A DNA stretch of 64,000 bases. It comes from Gemmatimonadota bacterium. GTDB lineage: Bacteria; Gemmatimonadota; Gemmatimonadetes; Longimicrobiales; Gaopeijiaceae. Positions 1-64,000 of the stretch are shown one piece after another. The notes beneath the pieces were generated by a model that had not been told where the DNA came from, searched no databases, and saw nothing but the letters and a program-made list of their open reading frames with translations. Each line of letters opens with the position of its first letter. Within the stretch, counting starts at the first letter, position 1. The translations under genes and the position numbers were made by a program. Location: assembly GCA_022560615.1 (NCBI GenBank), contig JADFSR010000005.1, positions 62,001-126,000 on the forward strand, written 5' to 3'.

Positions 1-852
1 CCAGTATGCCAGGCCCGACCCGGTGGCGTATTCCAGGCCCCGACTGTCCACGGTGTTGAGCCCACTCGACATGTTGAGCACGTGTCGTAGCGTGATCGCG
101 TGCCTGGGATCCGTCTCGGGCGAGGCCTGTCGCGGCAGCCACTCGAAGCCGAGGGACTCGTCGAGGCTGAGGCGCCCATCGTCGGCCATCATGCCCATGA
201 GGGTCACCGCGAGGCTCTTGGCGGTCGACCATGTGCGCGTGCGGGTAGACATGTCGAAGCCGTCCGCGTACCGCTCATGAACGATGTCCCCACCCTGCAC
301 CACGATCAGACTGAGCGTGACCTGCTCCGGCGACTCGCGCTCGAACGCCCAATCGGAGGCAGCCTGCAATGCGACCGGGTCGAGGTTGGAGGGGAGCGTC
401 TTGTCCGCCACCCAGTCGCCTTCCGGCCACGGGATCGTGGCAGCGTCTCCTGGAAGCGGAGGTGTGTCGATGATCGGTAGGTCGTCGATGTCCTCGAAGG
501 TCTGATCCGGCGCGAGAATCACGCACCCGATGCCTTGCCGGAACGCCGCGCGCATGATCGGCGTGCCGCCCGATGCGCCGATCGCTACGGCCTTTCGGTC
601 CCAGTCGACCTCGTAGTCACCGCCGCGGGGTGTGCCGACCGGCTGGCGGAGGTACTTGAGCTCCTTGTCGAAGACCTGCTCGAGCGTCCGATTCGACGTG
701 AACAAGCCATTGCACATGAAGATCGCCTGTTGGCCGTGCTGGATCATGTCCCGTTGCGCGCGCCAGTAGTCGTACGACTCCTGCTGCTGGGCGTGGCTCG
801 GCGCGGGAAGCAAGAGCGCGGCGGCGAAGAGGATCGTGGTCATGCGATTCAT
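1..852 (-). CDS. Serine hydrolase, beta-lactamase/class C family (3' end outside window)
   Basis: Reading the minus strand from ATG at 852 gives 284 codons to the window edge without a stop. The N-terminus is a clear signal peptide (NRMTTILFAAALLLPAPSHAQ). A family-typical FMCNGLFTS segment follows, then a WSTAKSL stretch whose S-x-x-K is the class C beta-lactamase/transpeptidase nucleophile motif, and ITLRHVLNMSSGLN, also typical of PF00144 hydrolases. The family includes esterases, 6-aminohexanoate-dimer hydrolases and D-aminopeptidases, so the substrate is unknown; the protein should be periplasmic. The start overlaps the stop of the upstream haem/copper protein (ATGA, 849-852), implying translational coupling. 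The C-terminal part is outside the window. Confidence 0.9.
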   Translation of the reverse strand, partial: MNRMTTILFAAALLLPAPSHAQQQESYDYWRAQRDMIQHGQQAIFMCNGLFTSNRTLEQVFDKELKYLRQPVGTPRGGDYEVDWDRKAVAIGASGGTPIMRAAFRQGIGCVILAPDQTFEDIDDLPIIDTPPLPGDAATIPWPEGDWVADKTLPSNLDPVALQAASDWAFERESPEQVTLSLIVVQGGDIVHERYADGFDMSTRTRTWSTAKSLAVTLMGMMADDGRLSLDESLGFEWLPRQASPETDPRHAITLRHVLNMSSGLNTVDSRGLEYATGSGLAYW

Positions 853-2159
853 TCTGGACTCCCCGGGTTTCGCTGCGACCCCGTCGGCCCGAAAAGTTCC
901 TCCGGGATCTTCTCCCCTGCCACGAACCGCCTCGGCTCGACCTCGGTGTAGGACATGAAGCCGTAGCCCATTTCGTCCGTTGTGGGCCGTCCCCAGCCCA
1001 CAGCACGGTCCGGGTTCGGGTTGTGGGGGTTGCCGGCCGAGTTATCCCACCAGAGCGTGAGGTCGATCTTGGTTCCCGCCGGGGCGAGGACAGGCTCGTT
1101 CAAGATGTACGTGTGCTGCCAGTTGAAGTCGTAGCGCGGTACGTGCAACAGCGTCTCCTTCTCACCGCCCGGCAGTGTGATCTCGTACAGGGCGGCCTTG
1201 CCGCGCAGGTGCATGTGCGGGAGCATCCACAGGATATTCACGTCCTTCTCGAACGTGTGCTCACTACGGAAGGTGTAGTTGGGATCGTTCGCCGGGATCT
1301 CGAAGCGGAACATGCCCAGGGACTGGCTCTGGACTACGTGGTCGATGATCTCGCCCGGCGCGTAGAAGACGATCGCCGCAGACGTCTGGTCCCAGACCGC
1401 GGTGCCTTCGCCGGGCGTCTTGTGGTAGTGCATGCTGAACGTCACGGTCGTGCCTTTGCGCAACACCGTCCCGTACCCGTCGGGAAACACGCGCGGCGCA
1501 TTGCCCGGCGCGATGCCGCCGATGGGGCTCGCTATGACGTGGTGGACCGCGGAGCTGCCGGCGCGGAACTCCACCGCCTTGACCCATCGATCTTCCGGAA
1601 GCATGTCCGCGGTGATCGGCACTTCGAAGTCGATGTACTGGTCCTCGATCGTATCGTGAACCAGGTACGGCTCCGGTAGCCGCACGATCAGGTCCGGTTC
1701 GCCGATCGACCAGCCGTTCGTCGCCATGTTGAACTCCGCCGCCGGCGGCGCGTCGGCCGGATCGCCGGCAAGGGTCCCGGACCGGGCCCAGGCCAGTAGT
1801 GTCGCGATCTCAGAGTCCTCGAGCACGCGCTCGTTCGAAAAATCTCCCTTGTGCTCACGGGCCGCATGCCACGGGGGCATCCTTCCGGTGCGGACCGCGC
1901 GCGCGATGCGGGGAGCCCATTCCTTGGTCGTCTCGTAGCTGGTGAAGGCCACGGGCGCGACCATGCCCCCGAGATTCTGTCCGCTCTCCATGTGACAGAC
2001 CTGACAGTTCTCCTGGAGGATCGGCACGACGTCGGCGTAGAAGGTGGGGCTGGAGACCTCGGAGTCTGCGAAGGTTCCGGGAGCTGAAGTCGCGCAAGCG
2101 GCTACGAGAACGACCAGGACCAGCATCGAGACGAGGGGGAGAGCTTCACGGACGCGCAT
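849..2159 (-). CDS. Lipoprotein: haem-c domain fused to PHM-like dicopper monooxygenase domain
   Basis: This 436-residue protein starts with a lipoprotein signal (LVVLVAAC). A c-type haem motif CQVCH lies at residues 52-56, followed by the TGRMPPWHA motif usual in this family. The C-terminal half carries histidine motifs in the order seen in peptidylglycine/dopamine-type copper monooxygenases: HH at 206-207, HYH near 244-246, HMH at 315-317, and possible Met ligands near 397-402. In known enzymes these build the CuH and CuM sites; that this protein binds copper is inferred. The haem could deliver the electrons that ascorbate supplies to animal enzymes. Substrate unknown. A paralogue with the same spacing lies at 54966-56333. 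Coupled by ATGA to the serine hydrolase. Confidence 0.8.
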   Translation of the reverse strand: MRVREALPLVSMLVLVVLVAACATSAPGTFADSEVSSPTFYADVVPILQENCQVCHMESGQNLGGMVAPVAFTSYETTKEWAPRIARAVRTGRMPPWHAAREHKGDFSNERVLEDSEIATLLAWARSGTLAGDPADAPPAAEFNMATNGWSIGEPDLIVRLPEPYLVHDTIEDQYIDFEVPITADMLPEDRWVKAVEFRAGSSAVHHVIASPIGGIAPGNAPRVFPDGYGTVLRKGTTVTFSMHYHKTPGEGTAVWDQTSAAIVFYAPGEIIDHVVQSQSLGMFRFEIPANDPNYTFRSEHTFEKDVNILWMLPHMHLRGKAALYEITLPGGEKETLLHVPRYDFNWQHTYILNEPVLAPAGTKIDLTLWWDNSAGNPHNPNPDRAVGWGRPTTDEMGYGFMSYTEVEPRRFVAGEKIPEELFGPTGSQRNPGSPE

Positions 2160-2258
2160 TCATGTATCCTCTTCTGGCGGGCCCGGGGAGGAGAGCCCGA
2201 GAGAACATAGTGCGGCGCGGGGAGGGGCTGCCAGTCTGATGGGGCTAGATTGTCATCC

Positions 2259-2471
2259 ATGAAACCCGACGTCCGCCCGCCGGAACGACTCGACCCACGA
2301 CTGATCGCTATCTATAAGGAGATGTCGCACGACGAGCGACTTGCGGCGGCCTTCGACGCGACACGGCTCGTGCGTTCCCGTCTGGAGGCCCACCTCGGTG
2401 CACGTGAGGGTTGGACGCCCGAGCAAGTGCGGTCCGAAATCGCCCGGAGGTTCCTCCGTGGGAGCGGATGA
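2259..2471 (+). CDS. Small protein preceding a nucleotidyltransferase
   Basis: This is a short, charged, mostly helical product of about 70 residues (MKPDVRPPERLDPRL...). A TTG start at 2250 is possible, but ATG at 2259 is more natural. It ends in EIARRFLRGSG, and its 3' end overlaps the GTG start of the nucleotidyltransferase gene by 14 bases, so the two are translated together. Small helical proteins commonly precede minimal nucleotidyltransferase genes in bacterial genomes, sometimes as antitoxin-like partners. No domain is recognised here and that role is only suggested by position. Confidence 0.6.
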   Translation: MKPDVRPPERLDPRLIAIYKEMSHDERLAAAFDATRLVRSRLEAHLGAREGWTPEQVRSEIARRFLRGSG

Positions 2472-3017
2472 GCTCCTCCGCTATCTGGTCACAGCACTCG
2501 AGGAGGTCGGTGTTCCGTACGCGCTCGGAGGCTCCATCGCGAGCATCGCATACGGAGAGCCGAGAGCTACACTCGACATCGACGTCGTCGTGTCACTCGA
2601 TTCCGAGAACTTAGTGGCCTTCTGTCGGCGCTTTCCGCCCGGGGAGTTCCATTTGGATGTCGACGCGGCGGATGTCGCGATGCGTGAAGGCGCTCAATTC
2701 AACATCATCCACCCCACGTCCGGCCTGAAGATCGACGTCTTCTCGGACAAGAAGGACGAGGTCGCCGGAGCCAGATCGAGCGCGGTCGTCGCCTCCCCGC
2801 TCTGCCGGGCCTGACGGCGGTCTTCTCCTCTGCCGAGGAGCTGATCGTGAAGAAGCTGCAGTATTACCGACTCGGTGGCTCCGACAAGCATCTGCGAGAC
2901 GTTCGTGCGATGCTCGACATCTCCGGAACGGAAATCGACTTGGAGCGCATCGGGGAATGGGTCGACCGGCTCGATCTTTCCGAGGAATGGAGCTTGGTGT
3001 CGGATCCTGCCGTGTAG
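2458..3017 (+). pseudogene. Nucleotidyltransferase (AbiEii/DUF6036-like), one frameshift
   Basis: GTG at 2458 opens a product with the fold signature LGGSIASIAYGEPRATLDID, where GGS and the D-x-D after it are the nucleotidyltransferase catalytic motifs. The frame runs into a TGA at 2812. The missing family C-terminus (GRRLPALPGL, then VFSSAEELIVKKLQYYR and KHLRDVRAML) continues in another frame to TAG at 3015-3017. One base added near the CC at 2765-2766 restores a single protein of about 187 residues ('VARSQIERGRRLP'). Either this is a recent one-base deletion or a sequencing error. Substrate unknown; relatives act as toxins or resistance-type nucleotidyltransferases. Confidence 0.75.
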
Positions 3018-3019
3018 AA

Positions 3020-3255
3020 TCACATCTCCATGACCGCCTCGACATCGGCGTCGAGCTCATCGGGCGCGCTGAGCAGCGAGATACTCAAGAACAGGGTCAG
3101 GGACACGACAAGCGAGACCGCGCCTACGTCGATGCCGTACGGCATCGACGTCCCGGTGATGCGCGCGCGGAAGGTTGATCGCGAGGCTGCTGGCGATCGC
3201 CGCGGTTGCCGCGGTGTGGCGTTGGACCAACCACCATATGCCCAACGCCAAGTGT
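3020..3255 (-). pseudogene. 3' remnant of a sodium:solute symporter (SSS) gene
   Basis: Two minus-strand frames together give a recognisable symporter tail: a helix LALGIWWLVQRHTAATAAIA, then, after a frame change near 3165, TGTSMPYGIDVGAVSLV, VSLTLFLSISLL and the ending LDADVEAVMEM. This matches what I know of SSS-family C-termini (last transmembrane helix followed by a short acidic tail). Nothing symporter-like extends upstream past about 3255, where the alcohol dehydrogenase leader begins. The gene therefore lost its first several hundred codons and is frameshifted. Its stop (3020-3022) converges with the nucleotidyltransferase stop. Confidence 0.55.
3126..3151. repeat. Perfect 26-bp palindrome
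   Basis: The half-site ACGTCGATGCCGT is followed directly by its exact reverse complement, giving 13-bp arms with no spacer. It lies inside the symporter remnant, about 200 bases upstream of the alcohol dehydrogenase start. It could be an operator or a chance result of coding sequence. Confidence 0.6.
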
Positions 3256-3354
3256 GACAATACCGTACAAGCTTGTGAGTTGCGGTGGCACCGCAACGCG
3301 GCCCGCTGTACTTCTTCCAACAGCCTTCTAGCAACAGAGAGACGGAGCCCCGCG

Positions 3355-4638
3355 ATGCCAACGGAACGCGACACCGCCTTCCAGATAGCCGCGTCGAACA
3401 TCCGGTTCGGCCGCGGAGTCACTGGCGAGATCGGGATGGATCTCGTAGACCTGAAGGCCCGCCTGACGATGCTGGTCATCGATCCGGCACTGCGCGATCA
3501 CCCGGTGGGCCACACCGTGCTCGAGTCGCTGAAGCAGAACGACATCGGCTTCGAGGTTTTCGACGCTGTCTCGATCGAGCCGACCGACGCCAGCTTCAAG
3601 GCTGCGGCAGACTTCGCGACGCACGGGGGGTTCGATTCCTTCGTAGCGGTGGGTGGCGGTAGCACGATCGACACGGCGAAAGCGGCGAACCTCTATTCCA
3701 CCCACCCGTCCGACTTCTTCGACTACGTCAACGCCCCCATCGGCCGCGGACACCCCATCCCGGGGCCGCTCAAACCGCTGATCGCGGTCCCGACCACCGC
3801 GGGCACAGGAAGCGAGACGACGGGCGTGGCGATCTTCGACTACGTGGAGAAAAAGGCGAAGACGGGCATCGCGCACCGATACCTCAAGCCGACCTTGGGG
3901 ATCGTCGACTCGGACAACACGCGCACGCTTCCACCCGCGGTGGCCGCGGCGACAGGACTGGACGTGCTCAGCCATGCGCTGGAGTCGTATACCGCGATGC
4001 CGTTCGACCAGCGCCCCAAACCGGCTAGGCCGCTGGAGCGCCCCGCCTACCAGGGCTCGAACCCGGTCAGCGACATCTGGGCGCTGCGCGCGCTCGAGCT
4101 GATGGCCGAGTTTCTCCCGCGCGCGTACGCCGATGCCAGTGACGAAGAGGCGCGGGCGCAGATGCTCCTGGCCGCGGCGATCGCCGGCATCGGCTTCGGA
4201 AACGCCGGAGTCCACCTACCGCACGGGATGTCCTACCCGGTCGCGGGCATGGTTCGTGGCCACCGGCCCGACGGGTACGTCGTCGACCACGCGCTGGTGC
4301 CCCACGGGATATCCGTGATCCTCAACACGCCCGCCGTCGTGCGCTTCACCGCCTCAGCGAATCCGGAGCGGCATTTGCGAGCCGCGTCGGCGCTGGGCGC
4401 GGACGTGTCGGACGCGACGCCGAGCGAGTCCGGTGAGGTCCTCGCCGAGCGCGTCATCCACTTCATGCGTGAGCTAGGCGTCCCGAACGGTCTCGCGGCC
4501 GTGGGCTATACCACGGATGACATCCCGGCACTGGTACAGGGGACGCTGCCTCAGCATCGGGTGACCAAGCTGTCGCCCAGACCGGCCGGAGCAGAGGAGC
4601 TGACCTCTCTGTTCGAAGAATCGATGACGATCTGGTAG
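3355..4638 (+). CDS. Iron-containing alcohol dehydrogenase, hydroxyacid-oxoacid transhydrogenase type
   Basis: ATG at 3355 has a GGAG seven bases upstream and gives 427 residues. Group III iron-dependent dehydrogenase motifs are present: AVGGGSTIDTAKA (near 98-110, nucleotide binding), VPTTAGTGSETT (near 145-156), GLDVLSHALES (201-211) and later VHLPHGMSYPVAGM and VDHALVPHG, whose Asp and His residues are the expected metal ligands. The length and the VHLPHGMSYPVAG segment fit the ADHFE1-like branch, which moves hydride between 4-hydroxybutyrate and 2-oxoglutarate without free NAD(H). Cytoplasmic. A generic Fe-alcohol dehydrogenase is the alternative. Confidence 0.85.
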   Translation: MPTERDTAFQIAASNIRFGRGVTGEIGMDLVDLKARLTMLVIDPALRDHPVGHTVLESLKQNDIGFEVFDAVSIEPTDASFKAAADFATHGGFDSFVAVGGGSTIDTAKAANLYSTHPSDFFDYVNAPIGRGHPIPGPLKPLIAVPTTAGTGSETTGVAIFDYVEKKAKTGIAHRYLKPTLGIVDSDNTRTLPPAVAAATGLDVLSHALESYTAMPFDQRPKPARPLERPAYQGSNPVSDIWALRALELMAEFLPRAYADASDEEARAQMLLAAAIAGIGFGNAGVHLPHGMSYPVAGMVRGHRPDGYVVDHALVPHGISVILNTPAVVRFTASANPERHLRAASALGADVSDATPSESGEVLAERVIHFMRELGVPNGLAAVGYTTDDIPALVQGTLPQHRVTKLSPRPAGAEELTSLFEESMTIW

Positions 4639-4660
4639 CTCCCCGGGCTGTACAGGCCGA

Positions 4661-4706
4661 GCTGTTACAAAGCGTTGTACGTCGTGCGCCCGGGCTGTTA
4701 CAAAGC
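4661..4706. promoter_or_regulatory. 13-bp direct repeats, 33 bp apart
   Basis: GCTGTTACAAAGC occurs at 4661-4673 and again at 4694-4706, a spacing of 33 bases or about three helical turns. A degenerate third copy (GGGCTGTACAGGC) begins near 4646. The cluster lies in the 194-base gap between the alcohol dehydrogenase and GMC genes. Same-face repeats of this kind suit a transcription-factor site upstream of the GMC operon; no regulator is encoded nearby. Confidence 0.45.
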
Positions 4707-4732
4707 CGCTGGGCACTCTTTTGGTCTTCTCC

Positions 4733-4748
4733 TACGTCGCGCGACGTA
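4733..4748. promoter_or_regulatory. 16-bp perfect palindrome upstream of the GMC gene
   Basis: TACGTCGC is followed immediately by its reverse complement GCGACGTA. It lies 85 bases before the GMC start and 27 bases after the direct repeats, so it is a plausible operator. No function is shown by sequence alone. Confidence 0.4.
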
Positions 4749-4832
4749 TCCGGTGATCTGACGTGGGCTCCTAGCGTTCAGGCGTGAACCGTGGACTGCG
4801 GTTTTCTCGCCCTCTGAAGCAAGGACCGTCAG

Positions 4833-6461
4833 ATGAACGAGCACCCTTCGAGCGACCATCGGGCCTCTATGCGATATGACGTCGTGATCGTCGGCAGCGG
4901 CATGGGCGGCTCCATGGCCGCCTACGCGCTGGTCGAAGCCGGGCTCAGCGTATTGATGATCGAACGCGGGCCGCCGGTTCTCCGCGGGCCCCAAAACTGG
5001 GCACCCGCGGCCTCGTTGGAGCTCAGCCCCTACTACACGATGGAGGGCCACTACGTCGTGCGCGGAGACGATCCTGGCCGCGAGGGCACGTTCCAATGCG
5101 TCGGCGGAGCGTCGGTCTTCTACGGCGGTGTCGCGTACCGTATGCGCGAGGCTGACTTCGGCGAATGCCCCGAGATCGCGGCCCAGGCAGACGCCCGGTG
5201 GCCCTACGGGTACGGAGCGATCGAGCCCTACTACGGTTGGGCAGAGCGAATCCTCGGCGTCGCAGGTCGACAGGGCCACGATCCGACAGAGCCATGGCGG
5301 AGTGAGGCATACCCTCGCCGGACGCCCGACGTACAAGGACCGGCCCGCTTGATCTGGAACACGGCGACCGAGCTGGGGCTCCGACCTTCCTATTTGCCCC
5401 TGGCGATCGACTTCGGTCAGAGTGGTGAGGAAGAGTCGGCGTGCAGACGCTGTGGCACATGCGACGGCTACGCCTGTGCGGTGAGTGCCAAGCGCGACCC
5501 TAGTACCGCCGTGCTTCCGTCCCTCGTGAGGCAAGGCCTCGCGCTCGTCTCGAACACGGTGGTCGTTCGCTTGTTGAGGCGAGGAGGCCTCATCGAGGGT
5601 GTCGTCGCTGTGGATCGCGCCACGGGACGCCGTCGGATCTTCCGCGGTGACCGATACGTCCTCGCGGCGGGCGCCCTGGGCTCCCCGCACCTGATCCTGA
5701 GCTCGGGGCTCGAGGCCTCCTCTCCGGCTCGGGACTGGGTCGGTCAATGCCTCATGCGGCACTGCAACAAGATCGTCTTCGGGCTCTTTCCCCATCGGCT
5801 CGAAGGTTCGAGAGCCTTTCACAAGCAGGTCGGAATCCTGGACTTCTACGGAGGAAACGAGGGCGAGCCGAAACTCGGGTGCATTCAGTCGATCCATCCG
5901 CCGCCCACGGGGCTGGTGCGAGAGATCGCACCGAGTTTCCTGGGCGGCGTGGCCGAGCCGCTCGCGGATCGGTGCACAGGACTATTGGTGATCGCCGAGG
6001 ACGAGCCGCGGAGAGAAAACGGAGTCTCGTTAAGCCGCTCGAGCACCGACCGGTATGGGCTTCCAAGAGCGATCGTCACACATCGATACACGTGGCGAGA
6101 CGTACACGCCCGGCGCTCGCTCGCGCAGGTAGCCACAGCGATCCTGAAGAACGCCGGGGCTCGTTTCACGCACGGCATCCGGCTCACCACGTTCTCGCAT
6201 GCAGTGGGAACGCTGCGGATGGGGCCGGACCCGAGAACGTCCCCGCTGCATCCGACATCACGCTTCCGGGGCATCGACAACCTCTGGGTGACCGACGGCA
6301 GCTTCATGCCCCGCTCGGGAGGGGTGAATCCGAGCCTCACCATCGCGGCCGACGCGCTCAAGGCGGGACAACACATTGCCGAGAACGAGCGGCGCGGTAC
6401 CCATCGCTCTCGTGCGCAGAGGCTCCGGACCCTCCCAGTGCTCATGGGAATCGACCGATGA
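4833..6461 (+). CDS. GMC-family FAD oxidoreductase
   Basis: The product has 542 residues and AAGGA seven bases before the ATG. The N-terminal DVVIVGSGMGGSMAAYAL is the FAD-binding Rossmann motif. A cysteine-rich CRRCGTCDGYACAV insertion is typical of bacterial gluconate/sorbose-type GMC enzymes, and the C-terminal HAVGTLRMG and VNPSLTIAADALK contain the catalytic His region and FAD contact. It should oxidise an alcohol or sugar; the substrate cannot be named. No signal peptide or Tat motif is visible, unlike many partners of this type. Its stop overlaps the next start by ATGA (6458-6461), so it is coupled to the Gfo/Idh/MocA gene. Confidence 0.85.
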   Translation: MNEHPSSDHRASMRYDVVIVGSGMGGSMAAYALVEAGLSVLMIERGPPVLRGPQNWAPAASLELSPYYTMEGHYVVRGDDPGREGTFQCVGGASVFYGGVAYRMREADFGECPEIAAQADARWPYGYGAIEPYYGWAERILGVAGRQGHDPTEPWRSEAYPRRTPDVQGPARLIWNTATELGLRPSYLPLAIDFGQSGEEESACRRCGTCDGYACAVSAKRDPSTAVLPSLVRQGLALVSNTVVVRLLRRGGLIEGVVAVDRATGRRRIFRGDRYVLAAGALGSPHLILSSGLEASSPARDWVGQCLMRHCNKIVFGLFPHRLEGSRAFHKQVGILDFYGGNEGEPKLGCIQSIHPPPTGLVREIAPSFLGGVAEPLADRCTGLLVIAEDEPRRENGVSLSRSSTDRYGLPRAIVTHRYTWRDVHARRSLAQVATAILKNAGARFTHGIRLTTFSHAVGTLRMGPDPRTSPLHPTSRFRGIDNLWVTDGSFMPRSGGVNPSLTIAADALKAGQHIAENERRGTHRSRAQRLRTLPVLMGIDR

Positions 6462-7428
6462 CGGCGCGGCCGCGCTCGGCGCCAGGAATCCTGTTCATCG
6501 GTTCGGGCTACGCCACCCGCCTCCACTCGAAAGTGCTCGCGAGGCGCTTCCCCGCCGTGCGCCTCGGCTACTTCAGCCGATCGGCGGGCGAGGCGGCGGA
6601 GTTGGCTCACACCTTCGGAGGGCGCGCCTTCGCGGGGAGTTGGGACGAAGCGCTCAGAGACGACGAGTTCGACACCGCCTTCGTGACGACGCCCCCGGAC
6701 ACCCACTGTCACCTGGCTTTGCAGGCCCTGGCGTTCGGCAAGCATGTCATCGTGGAAAAGCCCGCCTTCCTCACAGGTGGGGAGTTCGACGAAGTGGAGC
6801 GGGCAGCGTCCGAGGCATCCCGGATGGTATTGGTCGCCGAAAACTACTTCTACAAACCGCTGCGTCGCCGCCTCCGAGACGTCATCGAGTCGGGTGTACT
6901 AGGCCAGGTGCGGATCATCGAAATCAACGCGGTGAAGCGGCAGCCGGTCGAAGGATGGCGTGCCGATCCCGCACGCGCGGGGGGCGGGGCCCTCTTCGAG
7001 GGCGGCATCCACTGGGTGAGCCTGATGGCGAATCTCGGCCTAGAGATTCGAAAGACGTACGCTGCTACCTCCCCGACGCCCCCGCGGAGCACGAGCGCAG
7101 CGTGGTGCTCGTCGCTGAATACCGTCAGGGCGCTGTGGGCGTTCTCACCTATTCGTGGGAGATCCCGAGCACACTCCGGGGCCTCAGGCTCTCGCGGATC
7201 TGGGGGACGCGTGGCTCGATCCTCTTCGAGTCCAACGGCCTCTTCGTGCTACGCAGTGGGCCCCGGCCACGCCTCTGGGCTCCGGGTCTCACCGACATCG
7301 CCGGGTACCGCGCGATGCTCGGAGACTTCATCCGGGCCCTCACGACGAACACACCACCAGAGTTCACGCTCGCAGACGCCCGACGTGACGTGGAGCTCGT
7401 CCGGTCGGCGTATGCCGGCTCCACCTGA
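6458..7428 (+). pseudogene. Gfo/Idh/MocA-family NAD(P) oxidoreductase, one frameshift
   Basis: ATG at 6458 gives GILFIGSGYATRLHSK (Rossmann motif), then VTTPPDTHCHLALQAL and GKHVIVEKPAFLT, whose EKP is the diagnostic Gfo/Idh/MocA signature, and the GGALFEGGIHW catalytic His region. After GLEIRK the frame must change: CYLPDAPAEHERSVVLVAEY and the rest continue in another frame to TGA at 7428. Adding one A to the AAA at 7051-7053 restores one protein of about 323 residues. A one-base homopolymer loss (mutation or read error) is the simplest reading. Family members oxidise or reduce sugars or inositols, consistent with the coupled GMC enzyme. Confidence 0.8.
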
Positions 7429-7453
7429 AATCATCTTCGCATGGGAGGACCGC

Positions 7454-8271
7454 TTGAACCTGATCACCGAAATTCTCGTGGGCCTGGCCGTCGGCGGGCA
7501 CATAGCCACCTGGGGCATGTTCAAGGACTCGATCCACGAGGGCTTCACGGTCGCCAAATACCTACGGAGCATCCTAGTAGGAGTGATGCTCGCGCCGCTC
7601 GCGGCGGCGGTCACCGGCATCGACTCAACCACCGCCTCCGGGATCGTGCTCCTCTTCGGTCTCACCTACGCGCTAGAGCGGGCAGTGACGAAGTTCTGGA
7701 AGACGTTCGTCCGCGACGAAGACCAATCGAAGTACTTCATCCCGATGCAGCTCCACGTGATGGGTCTAGTCGTCCAAAATCGAGGCACACGTCTCGCGGT
7801 GGGGCTCGGGCTCGTCACGGGGCTGGGCTCGCGCTGCTCACGGGCACCATGGCGCTTCAGCCGGAGCCAGGTGTCGCCGCGCCGCTCTGGAGCCTGATCC
7901 TCGTTTCAAGCGCGGGTGGCTGGTACTCGGCGTTCGGTGGCGCATTCAAGGACGCCCCGATCGAGGGCTTTGAATCGCTCAACTTCTTCCGGAGCCCCGT
8001 GGTCGCGACGATCTACGGGCTGCTGGTCTCGAACTTCACCGAAAGCTACCCGCTCATCGCGCTGTGCGCGATCGGATTCACCGTCGCGACGCTCGATACG
8101 TACAAGACTTTCTTCTTCCCGTCGACGCCGAGGGGAAAGTTCGCGCGTAAGCCGATCCTCTTTCCGGCGATGCTCGAGCGACGGCGATACTTCGTCCCGT
8201 TGTACGTACTCATCTGGGTCAGCGTGCTCGCGTCCTTCGGTCTGGCGTTCGTATCACTCCGGGCGATGTAG
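7454..8271 (+). pseudogene. Integral membrane protein with internal duplication, one frameshift
   Basis: A TTG at 7454 preceded by GGGAGG is the best start; ATG at 7412 is possible. The first half (LVGLAVGGHIATWGMFKDSI, then EGFTVAKYLRS) and the second half (SSAGGWYSAFGGAFKDAPI, then EGFESLNFFRS) resemble each other. Each half has hydrophobic helices and ends in a Lys/Phe-rich loop (KFWKTFVRDED versus YKTFFFPSTPRG). The frame breaks at the GGGG run 7819-7822; adding one G restores VTGAGLALLTG and continuity to the stop at 8271, about 272 residues. No family is recognised. Position suggests it serves the preceding oxidoreductases, perhaps as a membrane anchor or transporter. Confidence 0.7.
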
Positions 8272-8384
8272 CATGCCGAGCGCCTCCTTCCTCCAGCGAA
8301 CCGCCAGTCCTAGCTTCTCGACCCACCGCGAAAGTGCGCGACCGCGGCTTCGACTGCGGTACTCATCCCCGCACCAGAGGCTCC

Positions 8385-9959
8385 ATGTCAGCTGCCCGAC
8401 GACGGCGTTCCGCGAAAGCTCGGGCTACGCCAACGCCGACCTCGCGGCGGGTGCTCTATCTGCCGCTGGCGCTGACGCTCGGCCTGCTGGTGCTGTCGCT
8501 CCTGCCACGCGTGCAGGGCAACCTTCGTCTCGCGTGGTCGTTCTGGGGTACGGCCGGAGCGCTTCTGATATGGCAGACCGCGCTCTTCCTGCGACTCCGG
8601 AGTACTTCCGCCGGCCGGTCGCTCCAGAGCGTACTCCGCCCACAGCACTATGTGCAGGCGCTGGTCCAGGTCGCGGTATTCGCCTACTGGGGATGGTACT
8701 GGCGACCCGTCTACGACTTCGCCTTGCTGCTGGCCGCGCAGCTCGTGTTCGCCTACGTCTTCGACATGCTGCTCGCGTGGTCCCGGCGCGAGACGTACGT
8801 GCTGGGCTTCGGTCCGTTCCCGATCATCTTCAGCATCAACCTCTTCCTCTGGTTCAGGGACGACTGGTTTTACCTGCAGTTCCTGATGATCGGGGTCGGC
8901 TTCCTCGGGAAAGAGCTCGTGCGCTGGCACCGCGGAGGCCGGAAGGTGCACATCTTCAACCCGTCCGCCTTCGCGCTCGGACTCTTCTCGCTCGTGCTGA
9001 TCACTACGGGCGCGACCGACCTCACCTGGGGACAGGAGATCGCCTCGACGTTGACGCTCGCGCCGCTGATTTACCTGTACTTGTTCCTGCTGGGCCTGAT
9101 CGTGATGTACTTCTTCTCGATCACGCTCGTCGCAGGTTCCGCCGCGGCCGTGCTGTTCGGACTGAGCGCACTGTACGCGTCTCTGACGGGGGTCCCCTAC
9201 TTCCTCGACTCCGACATCCCCGCCGCGGTCTTCCTCGGCCTCCATCTCCTGATAACCGACCCGTCCACGTCGCCGCGGACATCACCCGGGAAGCTCCTCT
9301 TCGGAGGCTTGTACGGAGCGGGTGTGTTCGGCCTCTACATGGTCCTGGGGGCCGCCGGGGCGCCGACGTTCTACGACAAGCTCCTGGCCGTGCCGCTTCT
9401 GAACTTGAGCGTTCGTGGGATCGACAGCTTGGTTCACGTCGCGCGGGAAAGCCCTGTGCTCGCACGATGGCGGCTGAAATGGGCTCCCCTGCGCGCCAAC
9501 CTGGCGCACATGGCCGCCTGGATCGTGTTCTTCGGAGCGATGACCGCGATGGGAAGGACCGACGGAAAGCACACGGGTGACAGCCTGCCGTTCTGGGAGC
9601 AGGCGTGCGCGGAAGGCCGCTCCAACGCTTGCACCCGGTTGATCCAGCTGGAGACCACGTATTGCGGCGACAACTCGGCATGGGCGTGCAACGAGCTCGG
9701 CATACACTTCGCGCAGGGGGAAATCGTGGCCTCCGATTCCGAGCTGGCGCGCGGCTACCTCGCGCGAGCCTGCGAACTCCGGTTCCAGGCCGCGTGCGTC
9801 AACCTGTTGGACCCGGGTGGCTTCAACCGCACCGACCCCCGGCTCCTCGATCTCAGACTGCTGCTGCGAGAGGCGGGCCAGAACCTGATGGAGATGTCTG
9901 AGCAGGAGTTGTACGCCCGCGCGTGTGATCACGACTGGGCCTTCGCGTGCAGTCGATGA
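8385..9959 (+). CDS. RnfD/NqrB-like membrane protein fused to a Sel1-like Cys-rich tail
   Basis: ATG at 8385 follows an AGAGG site and gives 524 residues. After a basic N-terminus (ARRRRSAKAR) come about ten hydrophobic segments. HIFNPSAFALGL and LITDPSTSPRTSPGKLLFGG match the NPSAFG-type and TDP-x-T/S motifs of RnfD/NqrB proteins, in which a flavin is attached near this region. After the last helix the tail (FWEQACAEGRSNACTRLIQL and similar units ending in CELRFQAACVN) resembles Sel1-like repeats with paired cysteines. Related UnbU-type proteins exist outside Rnf operons, and no other rnf gene is visible here. The stop overlaps the next start (ATGA, 9956-9959). Confidence 0.75.
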   Translation: MSAARRRRSAKARATPTPTSRRVLYLPLALTLGLLVLSLLPRVQGNLRLAWSFWGTAGALLIWQTALFLRLRSTSAGRSLQSVLRPQHYVQALVQVAVFAYWGWYWRPVYDFALLLAAQLVFAYVFDMLLAWSRRETYVLGFGPFPIIFSINLFLWFRDDWFYLQFLMIGVGFLGKELVRWHRGGRKVHIFNPSAFALGLFSLVLITTGATDLTWGQEIASTLTLAPLIYLYLFLLGLIVMYFFSITLVAGSAAAVLFGLSALYASLTGVPYFLDSDIPAAVFLGLHLLITDPSTSPRTSPGKLLFGGLYGAGVFGLYMVLGAAGAPTFYDKLLAVPLLNLSVRGIDSLVHVARESPVLARWRLKWAPLRANLAHMAAWIVFFGAMTAMGRTDGKHTGDSLPFWEQACAEGRSNACTRLIQLETTYCGDNSAWACNELGIHFAQGEIVASDSELARGYLARACELRFQAACVNLLDPGGFNRTDPRLLDLRLLLREAGQNLMEMSEQELYARACDHDWAFACSR

Positions 9960-10867
9960 AAGGCGCGGTTCCGCTCGCCTTCTTGGTGATCGTCGCCTCC
10001 GTGTGGATCGCTCTACGACTCTCGCAGGGCCCGCCTGCGCAGGCCGCGAGCACCCCACCGCCCCGTGCCGCTCTCGGCGAGGTCGCCGGTTTTCGAGCGG
10101 ACGCCTGGTTTCTCCCCGACGAGGAGCTGCTCGGCTTCGTGGAGATTCCGGCCGGCGTGTTCCTGATGGGTAGTGACCCGAGCGTCGATGTGCGCGCCTT
10201 CGACATCGAGCGGTGGTCCAGCTCGAGCGCGCAGGGAACGGTGGAGCTGCCGGTCTTCTACATGGGGCGGTACGAGGTCACGGTCGCTCAGCTCAGTGCG
10301 TTCGTCGAGGCCACAGCGTACACGATAGATGCGCAGGCGCTTCAGGCGCCTCCCGATCATCCTGCGAGGTCCGTCTCCTGGCCCGATGCGCTCGCCTACG
10401 CTCGCTGGCTCGACGCGACGCTGGGGGAGTCGTCAGCGACACCGCCACGGCTTGCCGCGCTGCTCCGCGACGGGTGGCGCATCTCCTTGCCGACGGAGGC
10501 CGAGTGGGAGAAGGCCGCGCGGGGTACCGACGGCCGAGTGTATCCGTGGGGGGACGAGCCCAGGCGGGACCGCGCCAACTACGGCGGAAGAAGCACGACA
10601 CCGGTGGGCAGCTACGAATGCCCGGAGTGCGCCTTCGGTCTCTCCGACATGGCCGGCAACGTCTGGGAGTGGACCCGGAGCCCCTATCAGCCCTACCCCT
10701 ACGACGCGACGGACGACGGCGTCGGCCTCGAGGCGGAGGCGCTGTGGGTGATGCGTGGCGGCTCGTTCGGGGATCCCGAGAGCTTCGTCCGCACTGCCAA
10801 CCGCGGGCGTGCCGACCCAGGCGCTCGACGGCCGTTCATCGGGTTCCGCGTATCGATTTCACGGTAG
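9956..10867 (+). CDS. Formylglycine-generating-enzyme-like (SUMF1 domain) exported protein
   Basis: The product has 303 residues with an N-terminal membrane or signal segment (VPLAFLVIVASVWIALRL). SUMF1/FGE-sulfatase motifs appear in order: FVEIPAGVFLMGSD, YEVTVAQLSAFVE, RSVSWPDALAYARWLD, ISLPTEAEWEKAARG, YPWGDE, FGLSDMAGNVWEWT, RGGSF and FIGFRV. The active-site cysteine region of true enzymes is replaced (SFVRTANRGRADP has no Cys), so sulfatase activation is unlikely. Many domain members without the cysteines are binding or scaffold proteins. Start codon overlap with the RnfD-like gene suggests the two products work together. GTG at 9947 is an alternative start. Confidence 0.85.
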   Translation: MKGAVPLAFLVIVASVWIALRLSQGPPAQAASTPPPRAALGEVAGFRADAWFLPDEELLGFVEIPAGVFLMGSDPSVDVRAFDIERWSSSSAQGTVELPVFYMGRYEVTVAQLSAFVEATAYTIDAQALQAPPDHPARSVSWPDALAYARWLDATLGESSATPPRLAALLRDGWRISLPTEAEWEKAARGTDGRVYPWGDEPRRDRANYGGRSTTPVGSYECPECAFGLSDMAGNVWEWTRSPYQPYPYDATDDGVGLEAEALWVMRGGSFGDPESFVRTANRGRADPGARRPFIGFRVSISR

Positions 10868-10943
10868 GGCTAGGGTTAGGAACGCCGTCGCGACGGCGAG
10901 CCCGAGGCAACAGAGTCGAGGACGCGTCCAGGCGGAGTTGATT

Positions 10944-12065
10944 CTAGCGCCTGACGGATCTGAGGAGCGCGCCACCACCCGACACGACTGCACCGTACAC
11001 GTTACCCGCTGCATCGACGGCCACTCCTTCCGGGTTCGAGCCATCGGGATAGGCGGCGACCGTTCCGTCGATCAAGAACCTGGCGATGCCGTCCCTGAGG
11101 CTCCCCACCCTGATGGCAGGCTTCCAGCCAGGGTTGCGCACTTCGTCGAATTCCGACTCTGAATCAGCGACGTAGATCGTGTCGTCGTCCGTGATATAGA
11201 TGCCACTCGGTCTGCTGAACTGTTTCAGCTCTTCGATGTAGGTGCCGTCCCGCTCGAAGATCTGCAGGCGGTTGTTTCCGCGATCTCCGACGACCAACCG
11301 GCCTCGGGAATCGATGTCCAAAGCGTGAGGAGTGCGAAACTCACCAGGTCCTGATCCCAAGCCTCCCCACGAAGTGATGAACCTTCCGTTCCGGTCGAAC
11401 TTGACGATGCGTGCGACCGTGCCCGGAGGCGCATCCGGACTTTGGCCTCCATGGCCATCGCCGACGTATATGTTTCCGTCGTCGTCCGTTACCACGTCGC
11501 AGGGCGTATTGAGCAGCTCGTCCGTGCCGTCGCCCGCGACCCCCGGCCGACCGAGCGTCAGCAGAACTTCACCCTCGGGACTGAGCTTGAGGACCACATG
11601 GCCTTTGCCGTCCCTGTTCGCGTCGGTGCCGTTGGGTCCTTGAGCGTCGGTCACCCACACGTTGCCATCCCGGTCTACGTGGAGGCCGTGAGGGAAGATG
11701 AGCAGCCCGCCGCCGATGCTGGCCACGACGTTGCCCTGCGGATCGAACTTGAGAATCGGATCGAGGTCCGACGACGCGCAGTTGTTTCCTCCACATCGAT
11801 CGATCGCCCACACGTGTACGCCGTCGGGATCGATATCGACCCCCGCCGTGGATCCCCACGTCCTGCCGTCGGGAAGCTTCCCCCACCCGTCCTCCGTATC
11901 ATAGGGATTGGGCAGGTCGTTGATCGGTTCTTGGACCAGAGCGACCGCATCCCCTATAGGCTCTGACTGCGGCTCTGATTCCCTCTCAACGGACTCAGCG
12001 CATGCGAGAGCGGCCAGAACGCACCCCACCGCAAGGGTCGACCCCACTGGTTTCACGACCGTCAT
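10944..12065 (-). CDS. NHL-repeat six-bladed propeller lipoprotein
   Basis: ATG at 12065 with GAGGGG upstream gives 373 residues; GTG at 12077 is possible. The lipobox is VLAALAC. The body holds repeated NHL blades such as GLHVDRDGNVWVTD, CDVVTDDDGNIYVGDGHG, HALDIDSRGRLVVGDRGNNR and GIYITDDDTIYVAD. An AIDRCGGNNCASSDLDPILK segment has two cysteines also seen in the paralogue at 58552-59571. Such propellers usually bind ligands or partners, and some are lactonases or lyases; no catalytic set is evident. Expected on the periplasmic side of a membrane. Confidence 0.85.
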   Translation of the reverse strand: MTVVKPVGSTLAVGCVLAALACAESVERESEPQSEPIGDAVALVQEPINDLPNPYDTEDGWGKLPDGRTWGSTAGVDIDPDGVHVWAIDRCGGNNCASSDLDPILKFDPQGNVVASIGGGLLIFPHGLHVDRDGNVWVTDAQGPNGTDANRDGKGHVVLKLSPEGEVLLTLGRPGVAGDGTDELLNTPCDVVTDDDGNIYVGDGHGGQSPDAPPGTVARIVKFDRNGRFITSWGGLGSGPGEFRTPHALDIDSRGRLVVGDRGNNRLQIFERDGTYIEELKQFSRPSGIYITDDDTIYVADSESEFDEVRNPGWKPAIRVGSLRDGIARFLIDGTVAAYPDGSNPEGVAVDAAGNVYGAVVSGGGALLRSVRR

Positions 12066-12184
12066 GACGCCCCTCACCTGTTACAGGCCTCCTCTGCCCC
12101 TGACCCGGATGGGGCAGACTAGATGGCGTGGGGAGGCGGGGCAAGGAAGCAAGGGTAACAAAGCAGGGTGACGAGTATCACGTC

Positions 12185-12715
12185 TCAGGAGTCTCCGCGG
12201 CCGGTGAGCTGTGCGACAACCTCCTCGATCACGGCGTCCGCCCGGGCCTCGATCTCGGCCCGAGTCTGATCCTGGATGGGATGCGGAACGAACACGGCGT
12301 CCAGGTCGGGCCGGCCGAGGCGGCTCGCCTGCACCCTCGCGGCAGTGCGGAACTCGTCCGTGACCAAGGGCACGGAGGGGATTCCTTTCTCTTCGAGTCG
12401 AACGCTGTCGTGCAAACTGCACGTTGTGCAGGAGCCTCAGTCGGCCAGCGCTTCGATCACTCCGTCTACGAAAGCGAGCCTCTCGAGCAGCGCCCCAGAA
12501 GCGGGCTTGGTATAGGTCGGCTTGATCTCGCGAACGATCTTCGCAACGCCGTACCGTTCCTTGAGGAGCTGCTCCAGCCGGTCCAGGAATTCCTTCCCTT
12601 TGGGCTTGCTGATGTCGAGCAGGGCGAGGGTCTTGCCCTCGAGGGTGTCGAGCCTGAGCGCCGGTGGCTTCACTCCTTGAGAGCGCTCATCGAGAGGGTT
12701 CACCAATGTAGGCAT
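12185..12715 (-). CDS. UGSC-family selenoprotein (TGA at 12437-12439 read as selenocysteine)
   Basis: The minus frame from ATG 12715 reaches TGA after VDGVIEALAD and then continues without interruption as GSCTTCSLHDSVRLEEKGIP to TGA at 12185, 176 residues in all. The sequence across the codon is U-G-S-C, the hallmark of the UGSC (seleno)protein family. Family features occur on both sides: LEGKTLALLDISKPKGKEF, then a late DLDAVFVPHPIQ. Sec93 with Cys96 and Cys99 suggests a redox or thiol role. A compact hairpin lies just downstream of the TGA. The upstream thioredoxin-fused gene is 36 bases away in the same direction. The host must carry selABC and selD elsewhere. Without recoding, this would look like two small proteins. 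Confidence 0.88.
12409..12431 (-). promoter_or_regulatory. Putative bacterial SECIS hairpin after the Sec TGA
   Basis: On the coding (minus) strand, CGTGCA-GTT-TGCACG (12409-12423) forms a six-pair stem with a three-base loop. The stem begins 13 bases after the TGA and the loop starts with G, as bacterial SECIS elements for SelB require. A competing hairpin CTGCAC-AAC-GTGCAG (12417-12431) overlaps it. The two cannot form together. Confidence 0.6.
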
Positions 12716-12751
12716 CGGACCTCCTAACTTGTACTTGTACGTTCTGCGTCC

Positions 12752-14398
12752 CTACCACTTGAGCGGGTAGGTAACGCTCTGAGAGCCCTCCGGTCCCGCC
12801 AACCAACCCGCCAGAACCCCGGAGAATTTTCCGGCCGTGCCACCCGCCACGATGATGCGAATCTGCGAGGGGTCCTGGAATTTCCGATAGTGGGGCTCAC
12901 CGTCGATCAGGACCTCTTCGTAGAGACCACGAGCCTGACTACCCTCCGTGCCCTCATGCTCGAACGCCCGCAGGGGAACACCGGTGTGCTCGAAGAGGAA
13001 GTCGCGCACGTCGCTCTTCGAGAATCCGTCGGAGCTCAAGGTCGCCGCATGCTCCGGGCACAATACGAGCACCGCCTCGACGCGCCCGCACGTCCTCCAG
13101 CTCCAGACCATGGAGAGCGTGGCGGCGATCGTGCGCAGCACTCCAGCGCCGGTTCGCGCCGTGTGCTCACTCACCTCCATGAGCCCCCCCGCGGCGAAAA
13201 GTGTGACCGTGCTCTCGTCCCGGCCAAAACCGAGCTCTTCGTGCAGAGGCTGCCACGGGCTGTGCTCGTGATTCTCGGCCACGCAGTACGAGAAGCGTCC
13301 GGGGTTCCCCAGCGCCGCCATGTCGATCTCACCGGGGAGCGCGCCTCCCAGGTTCGCCATCATGAGCTGGAGCGCCCGGCCCACGGAGCTGTTGGCCCGA
13401 GCCACGTTTCCGAATACGCCCGCCCCGCTCGCGAAGCCCAGGCGTTTGGCGGCCGGTCCGCTCAAGATGATCAACGGAGTAGCGGAATTCGTCGTGGCCT
13501 GCACGCCATGCAGGTTGAAGCGTTCGTCGCAAGCGGCCCTGACCACGGGGAGCAGAACCTCCATGTACTCGGGCTTGCAGCCCGCCATCACCGCGTTGGC
13601 GGCGATCTTCTCGATCGTGGCAGCTCCGTAGCAGGGCGGGACCAGCGCTACGACACGATCCGGCGGGTGTGGGACCGCTGCGAGGAAGGCATCGACCCGT
13701 TCCACGGTAGGTGGCACCACGGGAAGGAAGGGCGAAAAACCGGCGCTCATGCAGTATTCGTACGGGTCCTCGTCCACGGCCAACGTGAGGCGCGTGGCCC
13801 GCGGTGCCCGCTCCGGTAGCAGATCGATCGGCTCGGGTGACGACTCTATAGGCGCGGCGACGTCCAGCCCGGCGGGTCCGCCGATAACCGCGGACTCGAG
13901 GTGGCGGGACGAGCACCCAGGCTTCATCAGCGGAGCGCCATCGTCGAGCTCCGCCACCGTGCGAAGGGGAAGTCCCAGGCTCGAGAGCATTCGTGCGGCC
14001 ACCGAGTTGAGGCCCTCTTTGTGGAAGCCCACCTCGGAGAGCTCGATCCGGCCCCCGTCGCTCATGAGGAACAGCGCCGGGACGGCGGGGGGATCGTAGC
14101 TGCGGCTCACATCTAGATCGGCGTCCAGGAGCACCGGGAAGGTCACGCCATAATTCTCCACCAGCTCGCGCGTCTCCTCGGCGCCGTCCTGCGAGACCAG
14201 CACGACCCGATGGCTGTCAGCGCCGAGCGCCTCGGCCAGGCGCTTCAGGTACGGGAGCGTGAGCCGGCAGGTGGGGCAGTCGGTCTCGATGAACGTGAGC
14301 AGAAGTGGACCCTCTGCCGCCGCCTCCGCGAGTCGCCAATCGGTCCCGTCCAGCCAGCGGAGCGTGAAGTCCGGCGCGGAGTCTCCCGGAGCGAGCAA
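12752..14398 (-). CDS. Thioredoxin/peroxiredoxin-like domain fused to a large UGSC-associated domain
   Basis: The product has 548 residues. Residues 1-150 form a TlpA/AhpC-like thioredoxin fold: APGDSAPDFTLRWLDGTDWR, then TFIETDCPTCRLTLPYLK with C41-x-x-C44, and a VPALFLMSDGGRI strand. The remainder (near 200-548) has no domain I can name; it contains VALVPPCYGAATIEKIAANA, VMAGCKPEYMEVLLPVV, NSATPLIILSGPAAKRLGF and a C-terminal IRIIVAGGTAGKFSGVLAGW. No signal peptide, so probably cytoplasmic. It is followed 36 bases later by the UGSC selenoprotein and preceded 18 bases earlier by the DUF5916 gene. It likely supplies electrons to, or acts on the same thiol chemistry as, the selenoprotein; the substrate is unknown. 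Confidence 0.75.
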   Translation of the reverse strand: MLAPGDSAPDFTLRWLDGTDWRLAEAAAEGPLLLTFIETDCPTCRLTLPYLKRLAEALGADSHRVVLVSQDGAEETRELVENYGVTFPVLLDADLDVSRSYDPPAVPALFLMSDGGRIELSEVGFHKEGLNSVAARMLSSLGLPLRTVAELDDGAPLMKPGCSSRHLESAVIGGPAGLDVAAPIESSPEPIDLLPERAPRATRLTLAVDEDPYEYCMSAGFSPFLPVVPPTVERVDAFLAAVPHPPDRVVALVPPCYGAATIEKIAANAVMAGCKPEYMEVLLPVVRAACDERFNLHGVQATTNSATPLIILSGPAAKRLGFASGAGVFGNVARANSSVGRALQLMMANLGGALPGEIDMAALGNPGRFSYCVAENHEHSPWQPLHEELGFGRDESTVTLFAAGGLMEVSEHTARTGAGVLRTIAATLSMVWSWRTCGRVEAVLVLCPEHAATLSSDGFSKSDVRDFLFEHTGVPLRAFEHEGTEGSQARGLYEEVLIDGEPHYRKFQDPSQIRIIVAGGTAGKFSGVLAGWLAGPEGSQSVTYPLKW

Positions 14399-14416
14399 AG
14401 AGTCAGGCTCCCGAAG

Positions 14417-16756
14417 TCAGTACCGAAGCAGGTACTGGAGCTTGACGAAGATCGCGCGGCTGGTGCGGCGCAGTCCCTCCGTGAAGAAGAGCTGTTCCTG
14501 TAGGCCGTCCCCGTCGCTGTCGCCCTCGATCAGATCGGCCTGCTGGTAGTGGTCGTCGTAGCCCAGAAAGAACACGGTTCCGGCGTTGATTCTGTAGTTG
14601 AACAGCACGTTGAAGTCGAACGTCTCGTCCTGCGTGTTCCACTCCGTGATGTTGCGCATGCCCAGACGCTCGGTGAACTGGACGTTCGTCGTGCCCCGGA
14701 TGATCGTCACGTCGAACAGCTCAGCGCCGCCGTTGGACGGATCGGTGAGACGCCGGGAGTTCAAGCTCAACCGGGTTTGCAGGCGGTCGAGCGGGCGCAG
14801 CGTGCTGTTCACGCTCCAGTTGACCTGGTGGCCGATGGAGGGCCCGAGGTAGTAGATCTGATCGCCGATGGAGAAGTTGCCCCCGAACGAGTAGCTGCGG
14901 CTCGTATTGACGTTCCCTCCAACTGAAAAGCGCGTCTTGTCGAAGTCGATCCCCCCAAAGCGCTCCATGTTGCGGCTGACGCTCCCGTTCAGGCTGACGC
15001 TGCGCGCGAAGGAGAAGTTGATCCGCCCCGAGAGATTCTCGTCCTGGAGGATGTCGTCGTAGTCGTAGTTCCGCGTGTAGGTGATCTGCGGTCCCCAGTT
15101 GATGATCCAGCTCTCCGGCCAGAAGCGGTATTCGAGGCTGTTCGTGATGTTGCGAACGTCCCGTCGGCGGACGAAGCCAACTTTGGTGTCGAAATCGGGC
15201 GATGTCTGGTACGCGAAGATCGACCAGCGCACGTTCCGACCGGTCTGACCGATCCGGGTCGCCAGCATGTGGCCTTCCACTTCGGCGCCCCCGCCGATGT
15301 CCTTGTAGCGCGAGCCCACCGCAACGAAAACGGCGGTGATTGTCGGAGTCAGGCGGAAGTTCCCGTCCAGGCCGATCAGGCGGCTGTAGCCGTCCAGGAA
15401 CTCTCGGTCCGTGACGATGGTCCCGATGTTGGATTCCGTGTACAGGTCGTAGCGCGCCCGCGCGATGAACGTCTGGGCCGTCTGGTCGAAGGCGGCGTCC
15501 GCCGGGTCATCGACCTTCCCGGGCGCTCGGTCATTCGCGGTCAGCACGCCGATCGAGAACCGCCCCACCTGCCCGGAGAGCTTCGCGCCGTAGTCCGGGT
15601 CGACGATGGTGCGCGTGTGCACGAAGGTCACGGGGCCCCGCATGTCGAAGATCTCCGCGCCTTCCACGAAGAACGGTCGCAGCTCCGAGAAGAAGAGCGG
15701 GAAGCGCTGGTTGACCTCGATCTGCGGCCGATCAGACTCGATCTGTGAGAAGTCGGGGTTGACCGCGAAATCGGCGGTGAGGTTGGTAGTGATCCCGTAC
15801 TTGACGTTCACACCCGCATCGGGATCGGTGTCCTGATTGACGAACGCTGGTCGGGTCGGGTCGATGTCACCGTACTGGATCGCGGTGAAGGTCGGGAGGA
15901 TCTCGAGGTTCCTGCTGGTGGAGAGGCCGGTCATCCCTTCGAGCAGCCCCATCTGGGCGAAGAAGCTCGTCTCGTCTCGAGACATCGGCGCCCAGACCTG
16001 ATTCTCCTGGTCCTTGCCCTTCACTTCCCGCACGATCTGGAATCCCCACCGGTGCGGCTCGCCCTCGGCGGGGGTCGGGTAGCGAAGGCTCTTGAAAGGA
16101 ATCGCCATTTCGGCAGTGTATCCGTCCTCCACGATCTGGCCGCCGGTCTCGAACAATACGTTCCAGGATCGATCCGCCGGAGGAATCGCCATCGCGGCGG
16201 CGCCACGGCCGCGACCAGTACGACGAGCGGCCGACATGATTCCGTCTCCTTGCACGCCGTACCCGTTGACGTCGAAGTCGTAGCCCCGCTGCTGGTCCAG
16301 AAACGTGTCGAAATAGACCGTCATGAGGTCGTCCGAGAACGCCCGGTCGCGCTCGCCGAGATTCGCCCTCATGATCGAGGGGTCTTCGTAGTGAGCGTGG
16401 AAACCGAAGTAGATGTACTCTGCGTCGTAGGCGATGTAGACGTCGGTCTCTTCTGTAGCGGGGGCGCCATCCAACGGTGATTGCTGGGTGAATTCAGTGA
16501 TGTGGGCGGCGGTGCGCCACACCTCGTCGTCCAGGAATCCGTCGATCTTGGGGGGGGTGTCCGTCCTGGTCGGGGTGATTCGCGGTCGCCCCGGCAGAAG
16601 ACCCAACTCCGCCAGGCTCGGACTCGCTACGCTAGGGGTCGGTTCGAGCCGCTCGCTTTCCGCCTGACCGGATAGCTGCATGGGTGCAACGACCAGTAGC
16701 AGCCCGAGCGGTAGAAGGGGGCCGACACGGAGTCGGGGCGTGGAGCGTGCTACCAC
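14417..16756 (-). CDS. CBM9-like / DUF5916 outer-membrane barrel protein
   Basis: This 779-residue protein has a signal peptide (PLGLLLVVAPMQLSGQ). An N-terminal domain (IDGFLDDEVWRTAAHITEFT, DVYIAYDAEYIYFGFHAH, then DGYTAEMAIPFKSLRYP) is the carbohydrate-binding family 9-like module. DUF5916 follows, with ESDRPQIEVNQRFPLFFSELRPFFVEGAEIFD and alternating beta-strands to a C-terminal aromatic ending (FVKLQYLLRY), as expected for an outer-membrane barrel. Function is not established for the family. It overlaps the end of the alpha/beta hydrolase gene by 7 bases, so the pair is coupled. A paralogue lies at 62822-64000. Confidence 0.85.
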   Translation of the reverse strand: MVARSTPRLRVGPLLPLGLLLVVAPMQLSGQAESERLEPTPSVASPSLAELGLLPGRPRITPTRTDTPPKIDGFLDDEVWRTAAHITEFTQQSPLDGAPATEETDVYIAYDAEYIYFGFHAHYEDPSIMRANLGERDRAFSDDLMTVYFDTFLDQQRGYDFDVNGYGVQGDGIMSAARRTGRGRGAAAMAIPPADRSWNVLFETGGQIVEDGYTAEMAIPFKSLRYPTPAEGEPHRWGFQIVREVKGKDQENQVWAPMSRDETSFFAQMGLLEGMTGLSTSRNLEILPTFTAIQYGDIDPTRPAFVNQDTDPDAGVNVKYGITTNLTADFAVNPDFSQIESDRPQIEVNQRFPLFFSELRPFFVEGAEIFDMRGPVTFVHTRTIVDPDYGAKLSGQVGRFSIGVLTANDRAPGKVDDPADAAFDQTAQTFIARARYDLYTESNIGTIVTDREFLDGYSRLIGLDGNFRLTPTITAVFVAVGSRYKDIGGGAEVEGHMLATRIGQTGRNVRWSIFAYQTSPDFDTKVGFVRRRDVRNITNSLEYRFWPESWIINWGPQITYTRNYDYDDILQDENLSGRINFSFARSVSLNGSVSRNMERFGGIDFDKTRFSVGGNVNTSRSYSFGGNFSIGDQIYYLGPSIGHQVNWSVNSTLRPLDRLQTRLSLNSRRLTDPSNGGAELFDVTIIRGTTNVQFTERLGMRNITEWNTQDETFDFNVLFNYRINAGTVFFLGYDDHYQQADLIEGDSDGDGLQEQLFFTEGLRRTSRAIFVKLQYLLRY

Positions 16757-17781
16757 CTTCCCGTCACGGCCACTGGGTCTGACGCCAGGAAGCGGATCAA
16801 CTCTCGGTTGAGGATGTCCGGTACCTCGAGGTGCGGGTTGTGCCCCACGTTCGGGATGAGGACCAGCTCGGCATTCTGGAGTGACTCCGCGGCGTTTCGA
16901 GCGATTGCCGGGAAATTAGGCCCATCCTCCGCGCCTCCGATGATCATCGCCTTGGTCGCCATTTGAGGCCAGTCGTTCACCACTGTATCGATCGAACGGG
17001 CGTTGTTGGCCATGGACCGAACCAAGGACAGGCGGGGCCACTCACCGCTCAGGACCATGCCGTAGCGGATGCGCACGTGCTCCAGGAACTCGGGCTTCCA
17101 CTCCACGACCCGGCGTACTTCGGTAGCCAGGTTGCGCTCATACACCTGTTGGAGATCAGGCGTCGAGCTCCCGCCGGAAGGCTCCCTCCAGCCACGCCCC
17201 AGCCGCGAATCAGTCATCCCGATCGCATTCACCATTACGAGATGAGTCGTCGTCTCGGGATACAGAAAGGCGAAGCGGCTCGCCATCTGCCCACCCATGG
17301 AGTGGCCGACCACCGCCGCTTTGGAGATACCCAGATGTTCCAGAATCGCGTGCGTGTTCGACGCGTGGAGGTTCATGCTGTACGGCAGGATCGGCTTCGA
17401 CGAGCGGCCCCATCCGAGGCGGTCCTTCACGACCACCCGGTACCCCTCGTTGCGAAGCGCCTCGATGGTGGCTTCCCAGTACCACCCGTAATAGCTCCCG
17501 CCGTGCAACAGGACGACGGTCCGGCCGTTGGGCTCGCCGACGGGCGCCACGTCCATGTATGCGATCCGCACATCTTGGCCGTACAGGTTCCGATCGAGGA
17601 ATCTCACGGGATGCGGGTAGGGCACGTCTTCCATGTTGATGGAGACGGGGCCCCAGTCCGCAGGAGGTTCGGACGGCGGCGAAGCCGACTGAGCCTGCAG
17701 CCGGCCGCCGTACGACAGCATGACCAGAGCCAATAGGTACCGCCCCAATCGATACGGCCGAAGCGTGTTTCGCATGATCAT
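16750..17781 (-). CDS. Secreted alpha/beta-hydrolase
   Basis: The product has 343 residues with a signal peptide (YLLALVMLSYGGRLQAQ). Alpha/beta-hydrolase landmarks are the oxyanion-hole VVLLHGGSYYGWYW (near 89-102), the nucleophile elbow VVGHSMGGQMASRF with Ser161, an acidic residue after strand 6 (IIGGAEDGPNFP) and the catalytic His in IPNVGHNPHLEVP. It is probably a periplasmic esterase, epoxide hydrolase-like enzyme or lipase; the substrate cannot be assigned. A second ATG at 17775 is a possible start. It leads directly into the DUF5916 barrel gene. Confidence 0.85.
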   Translation of the reverse strand: MIMRNTLRPYRLGRYLLALVMLSYGGRLQAQSASPPSEPPADWGPVSINMEDVPYPHPVRFLDRNLYGQDVRIAYMDVAPVGEPNGRTVVLLHGGSYYGWYWEATIEALRNEGYRVVVKDRLGWGRSSKPILPYSMNLHASNTHAILEHLGISKAAVVGHSMGGQMASRFAFLYPETTTHLVMVNAIGMTDSRLGRGWREPSGGSSTPDLQQVYERNLATEVRRVVEWKPEFLEHVRIRYGMVLSGEWPRLSLVRSMANNARSIDTVVNDWPQMATKAMIIGGAEDGPNFPAIARNAAESLQNAELVLIPNVGHNPHLEVPDILNRELIRFLASDPVAVTGRW

Positions 17782-17798
17782 TCAGTCGTCTCCCAGAG

Positions 17799-18212
17799 TT
17801 AGGTTCCGGATGCTTCCGGCCTCAATGAGCGCACTTGCTTCCCCGCGCGCCAGATCTCCTCGTCGGCGAGCTCGGCCAGCTCTTTCTCCAACCGGTCTCG
17901 GTAGTCGTCCGCGCTGCAGGTCTCGATCACGATCCGGGCTTCGTTCCCCGAGCTGACACTCTGATACAGCTCATCGAAGAGTGGAGCTACGGCGTCTTCC
18001 AACAGCCTGGCGTCCGCGCCGAACGCCGTAGCGACCCGTTCCACTGAGTCGTGGAAGAAGTCCAGGTCGTTGCTGTAGCGAACAGAGTTGGGAGCGAAGT
18101 GGAGCGCCGCGCCGCCAGCGAGGTAACTGTCCGGCGCTCGCGTCTGAGCGACCACGGCGAGGATTTTCCCCTGGAACTCGGTCAGCGGCAAAGTGCCGTC
18201 GCGACCCGCCAC
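17799..18212 (-). CDS. AbiEii-like nucleotidyltransferase with unusual C-terminus
   Basis: The first half (LTEFQGKILAVVAQ, SYLAGGAALHFAPNSVRYSN, DLDFFHDS) is a typical AbiEii/AbiGii-type nucleotidyltransferase core with GG and D-x-D catalytic motifs. After FGADARLLE the sequence no longer resembles the family and becomes an acidic helical tail (DYRDRLEKELAELADEEIW) ending at 137 residues, shorter than the roughly 200 residues usual for such proteins. The start overlaps the companion gene by 31 bases. It may be a truncated or rearranged toxin, or a diverged small nucleotidyltransferase. Confidence 0.65.
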   Translation of the reverse strand: MAGRDGTLPLTEFQGKILAVVAQTRAPDSYLAGGAALHFAPNSVRYSNDLDFFHDSVERVATAFGADARLLEDAVAPLFDELYQSVSSGNEARIVIETCSADDYRDRLEKELAELADEEIWRAGKQVRSLRPEASGT

Positions 18213-18448
18213 GCCTCACGACCTCCATTCTTCATCAGCGTCTCAGCCACCCAGAGCACGTCATCCTTACCGATCGTCAGGTCTGCCCGGTACGACCAGA
18301 AGCACGACGTGTGGAACCGCCGGTACGCGCGTCGGGCCTCCCGGATTCGAACCATGTCTCGGGCGGTCTCCGGATCCAGCGTGCGGCGGCTCTTGCGGCC
18401 GCCTGCGCGGCCGATGGTGGCCAGGTAGCTTCGGATCGAATCGTCCAT
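18182..18448 (-). CDS. Small basic protein paired with AbiEii-like nucleotidyltransferase
   Basis: ATG at 18448 gives 88 residues: a basic N-terminus (IRSYLATIGRAGGRKSRRTL), then a central ARRAYRRFHTSCFWSYRADL and an end WVAETLMKNGGREAWRVATA. I recognise this as a widespread small family encoded directly before AbiEii-type nucleotidyltransferases. Its role, perhaps an antitoxin-like or accessory partner, is inferred from that constant pairing and from the 31-base overlap here. Confidence 0.7.
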   Translation of the reverse strand: MDDSIRSYLATIGRAGGRKSRRTLDPETARDMVRIREARRAYRRFHTSCFWSYRADLTIGKDDVLWVAETLMKNGGREAWRVATALCR

Positions 18449-18544
18449 GTAGTAACGTAAGCGGCTTACGCTCACACAGCGATTGGGCGGTCCTGCCGGC
18501 GGCAACCTCCCCCTAGCCTCCCGCGGTAGAAGTACGGCGGGCTG

Positions 18545-19117
18545 CTAGCGCTGCACAGCCGGGTTCACATACCCCGCTTCGAGCACTTTCTCGGGGTCGG
18601 GTCGCACGCTGAGGTAGGTGACGTGATCGGCGATGTTGGTCCAGCCGTGGAGGACGCCGGCCGGAATGATGATCACGTCGCCCGGCACCACCACGCGGGC
18701 CCGTCCGTTTTCACTGCGACCGAACCGGGTGGGACCGTTGAGGACCCGAACCACGTGGCTGTCAGCCGCCGCCTCCCTGGGGTTCGCCATTCCGCCTCCG
18801 GTGACCAGCGTGCCGGTCCCCGAAGTGATCACGTAGGTCTCGGTCACAAGGGAGTGAATGATGCCCATGACAGGCCCGTCTCCCTGTGTGGCACCCCGGT
18901 GAATGACTCCCACGGCCAGGTTGTAGCTACCCATATCCAGGATGCGAATCTGCCGATCGGTTCCTCCGTCCGGAACGGCGAGCACGGCCTCGATGTCGGA
19001 CAGGGGAATATCGATGGCCACCGTGGGCCCCTGGGCGTGAACCACGCTGGGCGACAACGCCCCGAGAAGGCACAAAAGGCAGAGGACGGGCATGACCCTG
19101 GACATGACGTTGCGCAT
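18545..19117 (-). CDS. Secreted cupin-domain protein
   Basis: The 190-residue product has a signal peptide ([21 protein letters not shown]). A single cupin barrel follows: [20 protein letters not shown] forms the first cupin motif with its His and Glu, and [18 protein letters not shown] is the second motif, giving a probable metal site. The substrate is unknown. It is divergently transcribed from the PQQ dehydrogenase across a 239-base gap containing an 11-bp inverted repeat, so the two genes may share a control region. Confidence 0.85.
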
Positions 19118-19295
19118 CGGATTTTCCTTGGCGGTGCGGTGAAGCTGAAGCGTGCGGACCGGATGTAATGGCGACGTTATTCACGCCCCCGTCGCGACGC
19201 CAGGGGTCAAGCAGCCGGGACCCTCGCCGATCGTTAACGTGGGTGGTCTTGCGCACTTCCGAGCAATCGGTCACGATGGCGAATTGTGCAGTGAA

Positions 19296-19319
19296 GATCC
19301 GGTCCCCTGGGACCGGATC
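19296..19319. promoter_or_regulatory. Inverted repeat in the cupin/PQQ-dehydrogenase intergenic region
   Basis: GATCCGGTCCC and GGGACCGGATC are exact reverse complements separated by two bases. The element lies 37 bases before the PQQ dehydrogenase start in a divergent intergenic region. It could be an operator, or a hairpin in the leader. No T-run follows, so a terminator is unlikely. Confidence 0.45.
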
Positions 19320-19356
19320 AAATCAGGCGGGCTCAACCCGCGAAGGGAAGACGACT

Positions 19357-21462
19357 ATGACGAACGACAAGTGCTGGCGGTCCCCGCGACCGTCCCCCTC
19401 CCCGTTCCCCTTCCTCTGGCTCACGCTGGCACTCGGCGTGCTGGTCACCGCTCCGATCGCGGTAACGGCTCAGGGACCGGGCACTGAAGACGGTCAGTGG
19501 ACGTTCCTCGGCGGGGACGCGTGGCATACGCGGTACACGCCGGCGACCGAAATCAACGCAGCCAACTTCGAGAACCTCGAGATTGCGTGGCAGTTTCAGG
19601 CGGCGAGTTTCGGTCCGAGCACCCCTAAGTCGACGGGAACCTACGTCGGCGGCAAGTTCATTACGGTCACCGGCGAGCGCCGGCACGTGATCGCGCTCGA
19701 TCCGTCCACCGGGGAGCTCCTGTGGAGCTTCACCGAGCCCAACACCGAGCGCTACCAGTATTCGATGCGCAAGGGCTACGGTAAGGGGATCGCCTACGGC
19801 GAGATCGACGGCAGAGGCGTCGTCTACATCACGACCCCCGCTTTCTTCCTACACGCGCTGGACGCCGAGACCGGCCAGCCCCTCGAAAACTGGGGTGAGG
19901 GAGTACCGATCCCCGGCTTCCCGGAGAGCGGCAGCGTCGACCTCGTCGCGGACCTGATCGAGGACTGGGGCCCGTGGGAGAATCTCAACCAGACGTACGA
20001 TCCCTATCAGGGCATCCCGCTCGAGATCGGCTACATCACCGCTTCGTCGCCGCCGATCGTTGTGAACGACGTGGTGATCGTCGGGAACTCCGCCGAGCAG
20101 GGCTACAACCAGACCCGCACAGAGATGGTCCCCGGTGACATCATGGCGTACGACGCGCGCACCGGAGCATTCAAGTGGAAGTTCCACGTCATCCCGCGTC
20201 CGGGCGAGTTCGGCCACGACACGTGGGAGAACGACGCGTGGGAGTGGACGGGCGACGTCTCGTCTTGGGCGCCGATGTCGGTCGATCCTGAATTGGGGCT
20301 GGTCTACATCCCGACCAATGGGGCCACGATCGACTACTACGGTGGCTTCCATCCCGGCGACAACCTCTTCAGCACGACGCTCATCGCGCTGGACGTAGAG
20401 ACCGGTGAACGGGTCTGGCACTATCAGATGGTCCACCACGACATCTGGAACTACGACACGCCGACTGCACCGATCCTGATGGACGTCACGGTCGACGGCC
20501 AAGAGATCCCGGGAGTCTTCCAAGTCACCAAGCAGGCCTTCGTCTACGCGCTCAACCGCGAAACGGGCGAGCCGATCTGGCCCATCGAGGAGCGCGCCGT
20601 ACCGCAGTCGAGGGTGCCTGGCGAGCAGCTGTCCGCCACGCAGCCCTTCCCGACCAAGCCGGCGCCGTTCGACCTCCAGGGACGTACCGAGGACCACCTC
20701 ATCGACTATTCGCCCGAGATCCTTCGGCGCGCGATGGAAGTGGCACAGAACGGCAACCTGTTCGCACCGCTGTTCAATCCGCCGACGCATGTGGGTGATC
20801 CGGCCGGACCCGCGAATATCTGCCCCGGGGGCGGCGGCGGCGCGAACATCACCGGACCACCCGTGGCCGATCCGGTGGAGGGTGTGCTCTTCGTTACATC
20901 GACCAGCGGGTGCTCACCCGCGTACCTGGCACCGGGCGTCGAGTCACCGTTGGACAGCGACCGACAGACGGGTGTAACCCACTCGGAGTTCTCTCGGGCG
21001 CTCGGAGGCGGCGGCGGCCGGGGCGGCCGGGGCGGCGGTGCAGCGGCATCGACCATCGACGGCCTGTCGATCTGGAAGGGACCTGTGGGACGGATCGTCG
21101 CCATCGATATGAACACAGGTGAACACCTCTGGACGATCCCGCACGGCGATGCGCCGGACGACGAGCAGGAGTTGATCCGCAACCACGCTCTGCTTCAGGG
21201 CGTCAGTGGAGTTCCAATCAACCAGGGCCGGCGAGGGCACGCTGCGATGGTGGTGAGTCCCACGCTGCTGTTTGCCTCAGGCCAAACGAGTGATGGCACA
21301 CCTCACCTGTTCGCGATCGACAAGGCCACCGGCCAGCGGGTTGGCGCGGTAGAGCTGCCGGGCGGGTCACGGTACGGCATGTCGAGTTGGGTGCATGAGG
21401 GCAAGCAATACATCATCATCCAGCTCAATGACGGGCTGGCGGCGTTAGCGCTCCCGAACTGA
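19357..21462 (+). CDS. PQQ-dependent dehydrogenase (quinoprotein)
   Basis: ATG at 19357 follows AAGGGAAG and gives 701 residues. A signal peptide ([20 protein letters not shown]) exports it. Quinoprotein propeller blades are evident: [50 protein letters not shown], then [12 protein letters not shown] and [13 protein letters not shown]. The VHHDIWNYD segment resembles glucose/alcohol quinoprotein dehydrogenases. It should oxidise an alcohol or sugar in the periplasm using PQQ. A Gly/Arg-rich loop (near 547-562) interrupts the fold. No haem motif, so an external cytochrome is needed. No PQQ synthesis genes are in the window. A strong terminator follows. Confidence 0.88.
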
Positions 21463-21478
21463 CGCTGGACTTGAAGGC

Positions 21479-21518
21479 GCCCCGCGCCGGAGCAGCGATG
21501 CTCCGGCCGGGGCTTTTT
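21479..21518 (+). terminator. Rho-independent terminator of the PQQ dehydrogenase gene
   Basis: GCCCCG, one bulged C and GCCGGAGCA pair with TGCTCCGGC and CGGGGC around a GCGA loop, followed by TTTTT. It begins 16 bases after the stop codon. Confidence 0.9.
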
Positions 21519-21665
21519 CTGTCATCGGTCCAGATCGCTCAACGAGGTCAGTCGGCGGAGGTGGGATCGCATGAAGGATACGAGTCCGGGCTGGAGAGGA
21601 CGGCTCAGGGCTCTTGTCATCGGAGCGACTCCTAGCGCCGGGCGTAATGGAGGACTGACACCAAC

Positions 21666-23174
21666 CTACAGGCCGATCTCAGGCGCGATCTGTGACCGCT
21701 CGAGCGTATTCAGCTCATCGATGATCTTCGCGTAGGCGCGAGCGATCTGCTCCAGACCTACAGCCGGAATCCATTCGGGTGTGTCCTGCTCGGTGTGCTT
21801 GATCTCCGGTGACGTGATCACCTGCATGGACGGCACGTCCCGGGCCATCCTCCCCATCTCGCCCGAGGCGCCCGGCTCCAGATCCGCGGTGACCCCGACG
21901 TTGAAGCGGTTGAAGGCATCGAGCACGATGTGCAATGCGGCCGGGCTGCTATACAACCACCAGCGCATGGGGGAGACCGCATTCATCATGCGGAGGTTCG
22001 GACCCCAATACTTCGTCCTTGTCACGGCCACGTGCTCCAGGTTGATCGCGAACACGGTGTTCGCGAGGGCGGTCTCACGGTTGTCGTGAAGCCAGCTCGT
22101 ACCTGGCCCGCCGTGGTGACCCACGGAGCCCAGAAAGCGAATGGTCCGCCTTCGCTGGGCGCGTGGGACTTTGGAAAAGTGCTCCACGAGCCCCATCATG
22201 ACCGCCAGCCCCGACGCATTATCGAGCGCCGACTGGAAGTACCCGTCCATGTGAGCGATCACGAGGACCTCTTCGTCGCTGATGCCAGGCAGCGTGCCCC
22301 AAACGCTGGCGGCTGACAGGCCCGCGAGCATCTCGCTCTCCATTTGCAGTCGGACAGTCACCCGTTGGCCTCGGCCGAGCCTGTCACGCAGCCGCATGCC
22401 GTCGGCATAGCCCACGTTGAAGCCTGGCCCGTCGCCGGTGCGTTGCCAAACGGCGAAGTTGTCCGAGATCCCGTAGACGATGCCTACGGCGGCGGCACCC
22501 CTCTCATAGGCGCGAGCCACCGCGCCCTCGGTACGAAGCGTGTGCCGCAGCGTGCCCGGTCTCGGAATGTCGTGAATCAACACCGCCTTGCCCGCGACGT
22601 CGCGTCCAAGGTAGTCGGCGTCACTCCCCGTTCCGACCCACACGAGCTCGAACTCCAGGCCGCCCGGCGGAGTCGACGGGGCGCCCTGCGGCGGACGTGC
22701 CGACTCCAGCGTGAACGTCTCTGCGCCGGAGATGAACGTGACTTCCCAACTGCGGGGAGCCCACTGCGGGCGCAGGTCGAACGGTTGGCGGTGCACGTCC
22801 TCCAGCCCGTTCTCGCGGAAGTAGCTCTCGACCCAGTCCTGGATAGCTTCGTGTCCGGCGGTGCCGACGTTGCGACCCCAGAAGACGTTGCCGGCGTCGC
22901 GGTCCGACAGAGAGATGGCATCGACTTCCAGTAGGATCGTCTTCAGGCGCTCCCCCTGGATATCCGCGTATCGGGAGTCCTCGGGGCGAAGCGGGATGTG
23001 GATGAACGCGTCCTCGCGCAGGTTGCCTGACGCATCGAGCAAGGGTTGTCCCAACGGGTTGGGCGGCACGCTCTGTTGGGCCGCTAGTGCGGTCCCGGGC
23101 CCGACGGACGTGACCAGAACTGCGATCGTGCCCAACAGACTCCACCGACGACAGATGCGCTCAATGGCTGACAT
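21666..23174 (-). CDS. Secreted M28-like peptidase with PA-type insert (1)
   Basis: This 502-residue protein has a signal peptide. A PA-like insertion occupies the centre (LGRDVAGKAVLIHDI, YERGAAAVGIVYGI). The M28 core has VLVIAHMDGYFQSALDNASG, with His and Asp metal ligands, NLEHVAVTR, and a C-terminal SPEIKHTEQDTPEW His. The Glu-Glu pair that gives the catalytic base and a zinc ligand in classical M28 enzymes is replaced by GHH (FLGSVGHHGGPGTSWL). It may be a divergent aminopeptidase/carboxypeptidase or a metal-binding relative. It diverges from a similar gene at 23283 across about 110 bases. Confidence 0.82.
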   Translation of the reverse strand: MSAIERICRRWSLLGTIAVLVTSVGPGTALAAQQSVPPNPLGQPLLDASGNLREDAFIHIPLRPEDSRYADIQGERLKTILLEVDAISLSDRDAGNVFWGRNVGTAGHEAIQDWVESYFRENGLEDVHRQPFDLRPQWAPRSWEVTFISGAETFTLESARPPQGAPSTPPGGLEFELVWVGTGSDADYLGRDVAGKAVLIHDIPRPGTLRHTLRTEGAVARAYERGAAAVGIVYGISDNFAVWQRTGDGPGFNVGYADGMRLRDRLGRGQRVTVRLQMESEMLAGLSAASVWGTLPGISDEEVLVIAHMDGYFQSALDNASGLAVMMGLVEHFSKVPRAQRRRTIRFLGSVGHHGGPGTSWLHDNRETALANTVFAINLEHVAVTRTKYWGPNLRMMNAVSPMRWWLYSSPAALHIVLDAFNRFNVGVTADLEPGASGEMGRMARDVPSMQVITSPEIKHTEQDTPEWIPAVGLEQIARAYAKIIDELNTLERSQIAPEIGL

Positions 23175-23282
23175 GGAAGGTCCTCACAGCAAGGGACGGA
23201 CGGGCGTCATGCGTAGCTACCTCACGCCGCTCACGCTAGTGTGCGTAGAAGGCGCTCGGCCAACACCCGGAAGGAGCAGGTC

Positions 23283-24899
23283 ATGCATGCCTCGGTAAGG
23301 AAGAGCCGGCCTCGCGTGGACGTCCCTCGACGCGCTCTACTTCTCGTCGCGCTGATCGGCTCGCTTCCATGGGGAGCCTCCGCGGCCCAGATCGACCCGG
23401 GGCAAGACGCTTGGTTCGGTCTTCCCCTGCCGCCGGGGCTTCAACCTCACACGCCGCCGGCGATCATCGGTGACCGTGGACCCGTGCCGGCGACCGTGCC
23501 CCCGGGGGAGGAAGGGCACCGCGAGCTCGAAGGTGCACGAATCCAACGGGACCTGGAGACGATCGTCGCGTTCTCCCGGCAGAGTCGTCAACGTCGCGAG
23601 GTGGGAGACGGACAACTCTGGGGGCGCATCACCGGCTTCCCGTCTGGCGCGGAGACCGTAGCCTGGGCCACCGAGCAGTTCAGAGCCGCGGGCATTTCGG
23701 AAGTCGAGCTGCAAGCGTTCGATCAAGCCTCAGACGCATCCTTCTGGTTGCCGCTGCGGTGGGAAGTGCGACTCATGGGGGACCGCGTGTTCGGCACGGG
23801 AAGCGAAGACGTCGTCCTCGAGACCGCGATGCCTCTCTCAACTTCCGAGATAGAGGGCGGCAGCCTGACGGCGCCCCTGCTGTTCGTGGGGACGGCCAGC
23901 CCGGCCGAGCTCGTACACATCGATGTCGTGGGAAAGGTGGCTGTCCAACATGTCAGGCCGCAGGCCCACACGGTCTTCGAGCGGACTCCCGCAGTGCCGA
24001 GGGCCCAAGATCTCATGAGTCGAGGAGCCGTCGCGGTCATCACCGTGATCGACCAGCCCGGCAATGGCCGCGCGCGGGATTTCAGCAATTGCGGCGGTCC
24101 ATGCTTCAACCTCGGCGGTCGGGACGGGTTCTTTCTCGAGCGCGTCATGGACGGGGCGGCCCAAGCCGGCACGCTGGGTCAGCTGCGTGTCCGCCTCAGC
24201 CTGGAGGTGGAGCGCCGGTCGGGCCTCGAAGCGCAGAACGGCGTCGCCATCATCCGTGGCAGCGAGAGCGATGAGAGCATCATTCTCAATGCCCACGCGG
24301 ACGGTTGGTTCGACGCGGCCGGAGACAACGCGGACGGCTTGTCGGTGCTGCTCGCGTTGGCTCGGCACTTCGCCCAGCCCGAGAACCGGCCCGCGCGAAC
24401 GCTCGTGTTCGTCGCGAGTGCGGGTCACCATTCGCCGGGCCTGAACGGTCCACGAAACTTCGTCGCGATGAACCCGGAGCTCGCGGAGAGCACCGTGCTC
24501 GTCCTCAACATCGAGCACGTCGCGCAGCGGAACTTGTCCAGGGCCCGCAGCCTGTTCGACGACGGCTACCGGGAGTACATCGCGGACTCGGGCGAAGCGC
24601 CGATCGTCGCGGGTGTCACCAATCGCTCGCCGTTTCTGGAGGACCTCTTCCGGCGCGGAGTCACGCGTTACGGGACCAATTTCGTTTCCGGCGGCTCCTC
24701 GATGGCGAGCGGCGAGGGGGGCGGATACAGGTCGCTCGATGTGCCGATCGTCACCACGATGCAGGCGCCCCCGCTGTACCACACCAGCGGTGAGGTGCTG
24801 GAGACGATCTCCACTCCGGGTCTGGAGCGCATGGCGCGCTTCCTCGCGTTTTTCATCAAGGAAGTAGATCGTGCTCCGCTGAACGAAATCGATCCGTAG
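23283..24899 (+). CDS. Secreted M28-like peptidase with PA-type insert (2)
   Basis: ATG at 23283 has AAGGAG six bases upstream; 538 residues. The signal peptide is [22 protein letters not shown]-like region ([31 protein letters not shown]) precedes the M28 core: [34 protein letters not shown] and [10 protein letters not shown], with a late LYHTSGEV His. As in its divergent neighbour, the classical Glu-Glu is GHH. The pair probably arose by duplication and shares a control region. Predicted periplasmic or extracellular; substrate unknown. Its 3' end overlaps the gltB remnant on the other strand by 44 bases. Confidence 0.82.
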
Positions 24900-27435
24900 G
24901 GAGGAGCTTCGCTGGCGCGGCATCCCCGAGATCCGCTACGGAGATCCGCTCCTGAAGCGTCTCTAGCTGGCGAAGCACGATATCGGCCCGCCCCTCTTCC
25001 ATCGCAACGGAATTGGGAGCCACCGTCCAGAAGCTCCCCACCGCGGCCGGCCAGTCGTTCAGGAGCTCGCGGGCGAATAGAGAACCCGTCTCCTCCCGAT
25101 GGCGCTCGATCAACGCCTTCAGCAGCTCGATCTCTCCAGCCTCGCTGGTCCGCTCCAAGGTCACGAACTCTCGGTTCAGGCGGGTCGGGAAGTCGGCGCG
25201 CCGGTCCAGCACCAAGGCCAGGCCGCCCGACATACCGGCGCCGAAGTTACGGCCGGCCTCACCCAGGACCACGACCACCCCTTCCGTCATGTACTCGCAC
25301 CCGTGCTCTCCCACGCCTTCCACCACCGCGACGCCGCCCGAGTTGCGTACGGCGAAGCGCTCGCCGGCGCGAGCCCCGCGTGGCCGTGGACAGCTGCGAT
25401 GCACACCGAGATCCTCCCGCCGACTGCACGGTCCGTGTTTTCGATCTCGTACGAGCTCCTGAAGGGCGTGCCGTCCTCGAGCGTGCTGCCGAGCTCCTCG
25501 ATGATGTGGTCGTCGAACGGAGCGCCGGGGCGATCGTTGCGATCCTGAACGCAGTGCAAAGGCGCTCCCGCTGCCGGCGTGATGAGCTTCGACAGGTCGA
25601 CGGCTCGCCACCGATGATTCTCGTGCGAGGGAATCTGGCGGAGGAGATCTGCGTGACCCATGAGGTGCTCCAGCCGCTCGTATCCCAACTCGGCCAGGAT
25701 CTCGCGTACTTCCTCAGCGACATGAGTGAGGAAGCTGATGAGCATTTCCGGCGTGCCGAAGTACTTCTTACGGACGTCCTCTGCCTGCGTGGCGATCCCC
25801 ACCGGGCAGGTGTTGTCGTGGCACTGTCGCGCCATCTTGCACCCGATGGCGATCAATGCCGTCGTGCCAAAGCCAAACCGGTCCGCCCCCAGGAGGGCCG
25901 CCATGACGACGTCGCGCCCGGTGTGGAGTCCACCGTCGACGGCCAAGGTCACGCGCCCCCGGAGTCCATTCATGACCAAGGTCTGCTGCGTTTCCGCCAG
26001 GCCGAGCTCCCAGGGGGCCCCGGCATACTTGACCGACGACAGTGGCGAGGCGCCCGTACCACCATCCGCGCCACTGATCTGGATCGTGTCCGCATACGCC
26101 TTGGTCACGCCTGCGGCGATCGTCCCGACACCCTCTGACGCGACCAACTTCACGGCGATCTTCGCCTTCGGGTTGGCGGTCTTGAGGTCGTAGATCAGTT
26201 GGGCCAAGTCCTCGATCGAGTAGATGTCGTGGTGCGGAGGTGGAGAGATCAAAGGCGTTCCCGCGATCACGTGCCTGAGGCTAGCGATGTACGGGGTGAC
26301 CTTGTGGCCCGGGAGCTGGCCACCCTCTCCCGGCTTGGAGCCCTGCGCCATCTTGATCTCGAGCTGGTGTGCGCCGGCCAGATACGCCGGAGTCACTCCG
26401 AAGCGACCCGAAGCGACCTGCTTGACAGCCGAGTTCGCATCCCGCTTGTCGCCGTCAGGCGCGTAGCGGCGGGGGTCCTCACCTCCCTCGCCGGTGTTGG
26501 CGAGGCCTCCGATCCGGTTCATGGCTCGAGCGACGTCCTCGTGGGCCTCACGACTCAGCGCACCCAACGACATCGCGCCTGTCTGGAATCGACGAAGCAC
26601 CTGATCCACCGACTCCACTCGCTCTATATCGATCGGCTCACGGTCCGGCGCGAACTCCAGTAAGTCGCGCAAGGCCGTTGGCGGGCGGGAATGAACCAGC
26701 TCGGAGTACGCGCAGTACTCCTCCCGGCCACCCCCCTGGACGACCGCGTGCAACGCCCTCCAGACCGGCGGCCCGTTGGCGTGATAGTCACTGCCGCGGC
26801 GGTACTTGTACCACCCACCGCGCTCCAGCGCCTCCCCAGAGAACGCCCGCTCATGGCGCTCGAGCACGTCCTCGGCGATCTCGCGAAATCCGATGCCGCC
26901 AATGCGGGACGTGGTGCCCGGGAAGGAGCGCTGAATCACCTCGTCGCCGAGCCCCAGCGCCTCGAAGATCTGAGCTCCATGGTACGACGACACGGCGGAG
27001 ATACCCATCTTGGACATCACCTTGAGGATGCCGTCCTCGGCAGCCAGGAGGTAGGCTCGGACCGGCCTCCTCGGGGTCGCTCTCCCCGAGCTTTCCAGCG
27101 TCGACGAGTGCAGCCACCGTCTCCAGCGCGAGATACGGGTAGATCGCCGAAGCGCCGAAGCCGATTAGCGCGGCCAGATGGTGCACATCGCGCGCGTCGC
27201 CCGCCTCGGCCAGAATGCTGGCGCGCATGCGCCGGCCGGTCCGGATCAGGTGGTGGTGTACGCTGGCAACCGCCAGCAACATCGGGATTGGCGCTCGCTG
27301 CTCATCCACGAGACGATCGCTGATGACGAGCGCGCTGTGCCCCTCGTCCACGGCCGATGCCGCAGCTTGGCACAGATCGTCGAGCGCGCGCGTGAGTCCG
27401 TCACAACCCTCCGCTACCGGGAAGCCGGCCTACTG
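24856..27435 (-). pseudogene. gltB: Remnant of glutamate synthase large subunit
   Basis: Three minus-strand pieces are unmistakable GltB. The first (ISDRLVDEQRAPIPMLLAVA, GFGASAIYPYLALETVAAL) breaks at about 27060-27068, where one extra G shifts the frame. The second carries LKVMSKMGISAVSSYHGAQI, the synthase/FMN domain and the 3Fe-4S cysteine loop GCKMARQCHDNTCPVG. The third resumes at about 25365 with [12 protein letters not shown] and [13 protein letters not shown]. The N-terminal glutaminase domain is absent (a stop precedes AGFPVAEG near 27435), and the glycine-rich beta-helix segment normally lying before AGERF is deleted. It cannot encode an active enzyme; another glutamate synthase or dehydrogenase must serve the cell. 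Confidence 0.85.
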
Positions 27436-27516
27436 AGCTCGCCAAGCTCCCTTCACAGGGCGCGCCGACCGCTCGGCTGACGAGAGTACCTCGCTAAATT
27501 TCGCCGGTCGAGACCC

Positions 27517-28539
27517 TCATCGCGACCAGATCGCGATGACACCGCACGTACTGCCACTCCTGTTGAACTGTATGGGCACATTGAGGCTCCCGTACAGCTC
27601 GATCCCTTCTATCTGCTCGGGTGTCACGAGAGTGTTGAGGTCAACGGCCTCGCCTGTGTTTACTATGAGCATTCCATCGAGATAGACCACGGGGGACGGA
27701 CACTGACTTCGGCTCCCCGGAGAGCGGGTTAAGTAGACCTGAATACCGTAGGGCCCCCCGTATTCCACACGCACCCCGGGGATACCACGCAACAGTTCGG
27801 TGAAGGTGTTCCGATCGTTTGCCTCGATGTCCTCGCGGGTAATGAAGTGCCCATACCCCTTTCCTCGCCGCTCGTAAAACGGCCTCATTCTGATCTCGTT
27901 CAGCGTGGGTGCAGTCTCGACAACGATCCCAGAAAGCTCGATCGGCTGAACGTCGAGGGACACGAAGAACTCGAGCGTCTCGTTCAGGTTGGCTATCCAG
28001 AACTCGTCGCTCGCATCTGTAAAGGAAAGGTGATGCACCTCGAGCCGGTTGCTGCCCCAAGCGATAGTTACGTCGCGGACAAGAAAGAAGCCGTCGTCAT
28101 CGGTGAGCGCGATGCGGTCGCCGTTGAGTTCCACCACGGCGCCCCCAAGCGGTTGCCCACCGACCCCTGCGGTTACCTGACCCACAATGGTGGCTGTCGG
28201 ATCGGGTCCGTCCTGGAGCACGATGCCGCCGACATCACGGCGGTCCGGCTCGTTTGGTGCAAATACCAGGCGAAACGTGCGCGGCGCGAATCCCGCCTTG
28301 CGAACGTTCAGCATATGCGTGCCGGGAGTAATGCCTTCCAGTCGAAACGCTCCGACCGCACCCGTCGTGTCTGAGCCAGGCCCTTCGTCCATGAAGACGA
28401 GGACCCCCCTGATCGGTTGATTCGAGGAGTCGACCACGGAGCCGGTCACGGTGCTCGTCGGTTCCTGCGCCAGCACAGTTGACGCTAGGCACGCGGTGAA
28501 CACGGCCCAGGCGGATGGCGCTCGGTACAAAATGTTCAT
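27517..28539 (-). CDS. Exported protein: two carboxypeptidase-regulatory-like domains plus TonB-plug, no barrel
   Basis: The product has 340 residues with a signal peptide (APSAWAVFTACLASTVLAQ). Two beta-sandwich domains resembling CarboxypepD_reg follow (TGSVVDSSNQPIRGVLVFMD; VGQVTAGVGGQPLGGAVVEL). The C-terminal third is a TonB-receptor plug-like domain: GHFITREDIEANDRNTFTEL, LRGIPGVRVEYGG, VVYLDGMLI and EQIEGIELY, ending CGVIAIWSR. There is no downstream beta-barrel, so it is not a receptor by itself. It may regulate or pair with other TonB-system proteins. A second plug-only protein is at 42137-42889. Confidence 0.8.
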   Translation of the reverse strand: MNILYRAPSAWAVFTACLASTVLAQEPTSTVTGSVVDSSNQPIRGVLVFMDEGPGSDTTGAVGAFRLEGITPGTHMLNVRKAGFAPRTFRLVFAPNEPDRRDVGGIVLQDGPDPTATIVGQVTAGVGGQPLGGAVVELNGDRIALTDDDGFFLVRDVTIAWGSNRLEVHHLSFTDASDEFWIANLNETLEFFVSLDVQPIELSGIVVETAPTLNEIRMRPFYERRGKGYGHFITREDIEANDRNTFTELLRGIPGVRVEYGGPYGIQVYLTRSPGSRSQCPSPVVYLDGMLIVNTGEAVDLNTLVTPEQIEGIELYGSLNVPIQFNRSGSTCGVIAIWSR

Positions 28540-28609
28540 GTTCCAAAATAGTGTGCGAGGCTTGCAGCGGCCATGGCGTCCGCGCGTCAGGGGGAGTGCA
28601 GCCGCCGCC

Positions 28610-30169
28610 TCACCGGTTGTCCCCCTCGGCCGCCAGCTCGCTCAGGTCGGCAGTCATGAGCACGGCGGTGAGCTGCGTCATCACGGCCACCTGCGTCACG
28701 AAGTGCTCCGCATCGAATTGAGCCAAGCGAGCGCTGGTCCCCCAGTACGCGCCCATCGAACCCATGGTCGCGGCTCCGGGAACAGTCAGACGACGCGCGA
28801 CGCCCCCCAGGCCATACCAGTTGCCCTGGTCGCCACCATTGATGCCGAGCCGACCGACGCTGTGGACCGAAACCCTCCGGTAGTCGTGCTCGCGCACGGC
28901 CTGGATCGCGAGGCCGACGAGCTGGTCGTTGTTGGTGACGTGCAACATCGAATGCTCGACCAGCCCGGTCGGCTCGAGCGCATCACCCACCTCGCGATAT
29001 TCCAACTGACCGAGATGCTCGGTGCTGATGACACCCACGACGCGGTCGTACGCGTCGGGATGCTTGGCGAACCAGTTCTGTTCCGAAAAAACTCTCTCGG
29101 CGCCAGGCATGTAGTGACGGTTGTCCATGAAGAGGAGGAGGGTTCGCGACCGCTCGTTCTGCGGAATCGACGAGAAGTAGTGCACGATCCCCATCAGCCC
29201 GAACGGTCCGTTTTCCTGTGAGATCGAAGGGCCATCGGTGTGCGTGACGAGCAGGATCATCTCGTCCTGATCCGTTCCGTAGTCGCGCCCCGGAAGGTGC
29301 GCGAGCAGCTGGTAGGTCTCGGTCGGCTCGACCGGAGCGACCAACCTCAAGGTGGCCGTCCGCTCCGACCGCGCGTGCTCGACGACCTGTGCGCCTGCCT
29401 CTCGGTCGATGTAGAGCGCGGGCACGCCGAACACGGTGTTCACGGGGAAGGTGTAGAGCCCGGCCAAGCGCTCGTATCCCGCGTCGAGGACGAAGAGGGC
29501 TCCTGCAGCCCCACTGTCGCGTAGGATGCTGATGTAGCCACCGACCTGTCGCATCTGGGGCCGCGGGGTCACTTCCATGCTGACGCCCCGCGGTGTATTG
29601 ATGTCCGGGAAGGTCTCCGGATCGGAGATGTACTCGTAGTCCACAGGCGACGGGTATTGATACTGGCCAAGCGTGAAATCCGGGTCGGGCGCTCGCGTCC
29701 AGAACACCACGATCCTGCCCTCCAAGGATTCCGGCGGATCCGCGGGATCGTAGAAGAGCAGGCGCGCGGTCACGCCCTCTTCAGGCGTCGAGCCCGAGTT
29801 GGCGGCGTAGTGAGCGACGCGTACCGGTTCACCGCCAGAGACGAGCGACCATCCGGAGTCATCCGGCCAATCCGACGTGTGCCAGCGGTCGTACGTCCAC
29901 GGATTCTTGATGAAGTCCACCGCTCCGTAGTCACGCAAACTTGACTCGATGAGCTCCAGATACGCGAGCCACGACTCGTTGCCGGCGTACGTCGGCCCTC
30001 CTGCGTCCTTCGCGGCGTGCCACTCGAGCGCCTGCTCAGCCGTGAGCAGCAGGTCGGCGTCGAGCTGTGACATGGCCGAGTATGAGCCGCGGTCCGTAGG
30101 CCCGCAGGCACAGAGGAGAACCAGGCTCGCAAGGGCGGGGAACTCGAAGGAGGGGAGAATGCGGCGCAT
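28610..30169 (-). CDS. M28-like lipoprotein with altered metal ligands
   Basis: ATG at 30169 gives 519 residues with a lipobox (SLVLLCAC). A PA-type insert (LEGRIVVFWTRAPDPDF, DSGAAGALFVLDAGYE) precedes an M28-like core: ILLVTHTDGPSISQENGPFG, LLLFMDNRHYMPGAERVF and VGVISTEHLGQLEY. The bridging Asp of the family is Glu-Asn here, and the catalytic Glu-Glu is Arg-His-Tyr. This makes it the most altered of the three M28 relatives in the window and possibly inactive as a classical peptidase. It is divergent from the MDR reductase gene across 150 bases. Confidence 0.75.
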   Translation of the reverse strand: MRRILPSFEFPALASLVLLCACGPTDRGSYSAMSQLDADLLLTAEQALEWHAAKDAGGPTYAGNESWLAYLELIESSLRDYGAVDFIKNPWTYDRWHTSDWPDDSGWSLVSGGEPVRVAHYAANSGSTPEEGVTARLLFYDPADPPESLEGRIVVFWTRAPDPDFTLGQYQYPSPVDYEYISDPETFPDINTPRGVSMEVTPRPQMRQVGGYISILRDSGAAGALFVLDAGYERLAGLYTFPVNTVFGVPALYIDREAGAQVVEHARSERTATLRLVAPVEPTETYQLLAHLPGRDYGTDQDEMILLVTHTDGPSISQENGPFGLMGIVHYFSSIPQNERSRTLLLFMDNRHYMPGAERVFSEQNWFAKHPDAYDRVVGVISTEHLGQLEYREVGDALEPTGLVEHSMLHVTNNDQLVGLAIQAVREHDYRRVSVHSVGRLGINGGDQGNWYGLGGVARRLTVPGAATMGSMGAYWGTSARLAQFDAEHFVTQVAVMTQLTAVLMTADLSELAAEGDNR

Positions 30170-30319
30170 GGGCGACCTCTCGGTTGGCGTGGCGCGAACG
30201 TCCGGCTGGGACGATGTCGTGTCAACATCGTTCCCTGGCGGTTTTACGCCCAGGCTGCATTTTGACCATGCGCGCACAACGAGTCGTAGCGTTGCTTCCC
30301 CGTCGGCTGGAGACCAGGC

Positions 30320-31339
30320 ATGAGCGAGCATCGGAGTCGTGAGGTCCGCCTCAAGACGCGCCCCGTGGGACTACCCAAGGAGTCGGACTTCGAGTTCGCC
30401 GAGGTTACGGTCGGGTCCCCGACCGAGAATGAGGTCCTCATCAAGAACATCTATATGTCCGTCGATCCGTACATGCGGGGCCGCATGATGGACCGGAAGA
30501 GCTACACACCCCCATTCGAGGTCGGTGCGGTACTTCAGGGGGGCGCGGTGGGGCAGGTCGTCGAGTCGAGGGCCGACGGCTTCCAGGAGGGCGACCACGT
30601 CCTGAGCATGAACGGCTGGCGAGAGTACTTCCTCTCGTCGGGGGACACGCTTCGGAAGGTCGATGGAAGTCTGGCGCCTCTGTCCGCTTACCTGGGTGTG
30701 CTCGGGATGCCGGGCCTCACCGCCTACCTAGGGCTCGCGGACATCGGAAAGCCGGAGCCAGGGCAGACCGTGTTCGTATCGGGTGCCGCCGGAGCCGTTG
30801 GATCCGCAGCGTGCCAGATCGCGAAAGAGAAGGGATGTCGGGTCGTGGGCAGCGCCGGCTCCCAGGAAAAGGTCGACTGGCTCCAGGACGAAGCGGGAGT
30901 GGACGTCGCCTTGAACTACAAGACGGTCGAGGACCTGCGCGCGGCTCTTCTCGAAGCGTGCCCCGACGGCATCGACGTCTACTTCGACAACGTGGGAGGA
31001 GACCATCTCGAGGCGGCGCTGTGGGGGATGAACAACTACGGCCGTATCATCGCCTGCGGCAGCATCTCCACCTACAACGCGACGGAGCCTCAGCCCGGCC
31101 CCCCCAACCTCTTTCAGATGATCGGCAAGAGGCTCATGTGGAAGGGGTTCATCGTGTCCGACCACCTCGATCGGTTCCCGGCATTCGCACAGGAGATGGG
31201 CTCGTGGATCGCGGAGGGTAAGGTGGTGTGGCGGGAGACCGTGCACGAGGGCATCGAGAATGCGCCCCAGGCGTTCATAGGCCTCTTCTCCGGCGGGAAT
31301 ATGGGAAAAATGCTCGTGCGGCTGGCGGCGGACGCGTGA
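30320..31339 (+). CDS. NADP-dependent medium-chain reductase (MDR family)
   Basis: The 339-residue protein has GGAG seven bases before ATG. It starts with RLKTRPVGLPKESDFEFAE and SVDPYMRGRMMD, typical of the zinc-free leukotriene B4 dehydrogenase/prostaglandin reductase (CurA-like) branch. The cofactor motif VFVSGAAGAVGSAACQIAK is followed by VGSAGSQEKVDWL, and the domain closes with VYFDNVGGDHLEAAL. It should reduce enones or similar double bonds with NADPH in the cytoplasm. Its stop is overlapped by the GTG start of the PEBP gene (GTGA), the first member of a four-gene run. Confidence 0.88.
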   Translation: MSEHRSREVRLKTRPVGLPKESDFEFAEVTVGSPTENEVLIKNIYMSVDPYMRGRMMDRKSYTPPFEVGAVLQGGAVGQVVESRADGFQEGDHVLSMNGWREYFLSSGDTLRKVDGSLAPLSAYLGVLGMPGLTAYLGLADIGKPEPGQTVFVSGAAGAVGSAACQIAKEKGCRVVGSAGSQEKVDWLQDEAGVDVALNYKTVEDLRAALLEACPDGIDVYFDNVGGDHLEAALWGMNNYGRIIACGSISTYNATEPQPGPPNLFQMIGKRLMWKGFIVSDHLDRFPAFAQEMGSWIAEGKVVWRETVHEGIENAPQAFIGLFSGGNMGKMLVRLAADA

Positions 31340-31998
31340 AGCCGAGCGTCTCGCGCCCGGCGCGCCTCCTGCGCCCGGCTAGCCTTCCCGTGCCGGTGTG
31401 CGCGGCCCTCCTCGTGACGGCTGCCGCGGCGACCACATTGAGCGCTCAGACGCCCGCGAGCTTCATCGTGGAGAGTCCGACGATGCAGACCGGCGTGACG
31501 ATGCCCCGAGACTACAGTCCGGACGGGCGAAACGTCTCTCCCCCGCTCACGTGGCAGGGGCTCCCCGACGGAACCCGCCAGATAGCGGTCCTCTGCCAGG
31601 ATCATGGCGCGGGCCGTCCTCCGCCGTGGGTGCACTGGATCATCTACAACATCCCCGGAAACGCCGCCGGGCTGCCTGAGGGAATCCCTTTCGACCCGTC
31701 CGAGCCCATGCCCGCTGAGATCGCCGGGGCCACGCAGGGGAACAACGGCTGGGGGCTACCCATGTATCGTGGCCCGGCACCTCCCGGAACATCGCTCCAC
31801 CACTATCACTTCGCCGTGTTCGCGTTGGATGTGGAGCTCGATCTGCCACCGGGACTCACTCGGGACGAGCTGCTCGAGGCGATCGAAGGCCACGTCATCG
31901 GGCTCGGGAGCATGGTGCCCTTGTACCGAAGACAGCCCTCCGGCGGCAGCGCTCCGTTTCCGTTTCTGATTCCAGAGGACCTCGATGAACGACGATGA
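31336..31998 (+). CDS. Exported YbhB/YbcL-type PEBP protein
   Basis: GTG at 31336 overlaps the previous stop (GTGA) and gives 220 residues. The N-terminus is a signal peptide (VCAALLVTAAAATTLSAQ). PEBP-family motifs follow: PRDYSPDGRNVSPPLTWQGL, QIAVLCQDHGAGRPPPWVHW, IIYNIPGNAAGLPEGIPF and HHYHFAVFALDVELDLPPG. Bacterial PEBPs have a conserved anion pocket but unknown physiological ligands. Its 3' end overlaps the next gene by 14 bases. Confidence 0.88.
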   Translation: MKPSVSRPARLLRPASLPVPVCAALLVTAAAATTLSAQTPASFIVESPTMQTGVTMPRDYSPDGRNVSPPLTWQGLPDGTRQIAVLCQDHGAGRPPPWVHWIIYNIPGNAAGLPEGIPFDPSEPMPAEIAGATQGNNGWGLPMYRGPAPPGTSLHHYHFAVFALDVELDLPPGLTRDELLEAIEGHVIGLGSMVPLYRRQPSGGSAPFPFLIPEDLDERR

Positions 31999-32719
31999 CC
32001 TTCAGGAGAAATCCGACGCTTCTGCGATCTCTCGCAGAGATCTCCTTCGTACAGCCGGCGCAGCCGGTGCCGCCGCGCTGATTCCGCGCTCTGTAACCGC
32101 AGCCATGACGGCCGATTCCATGGAGCCCGTCGCGGCCGCCCTGACGGGGCCGAGCATAGGCGCCGCCCCGGCACCCACGCTTCCACTGATGAATCTGACC
32201 GCAAGGGAAACGGAGATTCTCAGCGCCATGGTGGACCGGCTGATCCCCTCGGACGAGCTCGGTCCAGGTGCTCTCGAAGCCGGAGCGCTGCGTTTCATCG
32301 ATCGCGCGTTGAGCGAAGCGGAGTCCGACTCGGCGAGCGCGTATCGCTCCGGCCTCGCGGCGCTCGACCGTTACAGTCGATACTCGCGGGGCACCGCCTT
32401 CATTGAGCTTTCGGCAAACGATCAGGACTCGGTCCTCATCGACCTCCAGACCGGCGGCGCGACGGGCGCAGACGTCGGCTTCGTGGGGAGCTCGGGCTCG
32501 TTCTTCAACATGGTGAAGAGCCATACGTGGCAGGGGACCTTCGGGGATCCGCACTACGGTGGCAACGTGGACTTCATCGGTTGGGACCTCATCGGCTATC
32601 CGGGTGTGCGCATGAACGTCAGCGAGGAAGAGCAACAGCTCCTCGAAGCGGACCAACTGACACCGGTCCGCCAGTCCGCGTACGACTACGCCACCTTCCG
32701 AACAGGAGATCCCCAGTGA
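31985..32719 (+). CDS. Gluconate 2-dehydrogenase subunit 3-like Tat protein
   Basis: The 244-residue product begins with a twin-arginine signal (ISRRDLLRTAGAAGAAALIP). The body (LTARETEILSAMVDRLIPSD, then FNMVKSHTWQGTFGDPHYGG) matches the gluconate 2-dehydrogenase subunit 3 family, a small partner that accompanies GMC flavoproteins to the periplasm. The next gene, 33 bases downstream, is such a GMC enzyme without its own signal, which fits co-export as a folded complex. Substrate not deducible. Confidence 0.88.
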   Translation: MNDDDLQEKSDASAISRRDLLRTAGAAGAAALIPRSVTAAMTADSMEPVAAALTGPSIGAAPAPTLPLMNLTARETEILSAMVDRLIPSDELGPGALEAGALRFIDRALSEAESDSASAYRSGLAALDRYSRYSRGTAFIELSANDQDSVLIDLQTGGATGADVGFVGSSGSFFNMVKSHTWQGTFGDPHYGGNVDFIGWDLIGYPGVRMNVSEEEQQLLEADQLTPVRQSAYDYATFRTGDPQ

Positions 32720-32752
32720 AGCCGCGGCGCTCCGCGCGGGGGTGCTGACGTC

Positions 32753-34462
32753 ATGGCGACTCAACTACGCGGGACCGACGTAGTCATCGTAGGGCTGGGC
32801 GCAGCAGGCGGCGTAGCGGCGTACCCGCTGGCCGATGCCGGACTCGACGTCGTCGGACTAGAGGCCGGGACCTGGCTAGATCGGAGGGACTTTGCCCCGG
32901 ACGAGATTCGGAACAACTACCGCGATTGGCCGATGCTGGTCGACAAGGCCGAGCAGGAACGGCCCACGTCGCGAGCCACGTCAGCGTCTACGGCCAATCA
33001 GGTCGGCAGCCACCCCATGATGAATGCGGTGGGCGGAACCACCCTGCACTACTGGGCTCAGAGCTGGCGTTTGAACCCGTGGGATTTCCGGGTCGTGACC
33101 GAAACCACTCGTCGCTATGGCAGGTCGAGGATTCCACTCGCTTCGACGGTCGAAGACTGGCCCTTCGAATACGACGAGCTGGAGCCGTACTACGACCGGG
33201 TCGAGCGCGAGATCGGCGTGTCCGGACAGGCCGGCAACGTTCGCGGTGCGATCGATGCGCGAGGGAACAAGTTCGAGGGTCCTCGCGGAAGGGAGTTCCC
33301 GATGCCGCCCCTGCGGTGGACCGCCTTCAACGAGCGTATGGCCGAAGCGGCCCGCAACCACGGATGGCATCCGTTCCCTGGGCCGGCCGCCATCAATACC
33401 GAGCGCTACCAGGGTCGCCGTGGCTGTGTCTACCATGGATTCTGCAACAAGGGTGGCTGCCCCATCGACGCCAAGAACGCCACCCACCTCACGACGATTC
33501 CCAAGGCGGTCGACACCGGGAATCTGAGGGTCGTGACTCAGGCTCATGTCACCACGCTGGAAGTGGACTCGGAAGGACGGGTCACGGGGGTCAACTACCT
33601 GTTGTCGGGTGGCACAGAGTATTTCCAGCCCGCCAAGGTGGTCCTGCTCGCCAGCTACACGTACGAAAACGTGCGGCTGTTGCTCCTGTCCAAGTCTCAG
33701 GCATACCCGGACGGTCTCGCGAACAACAGCGGGCAGGTGGGACGCCACTACTTGAGCCATCACCAGGGGGCGGCTGTGTCCGCGCTTTTCCCGTACGACC
33801 TGGATGCGTGGTACGGCCTGCCCGCTCAGGGTGTGGCGGTGGACGACTGGGCGGACGACAACTTCGATCACTCCGATCTCGACTTCATCGGCGGTGGAAA
33901 CCTGTGGGCGATGTCCGACCGCCGCCCGATCTCCGCGGCGGGCATGAGCACTTTCGGGCACGGCCGGAACTGGGGCTCGACGTGGAAGCGATTCATCCGC
34001 GAGAACTCCGACCGCTCCCACTACTTCTACATCCAGAAGACGACCCTGCCGTACGAGGACAACTACCTGGATCTGGATCCGCGGGTCACCGATCCGTTGG
34101 GCTTCCCCGTCATTCGCATCACCGGACAGTACAAGGAGAACGAGCTAGCCATCGCCGCTTTCATGCAGGACCGGGCGGAGGAGTGGTACCGGGAGGCGGG
34201 CGCGAGCGAGATCGTGCGCGGCGGGCTCGGGAATTCCATGGGTCCTTCGACGCACGCGTACGGCGGTACCCGCATGGGAGACGACGCCGAGACCAACGTC
34301 GTGGATCGCTGGGGATTCTCGCATGAGGCGCCCAACCTCGGTGTGCTCGGCGCCTCGGTGATGGGAACGAGCGGCGCGCGCAACCCGACGCTCACCGCAC
34401 AGGCTCTCTCCTGGCGTACGGCACAACACCTCGTCGAGAGCTGGAGCGAGATCGCCGAGTAG
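32753..34462 (+). CDS. GMC-family flavoprotein dehydrogenase (gluconate-dehydrogenase large-subunit type)
   Basis: The 569-residue protein opens with the FAD motif DVVIVGLGAAGGVAAYPLAD. GTTLHYWAQSWRLNP, GFCNKGGCPIDAKNATHLTT and the C-terminal TRMGDDAETNVVDRWGFSHE, then RNPTLTAQALSWRTA, are characteristic of the gluconate/choline/sorbosone-type GMC branch. It has no signal peptide, so it probably uses the Tat signal of the preceding subunit-3 protein. No cytochrome subunit gene is adjacent, so the electron acceptor is unknown. Confidence 0.88.
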   Translation: MATQLRGTDVVIVGLGAAGGVAAYPLADAGLDVVGLEAGTWLDRRDFAPDEIRNNYRDWPMLVDKAEQERPTSRATSASTANQVGSHPMMNAVGGTTLHYWAQSWRLNPWDFRVVTETTRRYGRSRIPLASTVEDWPFEYDELEPYYDRVEREIGVSGQAGNVRGAIDARGNKFEGPRGREFPMPPLRWTAFNERMAEAARNHGWHPFPGPAAINTERYQGRRGCVYHGFCNKGGCPIDAKNATHLTTIPKAVDTGNLRVVTQAHVTTLEVDSEGRVTGVNYLLSGGTEYFQPAKVVLLASYTYENVRLLLLSKSQAYPDGLANNSGQVGRHYLSHHQGAAVSALFPYDLDAWYGLPAQGVAVDDWADDNFDHSDLDFIGGGNLWAMSDRRPISAAGMSTFGHGRNWGSTWKRFIRENSDRSHYFYIQKTTLPYEDNYLDLDPRVTDPLGFPVIRITGQYKENELAIAAFMQDRAEEWYREAGASEIVRGGLGNSMGPSTHAYGGTRMGDDAETNVVDRWGFSHEAPNLGVLGASVMGTSGARNPTLTAQALSWRTAQHLVESWSEIAE

Positions 34463-34605
34463 GGACCGATCCGCCTCGGAACGAGGGCGGCCATGCGCGG
34501 ATAGGGGGCCGGCGCTATGCGGCCGGTTTGCCGGATCGCGGTCCGCGGCGTAGCGTATCGGTCGGTTCTGTCACGATTTTGCCCATGCCCTACGGGAGAT
34601 GGATG

Positions 34606-35838
34606 ATGCCGAAGCGAAAACTGACCATCGCGCTGGCGCTCGCAGTGTCGATTACGGCCCTCGCTTGTGCCGCCGACGCGCTGGACGACATGGCCATGGC
34701 CGAGGACGGGATGGTCCCGACTTTCGAAGTCGATCCGTTCTGGCCGAAGCCGCTGCCCAACCACTGGATCATGGGCGCGACGATTGGCGTGGATGTCGAC
34801 TCGCGGGATCACGTCTGGCTCGTGCAGCGGAACACCGCCAACCAGTTCGCGGCTGGGACGGAGCTCGGCTCGGCACAAGACCCCCCGGTGAGCGAGTGCT
34901 GCTCCCCCGCGCCTCCCGTGCTCGAGTTCGACCCGGACGGCAACCTCGTCGGCTCGTGGGGAGGCCCAACGGATACGGGTGAGTGGGAGTGGCCGACGTC
35001 CAACCACGGCATCACCGTGGACCACAACGACAACGTTTGGATCGGCGGCAACGGCGGAGGGGACTCGCACATCGTGAAGTTCACCAGAGATGGACAGTTC
35101 CTTGCACAATACGGTCGTTCGGGCGCACGGACGCCCGAGGGAGACTCAGTCCCCCGCGCCGACAGCCACGACATGGAGAGCTTCGGCCGAGTGGCCAAGA
35201 TCTTCGTCGATGGCGTGGCCAACGAGGCGTACATCGCCGACGGGTACCTCAACCGGCGGGTGGCGGTTCTCGACGCCAGCACGGGTGAGCTCAAGCGCTA
35301 CTGGGGCGCCTACGGCGATCCTCCGGACGCAAGCGAGAATCCGGGCTCCTACGAGCCGGGCGAGACGCCACCTCAGGAGTTCCGCACACCGGTGCACTGT
35401 GCGGAGCTCTCGAACGATCGGCTCCTGTACGTGTGTGACCGCCCGTCGAACCGGATCTCCGTATTCCAGACGGATGGGACCTTCGTGAAAGAGGTGATCA
35501 TCGCGCCCGCGACCCTGTCGCAGGGGTCGACCTGGGATATCGACTTCTCCCACGACGAAGAGCAGAAGTTCCTTTATCTGGCCGATGGCCAGAACATGAA
35601 AGTGTACATCATCGACCGGGAGTCGTTGGAAATCCTGTACAGCTTCGGCGACGGCGGCCGGCAGCCCGGGCTCTTCTTCGCGGTGCACTCCATTACCGTG
35701 GACTCCCAGGGCAACATCTACACGACGGAGACCTACGAGGGTAAGCGCATCCAGAAGTTCAAGTACATGGGCATGGGTTCGGTCCCGTCGGGTGACATGG
35801 GAGCGGCGTGGCCGGCGGACCGGCGGCGAGGCAGCTAG
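34606..35838 (+). CDS. NHL-type propeller lipoprotein
   Basis: ATG at 34606 has GGGAG seven bases upstream (ATG at 34603 is equally possible); about 410 residues. The lipobox is SITALAC. Blades include GVDVDSRDHVWLVQRN, GITVDHNDNVWIGGNGGG, HCAELSNDRLLYVCDRPSNR and SITVDSQGNIYTTETYEGKR. The CCSPAPPVLEFDPDGNL segment is a recurring signature of this exported propeller group. Probably a ligand- or partner-binding periplasmic protein. It follows the GMC gene after about 140 bases in the same direction. Confidence 0.85.
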   Translation: MPKRKLTIALALAVSITALACAADALDDMAMAEDGMVPTFEVDPFWPKPLPNHWIMGATIGVDVDSRDHVWLVQRNTANQFAAGTELGSAQDPPVSECCSPAPPVLEFDPDGNLVGSWGGPTDTGEWEWPTSNHGITVDHNDNVWIGGNGGGDSHIVKFTRDGQFLAQYGRSGARTPEGDSVPRADSHDMESFGRVAKIFVDGVANEAYIADGYLNRRVAVLDASTGELKRYWGAYGDPPDASENPGSYEPGETPPQEFRTPVHCAELSNDRLLYVCDRPSNRISVFQTDGTFVKEVIIAPATLSQGSTWDIDFSHDEEQKFLYLADGQNMKVYIIDRESLEILYSFGDGGRQPGLFFAVHSITVDSQGNIYTTETYEGKRIQKFKYMGMGSVPSGDMGAAWPADRRRGS

Positions 35839-35911
35839 ACGTTACCGCTAGCGCGAAGGCAGCTTGAAGACGTAAGAAGTTCAGGTGGTCTCCCGACGGC
35901 CTGGAGGCCGG

Positions 35912-36991
35912 TCATCTCTCGGACCGCATAGGCGGTCCTGGACGCGACGTCAGCAAGTCCGGACACCGTGATCGCAGCAACTCCAAGTCGGCCGATTGGA
36001 TCCCGGTGACTCGCTCGGATCCACTCGTTCGGCCTCGTCCGGAATCGCCCTGTCTACCGTACTCTTCGCTCATCACTGCATCCGGAGCGGCGCTGTGGCC
36101 GAGCCCCAATGCGTGGCCCAGCTCGTGGGCGGCCACGAGCCGAAGGTCATCGCGGCCGTCGAACCGGTAGATCCGGATTTCCCGACTGACTGAAACGACG
36201 CCTCCACTCTTCGTCCGGACCATTTCCCGGTAGAGCCCTGACTCGATGTGTGTTGGCGGAAACTCCATGACCAGCGCCTCGGCCTGCCGGTCGTATTCTT
36301 CCACCTGCCCGTGCAAGCGCAGTGCCTGGTCCCCGAGCGCTCGGCGGGCGGCCTCGATCGCTCCGCCTTCATCGTCCAGTTCCCGGCGTTCCACCGCCAG
36401 CGCGTCGCCGGCGGCCTGAAGCTCCCGCCGTACGCTCTGCGGAGCGCCCCCCCTCCCGTTCCAGTCGCGCACGGCAGCGTTGTGGCCGAAGGTGCGCCGC
36501 TCGTGCTCCCGCTGACGCTCCTGGTATTGGGCCCGGATTCGCGAGTGGCGCTCCTGTTGTTCGGTCAGCTCCCCGCGCCAGGCGTCCAGCCTCCGGTCGA
36601 AGTCGTCGAGCTCCGCCTGACGACGGATCCGCTCCCTCGTCCTCGCCTGACGGTCGTCGTATACGAAGCGGATGGGAAAGCCCTCGGTGGAGTCGTTCAA
36701 GAACAGAGAGCGGCCCACGGCTGCTTCCCAAAGGCCAGCCGCTTCGACTAGAGACTCTCTCGCTGCGGCGATGCCCAGGCCGAACTCATCGTCCACCCTG
36801 GCGATTCGCCAGGCGAGGGGGACTGCGCACGGGACCGCGGATCCATCTGTCCGATCGGACAGGACTTGGGCGCGGTCAAGACCAGCGAGCGAGCTTCCCG
36901 GGTCGAGTCCGCTCGGCTCGCCCCGCGCGGTCCACGCCGCCAGCCCGAGTAGCGCGGGGACCCCCACGCCGATCGCGAATCGCATTCTCAT
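35912..36991 (-). CDS. Matrixin-type zinc metalloprotease with central coiled coil
   Basis: ATG at 36991 follows AAGGGG; 359 residues with an N-terminal hydrophobic signal (FAIGVGVPALLGLAAW). A probable coiled coil rich in Arg, Glu and Gln fills about residues 114-240. The zinc site HELGHALGLGH at about 289-299 (HExxHxxGxxH) and a Met-turn DAVMSEEY identify an M10/matrixin metzincin. The coiled coil separates the N-terminal part of the protease fold (WRIARVDDEFGLGIAAARES) from the zinc helix, an unusual insertion. It is divergent from the TonB gene. Probably periplasmic or secreted. Confidence 0.83.
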   Translation of the reverse strand: MRMRFAIGVGVPALLGLAAWTARGEPSGLDPGSSLAGLDRAQVLSDRTDGSAVPCAVPLAWRIARVDDEFGLGIAAARESLVEAAGLWEAAVGRSLFLNDSTEGFPIRFVYDDRQARTRERIRRQAELDDFDRRLDAWRGELTEQQERHSRIRAQYQERQREHERRTFGHNAAVRDWNGRGGAPQSVRRELQAAGDALAVERRELDDEGGAIEAARRALGDQALRLHGQVEEYDRQAEALVMEFPPTHIESGLYREMVRTKSGGVVSVSREIRIYRFDGRDDLRLVAAHELGHALGLGHSAAPDAVMSEEYGRQGDSGRGRTSGSERVTGIQSADLELLRSRCPDLLTSRPGPPMRSER

Positions 36992-37086
36992 GACTTGGAT
37001 CCCCTTCCACCAGGGGCTGCTACGGTTGTGCAGGCCGGCTTGTGTCGCATACCCTAAGTAGTTCAGGCTGCTAGCAGAGGCAAGCG

Positions 37087-37962
37087 ATGAGGCCACCAGC
37101 GCGGAACCAGACTTCGCGAGACCGGCAATTGTACAGCGCCAACCAACGTTGGAAGTCGCAGTGGAATGCCCGCCTGGCCTTGTCGACCTTGGTGGCCGTG
37201 GCCGTGCACGTGGTGATCTTCGCGGCAGGACCTAGCTGGCGAGCGTCCTTGACGACAAGCGATGCCGAGCGGTTGCAGGCCGTGCGGCTGGTTTGGACTC
37301 CCGCCGACGGGGCTCTTCCGGGTCGTGGAGCCGAACTTCCACTCGCCACGCCGGTCAGTGACGAGCAGGGCCCGACTCCAGTCCAACCGGGTCTGGCGGA
37401 CGGAACGGCGGTCGAAGGAGGGGACCTGGAGGAGAGCTTCGAGTCCTTTCGCGCCCGCCTGCTGAGCAGATCCCTGCCGGCGCCCGCGATCGCAGAAAGC
37501 GAACCCGAGTCCGAGCCCGAGAGTCCCACCGACGATCCGTCCGCCGCGGACGAAGAATCCCTGGTGATCGGTGGTAGGGCTTCGCTCGCGGAGCTGCCGA
37601 CGTCGGTGGATTCGAGCTCCCTGGACCTCGACCGCCTGTCCGCCCTTCGCCCCGAGTTGGCTCTCTCGTTGGTATCGGCCTGGGTGATGCTGCAGAACCC
37701 GACGGAGGTCGAGGCGTTCATGGCGAGGACGTACAGGCTCGGAAGGCTGGATCCCGAGGTCACCGGACGCGTGAGTGTGACGCTCTGGATCGACAGGAGG
37801 GGCTCCGTCGAGTGGGCGGAGATCACCGAGTCCAGTGGACGGCCGGATCTCGACGAACTCGCCCTCGCGCTGTTCAACGAGGTCGTGGCCTTCCGACCGG
37901 CGCGCGACAACGGCGTCTCCGTTTCGCGGTCCGTGGTCTTCGCCGTCAACTTTCCGTGGTAA
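37087..37962 (+). CDS. TonB-family energy transducer (1)
   Basis: The 291-residue product has one N-terminal membrane helix (LALSTLVAVAVHVVIFAAG). A Pro/Glu/Ser-rich periplasmic span follows (ESEPESEPESPTDDPSAADE). A C-terminal domain (GRVSVTLWIDRRGSVEWAEI, DELALALFNEVVAFRPAR, VSRSVVFAVNFPW) resembles TonB C-terminal domains that contact outer-membrane receptors. A close paralogue lies at 43062-44054. It is followed by a TPR lipoprotein eight bases later. No exbB/exbD genes are in the window. Confidence 0.85.
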   Translation: MRPPARNQTSRDRQLYSANQRWKSQWNARLALSTLVAVAVHVVIFAAGPSWRASLTTSDAERLQAVRLVWTPADGALPGRGAELPLATPVSDEQGPTPVQPGLADGTAVEGGDLEESFESFRARLLSRSLPAPAIAESEPESEPESPTDDPSAADEESLVIGGRASLAELPTSVDSSSLDLDRLSALRPELALSLVSAWVMLQNPTEVEAFMARTYRLGRLDPEVTGRVSVTLWIDRRGSVEWAEITESSGRPDLDELALALFNEVVAFRPARDNGVSVSRSVVFAVNFPW

Positions 37963-37969
37963 TCGCCGG

Positions 37970-39343
37970 ATGAGGCGCAGCCACGCCACGGTCGTCGGCT
38001 TCGCCGCGAGTCTTATACTTGGAGGTTGTGCCGCGGGCGGAGGGCCGGCAGGACCGGTCGTGTCACCCACAGGGTTCGTATACCCGCTCGGCACCCCACC
38101 TGTCGCGACCCGCTTTTCGCAGACCGGGACACTCTACCTGCGTCGGGACAACCCTCAGCGCGCGCTCTACTTGGCGCTCGAAGGCATCGAGTCCGATCCG
38201 GAGAATGCGGTCCACTACTATCTCGCCGGCACTGCGTACGCCCGACTCGGCGTGCTCGAGGAAGCCGACGCGATGTTCGACCAAGCGGAGCGCATCTACC
38301 CGGCCTACGAACTGGAGGTAGAGCCCGAGCGCGCAGCGGCGTGGGCAGTGGCGCTCAACGACGGGCTGGAGGCGTTCAATGTCGGGGAGCTCGATGCCGC
38401 GACCGAGGCATGGCAGCGCGCGGCTCACATCTACGATCTGCGGCCGGAGGCCCATCGGAACCTCGCGATTCTGTTCGCCGGAGAAGGGATGTACTCCGAG
38501 GCGATCGACGTCTACCAGCGAGCGCTGGCCGGACTGGAGAAACTGCCCGCTACCCGTGTGCTCGAGCGGGAGGCACTCCGGGAGCGTGAAGAAAGGAGCG
38601 CCGGAATAGAGGAGAGCCTCACGCGCCTTCTCCTCTTCACGAACCGGTTCGCGGAGGCGGAACCTCTCCTCCGGCGCCGGCTCGCCCGTGAGCCTGGCAA
38701 TCTCGATGCTCAGAGCGACCTGGCGACCACACTCGCCGGCCAGGGGCGGCACACCGAGGCCGCGGAGATCTATACGGCCCTCCTCTCCTCGACGACGATA
38801 GCGGCCACTCAGGCCCGCAACCTCGGTGTCGCGCTGTTTCGTTCAGGCGACTTCTTCGGCGCCGGGCAGGCGTTCAAGCGGCTGACCGAACTCCAGCCGA
38901 ACTCGCGGGACGCCTGGTTCAACTTTGCCAACTCGCTCTTCGCCGCAGAGAATTGGGACGCGCTGGCCGCGGCAGGTGACCGGCTCGTGCAACTTGATCC
39001 GCTGAGCGAGAACGCAGGCTTGATCACAGCCCGGGCTCATCTGGAAGCGGGTGACGAAGATGCCGCCCGCAGGGGGCTCGGGCGCACCGATGAAGCTCCC
39101 GTCTATCTGAAGGAGCTGAAGCTACGCCCCTCGGGTGCTCAGACGACGGTCGAGGGGCGCATCGTCGGGAACCGGGCGGCACCGGGCACTGCCTTCCGTC
39201 TGCGATTCACCTTCTACAGCGATCAGGGGGCTCTAGGGAGCGAGACCGTCACGGTGCTTGCTCCTCCCGCTGGAGAAGACGAAGCGTTCGTGGTTGCATT
39301 CGAAGGGCGAGCTACGGCCTATCGGTATGAAGTGCTCCCCTGA
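37970..39343 (+). CDS. TPR-repeat lipoprotein
   Basis: The 457-residue protein has a lipobox (FAASLILGGC). Tetratricopeptide helices run through most of it: LYLRRDNPQRALYLALEGIE, AEAWQRAA-type units, YSEAIDVYQRALAGLEKL, AEPLLRRRLAREPGNLDAQS and GAGQAFKRLTELQPNSRDAW. The last about 100 residues form a beta-rich domain (TVEGRIVGNRAAPGTAFRLR). It probably scaffolds other envelope proteins and is co-transcribed with the TonB gene just upstream. Partner unknown. Confidence 0.85.
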   Translation: MRRSHATVVGFAASLILGGCAAGGGPAGPVVSPTGFVYPLGTPPVATRFSQTGTLYLRRDNPQRALYLALEGIESDPENAVHYYLAGTAYARLGVLEEADAMFDQAERIYPAYELEVEPERAAAWAVALNDGLEAFNVGELDAATEAWQRAAHIYDLRPEAHRNLAILFAGEGMYSEAIDVYQRALAGLEKLPATRVLEREALREREERSAGIEESLTRLLLFTNRFAEAEPLLRRRLAREPGNLDAQSDLATTLAGQGRHTEAAEIYTALLSSTTIAATQARNLGVALFRSGDFFGAGQAFKRLTELQPNSRDAWFNFANSLFAAENWDALAAAGDRLVQLDPLSENAGLITARAHLEAGDEDAARRGLGRTDEAPVYLKELKLRPSGAQTTVEGRIVGNRAAPGTAFRLRFTFYSDQGALGSETVTVLAPPAGEDEAFVVAFEGRATAYRYEVLP

Positions 39344-39353
39344 CCTCGGCACG

Positions 39354-39812
39354 TCAGTTGTTCGGTGCGCCGTTGTTGATCCAGTTCTTGATATTGGTTA
39401 GATCGATGCTGTCGAGCGGGGCGCCGGCGGCCGGCATCGGTATTCCGACACGTTGGCGATTCTCCAGCCGGATGATCACGTAGCTGTTCATGGCGTCGAG
39501 AGGCTTGACGAGCAAGAACTCCCTTTCGGCTTCCGCGGGCATGTTCACGAGGGTCATGTAGTTTGTGACGGCGTCGGCGCCGAGCGTCAGACCGCCCTGG
39601 CCTATGCCGTGACAGTTGAGCGCGCTGGTGCACCCCCTTCGTACGAGAATCTCTTGAATGTCCTCTTTGAACGACGGAAGCCGCCTGATCATGCGCTCCA
39701 TCTGGGGCTCGTCGCGGTCTCCGCTCGGAGCTGTCGGGTTCGCTTCGCCGCCGCACGAGGCGAGGAAACTTCCGAGCACAAAGAGCGAGAAGGCTGGACC
39801 ACTGTGGCGCAT
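39354..39812 (-). CDS. Cytochrome-c-like lipoprotein with an unusual C-x5-C-H motif
   Basis: The 152-residue product has a lipobox (VLGSFLASC). Its core reads DIQEILVRRGCTSALNCHG, followed by GIPMPAAGAPLDSIDLTNIK and NWINNGAPNN. The arrangement (helix, Cys motif, late Met in PMPAAG, terminal IKNWINNGAP helix) is that of small haem-c domains. The Cys pair is separated by five residues instead of two. Whether haem attaches is uncertain. It is convergent with the TPR gene, ten bases apart. Confidence 0.75.
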   Translation of the reverse strand: MRHSGPAFSLFVLGSFLASCGGEANPTAPSGDRDEPQMERMIRRLPSFKEDIQEILVRRGCTSALNCHGIGQGGLTLGADAVTNYMTLVNMPAEAEREFLLVKPLDAMNSYVIIRLENRQRVGIPMPAAGAPLDSIDLTNIKNWINNGAPNN

Positions 39813-39847
39813 GCCAGGAAGGTACTTCTTTGCAGGGGGGAGAATCG

Positions 39848-41779
39848 ATGGGAGAGGCCCACGGGCTCGGATCTCGACAGCCTCGCAAGGTTGAGATTCG
39901 TACAGGCCTGAAGGAAGAGTACTCGGACGTCTACACCCCCGAGGCGCTGGCGGCGATCGAAGCGCTGGCCGCCCTCGACGACGATCGCAAGGCGGTCATG
40001 GCGTCGCGCATCGAACGACGAACGTCTCGTTACCGCGACCGCCAGCGTATCGCGTTCCTCGATCCTGAAGCCACGATCCCTCGTGCCGACATCAAGGTGC
40101 AGGACGCGCGTGACGGGAACTTCGTGGGCAGTGAGATCCCGCACGACCTGCGACGCCAGTGGATCCAGGGCACTGGACCCGCAGCCAAGCCGAACACGCC
40201 GCTCGAGAGATCCATCCGTAACGTCGCCTATGCTCTACTGAGCGGCGCCGACGGTTGGATGTTCGACGGCGAGGACGCACTCGGTCAGACCAACACGATG
40301 GCCCTGGACAACCAGCGCAACCTCAAGCTAGCGCTCGCCCGCGACGAGTTGTTCCTACGCGTAGCGGAAGGCGTGGCCGGCGAAATGAATGAATGGGCAC
40401 GGGGCTTCTTCGGTCGCGACATCATCTCTGACTGGCGCGAGCAGCTGGACTTCACCACGGTCATCTTTCGTGCTCGTGGGCTGCACCTCGACGACCGGCA
40501 CATCCGCAACACGGATCGCTCGGGCTTCTCTGCGTCCATCGTGGACGTATGCCTGTTCGTCGTGAACAACCGCGAGGCGCTGCTCGACGCGGGGCGCTCG
40601 CTGGTTCTGTATCTGCCGAAGATCCAAACGGCCGAAGAAGCCGCGGTCTGGGACAGCGTCCTATCCGCGCTCGAGCAACATCTGGGCCTCGACGTGGGCA
40701 CCATCAAGGTGTACGTGCTCGTCGAGCAGGTCGAGGCGTCGTTCCAGCTCATGGAGATCCGCGCGGTGCTGGGCAGGCACTTCGTGGGCTACAACACGGG
40801 TCGCTGGGACTACATCAACTCCGTGGCCGACGCGATGGGTTGGGACTCCAGCTTCATCGATCCCAACATCGAGTCCATCGGCATGACCTACGGCTACATG
40901 CGAGTCTACGAAGACCGGGTGCGCCGCGCGACGAACACGCCCGACCGCGCGGGCAACTTCGCGCTGTGGCAGGGCGGCATGGAGCCCAACATTCCGGTCG
41001 GCTCGGCGAAGGGCGTCGAAGACAGCATGAAGCGTGCGCTGGAGGGCGCCCAACGCGAGCAGCGGGAGGGCGCCTGCGGCAAGTGGGTGGCCCACTGGAA
41101 GATGGTGCACATCGTGCGCCCGGTGTGGGAGAAGATCGGGGACGCCAACCAGGCCGGCCGCGCGTTCCCGCCGCTGACCTACACGGAGCAGGACGCGGCA
41201 GACCTGTTCCTTCTCGAGCCGGCGCCGCGCACGATCCGCGGCGCTCGCAACCTCCTCAGCGTGGCGCTGCAGTACGGCAACGCCTTCGGCCAGGGCATGC
41301 AGGCGGCGGCGCTCAAGCCCGCCGACTTCTTCGGCGACGACGACGTCCTGTACCTCATGGAGGACGCAGCCACTGGCGAGATCCGGCTGAGCATCCTGTG
41401 GGAATGGCTACACAAGCGCGGGCGGCTCACGGAGGACGATCCGGAGACGGGCGTGAAAGCCGGCGACATCTTTACGCTCGAGCTCTACGAGCGGCTGCAT
41501 CGCGAGGAGATGGAGAAGCTGCACGGCGCCGGCAACCGCGACGTCTATGATGACTCCAAAGCCACAACGCTGCCGATCGCGGGCGAGATCGTCGAAGCGT
41601 ATGTCAAAGCCGAGTTGAAAACGCCTTGGTACATCGATTTGCTCAACGTGAACCTAGACAACTTCGACCTAGCGACGGCTCGAGATCGGATCCGGACGTA
41701 CCTGGACGCGTTCGCCGACGACGGTACTCGGATCACCGAGAATCTGGACTTCGTGTCTCCGGTCAGCCGATCGGAATGA
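39848..41779 (+). CDS. Malate synthase (divergent)
   Basis: ATG at 39848 lies after GGGGAGA; 643 residues, longer than typical malate synthase A. Conserved segments include GWMFDGEDALGQTNTMALDN, TTVIFRARGLHLDDRHIRN (catalytic Arg region), YVLVEQVEASFQLMEIRAVL, YNTGRWDYINSVADAMGW, LWQGGMEPNIP and GKWVAHWKMVHIVRPVW, in the order of the malate synthase barrel and C-terminal domain. It should condense glyoxylate and acetyl-CoA to malate in the cytoplasm. No isocitrate lyase gene is in the window. Its end overlaps the convergent lipoprotein gene by 17 bases. Confidence 0.83.
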   Translation: MGEAHGLGSRQPRKVEIRTGLKEEYSDVYTPEALAAIEALAALDDDRKAVMASRIERRTSRYRDRQRIAFLDPEATIPRADIKVQDARDGNFVGSEIPHDLRRQWIQGTGPAAKPNTPLERSIRNVAYALLSGADGWMFDGEDALGQTNTMALDNQRNLKLALARDELFLRVAEGVAGEMNEWARGFFGRDIISDWREQLDFTTVIFRARGLHLDDRHIRNTDRSGFSASIVDVCLFVVNNREALLDAGRSLVLYLPKIQTAEEAAVWDSVLSALEQHLGLDVGTIKVYVLVEQVEASFQLMEIRAVLGRHFVGYNTGRWDYINSVADAMGWDSSFIDPNIESIGMTYGYMRVYEDRVRRATNTPDRAGNFALWQGGMEPNIPVGSAKGVEDSMKRALEGAQREQREGACGKWVAHWKMVHIVRPVWEKIGDANQAGRAFPPLTYTEQDAADLFLLEPAPRTIRGARNLLSVALQYGNAFGQGMQAAALKPADFFGDDDVLYLMEDAATGEIRLSILWEWLHKRGRLTEDDPETGVKAGDIFTLELYERLHREEMEKLHGAGNRDVYDDSKATTLPIAGEIVEAYVKAELKTPWYIDLLNVNLDNFDLATARDRIRTYLDAFADDGTRITENLDFVSPVSRSE

Positions 41780-42140
41780 GGAGATTCAGGTGGTCACCGG
41801 GAACGACGGGGATGGTCTCCGTGCGAAAGCCGCCCCGACCGAGGAAGTCCGCCCCAAACTGGGCCTCCTCGGACAGCCACTCCATCCGGAACGTCTTCTT
41901 CGTCTTCCCCGTCACCCTACCCACACGGCGCTTCACCCCGCTCCAAAACACGTAGATCGTCGCATCCCGGAAGTCGTTGTTCTCGACGGTGAGGAGCACG
42001 TCCTCGTCGAACGGTCGCACCTCGGTGAATGGAGTCGCCTCTAGCTGCCCCCCCTGCACCGCACAACCCGTGAGCGTTGCCGCGAGCAAGAAGCCTGAAA
42101 GTGCTCGGGCGATGAGCCTGGGACCGCGCGAAATGATCAT
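41763..42140 (-). CDS. Small lipoprotein of unknown function
   Basis: The 125-residue product has a lipobox (FLLAATLTGC). The rest is a short beta-sandwich-like sequence (EDVLLTVENNDFRDATIYVF, GVKRRVGRVTGKTKKTFRME) with no domain I recognise. Its start overlaps the stop of the plug-only protein by ATGA (42137-42140), so it is probably made with it as an envelope partner. Confidence 0.75.
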   Translation of the reverse strand: MIISRGPRLIARALSGFLLAATLTGCAVQGGQLEATPFTEVRPFDEDVLLTVENNDFRDATIYVFWSGVKRRVGRVTGKTKKTFRMEWLSEEAQFGADFLGRGGFRTETIPVVPGDHLNLLIPIG

Positions 42141-42889
42141 CGTCCGCCCCTCCTTGTTTCGATGAGTATGACCCCGTTGGCTCCGAAGGCGTAGGCAGCG
42201 GCCGCGGACGGACCCCGGAGCACCCTCACACGCGCCACCATGTCAGCAGGAATGAGGTCCAGGGCGTGCATGGCCCGTAGAGTGCCGGCCGAATCGTCGA
42301 TGCGGATTCCGTCCACGTAGATGACCGGGGCGTTGTTTTCGAATGAACCCACACCCCGGATCGAGATGGAGGCGCCCGTGCCGACATTACTGCCGGCCCT
42401 CCGAACCTCCACGCCCGGGACCTCCTGCTCGATGAGGTCGAGGGCACTCCTCCAGGTCTCCTGAGGCCTCGTCTCGCGCCCCCCGAGGCCGGAGTTCCGG
42501 GGAGGGGCCCTGCCGACGCTCACAAGGAGCTCATCCAGGATCGCATCGACCGGGCGGAGCCAGACCTGAAGGAAGCCCAGCTCGGGCGCCGACACCACGA
42601 GCGGTTCCACAACCGAGGCATAGCCCGGCATCGACGTCCTCATCGTGACCGCTCCGATGGGAAGACCTACGAGCTCGAACCACCCCTCCTCGTCGGTGAC
42701 GACCTCGAATTCCGTGCCGACGATCGAAACTGTGGCCCCTTTCAGCGGGTCCTTACTGCGCTCGTCCAGCACGGTACCGACCAAGAAGCCTGCCCCCTGA
42801 CCTTCAAGCGGTGAGCCCGGAGCGAGGACGAGGGCGATCAGGACGAGGACCAGGCCAACGAGTAGGGAGGGGCGGCGGAAGAGGATCAT
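42137..42889 (-). CDS. Exported CarboxypepD_reg + TonB-plug protein without barrel
   Basis: ATG at 42889 gives 250 residues with a signal peptide (LLVGLVLVLIALVLAPGSPL). A CarboxypepD_reg-like sandwich (VGTVLDERSKDPLKGATVSI, DEEGWFELVGLPIGAVTM) is joined to a TonB-plug domain: SALDLIEQEVPGVEVRRAGS, ISIRGVGSFENNAPVIYVDG, VRVLRGPSAAAAYAFGANGV and ILIETRRGG. The sequence stops where a receptor barrel would start. It is divergent from the second TonB gene and coupled to a small lipoprotein. Confidence 0.82.
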   Translation of the reverse strand: MILFRRPSLLVGLVLVLIALVLAPGSPLEGQGAGFLVGTVLDERSKDPLKGATVSIVGTEFEVVTDEEGWFELVGLPIGAVTMRTSMPGYASVVEPLVVSAPELGFLQVWLRPVDAILDELLVSVGRAPPRNSGLGGRETRPQETWRSALDLIEQEVPGVEVRRAGSNVGTGASISIRGVGSFENNAPVIYVDGIRIDDSAGTLRAMHALDLIPADMVARVRVLRGPSAAAAYAFGANGVILIETRRGGR

Positions 42890-43061
42890 CGGGATCACCT
42901 CTTGGTCCTGACGAACAGACCCTGACAAACAGAAATAGTGGAACGACACGGCACTGTTACCCCGTCCGTCCCAACCGGGGTCCCAAGCGCACATGTGGCC
43001 GTCGGCGCGCCGTCACCGTTCTTGTGCGCTTCAACGAGTGCCGAGTTATAGTACCCATGTG

Positions 43062-44054
43062 ATGAGCACAACCATCGGTGACCGAGACCCGACGCACGTG
43101 CGGGTCAGTAACGCCAACGCCAACGCGCGCTTCAAGGCGCGCTGGAATGCCCGGGTAGCGTGGTCGATGATGGCGGCCTTCGCCGCTCACGCGGCGCTCT
43201 TCATCTTCGGACCCAGTTGGGAGGCGGTCTCATTCCCATCCACCCACTTGTCGTTGGAATCCGGTCGAGGGTTCGGGCTTCCTCCCTTCGTCGCGGACCG
43301 GTCGAGTCTCAGCGGTGTGCGTCTGGCAGCCGTGTCGGGCCTTGGGGAGCCCGGCCCGTCCGATCTCCAGGCCGGTCTCCAGGAGTGGGGGGTGCTAGCC
43401 GACGCAGGCGTCGTGGAACGGTCGGATACTCCTCGCGAGCGGCCGGCCGGGGGGGCCGACCCCTCTCCTTCCGTCGCGGAGCCCGATCCCGAACCCGACG
43501 TTCAGGCCGAGCCCCAGCCCGAAGCGGAGCCCAAGCCAGAGGTGGAGGAGGAGATCGACCCCGAAGCTGAGCCCGATCCCGAGCCCGAAGCCGAAGCCGA
43601 GGCAAATCGCGAAGCTACCAACCCCGGTGCTGTCGCAAGCGACGGAGGGCTCCCCGCGATCAGCGTCGAGGTCTCGACGCCGGACCCGCCGTCGTCGCCC
43701 GAGCTGAGCTCACTGGACCTCGACCGATTGGCGGCGCTGCGCCCCCAGCTCGCTCTCTTGACGCCGGAGGTGTGGGTGCTGGTGCGGAATCCGACGGAGG
43801 TCGAGGCGTTCTTGAAGCGAAGCTACAGGCGGGGGACACTGGATCCCGCGGCGACGGGGTCGGTCAGCGTGACGCTTTGGATCGATGAGAGAGGCTCCGT
43901 GGAGTTTGCCGAGATCAGCAAGTCCAGCGGACGCCTCGACCTGGACGAGTTTGCGCTAGCGCTGTTCAACGAGGTCGTCGTGTTTCGCGCCGCCCGCGAA
44001 CAGGGCATATCCGTATCGAGGTCCGTAACTTTCTCTGTCGCCTTTCCCTGGTAG
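43062..44054 (+). CDS. TonB-family energy transducer (2)
   Basis: ATG at 43062 gives 330 residues, one N-terminal helix (AWSMMAAFAAHAALFIFG), then a long Pro-Glu repeat span (EPDPEPDVQAEPQPEAEPKP and more) that can cross the periplasm. The C-terminal domain (GSVSVTLWIDERGSVEFAEI, DEFALALFNEVVVFRAAR) is nearly the same as in the TonB at 37087. A TATAGT hexamer at 43047-43052 sits very close to the start, so a leader would be short or absent. It is divergent from the plug-only gene across 172 bases. Confidence 0.85.
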   Translation: MSTTIGDRDPTHVRVSNANANARFKARWNARVAWSMMAAFAAHAALFIFGPSWEAVSFPSTHLSLESGRGFGLPPFVADRSSLSGVRLAAVSGLGEPGPSDLQAGLQEWGVLADAGVVERSDTPRERPAGGADPSPSVAEPDPEPDVQAEPQPEAEPKPEVEEEIDPEAEPDPEPEAEAEANREATNPGAVASDGGLPAISVEVSTPDPPSSPELSSLDLDRLAALRPQLALLTPEVWVLVRNPTEVEAFLKRSYRRGTLDPAATGSVSVTLWIDERGSVEFAEISKSSGRLDLDEFALALFNEVVVFRAAREQGISVSRSVTFSVAFPW

Positions 44055-44183
44055 TCGTCGGCGAGAGGGAACCGCGCCTCCCTCTCGCCGATTCGAGATT
44101 ACAGGGGGGGGTTTGCCAGGCCGCTCCCTCTCCGATCCCGCGCCCGATCCCGCGGCGCGGCGCGAAGCCGCCAGGACACGACG

Positions 44184-45344
44184 ATGCCTAAGGAGATGAA
44201 GCGGGCGACGGGAGCGGTCCTCGCTTCCGCCCGCCGCACCGTTCAGGTGGCCCTCGCCGTCGTGGGACTCGCTGCCTGCCAAGTGGAGTCTCCGATCGAT
44301 CTCCAGGACCCCGGAGACGCGCCGCGCTTCGAAGGGTGCGACCTGAACGTCGACTTCCTCATCGCGGCCGCGGCCCGAGGCGGCATCCAATCTCTCGACA
44401 ACCCGCGGTGGGTGCGGGCCGATGAGTCGATACCGGCCTATCTGGATCCCGACACACGGGTCATCGGCATCCAGGTCTTCGGACTGGTGTACGCCATCCC
44501 CCACAACATTCTGTGGCACCACGAGGTCGTGAACCTCGAGCCGGGCGGGCCGAGCGGGCCGCAGCTCGCCATCACGTACTGCCCCCTCACCGGCTCGTCC
44601 CTGGTCTTCGATCGCGAGTCGGTCGGCGGCGCCACCCTCGGCGTCTCGGGCCTCACCTTCATGAACAACCTGGTGCTCTTCGATCGGCGCGGGCCCGACG
44701 AAGCCCTCTGGCCCCAGATGCTCGCGGAGGCTCGCTGTGGCTCGGGGATCGGAGCGAAGCTCGCCCAGCACCCCTTCGTCGAGATGGAGTGGGCCCACTG
44801 GGTCGAGCTCCACCCGTCCACCCGCGTGCTCGCCCAGGACCAGGGCTTCGATCCCATCTTCTTCCAATACGACAGGCTCGGCTATCCCTACGGCAACTAC
44901 CGGGAGACCGAGCCGTACTGGAGGGCCGCCACGACCATGCCGCCGCTGGACCTGAGGCGGTTCTCGAAGGAAAGGGTCGTGGGCCTTCCCCCGACCGCCT
45001 CGGATGCGGGCATCGCCTTCCCCTTCGGAGCGCTGACGGACCGGGAGGGATCCTTCCAGGTCGTTGACTTCGTCTACGAGGGCAACGCCGCGCTCGTGCT
45101 GTGGAGCGATGAAGCCCAGGGCGGAACGGCCTTTCGGCCGGTGACGGAGGGTGGAGAGCCGTTGACTCTGCGTGCCACGCCCTCGGGGTTCGAGGACGAG
45201 GGGACCGGGAGCCGCTGGACCGTCGAAGGTCGGGCCGTCTCCGGTCCGCTGGAGGGAGCCCGCCTGCTACCCATCGAACGGACCCATACGGCCTTCTGGG
45301 GCGCCTGGGCGGCGTTCCATCCGACTACTCGACTCTGGGAGTAA
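44184..45344 (+). CDS. DUF3179 lipoprotein
   Basis: The 386-residue protein has a lipobox (VALAVVGLAAC). DUF3179 features include VIGIQVFGLVYAIPHNILWH, HEVVN, LAITYCPLTGSSLVFDRES, MNNLVLFDRRGPDEALWPQM and WVELHPSTRVLAQDQGF. The conserved YCPLTGS cysteine lies where the family has one. Biochemical role unknown. It converges on the SusD gene, and a perfect bidirectional hairpin lies between them. Confidence 0.85.
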   Translation: MPKEMKRATGAVLASARRTVQVALAVVGLAACQVESPIDLQDPGDAPRFEGCDLNVDFLIAAAARGGIQSLDNPRWVRADESIPAYLDPDTRVIGIQVFGLVYAIPHNILWHHEVVNLEPGGPSGPQLAITYCPLTGSSLVFDRESVGGATLGVSGLTFMNNLVLFDRRGPDEALWPQMLAEARCGSGIGAKLAQHPFVEMEWAHWVELHPSTRVLAQDQGFDPIFFQYDRLGYPYGNYRETEPYWRAATTMPPLDLRRFSKERVVGLPPTASDAGIAFPFGALTDREGSFQVVDFVYEGNAALVLWSDEAQGGTAFRPVTEGGEPLTLRATPSGFEDEGTGSRWTVEGRAVSGPLEGARLLPIERTHTAFWGAWAAFHPTTRLWE

Positions 45345-45378
45345 CCGCAAACCGGTCGACTTCGCGCACGCACGCGCA

Positions 45379-45415
45379 AAACGGGCCCGGGGGCGATGCG
45401 CCCCCGGGCCCGTTT
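45379..45415. terminator. Bidirectional intrinsic terminator between DUF3179 and SusD genes
   Basis: A perfect 17-bp stem with an ATG loop: AAACGGGCCCGGGGGCG pairs exactly with the following CGCCCCCGGGCCCGTTT. A/T tails at both ends let it serve both convergent genes, although the T-runs are short. Confidence 0.8.
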
Positions 45416-45446
45416 CGTCAGGCCACTCGGACTAGCTCCCGTCCGA

Positions 45447-47036
45447 TCAGTTGATCCTGGGAGCCTGGAGGGCCGAACAGCCGGTCCCACGAGCATCCAA
45501 GCCACCCCTGTCGATAAAGTACTGGTTCTGCTCGTACTCGTCGCCGGCGAACAGTTGCCGGACCGCACCCAACAAGGCGAACCCCTGGAACGGTGTGTCT
45601 CCCTGGCGCCGGGGGAACCAGAGAATGTCATTGTTCTGGATCTTCGTCGACCAGTAGCGTGCTCCTCCGGCGAAGAACTCCCTCCTCCTCTCCTCCATGA
45701 GCATGGAGCGGACCGCGGTGCCGTCGGCCAAGAGCGTCGTCTGATACGCCCCCGAAATGAGCGGCAAGCCGCTGTGCGTCCGGAGAATGTTCACCAAGTC
45801 GATGGCACCCTGCAGGTTCCCGGTCGAGTGCGCGAAATCGGCCTCGATGAGCCGCATCTCCTGCCAGCTCGAGTACGCGATGTCATCGTCGTTCGCCGAG
45901 TACTTGTCAGGCACTTCCTCCGGCACCGGGCCCTGGATGGGCTGTATGTGGTGCTGGACCCGGCTGTCCGCCACCGCGCCATTGCCGGTCGAGATCGGAT
46001 CGCCATTGGCGTCCCGAACCTCCTCCGCCCACACAACCGGAAGGTTGCCGGCTTCGAGAGCCCGTCCGTCGGGCATGATGCCCAAGAAGAAGTACCCCGT
46101 GAACGGGATGGGATCGGGCCACAGCTGGCCCGTCGCCGGGTTGGGCCGTCGGATCGCCGGGTTCCACCAGGTGTTGATGCCGAGCATGCCGGAGAAACCC
46201 ACCTCCGTGGCCGCGTGGTAGATCTTGTTCCTCCGCGTGGCCCCCTGCTCTCGTGTCACCCAGGCCGTGAAGCCCTGTGGAATGGTCGCGGCGTCGGCCG
46301 CGGCGCCCGACAGATTGCCGTTCGCCCAACGGAACCGCGCCCGCATGGATATCGCCATGCTCTGGGCGCTGCTCGCGATGCCGTGCGGCATCGCAAAGTC
46401 GCCGAAGCTGGCGATATGCCCGAGCGCGTTGTTCGTGATCCAGCTCTCGGCCATGTTGAGCATGTCGGTCGGCGTCAAGAGGTCGCTACCGTCGATGGCC
46501 GCCTCGCACAGAAACTCCCCCATGTGGCCGAGGCTGGCCGCCACGTAGATCGCGGCGATCGCCGAGAGCCTCTCTCCGGGCGCACCGAGCTCCCACTCGT
46601 CCTGCATCCGGTCGTAGACGCCTCTCCCGGCCCCGGTCGCCGTGGCGACGAGTCGGTCCGGCGAAGTCGTGAGCATGGCCCTGGTGCCCATGATCTGGTC
46701 GAACCAGGCATCGCTCGACGAGCTCGAGTCACACGTGCCTGTGTCGGGCGTGTTGTCGTACACGTGCATGCCGCCCGCCACGCCCGCGATCGACTGCATG
46801 AGGTCCTCGGCGCCCATCCCCATGAGCCCGAACGCCGTATATCCGCACTCGAAGAGCGCGATCGCCGAGTTGACTTGCGTCTCGGCTGTCGCCTGCCCCT
46901 CGATCGCGGCATCCGTGAGCAGGTGGGGCAAACTCACCTCCAGCAGCTCGTCGCAGGCGCTCAGCGCGCCGAGCGACAGGCCGAGGCTGAGGCCCACGGT
47001 GACCTTCCCCCATCCCTTCCCTGTCATCGTCCTCAT
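45447..47036 (-). CDS. SusD/RagB-family outer-membrane lipoprotein
   Basis: ATG at 47036 shares its A with the SusC stop (TGATG), so translation is coupled; 529 residues. The lipobox is LGALSAC. Helical SusD-like features include DAAIEGQATAETQVNSAIAL, AAIYVAASLGHMGEFLCEAA, EADFAHSTGNLQGAIDLVNI and LMEERRREFFAGGARYWSTK, the last being the conserved C-terminal SusD segment. It should cap the SusC barrel and capture substrate at the cell surface. Substrate unknown. Confidence 0.88.
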   Translation of the reverse strand: MRTMTGKGWGKVTVGLSLGLSLGALSACDELLEVSLPHLLTDAAIEGQATAETQVNSAIALFECGYTAFGLMGMGAEDLMQSIAGVAGGMHVYDNTPDTGTCDSSSSSDAWFDQIMGTRAMLTTSPDRLVATATGAGRGVYDRMQDEWELGAPGERLSAIAAIYVAASLGHMGEFLCEAAIDGSDLLTPTDMLNMAESWITNNALGHIASFGDFAMPHGIASSAQSMAISMRARFRWANGNLSGAAADAATIPQGFTAWVTREQGATRRNKIYHAATEVGFSGMLGINTWWNPAIRRPNPATGQLWPDPIPFTGYFFLGIMPDGRALEAGNLPVVWAEEVRDANGDPISTGNGAVADSRVQHHIQPIQGPVPEEVPDKYSANDDDIAYSSWQEMRLIEADFAHSTGNLQGAIDLVNILRTHSGLPLISGAYQTTLLADGTAVRSMLMEERRREFFAGGARYWSTKIQNNDILWFPRRQGDTPFQGFALLGAVRQLFAGDEYEQNQYFIDRGGLDARGTGCSALQAPRIN

Positions 47037-50000
47037 CAGAACGTCACCCGCAGCGTCAGGTTCAAGCTCGTGAGCGGCGGGGTCTCCCAGTAGTTGCTGG
47101 TCCCGGAGAGAGACGACGTGCCGTACTCGGGATCGGCGATCGACTGCCCGTAGATGTTGTCCTGCCTCTGCCAGATCGTCCACAGGTTTCTGGCCGAAAC
47201 CGCCAAGGAAGCACGCGAAGCTCCCATGCCCTCGATCCACGCCTGCGGCAGCGTGAAGCGCGCACCGACCTCACGGAGCTTCCAGAAGTCCGCGTCGAAA
47301 TACGTCTTCGTGCGGGTAAACTGGCCTCCGGGGTTGAGCTCATCACTGTACGACCAAATCGGGTCGTTCTCGAGCCTGGAAGCCTTCGTATTGTTGTAGA
47401 CGTGGCCCCACTGGCCGCCGTTATCGGTGTGCGTCTTGCCGTACTTGCCCTCGGCCAGCGCGAAGAACTGAAGCTGGTTGCCGAGCAGGCTGATTCTGGG
47501 TGCCACGCTGAAGGTGTTCGTAAAGAACGACCGGCCGACGTAGATGTTCTGGTTCGGAATGTCTGCGCAGGGCAGAGCCGCGCCGCCCTCGATACGGCCC
47601 CACTTCTCCGGATCCGCGGCGCCCTCGGGAGCCAAGCTGATGCCCTCGTCGCACTCCGCGCTCATCCTCTGGCCGAACGGGTTCCTGCGGTCGCCGTCGG
47701 GGTCGAAGCGCGCAGCCACCACGATGTCACCTTCGTTGTGGTTGGGATACGGCAGGCCGAGCGCGATGCGCGTCGTGCCCGGGTAGGCACCCAGGCTGAT
47801 GATCTTGTTGTTCGTATAGTCGGCCGCGAGATCGAGGTCGAACGAGAAGGCTGAGTTCTCGTAGACCCGGGCGCCGACGATCGCCTCCCAGCCCCAGTTG
47901 TCGATCCGGCCCAGGTTCGTCGAGACCGAGCCCGGGAAGCCGAAGCTCGACGGTACCGCGATATTCAGCAGCGCGTCCTCGTCTTTCCGCCAGTAATGGG
48001 TGACCTCAGCCGAGATGCGATCATCGAACAGCGCAGCATCGAAGCCCAGCTCGAGCTCCGTGCTCACCTCAGGCTTGATGCCCGGGTTGCCCGGGCTCGA
48101 CGGCCGGATGGCCGCGGTCCCGCCCGGCCCGGGAATCGCCCGGTAGATGTTCTGGCCGGAGGTGGCGGACGGCTGGCGACCCGCCTGCCCCCACGCTCCG
48201 CGTACGCGGAGCGAGTTGAGCAGGTCGAAGTTCCAGAAGCTTTCCTCGGACACGACCCACGTGCCCGAGACCTTCGGGTACTTCTGCGCCGGAGCGTCAA
48301 CGCCGAACGTCGAGTTGTCGTCGAAGCGCATCGCGCCGACCACGAAGATCCGACCGTTCCAGCTCACCTCTTCCTGGACGTAGAAGCCCAGGGACCTGTT
48401 CTGGACGAGCGCGTAGCGGGTGGTGATCGTGGAGGGGGACAGTTGGTTGATCGTGGTCGACAACGGCGAAGCGAAGCCGGTTCCGTTGCTGGCGAAGAAG
48501 TCCTGTTCGTCCGCGTAGTACTGGGCTCCGAACGACGACTTGAGCCCCCACGCATCGCTCACGTCGGTGTCCAGCGTGAGCGAGTAATCGAAGCTGAGAT
48601 TCGTCTGCACGGGTCTTTCGTATACCATCGTCCCGTCCACCGTCTCGGAGTACACCGACGCCCAAGTGTCCTTGAAGTCGGTCAAGTTCTCCGGCACGGG
48701 GCCCGCTTCCAACGGGAACAGGTTCCGGTTGGTGTCCCAGCCCTTGTCGATCCCGACGACGAGCCGCTGCGTGAGCGAAGACGTGATACCCGCGAAACCG
48801 AAGTCACCGGACTGGAAGTTCAGCGTCGCGGACCCCGTGAAGCGCGTGTAGTCCCGCGTGGCTTCGATGTCGGCCACGTCCGAAGGCAGGTGCTCCTGGA
48901 AGCCACCGAGACGGGCGTTGGCGCGCGAGCTCTTGGACCCGTCGAACGGATTGATGCGGTCCAGATAAAAGCCGTTGGACCAGAGCAGGTCCTGCCAGAG
49001 TCCGCCGTCGGAGATGGTCGGAGCCGCGAACCTCGTGTATCCGTCCACGAACCCTGTGGACATGTCGAGCGAGAACTTGTCCGAGAAGACTACGCCCACG
49101 TTGCCGCGGATCCTGAACGTCTCGTCCTTGTTGTACCAGACGATGCCCTCTTCCTCCTCGTAATTGGCCGAGAGGAAGTAACGGATCGACTGCGTGCCTC
49201 CGCGCACGTCCACGTTGTAGCTCTGGTTGAGACCGTTCTGATAGAGGTTTTCGGTAGGCCAGGGGAAGTATCCCTCCCGGATATACCGGTTCGCCTCGTT
49301 GTACATGTTGTAGCCCGCGAGTTCCGCTTCGGTTGAGCAGTCCGTCGGACCCGGGCTCGGGTCCGTCGGGCACGTAAACATGTCGCCCAGCCTGCCGGCT
49401 GGATTCCTCAGGTAGTTGGTCCCCTGCTTGATCGAGAAGTTGAACTGGGGGGCGCCCTCGCGTCCCTTCTTGGTGATGATCTGGATCACACCGGCCGACG
49501 CCTCGGTTCCGTACAGGCTCGCCGCCGCCGGTCCCTTGATGATCTCGATGCTCTCGATGTCCTCGGGGTTGAAGTCGTCGAGCACGTTCACGTTGTCGCC
49601 GCTACCGAGGTTGGGGCCCGCTTCCGGGTCGTTGTTGACCCGGACGCCGTCCACGTAGACGAGCGGCTGATTGCGCGTGAAGCTGAAGCTTCCGACGCCC
49701 CGGATCGTGATCGGCGAGCCGGTCCCCACGTTTCCGCTCAGTCGCGCGAACTGGAGGCCGGGGGTTCGTCCGGACAGCAGGTCCTGCATGTTCGAGATCG
49801 CCACGTTCTGGACGATGTCGCTCACGTCCACCGTGGTGACCGTGTTCCCGATGGCCCGCCGCTGAGTACCGCCCGGCGTTCCGGTAACGATGATCTCGTC
49901 GAGGCTGAGCGCTTCTTCCGTGATCTGGAAGTCCTGCGCCATCGTCTCGCCAGCCGCCACCGATAGTTGCACGGTGACCGTGCGGTACCCGATCCGTTGG

Positions 50001-50248
50001 ACCGTCAGGGTATGCGTTCCGATGGGTACGTTGAGGAGGAGGTACGAGCCGTTCTGCCGTGTCAGCCCGCCCAAATCAAGCTCCGCGATGAAGACCTGTG
50101 CCGCGGCCACCGGGTTGCCGGTCTGACTGTCGCTGACTCGACCGGTTATCGAACCGCCCTGGGCCGCGAGATCGGGCGGCGCGAAAAGCAGCACGGCTGC
50201 CAGCGCCCCCAGAGCTAGTGTCATACGCAAACGGATAAATCGATACAT
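47036..50248 (-). CDS. SusC/RagA-family TonB-linked outer-membrane transporter
   Basis: The 1070-residue product has GGAGGAG before the ATG and a signal peptide. CarboxypepD_reg domain (ITGRVSDSQTGNPVAAAQVF) near 33-115; TonB-plug (IQNVAISNMQDLLSGRTPGL-like segment, ITIRGVGSFSFTRNQPLVYV, GPAAASLYGTEASAGVIQII) near 140-265; then a long beta-barrel closing with SLNLTLRVTF, an aromatic-terminated last strand. With SusD it imports an oligomeric nutrient powered by TonB. Two TonB genes lie upstream in the window. No glycan enzyme is adjacent; the M28-like peptidases elsewhere make peptides possible substrates. Confidence 0.9.
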   Translation of the reverse strand: MYRFIRLRMTLALGALAAVLLFAPPDLAAQGGSITGRVSDSQTGNPVAAAQVFIAELDLGGLTRQNGSYLLLNVPIGTHTLTVQRIGYRTVTVQLSVAAGETMAQDFQITEEALSLDEIIVTGTPGGTQRRAIGNTVTTVDVSDIVQNVAISNMQDLLSGRTPGLQFARLSGNVGTGSPITIRGVGSFSFTRNQPLVYVDGVRVNNDPEAGPNLGSGDNVNVLDDFNPEDIESIEIIKGPAAASLYGTEASAGVIQIITKKGREGAPQFNFSIKQGTNYLRNPAGRLGDMFTCPTDPSPGPTDCSTEAELAGYNMYNEANRYIREGYFPWPTENLYQNGLNQSYNVDVRGGTQSIRYFLSANYEEEEGIVWYNKDETFRIRGNVGVVFSDKFSLDMSTGFVDGYTRFAAPTISDGGLWQDLLWSNGFYLDRINPFDGSKSSRANARLGGFQEHLPSDVADIEATRDYTRFTGSATLNFQSGDFGFAGITSSLTQRLVVGIDKGWDTNRNLFPLEAGPVPENLTDFKDTWASVYSETVDGTMVYERPVQTNLSFDYSLTLDTDVSDAWGLKSSFGAQYYADEQDFFASNGTGFASPLSTTINQLSPSTITTRYALVQNRSLGFYVQEEVSWNGRIFVVGAMRFDDNSTFGVDAPAQKYPKVSGTWVVSEESFWNFDLLNSLRVRGAWGQAGRQPSATSGQNIYRAIPGPGGTAAIRPSSPGNPGIKPEVSTELELGFDAALFDDRISAEVTHYWRKDEDALLNIAVPSSFGFPGSVSTNLGRIDNWGWEAIVGARVYENSAFSFDLDLAADYTNNKIISLGAYPGTTRIALGLPYPNHNEGDIVVAARFDPDGDRRNPFGQRMSAECDEGISLAPEGAADPEKWGRIEGGAALPCADIPNQNIYVGRSFFTNTFSVAPRISLLGNQLQFFALAEGKYGKTHTDNGGQWGHVYNNTKASRLENDPIWSYSDELNPGGQFTRTKTYFDADFWKLREVGARFTLPQAWIEGMGASRASLAVSARNLWTIWQRQDNIYGQSIADPEYGTSSLSGTSNYWETPPLTSLNLTLRVTF

Positions 50249-50627
50249 GGGTCACTCCTCCGTCTCGAGGGTGGACCCCACAAGCCGGCCTCGCCGCATA
50301 GAGCGGGCAGCGTACAGCCAGAGCTGGGAGGGTACACACATCAGTCAGTACCACCTTGTCATACGGTTTTACGCCGCACGACCACCGATGGATGGACGAA
50401 AAGTCGGGACTCTCATAGAGAGCCTCAACGACAGCGTACGACCTGAAGCGGCACCGTGCAAGGGTCCTTCGTCCACTACCGCGAGACCCCTTCGCTCGTA
50501 GCCCCGATTTGCGCGACTGCCGCCAGTCCCGGATAATGCCCCGGCTCCCACACGCGGGAGTCCCACGTCGGGCCGGGAAGTCCGCCGGGCTCGACGAGAC
50601 GGGACCACGATCGGGACGGAGATATAG
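50249..50627. other. 379-base divergent intergenic region (SusC / CstA)
   Basis: No gene can be supported here. The ends carry ribosome-binding sites for SusC (GGAGGAG, minus) and CstA (CGGAG, plus). Promoters for both operons must lie inside, but I could not place convincing -35/-10 pairs. No repeat or RNA signature stands out. Confidence 0.7.
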
Positions 50628-52319
50628 ATGAGCGCGATTCTGCTCATGGCCATTGGGCTCGGGGCGTTCACGGTGGGCTACATCTTCTACTCGCGCTTCA
50701 TCTCGGAGCGAGTCTTCCAATTGAGTTCGGACTTCCGGACGCCGGCCCACACCCTGGAGGACGGGGTGGACTTCGTGCCCACCAACCGGTGGGTCCTGTG
50801 GGGACACCACTTCACTTCCGTGGCAGGTGCCGCGCCCATCGTGGGCCCCGCGATAGCCGTGGTGTGGGGTTGGCTGCCCGCGTTTCTGTGGGTCACGCTG
50901 GGGACGGTGTTCTTTGCGGGAATCCACGATGCCGGAGCCCTCTGGGCCAGCGTGCGCAACGAAGGCAAATCCATTGGGGCTCTCACCGAGGTGGTGGTCG
51001 GAAAGAGGGCTCGCTCCCTCTTCATGATCGTCATCTTCCTGCTGCTCCTGATGGTGAACGCGGTGTTCGCCATCATCATCGCCGGGCTCTTCGTGAGCTT
51101 CCCGAGCAGCGTGATCCCGGCCTGGTTCGTGATCGGCGTCGCGATCACCATCGGCTACCTGCTCTACCGTAAGGGCGTCCCGCTCCTGTGGCCTTCCATC
51201 ATCGGCGTCGTGCTCCTGTACGGATCGATGTTCGTGGGCGTCGCGCTACCGCTGACCCTTCCGGAAACCGTCCTCGGGCTGGGCGCACCGAGCATGTGGG
51301 TCCTCGTCCTGTTCGCATACGCCGCCGTCGCTTCGCTGCTCCCGGTCTGGCTTCTCCTCCAGCCTCGCGACTACATCAACGGGCTCCAGCTCTTCATCGG
51401 GCTGGGCATCTTCTTCCTGGCGGTTCTGCTTGCGAACCCGACCGTGGTGGCGCCGGCCATCAACGCGTCGCTCCCGGACGACGTACCGCCCATGATCCCG
51501 CTGCTCTTCGTGACGATTGCCTGCGGCGCGATCTCCGGCTTCCATGGGTTGGTGTCGTCGGGGACGACTTCGAAGCAGATCAACAACGAGCAGGACGTAC
51601 GCTTCGTGGGCTTCCTGGGCACGGTGGGCGAGGGCGCCCTGGCCCTAGCGGCGATCATCGCGTGCACTGCGGGCTTTGCTACGCAGGTGGACTGGCAGAG
51701 CTACTACACCTCGTTCGCCTCGGGAGGACTGCTGGCGTTCGTGCAAGGCGGCGGGGGCATCCTCGCTGCTGGTCTCGGGCTACCGATCGAGTACGGCGAG
51801 ACGCTCCTGGCGGTAATGGCGATCCTCTTCGCCGCCACGACGATGGACACGGGGGTCCGGCTACAGCGCTACATCGTTCAGGAGTGGGGGACGATCTACG
51901 ATATCCCGGCGCTCACGGGGAAGGGGCTGTCCACCGGCTTGGCGGTTGGCAGCTGCCTGGTCCTGGCCTTCGGAGCGGGGGGTGGAGCCGGAACGGGGGG
52001 CCTCGTCATCTGGCCCTTGTTCGGCACCACCAATCAGCTCCTGGCCGGACTCACGCTGCTCGTACTGAGCGTCTTCCTTCTCAAGAAGGGGCGGCCCACG
52101 ATCTACACACTCGCCCCCATGGTCTTCATCCTCGGCATGACGGTGCTCGCGCTGCTCTGGCAGCTCCGGGCCTTCTGGGAGCTGGGCAGCTACTTCCTGG
52201 TCACGCTCGACGTCGTGATCCTCGCGACCACGATCTGGGTGGCCCTCGAGTCGCTGACCGCGCTGCGGAAGGCCGCGCGAGCGCGCCGCCGGGTGAACCC
52301 CGGCGCGCTGGCGCGGTAG
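50628..52319 (+). CDS. cstA: Carbon starvation protein CstA (peptide/pyruvate transporter)
   Basis: The 563-residue protein has around 14-16 hydrophobic segments. CstA landmarks: TNRWVLWGHHFTSVAGAAPI, VGPAIAVVWGWLPAFLWVTL, FFAGIHDAGALWASVRNEGK, LLLQPRDYINGLQLFIGLGI, then ISGFHGLVSSGTTSKQINNE and WPLFGTTNQLLAGLTL. It is shorter than the about 700-residue E. coli protein. E. coli CstA and BtsT take up pyruvate and work with small proteins (YbdD, YjiX) that, as I recall, end in Cys-Cys. Here the downstream genes are a thioredoxin-like CC protein, a CC-ending protein and an ArsA ATPase. Confidence 0.92.
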   Translation: MSAILLMAIGLGAFTVGYIFYSRFISERVFQLSSDFRTPAHTLEDGVDFVPTNRWVLWGHHFTSVAGAAPIVGPAIAVVWGWLPAFLWVTLGTVFFAGIHDAGALWASVRNEGKSIGALTEVVVGKRARSLFMIVIFLLLLMVNAVFAIIIAGLFVSFPSSVIPAWFVIGVAITIGYLLYRKGVPLLWPSIIGVVLLYGSMFVGVALPLTLPETVLGLGAPSMWVLVLFAYAAVASLLPVWLLLQPRDYINGLQLFIGLGIFFLAVLLANPTVVAPAINASLPDDVPPMIPLLFVTIACGAISGFHGLVSSGTTSKQINNEQDVRFVGFLGTVGEGALALAAIIACTAGFATQVDWQSYYTSFASGGLLAFVQGGGGILAAGLGLPIEYGETLLAVMAILFAATTMDTGVRLQRYIVQEWGTIYDIPALTGKGLSTGLAVGSCLVLAFGAGGGAGTGGLVIWPLFGTTNQLLAGLTLLVLSVFLLKKGRPTIYTLAPMVFILGMTVLALLWQLRAFWELGSYFLVTLDVVILATTIWVALESLTALRKAARARRRVNPGALAR

Positions 52320-52328
52320 AAACGAATC

Positions 52329-52778
52329 ATGCGAAATACGGAAGCGATCGCCCGGCCGAGCGTCATACTGATCCGGGAGTGGGAGACCCAGATGTCCTCC
52401 TCCGGATGCTGCGGCCGGTTGGAGGGCGACTTCCTGCTGCAAAGGGGAGAGCGATGTTTCCCCGAGCGGCGCGCGGTGATGGAGGCCATGGGCCCCCTGT
52501 ACCGAGACCTCCGCTCGCGCTACGGCGCCGCGCTCGAGATCACGGTGGTGGATCCACGAAACCTCATTTCCGTCATCGCCCTGCTTCTGCGTGACGCGCG
52601 CGCCCACCACGTCGGCATTCTGGACGCGCTGCGCACGCTGTTCCGTCTCAAGGTGAATACGGTCGTCGTGAACGGACGCCTCCTGGCCCGGGGGCGGTGG
52701 CCCGACCCCGCCAAGGTGTATGCCGCGCTGGGGGATCCACCGTCTGAGCGGGAGGAGGTCGTGGGTGGGGTGGCGTGA
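52329..52778 (+). CDS. Thioredoxin-like protein with a Gly-Cys-Cys-Gly motif
   Basis: The 149-residue product begins with a strand SVILIREW, then SSSGCCGRLEGDF with Cys27-Cys28 where a thioredoxin fold would place its active-site loop. Later strands and helices (AALEITVVDPRN, KVNTVVVNGRLLARGRW, PDPAKVYAALGD) complete a thioredoxin-like pattern. The vicinal cysteines and the ArsA-type ATPase two genes on recall ArsD, which hands As(III) to ArsA. This is an analogy, not a family assignment. Tightly packed: 9 bases after cstA and overlapping the next start. Confidence 0.7.
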   Translation: MRNTEAIARPSVILIREWETQMSSSGCCGRLEGDFLLQRGERCFPERRAVMEAMGPLYRDLRSRYGAALEITVVDPRNLISVIALLLRDARAHHVGILDALRTLFRLKVNTVVVNGRLLARGRWPDPAKVYAALGDPPSEREEVVGGVA

Positions 52779-53028
52779 ACGGCTGGCGCGGGCTGGGGAG
52801 CTCGTCAGAGAGTTCTACGAGGTCCGTCACCGCGGGGCGCTCGCGCGGGAGCGCCGAGATGAGGACGACCTCTTCATGCTCCTGGTCTTCTCGGAGATGA
52901 TGGGGATCGAAAACCCGTCGAGCTACTACACGCTGGAGCTGCTGCCCCTCTTGTACGAGGGTTTCCACGAGTGGCACATCCGCATGGGCATGGATCACTC
53001 CCCATTCGAGCACTTTCGCTGCTGCTAG
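52765..53028 (+). CDS. Small protein ending in Cys-Cys (CC-star type)
   Basis: GTG at 52765 has GGAGG upstream and gives 87 residues; ATG at 52720 is a less likely alternative. A charged N-terminus leads to EDDLFMLLVFSEMMGIENPS, YYTLELLPLLYEGFHEWHIR and a C-terminus FEHFRCC directly before the stop. I associate this with a family named 'cory-CC-star', from memory. E. coli CstA partners YbdD/YjiX also end in CC as I recall, although the rest of the sequence differs. The terminal cysteines could bind metal, carry a modification or contact the transporter. Confidence 0.72.
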   Translation: MGWRERLARAGELVREFYEVRHRGALARERRDEDDLFMLLVFSEMMGIENPSSYYTLELLPLLYEGFHEWHIRMGMDHSPFEHFRCC

Positions 53029-53062
53029 CCGACCGCCAGTCCACTAGGACGCCCACCTGTCC

Positions 53063-54079
53063 ATGACCCATCTCGATCTGGCGGGCCGCTCGATCCTCTT
53101 CGTGGGCGGCAAAGGCGGCGTGGGAAAGAGCACCGCCGCTGGAGCCCTCGCCGTGAGCATGGCCGAAGCGGGTGAGCGGATCCTCCTGGTATCGACCGAC
53201 CCCGCGCACTCTCTGGGAGACCTGTTCGGGATGTCCATCGGCGACCGAGAGCGCGAGATCTTGCCCGGGCTTCACGCTCTGGAGATCGATCCGGAGGCGG
53301 AAGTGGAGAGCTACCTCGCTCGCGTGAAGGCAACGATGAGGCAGTACGTGCAACCGGCCATGTACTCCGAGATCGAGCGTCAAATTGAGCTGACCCGCCA
53401 CTCACCCGGCGCCGAGGAGGCCGCGCTGATGGATCGTGTGACGGCTCTCATGGACGAGGGGCCCCAGCGGCACGATCGCGTCATCTTCGACACAGCTCCC
53501 ACGGGCCACACGCTTCGTTTGCTCGCGCTCCCGGAGATCATGGCGGCGTGGACCGAGGGGCTGCTCCGGAGCCGCGACCGGTCCGATTCTCTGGGCAAGG
53601 CGGTGGACCGGCTCCAGCGACGCAAGGAGTCCAGCGGCGACGACCTCTCCTGGTTCGACGACGTCAAGGAGGCCCGCGGGGACGAGCGCACTCGGAAGAT
53701 CCGCGAAGTGCTGTTGGAGCGCCGGCGCCGGTTCTCCCGAGCCAGACGGCTCCTGCTGGACCCCGAGGTGACTGCCTTCGTGCTCGTCCTCATCCCAGAG
53801 AAGCTCCCTATTCTCGAGAGCGAAAAGACGCTCGAGGTCCTCCGCAACCACAAAGTCCCGGTGGCCGGAGTGGTGGTGAACCGGGTGCTGCCCGACGTGC
53901 CACTGGGTGACTTCCTGGAGAGCCGGCGCGCGCAGGAAGCCGAATACCTGGAGCGCGTGGACCGAAGTTTCGCCGAGCTCCCCCGCGTGAGGGTGCCGCT
54001 GTTGTCGCGCGACGTGGTAGGGATCGAGGCGATCAGGGAGGTGGGGGGGTATCTGGCCTCCCCACGGCCAACGCACTAA
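53063..54079 (+). CDS. ArsA/Get3-family ATPase, cysteine-free
   Basis: The 338-residue, single-domain ATPase has the deviant P-loop FVGGKGGVGKSTAAGAL (near 13-29), switch region LVSTDPAHSLGDLF, and IFDTAPTGHTLRLLALPEIM. These place it in the ArsA/Get3 (anion-transporting or tail-anchored-protein-targeting) family of dimeric P-loop ATPases. No cysteine occurs anywhere, so neither the arsenite-binding cysteines of E. coli ArsA nor the CxxC of eukaryotic Get3 is present. It is the last gene of the CstA module and probably drives a conformational or delivery step for the two CC proteins. Arsenic transport is unlikely. Confidence 0.88.
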   Translation: MTHLDLAGRSILFVGGKGGVGKSTAAGALAVSMAEAGERILLVSTDPAHSLGDLFGMSIGDREREILPGLHALEIDPEAEVESYLARVKATMRQYVQPAMYSEIERQIELTRHSPGAEEAALMDRVTALMDEGPQRHDRVIFDTAPTGHTLRLLALPEIMAAWTEGLLRSRDRSDSLGKAVDRLQRRKESSGDDLSWFDDVKEARGDERTRKIREVLLERRRRFSRARRLLLDPEVTAFVLVLIPEKLPILESEKTLEVLRNHKVPVAGVVVNRVLPDVPLGDFLESRRAQEAEYLERVDRSFAELPRVRVPLLSRDVVGIEAIREVGGYLASPRPTH

Positions 54080-54117
54080 CCTGGCTCGAGCCGGAGAGTC
54101 GGATTCGGGAGGGTCGA

Positions 54118-54948
54118 ATGCAGTGGTGGCGTCCGTCAGTCGGTCTCGTGAGTGCCGCATTCTTGTTCGCGGCGGCAGGCGAGGCGCAGGTGATCCCGCA
54201 AGAGAGGCGGGCTTTCAACGAGCAGTTGCTTCGGCCGTCCGGCCAAGTTGTCGTCCCCCTCTACGAGGGCTGGTACGAGAACCCTGACGGTTCGTACGGG
54301 ATCTGTTTCGGATACTTCAACCTCAATACCGAAGAGGCCGTCGACGTGCCTCTCGGCGCGGACAACTTCATTGTGCCGAGCGAGTTCGACGGCATGCAGC
54401 CGACGCACTTCGACCGCGTGCCGGAAGCGAACTACCGACGGCACTTTTGCGTCTTCACCGTCACTGTGCCCGAGGACTTCGGGCAGAAGCGGGTGGTTTG
54501 GACGCTGCGCACTCGTGGCGAGGCGCTCTCAACCCCGGGCAAGCTGCTTCCACCCTATTACTTGGACGAGCCGGAGAGCGGGGGCCGAGGCATCGTGGCG
54601 CCCGTGCTCAAGCTCGAAGAGGACGGACCCGAGTTCCAGGGTCGGACCGGCCTCACGGCATCGCCGCGCACGGTGGCCGTCGGAGATCCGCTCACTCTCA
54701 CGGTCTGGGTCGACCACCCCGCGCCGACGAGTTGGGTGGGGTGGACGGTGCACCAAGGGCCCGGCCAGGTGGAGTTCGGCGAGTCCGAGATCCAAGTGGA
54801 GCGAGCGGACGGAATGGCGACCACGACGGCGAGATTCAGCGAGCCCGGAGAGTACCTCGTCCGTGTACAGTCGATCTACTCGACGACGTCTTTCGAATAC
54901 CACTGTTGTTGGACGAACGGATACGTACCGGTGACGGTCACGCGATAA
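54118..54948 (+). CDS. Exported protein of unknown function
   Basis: ATG at 54118 follows GGGAGG; 276 residues with a signal peptide (LVSAAFLFAAAGEAQ). No named domain. Visible features are VVVPLYEGWYENPDGSYGIC, FGYFNLNTEEAVDVPLGADN, QPTHFDRVP and RVVWTLRTRGEALSTPGKL, then an Ig-like half (GDPLTLTVWVDHPAPTSWVG, STTSFEYHCCWTNGYVPVTV). The repeated beta pattern suggests two sandwiches. It precedes the haem/dicopper protein by 17 bases and is likely its partner. Confidence 0.75.
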   Translation: MQWWRPSVGLVSAAFLFAAAGEAQVIPQERRAFNEQLLRPSGQVVVPLYEGWYENPDGSYGICFGYFNLNTEEAVDVPLGADNFIVPSEFDGMQPTHFDRVPEANYRRHFCVFTVTVPEDFGQKRVVWTLRTRGEALSTPGKLLPPYYLDEPESGGRGIVAPVLKLEEDGPEFQGRTGLTASPRTVAVGDPLTLTVWVDHPAPTSWVGWTVHQGPGQVEFGESEIQVERADGMATTTARFSEPGEYLVRVQSIYSTTSFEYHCCWTNGYVPVTVTR

Positions 54949-54965
54949 CAAGGGCGGAGGACATC

Positions 54966-56333
54966 ATGACAAGAGAAAGCTCACCCCACTGGCGGTTTGT
55001 GCGGGGCCTCGGCACCGGCCTAGCGACCTCGGCTATTCTGACATTGCTCGCAGCGTCCCCTGCCCTAGCGCAGGAGGTCACTTTCGCCAAGGACGTCGCG
55101 CCGATCCTCTACGAGAACTGCGCGAGTTGTCACCGTCCAAATTCGTTCGCGCCGATGTCGTTGCTCACGTATGAGGACGCCAGGACGTATGCGCCCCGCA
55201 TCAGGTCGCGGGTCAAAGCGCGTATCATGCCGCCCTGGCACGTCGATCGGACCGTAGGGATCCAGGACTACGAGAACGATGTCTCTCTGACCGATGAAGA
55301 GATCGAGACGATCGTTCGCTGGGTGGATGCCGGCGCACCCAAGGGTGACGAAGCGGACATGCCCCCCCTCCCCGACCTTTTGGAGGGTGGTGCTTGGCAG
55401 CTCGAGCAGCGGTTCGGCCGGCCGCCCGATCTGATCGTTCAGTCGACGCCCTACGACGTCGTGGACAACGGTCAGGACCAGTGGTGGGCCCCCAGCGTGC
55501 CGTTCGCCGGGCTCGAGGAAGAGCGCTGGATCAAGGCGTACGAATTCAAGCCGGCCTGGCCGCTCGGCCTCAGGGTCGTCCACCACGGCCACGCCTACCT
55601 GAGGGCGGGAGGCCGACAGATCGGACTCGCGCACTACGGAGTAGGGAAGCGCTACGAGATTTTCGCCGAAGACGTCGGTATGCTCTTTCCGGCTGGCGAG
55701 GCGGAAGTGACGTGGAGCCTCCACTACTTCCCGGTCGGCATCAGCGTCCCCCAGGACGTCGTCGACGTCGGGATCTGGTTCTATCCCGAGGGGGAGAAGC
55801 CGAAGACCGAGACCAGAGGCGAGGTGTTGCTGCGGGCCGACCGGATGGGTGGCATGCCGAGGGGCGGTGATATCCTCATTCCGCCCCACGGACAACAGGT
55901 TCTTCAGGGCGTACACGTGCTCGACCAGCCGACCTTGATCAGCAGCTTCCGGCCCCACTTGCACATGAGGGGCAAGGAAATGTCCCTGGAGGCGATCTAC
56001 CCGGACGGTCGGCGGGAGATGCTGGGCAAGGTCTCCGACTACAAGCACATCTGGCAGATCGCGTATCAGTTTTCAGCGGACGCGAGGCCGCTTCTGCCCA
56101 AAGGGACGATGCTCCTCCTCACGTCCGTGTTCGACAACACCGCGGCTAACCCACTCAACCCCGATCCCGAGCAATGGGTCGTATTCGGCAGACGGGGCGT
56201 CGACGAGATGTCCCACATGTGGGTCGGCATCACCGAGCTCGACCAGGAGGAGTACGATCGGCTGGTGGCGGAGAGGAGGGCCAAGCTGGTCTCGGAGGAG
56301 GAGCAGGGCGGGACGGAAGAAGAGCGTCGGTAG
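54966..56333 (+). CDS. Periplasmic haem-c / PHM-like dicopper protein (2)
   Basis: ATG at 54966 has GGAGGA upstream; 455 residues, signal peptide (AILTLLAASPALAQ). CASCH (52-56) is a haem-c motif, followed by SRVKARIMPPWHVDRTVGIQ. Copper-type motifs are VVHHGHAYL (HH at 206-207), WSLHYFPVG (His253), FRPHLHMRG (HLH 331-333) and EMSHMWVGI (Met). The haem and HH motifs sit at the same positions as in the paralogue at 849-2159. It is probably a monooxygenase-like oxidase in the periplasm. The quinoprotein follows 9 bases later, so the haem may exchange electrons with it. Confidence 0.82.
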   Translation: MTRESSPHWRFVRGLGTGLATSAILTLLAASPALAQEVTFAKDVAPILYENCASCHRPNSFAPMSLLTYEDARTYAPRIRSRVKARIMPPWHVDRTVGIQDYENDVSLTDEEIETIVRWVDAGAPKGDEADMPPLPDLLEGGAWQLEQRFGRPPDLIVQSTPYDVVDNGQDQWWAPSVPFAGLEEERWIKAYEFKPAWPLGLRVVHHGHAYLRAGGRQIGLAHYGVGKRYEIFAEDVGMLFPAGEAEVTWSLHYFPVGISVPQDVVDVGIWFYPEGEKPKTETRGEVLLRADRMGGMPRGGDILIPPHGQQVLQGVHVLDQPTLISSFRPHLHMRGKEMSLEAIYPDGRREMLGKVSDYKHIWQIAYQFSADARPLLPKGTMLLLTSVFDNTAANPLNPDPEQWVVFGRRGVDEMSHMWVGITELDQEEYDRLVAERRAKLVSEEEQGGTEEERR

Positions 56334-56342
56334 GATAGAAGC

Positions 56343-58550
56343 TTGATTCGCACGCCCCAACGTGTCGTCCTGTCGCTTTTCTTCGTCGCGGCAGCAGTGG
56401 TATGGCCGGGCGCCCGGGCGACGGCCCAAGGCGCAGCCGGAACGCAGCAGGCAGCCTACACGCGTGACCAGGCCGAAGCCGGCGCAGCCGTGTATCGGCA
56501 GACGTGCGCTGAGTGCCACCTCGCGAACCTGAGAGGTTCGTTCGAGGCGCCGGAACTGTCAGGTCCCAGCTTCCGTGCCGGCTGGCGCGCAGGGACGGTG
56601 GCGAATCTGCTCGACCTGATCCGCGAGACCATGCCCCCCGACGCCCCGCGCACGCTGAGCGAGCAGCAAGCCGCTTCGGTGGCAGCCTACCTGCTCCGTG
56701 AGAACGGGGTCTCTCCGGCCGACACCCCTCTGAGCCTCGCCTCCCCGGGACGAGCATTCGCCGCAGGGGACATATCAGCGACCGGAGCCACGAATGCGGC
56801 CCGTCCACCGGTCCCCGGCCGGATCGGGACCGTCCCCTCGCCGGAGGCCGTCAACGCCGCACCGGAAGTGGCCGAAATCTCGGAGACGCCCACCGGGGTC
56901 ACCCGGACGTATCGTGTCCCCTCTCGTTTCACGCCCGTTTCCAACTCGGATCTGGCCGACCCTCCCAGGGGTGATTGGCTCCAGTGGCGTGGCACTCCAG
57001 GAGCGCAGGGCTACAGCGCGTTGAACCAGATCGACCGGGGGAACGTCAACCGCCTGCAGCTCGCCTGGGTGTGGGGGATGGAGCCCGGAACGAGCCAATC
57101 GTCGTTCCTGGTCCGAGACGGCGTGATCTTCCTCCCGAGCCAGGCCAACGTCATTCAAGCATTGGACGGCACGGACGGCACTCTGCTGTGGGAGTACCGC
57201 CGGAAGTTCGCAGAGGGCACCAGCATCGGGCGGGGCCACCTGAGGAGCCTGGCGATCTGGGAGGACCTCATCCTGGTCGCGACCCTGGACGCCAACCTGG
57301 TCGCTCTCGACGCCCGCACCGGTGTCGTCCGCTGGGAGACAGACGTAGCCGATCACGATCTCGGCTTCGCGTACAGCTCTGGCCCCGTCGTGGCCGACGG
57401 CAAGGTGATCACCGGCATCGGCGGATGCACTCGCCTCCAGGAGGAGAGCTGTTTCGTCACGGCCCACGACGCCAGGACCGGCAAGGAGCTGTGGCGCACC
57501 TACACCGTGGCACGCCCGGGGGAGCCCGGCGGAGACACTTGGGGCGACTTTCCTCTCGAGCTGAGGGGCGGCGCGGACATATGGATCACGGGCAGCTGGG
57601 ACCCCGAGCTGGGTCTCGTCTACTTCGGCACGGCGCAGGCCAAGCCGTGGATGGCCGCGAGTCGTGGGCTCACGACCGCCGACTCGACGCTCTACGCCAA
57701 CTCGACGCTGGCGCTGGACGTAGACGACGGGCGGATCGTCTGGTACAGGCAGCACGTCCCGGGCGAGACACTCGACATGGATGAGGCCTTCGAGCAGGTC
57801 CTCGTGGACGTCGACGGTGTCCCGCTCCACCTATCGATCGGGAAGTCCGGAATCCTGTGGAAGCTCGATCGGCGGGACGGGACCTTCTTGGGGTTGACAG
57901 AGACGGTCTTCCAGAACGTGTTCGCGGGCCTCGATCGCGAGACCGGCGCGATCCGCTACCGCAAGGACATCCAAGAAGCCCAGGTAGGTGATTGGCTCTC
58001 CGTCTGCCCGTCCACCGCGGGAGGCCACAACTGGCCGTCCACCGCGTTCTACCCCGAGAGCGGGCTGCTCGTCGCCCCCCTGAGCCAGAGCTGCATGGAG
58101 ATGTCCGCCCGGCCGACGACCTTGGAAGTGGGAAGGGGTGGAACAGCGGCCGTTCGCATGTGGATGCCGATGCCCGGCAAGGAAGGGCTGTTCGGGAAGT
58201 TGGCCGCCTACGACGTGCGGACGCTGGACGAGGTCTGGAGCGTGGAGCAGAAAGCGCCCTTCTTGACCGGCGTGCTCACGACCGGCGGTGGCCTGGCCTT
58301 CGTCGGAGACTACGACCGCTGGGTACGGGCCTACGACGTCGACACCGGCGAACCGCTCTGGGAGAGTCGTCTAGCCAGCTCGGTCGAGGGCTTTCCCGTC
58401 TCCTTCGAGATCGACGGGGTCCAGTACGTCGGGATACCGACCGGGAGAGGTGGTGGGAGTCCCTGGCGGATCGGCAGCTTCCTCACACCCGAGCTCGTGA
58501 GTCCGAGCGGTCACAACGCGCTCTACGTCTTCAAGCTCGGCGGGCTCTGA
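56343..58550 (+). CDS. Quinoprotein with N-terminal cytochrome c domain
   Basis: TTG at 56343 is the only sensible start; 735 residues. Signal peptide ([20 protein letters not shown]). A haem-c domain with CAECH (55-59) and an [20 protein letters not shown] region fills about 40-125. The remainder is a PQQ-type propeller: [74 protein letters not shown] and [17 protein letters not shown]. It should oxidise an alcohol and pass electrons to its own haem. Family enzymes usually carry the cytochrome at the C-terminus; here it is N-terminal. Confidence 0.85.
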
Positions 58551-58551
58551 G

Positions 58552-59571
58552 ATGGGGTATCGGAATCTGTCGCTCCTCACGCTGCTCTTGATGGCCGCCG
58601 CGGTCGACGTCAGCGCTCAGTCGTCCGGGAAGTATCGCGCCGTCGATGACTGGGCCACGCTTCCGCACGGGAGGGAGTGGGGTGCGGTGACCGGGGTCTT
58701 CCCCGACCCCGATGGAAGACATCTGTGGGTGCTGGACCGATGCGGCGCGAACAGTTGTCTCGGCTCGGATCTGGATCCCGTTCTGAAGTTCGATCTCGAG
58801 GGCAACCTGGTGACGAGCTTCGGTGCCGGGCTCTTCGCGTGGCCCCACGGCTTCTACGTGGACGGCGCTGGCAACGTCTGGGTCACCGACGGTCCTACAG
58901 GCGCGCGCGCGGAAGCGGGCGCCGCCGAGGGGAAAGGCCAGCAGGTCTTCAAACTCAGCCCGGAAGGCAGAGTCCTCATGACGCTTGGCATCGCCGGCGT
59001 CTGGGGAGGGCCAGAGGATCAAGACCGCTTCAACGGCCCCTCCGACGTGCTGGTTGCCCCGACCGGCGAGATCTACGTCTTGGACGGCCACGGCGAGGGC
59101 GGCAACAATCGAGTCGTCAAGTTCACCAGCGATGGCCGCTTCGACCTGAGCTGGGGGACGGGAGGACCGGGCCCCGCCGCCGGCGAGCTCTCGGACGCCC
59201 ACGCGATCGCGATGGACTCCCAGGGACGGATCTTCGTCGGCGATCGTCGCAACATCCGTATCCAGATTTTCGATCGCGACGGAAATTTCCTGGAGCAGTG
59301 GACCCACTTCGGCCCGCCGAGCGACATCTACATCGATGCAAACGACGTCATGTACGTGACCGACACGCAGACGGGTGCGTTGCCCGGCTGGTACGCGGAG
59401 CGGCGGGGTGAAGGATGGGTCAGAGGCATCCGGGTCGGGGACGCCAGGACCGGCCAGGTGACCGCCTTCATCCCGAGCGACGCGGAGTTCGCGGCGGCGG
59501 ATCGCGCGGGCAACGTGTACGGGGCACACGTCCCAGGCCAGACGTTGGTGAAATACGAGAGAATCCGGTAG
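58552..59571 (+). CDS. Exported NHL-propeller protein
   Basis: The 339-residue product starts one base after the quinoprotein stop. The signal peptide is NLSLLTLLLMAAAVDVSAQ. Blades include GFYVDGAGNVWVTDGPTG, DVLVAPTGEIYVLDGHGEGG, AIAMDSQGRIFVGDRRNIR and DIYIDANDVMYVTDTQTG. Its VLDRCGANSCLGSDLDPVLK segment closely matches the propeller lipoprotein at 10944-12065, including the Cys pair. It is the last gene of a four-gene periplasmic redox operon. No catalytic motif seen. Confidence 0.85.
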   Translation: MGYRNLSLLTLLLMAAAVDVSAQSSGKYRAVDDWATLPHGREWGAVTGVFPDPDGRHLWVLDRCGANSCLGSDLDPVLKFDLEGNLVTSFGAGLFAWPHGFYVDGAGNVWVTDGPTGARAEAGAAEGKGQQVFKLSPEGRVLMTLGIAGVWGGPEDQDRFNGPSDVLVAPTGEIYVLDGHGEGGNNRVVKFTSDGRFDLSWGTGGPGPAAGELSDAHAIAMDSQGRIFVGDRRNIRIQIFDRDGNFLEQWTHFGPPSDIYIDANDVMYVTDTQTGALPGWYAERRGEGWVRGIRVGDARTGQVTAFIPSDAEFAAADRAGNVYGAHVPGQTLVKYERIR

Positions 59572-59618
59572 CGCGCGGTTCTTTTTCAGACACGAACGCC
59601 AACGATCGGAGAACAACC

Positions 59619-59681
59619 ATGAAGAACTAAGGACGAGTGGGTGCGTTCCTGCTCGCGAGCGCCTTTCTGAGTCTAGAGTGC
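59619..59681 (+). pseudogene. Possible beheaded remnant of an exported-protein gene start
   Basis: GGAGAA and ATG AAG AAC look like a normal start, but TAA follows at once. The same frame then reads VGAFLLASAFLSLE, like a signal peptide. At 59682 the sequence becomes the antisense of the MacB-like permease end. It may be the stub of a gene cut off by rearrangement. Chance is possible. Confidence 0.35.
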
Positions 59682-60896
59682 CTACTCGTACCGCAGCGCG
59701 TCGATCGGGTCCAGGATCGAGGCCCGCCGGGCTGGCCAGATCCCGAAAAACAAACCGACCGCAGCCGAGAAAGCGAGCGCCGCAATCACCGCTTCAGGCC
59801 GGACGGCCGTATCCCAACCGGCAACCCGCGTCATCACTTCCGCCGCACCGTAACCGGCGGCCACCCCCAAGAAGCCACCAAGAGTGCACAGGAAGAGTGC
59901 TTCCACCAGGAACTGGGACATGATCGCTCGCTTCGTCGCGCCCATCGCCTTGCGAATCCCGATCTCGCGAGTGCGCTCCGTCACCGACACCAGCATGATA
60001 TTCATGATGCCGATGCCACCTACGAGCAGGCTCACTGCCGCGATTCCCGCCAGCAACAGCGTGAACGTCTCGTTCGTCTCGTTGAACGTTGCGAGAAGGT
60101 CCGATGAGTTGCTGATGTTGAAGTCCGCATCCTCACCCGGCCGGATCCGGCGCTCCCGGCGCATGATTCGGTCGATCTCCGCGTACGCCATGTCTAGCTC
60201 GTCAGTCGTTGCAGTCGCTGCGTAGATCGCGCTCAGCCGGTCCCGCCCACCCATCACCCGATATTGCGCGGTCGACTGTGGGACGAAGATCTGATCGTCA
60301 GGACGGACCCAGGCGGCGTCGCCCTTCTCCGCCAAGACACCGACCACCTCGAACGGAATCCCGCGCACCTGGATCGTCTGGCCGACGAGGAGCTCGGGAG
60401 GCGTCTCGCCGAGCGACTCCGGGAGATTGCTTCCGAGCACCACGACGCGACGCCGCCCCCGGACCTCACCCCAGGTGAAGAAGCGCCCGGCGACGAGACT
60501 GTGGTTGTAGATGTCGAAATACTCCGGCCACACGCCCATCAGCGTGTTACTGGAATTCCAACGCAGGTAAGTGACCTGCATGCGGGACTGCTGCTCGGGC
60601 GACACGGTCAGAAGACCACTCGAGCCGTCTCTCAGTGCGGCCGCGTCATCGACGGACATCTGGGTGTCGCCACGAGCAACGCCGTGCATCATTTGCTGTC
60701 CGGGTCGGATCGTCAGAACCGTGGTGCCCAACCGGTTGATCTGCTCCTGCACGCTCTGTTGGGCGCCCTCTCCGAGCGCGACCATCGTGATCACGGCCGC
60801 GATTCCGATCACGATCCCCAGTGTCGTGAGGACCGACCGCAGCAGGTTCGCACGGATCGCACCCATCGAAACCACCAAAATCTCAAGAAATAACAT
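59682..60896 (-). CDS. MacB-like ABC transporter permease (FtsX family)
   Basis: ATG at 60896 follows GGAGAGG; 404 residues. One N-terminal helix (LRSVLTTLGIVIGIAAVITM), a large periplasmic MacB_PCD domain (SLVAGRFFTWGEVRGRRRVV, GIPFEVVGVLAEKGDAAWVR), and three C-terminal helices (FTLLLAGIAAVSLLVGGIGI, MNIMLVSVTERTREIGIRKA, VGLFFGIWPARRAS). This is the standard MacB permease without its fused ATPase. It follows the adaptor gene 10 bases later; the separate ATPase gene upstream is destroyed, so this exporter is probably not energised unless another ATPase serves it. Confidence 0.88.
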   Translation of the reverse strand: MLFLEILVVSMGAIRANLLRSVLTTLGIVIGIAAVITMVALGEGAQQSVQEQINRLGTTVLTIRPGQQMMHGVARGDTQMSVDDAAALRDGSSGLLTVSPEQQSRMQVTYLRWNSSNTLMGVWPEYFDIYNHSLVAGRFFTWGEVRGRRRVVVLGSNLPESLGETPPELLVGQTIQVRGIPFEVVGVLAEKGDAAWVRPDDQIFVPQSTAQYRVMGGRDRLSAIYAATATTDELDMAYAEIDRIMRRERRIRPGEDADFNISNSSDLLATFNETNETFTLLLAGIAAVSLLVGGIGIMNIMLVSVTERTREIGIRKAMGATKRAIMSQFLVEALFLCTLGGFLGVAAGYGAAEVMTRVAGWDTAVRPEAVIAALAFSAAVGLFFGIWPARRASILDPIDALRYE

Positions 60897-60906
60897 CTCG
60901 CCTCTC

Positions 60907-62412
60907 CTATCGGGGCCGACCGCGACCGCGCATGCCGCCCATGCCGCGTGTCGAGCCGCCGAACGGGTTGCCTCCGCCCATGCGCTCACGCATGCGGTCG
61001 AGGTACGCCTGCTGCTGGGCCATGAGCTGAGCCGCACCGACGACGACCAGCACGTCGCCTTCCTCGACGCCGCTCACGATCTCCGTACGGTCCCAGTCGT
61101 TCAGACCGATCTGTATGAGCCTGGGTTGCGGCACGCTGTCGGCGCCCATCACGAAGACCACTGCGGAGCGGGATTCACGAGGCGGACCGCCGTCGCCCCC
61201 CATGTCACCGAATCCTGCCATCGCGCCCTGTATGCGCGCGCGCATCTCTTCCTGCGTGATCTCACCGGACTGACCGCCACCCCGCTGGCCACGTCCAGCA
61301 CTGTGGTCTCCGCCCTGTCCACCGCCGAATCCACCTTCCCCGCCTCGTCGGCCACCCCGGCCAGCGCCTTCGCCTCCCCCACCGCGTCCACCCATGGCGG
61401 CATACCCGCCGAAGCCACCTCGGCCGGCGCTCATGAACTCGGACAGATCCATGTTGTCGACGTCCAGGCCGAGCGCCATCGCCGCCGGACCGACGTCCGT
61501 CGTCTTCACGATCGCGTTGTTGGGCACGACCAGCACGTTCACCGCCTCATCCACCATCACTTCGACTTCGGCGTTCATGCCCGGCTTCAACAGCCCTCCG
61601 CGATTGTCGATGCTCACGATGACCGGGAACATCGTCACGTTCTGTTCGACCGTCGCCTGCGGCTCGATCTTCTTGATCGCGCCGCGGAAGATGCGATCGG
61701 GGAACGCTTCCACCGTCACGTTCGCGACCATGCCGGGAGCGAGCTGGCCCATGTCCGTTTCGTCGACGAGCGTGCGAACCTGCATCTCGCGTAGGTTCGC
61801 CATCAGGAACAGCGTGGTGCCACCGGACACGTTGCCGGATGCGGACTGAATGACCATGCCCTCTTCGACGTTCTTCTGGATGATCGTGCCCGTCATCGGG
61901 GCCGTAATGCGCACGTCCTCGAGCTGCAGCACCGCGAGGTCGAAGTTCGTCTGAGCCTTCACGAGGTTAGCCCTCGAGTTGGCGTACTCGACCCGTGCCC
62001 CTTCGTGCTCCTGCGCCGTGATGACCTCCCGCGCGAGCAGTTGATTGGAGCGCTCGAGTTGGTCTTCGCCGATGTCGAACCGCACCTGCGCCACCTCGAG
62101 GTCCGCTTCCGTCTGATCGTAGCGGTTCTGCACGTCTCGAGGGTCGATGTCCGCGAGCAGCTGTCCGGGCCGTACCTCGTCGCCAATATCGACGTGCAAC
62201 CGCAGAATCTCGCCAGACGCCTTCGACTTGACCTCGACCTCGCGGATCGGTTCGATCGTACCAGTGGCCTCCGCGCTGATCAGGAGAGTGGCCCGCACGA
62301 CCTCGACCGTCTCGACGGTAGAGGCCGCTTCGGCAGCCTCACCGCCCTCGCAAGCGCTAGCCGTGACGAGGAGGAGGCCGAGAACAGCGCACCGTCCGAT
62401 CAACTTCGTCAT
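60907..62412 (-). CDS. MacA/HlyD-like periplasmic adaptor lipoprotein
   Basis: ATG at 62412 (overlapping the ATPase remnant stop by ATGA) gives 501 residues with a lipobox (LGLLLVTASAC). The biotinyl-lipoyl domain (VEVKSKASGEILRLHVDIGD, EVRPGQLLADIDPRD), an alpha-hairpin (NRYDQTEADLEVAQVRFDIG on) and ITAPMTGTIIQKNVEEGMVI are those of membrane-fusion proteins. A Gly/Arg-rich insertion (about residues 327-400) with many GGRGG-type units is unusual. It links the permease to an outer-membrane channel; none is encoded here. Confidence 0.87.
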   Translation of the reverse strand: MTKLIGRCAVLGLLLVTASACEGGEAAEAASTVETVEVVRATLLISAEATGTIEPIREVEVKSKASGEILRLHVDIGDEVRPGQLLADIDPRDVQNRYDQTEADLEVAQVRFDIGEDQLERSNQLLAREVITAQEHEGARVEYANSRANLVKAQTNFDLAVLQLEDVRITAPMTGTIIQKNVEEGMVIQSASGNVSGGTTLFLMANLREMQVRTLVDETDMGQLAPGMVANVTVEAFPDRIFRGAIKKIEPQATVEQNVTMFPVIVSIDNRGGLLKPGMNAEVEVMVDEAVNVLVVPNNAIVKTTDVGPAAMALGLDVDNMDLSEFMSAGRGGFGGYAAMGGRGGGGEGAGRGGRRGGEGGFGGGQGGDHSAGRGQRGGGQSGEITQEEMRARIQGAMAGFGDMGGDGGPPRESRSAVVFVMGADSVPQPRLIQIGLNDWDRTEIVSGVEEGDVLVVVGAAQLMAQQQAYLDRMRERMGGGNPFGGSTRGMGGMRGRGRPR

Positions 62413-62659
62413 ACCGTCGCCCCCGCCCGTTCTTTGAGGAAGTCCTGCTCGATGAGACCGTCCTTCAGGTGGATCTGCCGCTTCGAGTACTCGGCAATGT
62501 CGTGCCCGTGTGTCACCAAGACAATCGTCTGTCCCTGCGCGTTGAGCTCGGCGAGCTGCCGCATGATGGCCGCGCTCGTCACCGAGTCCCGCGCGCACCG
62601 TCTCCGCGCCGAGCATAGTCCTTCTTCAGATCCTCGATCTTGATGATCAGATCACTCAC
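62409..62659 (-). pseudogene. MacB-type ABC ATPase with large internal deletion
   Basis: The 5' end (GTG at 62657-62659, DLIIKIEDLKKDY, then in another frame LGAETVRA) and the 3' end (DSVTSAAIMRQLAELNAQGQ, TIVLVTHGHDIAEY, KDGLIEQDFLKERAGATV) are those of a MacB-type ATPase. Everything between, including Walker A, the LSGGQ signature and Walker B, is missing, and the two ends are in different frames. The normal protein has about 230 residues; about 80 codons remain. The stop still overlaps the adaptor start, showing the former operon order ATPase-adaptor-permease. Confidence 0.85.
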
Positions 62660-62821
62660 GGCTCCGCTCCCCCCCCAGAATCGACTCGAGCTCAGCCTGG
62701 GCCAGCACTATAAGTCGTAGCTCTCTCATACCTGTCAGTACAGACCAAGTGCTCAAACGTTGACTCGAGACCAGCTCAAGGGCGGGCGGTGGGGTGGGAT
62801 GGGCCTTGCTCGACTCACCGC

Positions 62822-64000
62822 CTATCGGTGCATCGAGTATGTAACCTTCAGCACTAGAGAGCTGTTGGAGAGGCCGTCGTACGAGCCGTCGGTGAAGCGT
62901 GTCAGGCTATAGACCAGGTAGACGTTGTCGATCTGGCGAAAGATGTAGTTGAGGCGTACCTGGAGGGCGGCGAGGTCTCCTGAGCTGTTGTATTGCATGA
63001 ACGCCGATGTCAGGAAGGACCCTGTGACCGAGAAGTTCGTACGAAGCCCGACCAGGTGTGTCCTGAACGAGCCCTCGGGCAGATCGACGTCGTTCAAGCT
63101 GTAGCTGGGCTGCAGGGACAGGTTGGCGTTGGGGCGAGCGCTGCCGCTGATGGACAGGGTACGCTTGGTCCCGCTCCAGAAGCTGCCGATCTCCGCGCTG
63201 ACGGTCCCTTGCACCGTCCGGCCGTTGAATGTACGCAGTTCCACGTTCACCGAAGTCCACTCATGCCGGCCCTCCGAGAGCGTCACGCCGGGAACGATCG
63301 CGAACGGACGCTCCAGCACTTCTACTCGGTTCCTCAGATCGAGACGCACCACGTCGCCGCTCTCCAGGGTCGCGCCCAGACGCACCGTCGCGCGGCGGGT
63401 CTGCAGGTCGCGCTCATCGTCATGGAAGTAGACGAGGCTGGGAGAGATCTCGAACTGTCTGATGAGCTCACTGCTGGGTCGGGGCCTGAGAGCGACGCTC
63501 CCGCCCATCATGCGCTCTCGGCGTCTGACGAATCCGACGCCAGGGTCGAAGTCGGGCGATATGTCGAGAACGGTGAAGCCAGCCTGGACGAAATCGTCAC
63601 GCCACTGCGCGGCGGCGTGCCGGACCCATCGCTCCCCGCCGGATGCCGGCTCGAAGGAGCGGGCCAACATGGCACCCACCTGCAGGTGGTCGGCGATTAT
63701 GAGGTTGGCATCGGCGGCCAGCACTCGGTTGTAGCTTCCGCCGCCTTCGCGACTCGTCACGATGCCACCGATATAGGAGCGGCCCAGGACTTCCTTGCGG
63801 ATGCGGCCGACAGCGAAGGTCTCACCTTCGACGCCTCCGACAGCCTCGGTTCGTACCGATAGGAGACCGACGTCTAGACCTCCCGCCTTCCCGGTCAACT
63901 TGCCACCCCCGAGTATCGACTGGGGCGCTCCGCCGGCCAGTCCGACGCGCCGGCTGTAGAACAGTTCCAGCGGTGGCGGTCCGAAGTGGAGCATGTTGAT
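62822..64000 (-). CDS. DUF5916 barrel protein, C-terminal part (5' end outside window)
   Basis: The reading frame is open to the window edge; 392 codons are visible. FGPPPLELFYSRRVGLAGGA, GGGKLTGKAGGLDVGLLSVR and DISPDFDPGVGFVRRRERMM are typical of DUF5916 after its CBM9-like domain. The rest alternates polar and hydrophobic strands (VQGTVSAEIGSFWSGTKRTL, LQVRLNYIFRQIDNVYLVYS) to an aromatic C-terminal strand. It is an outer-membrane barrel paralogous to the protein at 14417-16756. N-terminus not seen. Confidence 0.85.
   Translation of the reverse strand: MNMLHFGPPPLELFYSRRVGLAGGAPQSILGGGKLTGKAGGLDVGLLSVRTEAVGGVEGETFAVGRIRKEVLGRSYIGGIVTSREGGGSYNRVLAADANLIIADHLQVGAMLARSFEPASGGERWVRHAAAQWRDDFVQAGFTVLDISPDFDPGVGFVRRRERMMGGSVALRPRPSSELIRQFEISPSLVYFHDDERDLQTRRATVRLGATLESGDVVRLDLRNRVEVLERPFAIVPGVTLSEGRHEWTSVNVELRTFNGRTVQGTVSAEIGSFWSGTKRTLSISGSARPNANLSLQPSYSLNDVDLPEGSFRTHLVGLRTNFSVTGSFLTSAFMQYNSSGDLAALQVRLNYIFRQIDNVYLVYSLTRFTDGSYDGLSNSSLVLKVTYSMHR

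Follow-up and report, generated by a model that had tools for sequence, protein, structure and literature searches.

A four-gene module on the forward strand of the window, that is, the 64,000-nucleotide stretch of a Gemmatimonadota genome analysed here (contig JADFSR010000005.1, positions 62,001 to 126,000), is best read as a nutrient importer of the carbon starvation protein A (CstA) family coupled by a small protein, CC-star, to an ArsA-type ATPase that contains no Cys. By homology, the transporter would be an uptake system of the pyruvate/peptide type in which CC-star and the ATPase stand in for the usual small partner, YbdD/DUF466. The ArsA protein, probably a homodimer, would bind the helical core of CC-star and, at the expense of ATP, load it onto CstA or activate it there, and the HxxH and CC residues of CC-star would together form one switch, responsive to redox state or metal, by which the activity of CstA is set. 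The fourth protein, which carries a GCCG motif (hereafter the GCCG protein), would serve as a dedicated thiol oxidoreductase, in Cytobacillus probably a selenol one, whose target is either the CC tail or a Cys residue within CstA. This reading stands about an even chance of being correct. A broader formulation, in which CstA is placed under a Cys-free ArsA and a His2Cys2 sensor on CC-star and is serviced by a thioredoxin-like GCCG family that includes a previously unlisted selenoprotein, is put forward tentatively, as possible rather than probable. The three-gene core of the module has already been described; the new elements are the GCCG component, the selenocysteine (Sec) candidate and the His/Cys pattern.

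The four packed genes reported by the first-pass annotation are real: all are present on the + strand in the order cstA, GCCG, CC-star and arsA, with short or negative gaps. The first gene (50628..52319, 563 aa) encodes a short form of CstA, which belongs to the family with a PF02554 score of 453.7 bits against a gathering cut-off of 27. It is followed by the GCCG gene (52329..52778, 149 aa), a member of an unnamed family, for which the ATG at 52329 is the likely start because relatives conserve the N-terminal strand SVILIREWExQM. Its reading frame shares a 14-nt overlap with that of the CC-star gene (52765..53028, 87 aa, GTG start), the probable CstX, whose product is a clear member of the cory-CC-star family, scoring 129.8 bits with the NCBIfam model NF041419 (cut-off 80), and ends in FRCC. 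The last gene (53063..54079, 338 aa) encodes a single-domain ArsA/Get3 ATPase (TIGR00345, 265.5 bits against a cut-off of 135; PF02374, 247.1 bits) in which both the P-loop, GGKGGVGKST, and the DTAPTGHTLR motif are intact.

The initial interpretation depended on a conserved linkage of ArsA and the CC proteins with cstA, and this linkage holds when checked across genomes. A set of 80 related loci was drawn from Gemmatimonadota, Gammaproteobacteria, Acidobacteriota, one actinomycete and others; the genes for CstA, CC-star and ArsA follow one another as in the window in 73 of them, and since this order is kept in several phyla, the module lies far beyond chance. Where a module neighbour was missing, cstA was still encoded in all seven genomes searched. 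Among 149 genomes of the window's class, CstA is present in 99, ArsA/Get3 above the cut-off in 55 and CC-star in 48. For 45 of the 48 CC-star genes the adjacent gene encodes ArsA, and a linked cstA likewise accompanies 45; several of the exceptions lie on short contigs, and two genomes (G086 and G089) encode a single-domain ArsA elsewhere.

The joining of ArsA to CstA stands as a linkage but not as a novelty, because the association was already reported by Castillo and Saier (2010, PMC2963123). These authors described 26 cstA-arsA associations, 24 of them with cstX, which encodes a protein of ~90 aa and never occurs without cstA. They found the genes to co-cluster and the trees of CstA, CstX and ArsA to match, detected no arsenic-resistance genes in the cst operons, and proposed that CstA is energised by ArsA with CstX as a linker. 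Their CstX is very likely CC-star. Their operons share with the window the three-gene association as well as single-domain ArsAs devoid of the three arsenic-related Cys residues, whereas four features reported here, namely the GCCG protein, the joint loss of His and Cys, the exclusivity toward DUF466 and the Sec case, were not found in that paper. In plasmid records, genes annotated as carbon starvation protein A, cory-CC-star protein and ArsA family ATPase already stand adjacent; the name cory-CC-star was not found in the literature searched, and NF041419 carries no assigned function.

The reason why transporters of the CstA family need small partners ending in CC is unclear. In E. coli, pyruvate uptake by CstA requires YbdD (PMC5847655), a protein of the DUF466 family (PF04328; KCU-star NF033934), for which predicted members ending in Cys-Sec have been reported (PMC4607533) and which is listed among KCU-star selenoproteins (PMC9312934). 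As stated in the first-pass annotation, the E. coli-type partners of CstA do carry CC at their C-terminus: the pair is present in 21 of 21 DUF466 members, together with one His in 21 of 21 and a second in 19 of 21. The E. coli CstA-YbdD and BtsT systems thus share with the module a small partner that conserves two His and ends in CC, but they use another CstA form, have no ArsA, and their small partner shows no detectable homology to CC-star. The window CC-star had no Pfam match to PF04328, and its assignment as a DUF466 homologue was rejected (hhalign probability 0.7, with only three DUF466 rows).

The two partner types are also separated by genome and by transporter form. The CstA of the window is shorter than, and distinct from, the CstA paired with DUF466, and among 75 short CstAs Cys299 (in ACGAISGFHG) is invariant and Cys443 nearly so. 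Within the class, DUF466 occurs in 41 of the 149 genomes and shares none of them with CC-star (Fisher 8.5e-18, not corrected for phylogeny); CC-star with ArsA was likewise never found alongside DUF466/YbdD. The long CstA form is present in all 41 DUF466 genomes and in none of the CC-star genomes, and one family (f6) holds both arrangements, while in seven genomes with short CstA neither CC-star nor DUF466 was found. This mutual exclusion, in which each partner has its own CstA form, suggests that CC-star together with ArsA replaces YbdD/DUF466.

CC-star itself is small and helical, with an HxxWH segment followed by the C-terminal FRCC, and H67, W69, H70, C85 and C86 (numbered on 52768-53025 of the window) are invariant in the alignments. 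The HxxH motif near the tail is present in 117 of 117 CC-tailed members and absent from all seven CC-less members, which are one related group whose loss may represent a single event. The recurrence of two His plus CC suggests an equivalent chemistry in two unrelated partners, CC-star and DUF466, and the occurrence of this pattern in families that exclude each other within one class points to a shared chemistry that is open to testing. CC-less members lie next to arsA-type genes in four genomes, two of which also have cstA close by, suggesting that the association of ArsA with CC-star and CstA can exist without HxxH and CC chemistry, a point against the preferred reading. A fold search with a low-confidence CC-star model gave no match. 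A search for Sec in CC-star tails found no internal stops among the 48 members of the class and 17 from Actinomycetota, although a TGA right before the end could escape it.

These observations bear on the proposal of Castillo and Saier, in which CstA works as a pump powered directly by ATP through ArsA, CC-star (CstX) couples the two and the Cys pairs are incidental. The published co-clustering and matching trees agree with it, as does the persistence of CC-less CstX paralogs beside ArsA and CstA. However, it leaves the strict conservation of HxxH and CC unexplained, CstA relatives transport without ArsA, as in E. coli CstA-YbdD, and in one lineage cstA is retained although CC-star, ArsA and DUF466 all went undetected. 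Direct energising is a doubtful, if serious, alternative to a thiol switch on an ATPase-coupled importer.

The GCCG protein matches no Pfam or NCBIfam family above chance and represents an unnamed family with a predicted thioredoxin/ArsD-like fold. Its vicinal Cys pair, placed after the first strand, is kept in 38 and 37 of 41 sequences for its two residues, and the residues of a DPRN motif in 38 to 41 of 41. An AF2 model shows the thioredoxin order of elements (beta-alpha-beta-alpha-beta-beta-alpha, with the Cys after strand 1) at a mean pLDDT of 72, its confidence being low precisely in the loop that holds the Cys. Foldseek and VIA-align returned thioredoxins and ArsD for this model, none of them significant alone (top Foldseek matches with E values of at least 0.2; for ArsD, 3kgk at a Foldseek probability of 0.69 and 3mwh at Z 7.1), and the family profile gave nothing significant against PDB sequences. 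An identification of the GCCG protein as ArsD by sequence was rejected, with no Pfam match and an hhalign probability of 15-22 over 31-33 C-terminal columns.

The two di-Cys proteins, initially grouped together, differ in status: CC-star is near-obligate, whereas the GCCG protein is an optional addition that is also found on its own. The GCCG gene lies directly before CC-star in 7 of the 80 loci, in three of which an adjacent cstA is absent. Of 395 Gemmatimonadota genomes, 21 encode it, with as many as three copies and often at sites separate from the module. Its absence from most modules and these standalone copies indicate that GCCG cannot be essential, which also counts against the preferred reading. 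A restriction of the family to Gemmatimonadota was overturned by matches in Actinomycetota, and the family is found here in three phyla, including one Bacillus relative. Among actinomycetes, GCCG occurs in 14 of 296 genomes, adjoining cstA in 13, and in 11 of the 17 genomes with an above-cut-off CC-star. The full order cstA-GCCG-CC-star-arsA is present in 10 of the 14; in one further genome the contig starts inside the GCCG gene, and the other three have cstA-GCCG with CC-star and ArsA not detected nearby.

The layout of the module had been likened to ArsD-ArsA-ArsB, and the predicted fold of the GCCG protein strengthens this comparison: as in the arsenite pump, a small protein with vicinal Cys, here with a predicted thioredoxin-like fold, accompanies an ArsA-family ATPase and a membrane transporter. 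In contrast to the pump, however, the transporter is unrelated and the ATPase is single-domain and lacks metal-binding Cys. The window protein scores 159.9 bits against an equivalog cut-off of 650 for the arsenical pump-driving ArsA (TIGR04291), has 338 aa rather than two domains, and, containing no Cys at all, lacks the metal-binding Cys113, Cys172 and Cys422 of that family. The absence of Cys noted in the first-pass annotation has its counterpart in a lack of conserved Cys among relatives: 28 of 72 have no Cys and no Cys column is conserved among the 72.

A soft-metal or thiol-adduct module resembling ArsD-ArsA-ArsB, in which the CC proteins would hold a metal ion or adduct and CstA would transport either the bound species or its carrier, might be considered, given that the two His and two Cys of CC-star behave as one site and that ArsD is one of the thioredoxin folds matched by the GCCG model. 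This is quite unlikely in view of the missing conserved Cys in ArsA, the weak GCCG-ArsD profile match, the lack of arsenic-resistance genes in the cst operons (PMC2963123) and the known role of CstA as a transporter of organic nutrients. Even less probable is that ArsA acts as a Get3-like targeting factor that brings CC-star or CstA to the membrane. Membership in the ArsA/Get3 family is in its favour; the predicted structure of CC-star, however, consists of helices and lacks a tail anchor, its C-terminus being polar and charged, while CstA is polytopic and is placed by many bacteria without ArsA. If the preferred reading of an ATPase-coupled importer is true, the ArsA/Get3 family would gain a role beyond arsenic and tail-anchored proteins, in the form of a soluble ATPase devoted to a nutrient transporter.

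The Bacillus relative mentioned above, Cytobacillus spongiae (NZ_CP089998.1), has the order cstA, GCCG homologue, CC-star and arsA, and its GCCG homologue appears to be a candidate selenoprotein. The annotated start of this gene is too late; upstream and in frame lies MVEIMMIRSELEVGMG-TGA-CGGVSGDG, preceded by a strong Shine-Dalgarno sequence before an upstream ATG. The TGA (L137:5648-5650) falls exactly at the first GCCG Cys position, and the same replicon encodes SelA, SelD and a tRNA-Sec whose anticodon is TCA. It is the Cytobacillus homologue, not the window protein, that has an in-frame TGA at a conserved Cys in a Sec-decoding organism. The window GCCG protein aligns through this TGA in tblastn (E 1e-5), and a GCCG profile built without the Cytobacillus sequence recovers the homologue at 4.7e-12. 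Two other sequences flagged with one TGA were not counted as Sec, the flag being a normal terminal stop in one (G123) and probably the same in the other (G297).

An alternative explanation is that the TGA is a pseudogene stop or a sequencing error and that GCCG is a minor, dispensable neighbour. A TGA-containing homologue was found in this one genome only, the search for further ones having covered plasmids and viral contigs without a match; in addition, the best SECIS-like loop, a GGUG, begins at a distance of 15 nt from the UGA, slightly short of the 16-37 published for bSECIS elements, and an alternative 7-bp hairpin with a CGGGU loop at 20 nt reaches only -6.2 kcal/mol. On the other hand, the TGA coincides exactly with a Cys that is nearly invariant, homology continues on either side of it, a Shine-Dalgarno sequence stands before the upstream ATG and the Sec machinery is on the same replicon, and the 40 nt from the UGA fold at an MFE of -13.4 kcal/mol with the GGUG loop, a context seen for 8 of 2003 TGAs. 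A pseudogene or error is unlikely. A new selenoprotein family, if confirmed, would tie the module to redox chemistry, and the apparent selenocysteine in Cytobacillus suggests that the transporter is controlled by thiol chemistry.

Divergent from cstA in the window, an upstream pair consisting of a TonB-dependent receptor and a SusD-like gene (45447-50248, minus strand) was recognized by eye. Family f9 of the window's class has a short CstA (~35% identity; L036-L040), with none of CC-star, ArsA or DUF466 detected, and a FAD-dependent oxidoreductase-like gene often lies next after cstA. Single-domain ArsA genes also occur in genomes of this class that have neither CC-star nor CstA (G129, contig C5, 8437-9273; G064, contig C101, 8879-9727).

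Among relatives of CC-star lacking the CC (loci L235-L238 and L240-L244; genomes G448, G593, G627 and G451), the HxxH motif and the CC are lost jointly. These relatives, which form tandem pairs in some genomes, adjoin ArsA-type genes, and STNPVHS replaces STDPAHS in the ArsA adjoining two of them.

Copies of the GCCG family are located outside the CstA module in Gemmatimonadota (L178-L187, L192, L193 and L195), some adjoining, as read by eye, a hydrolase/OsmC-like gene or electron-transfer flavoprotein-like genes. Paralogs at L174 and L175 (genomes G254 and G258) have lost both the GCCG motif and DPRN.

In Cytobacillus spongiae (L137; NZ_CP089998.1, 501.8-504.3 kb), the GCCG homologue has an in-frame TGA at the position of the first Cys, downstream of which the public annotation places the protein start. 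The replicon, a 690-kb "plasmid" carrying selA, selD, tRNA-Sec, acnA and spore genes, looks chromosomal in character.
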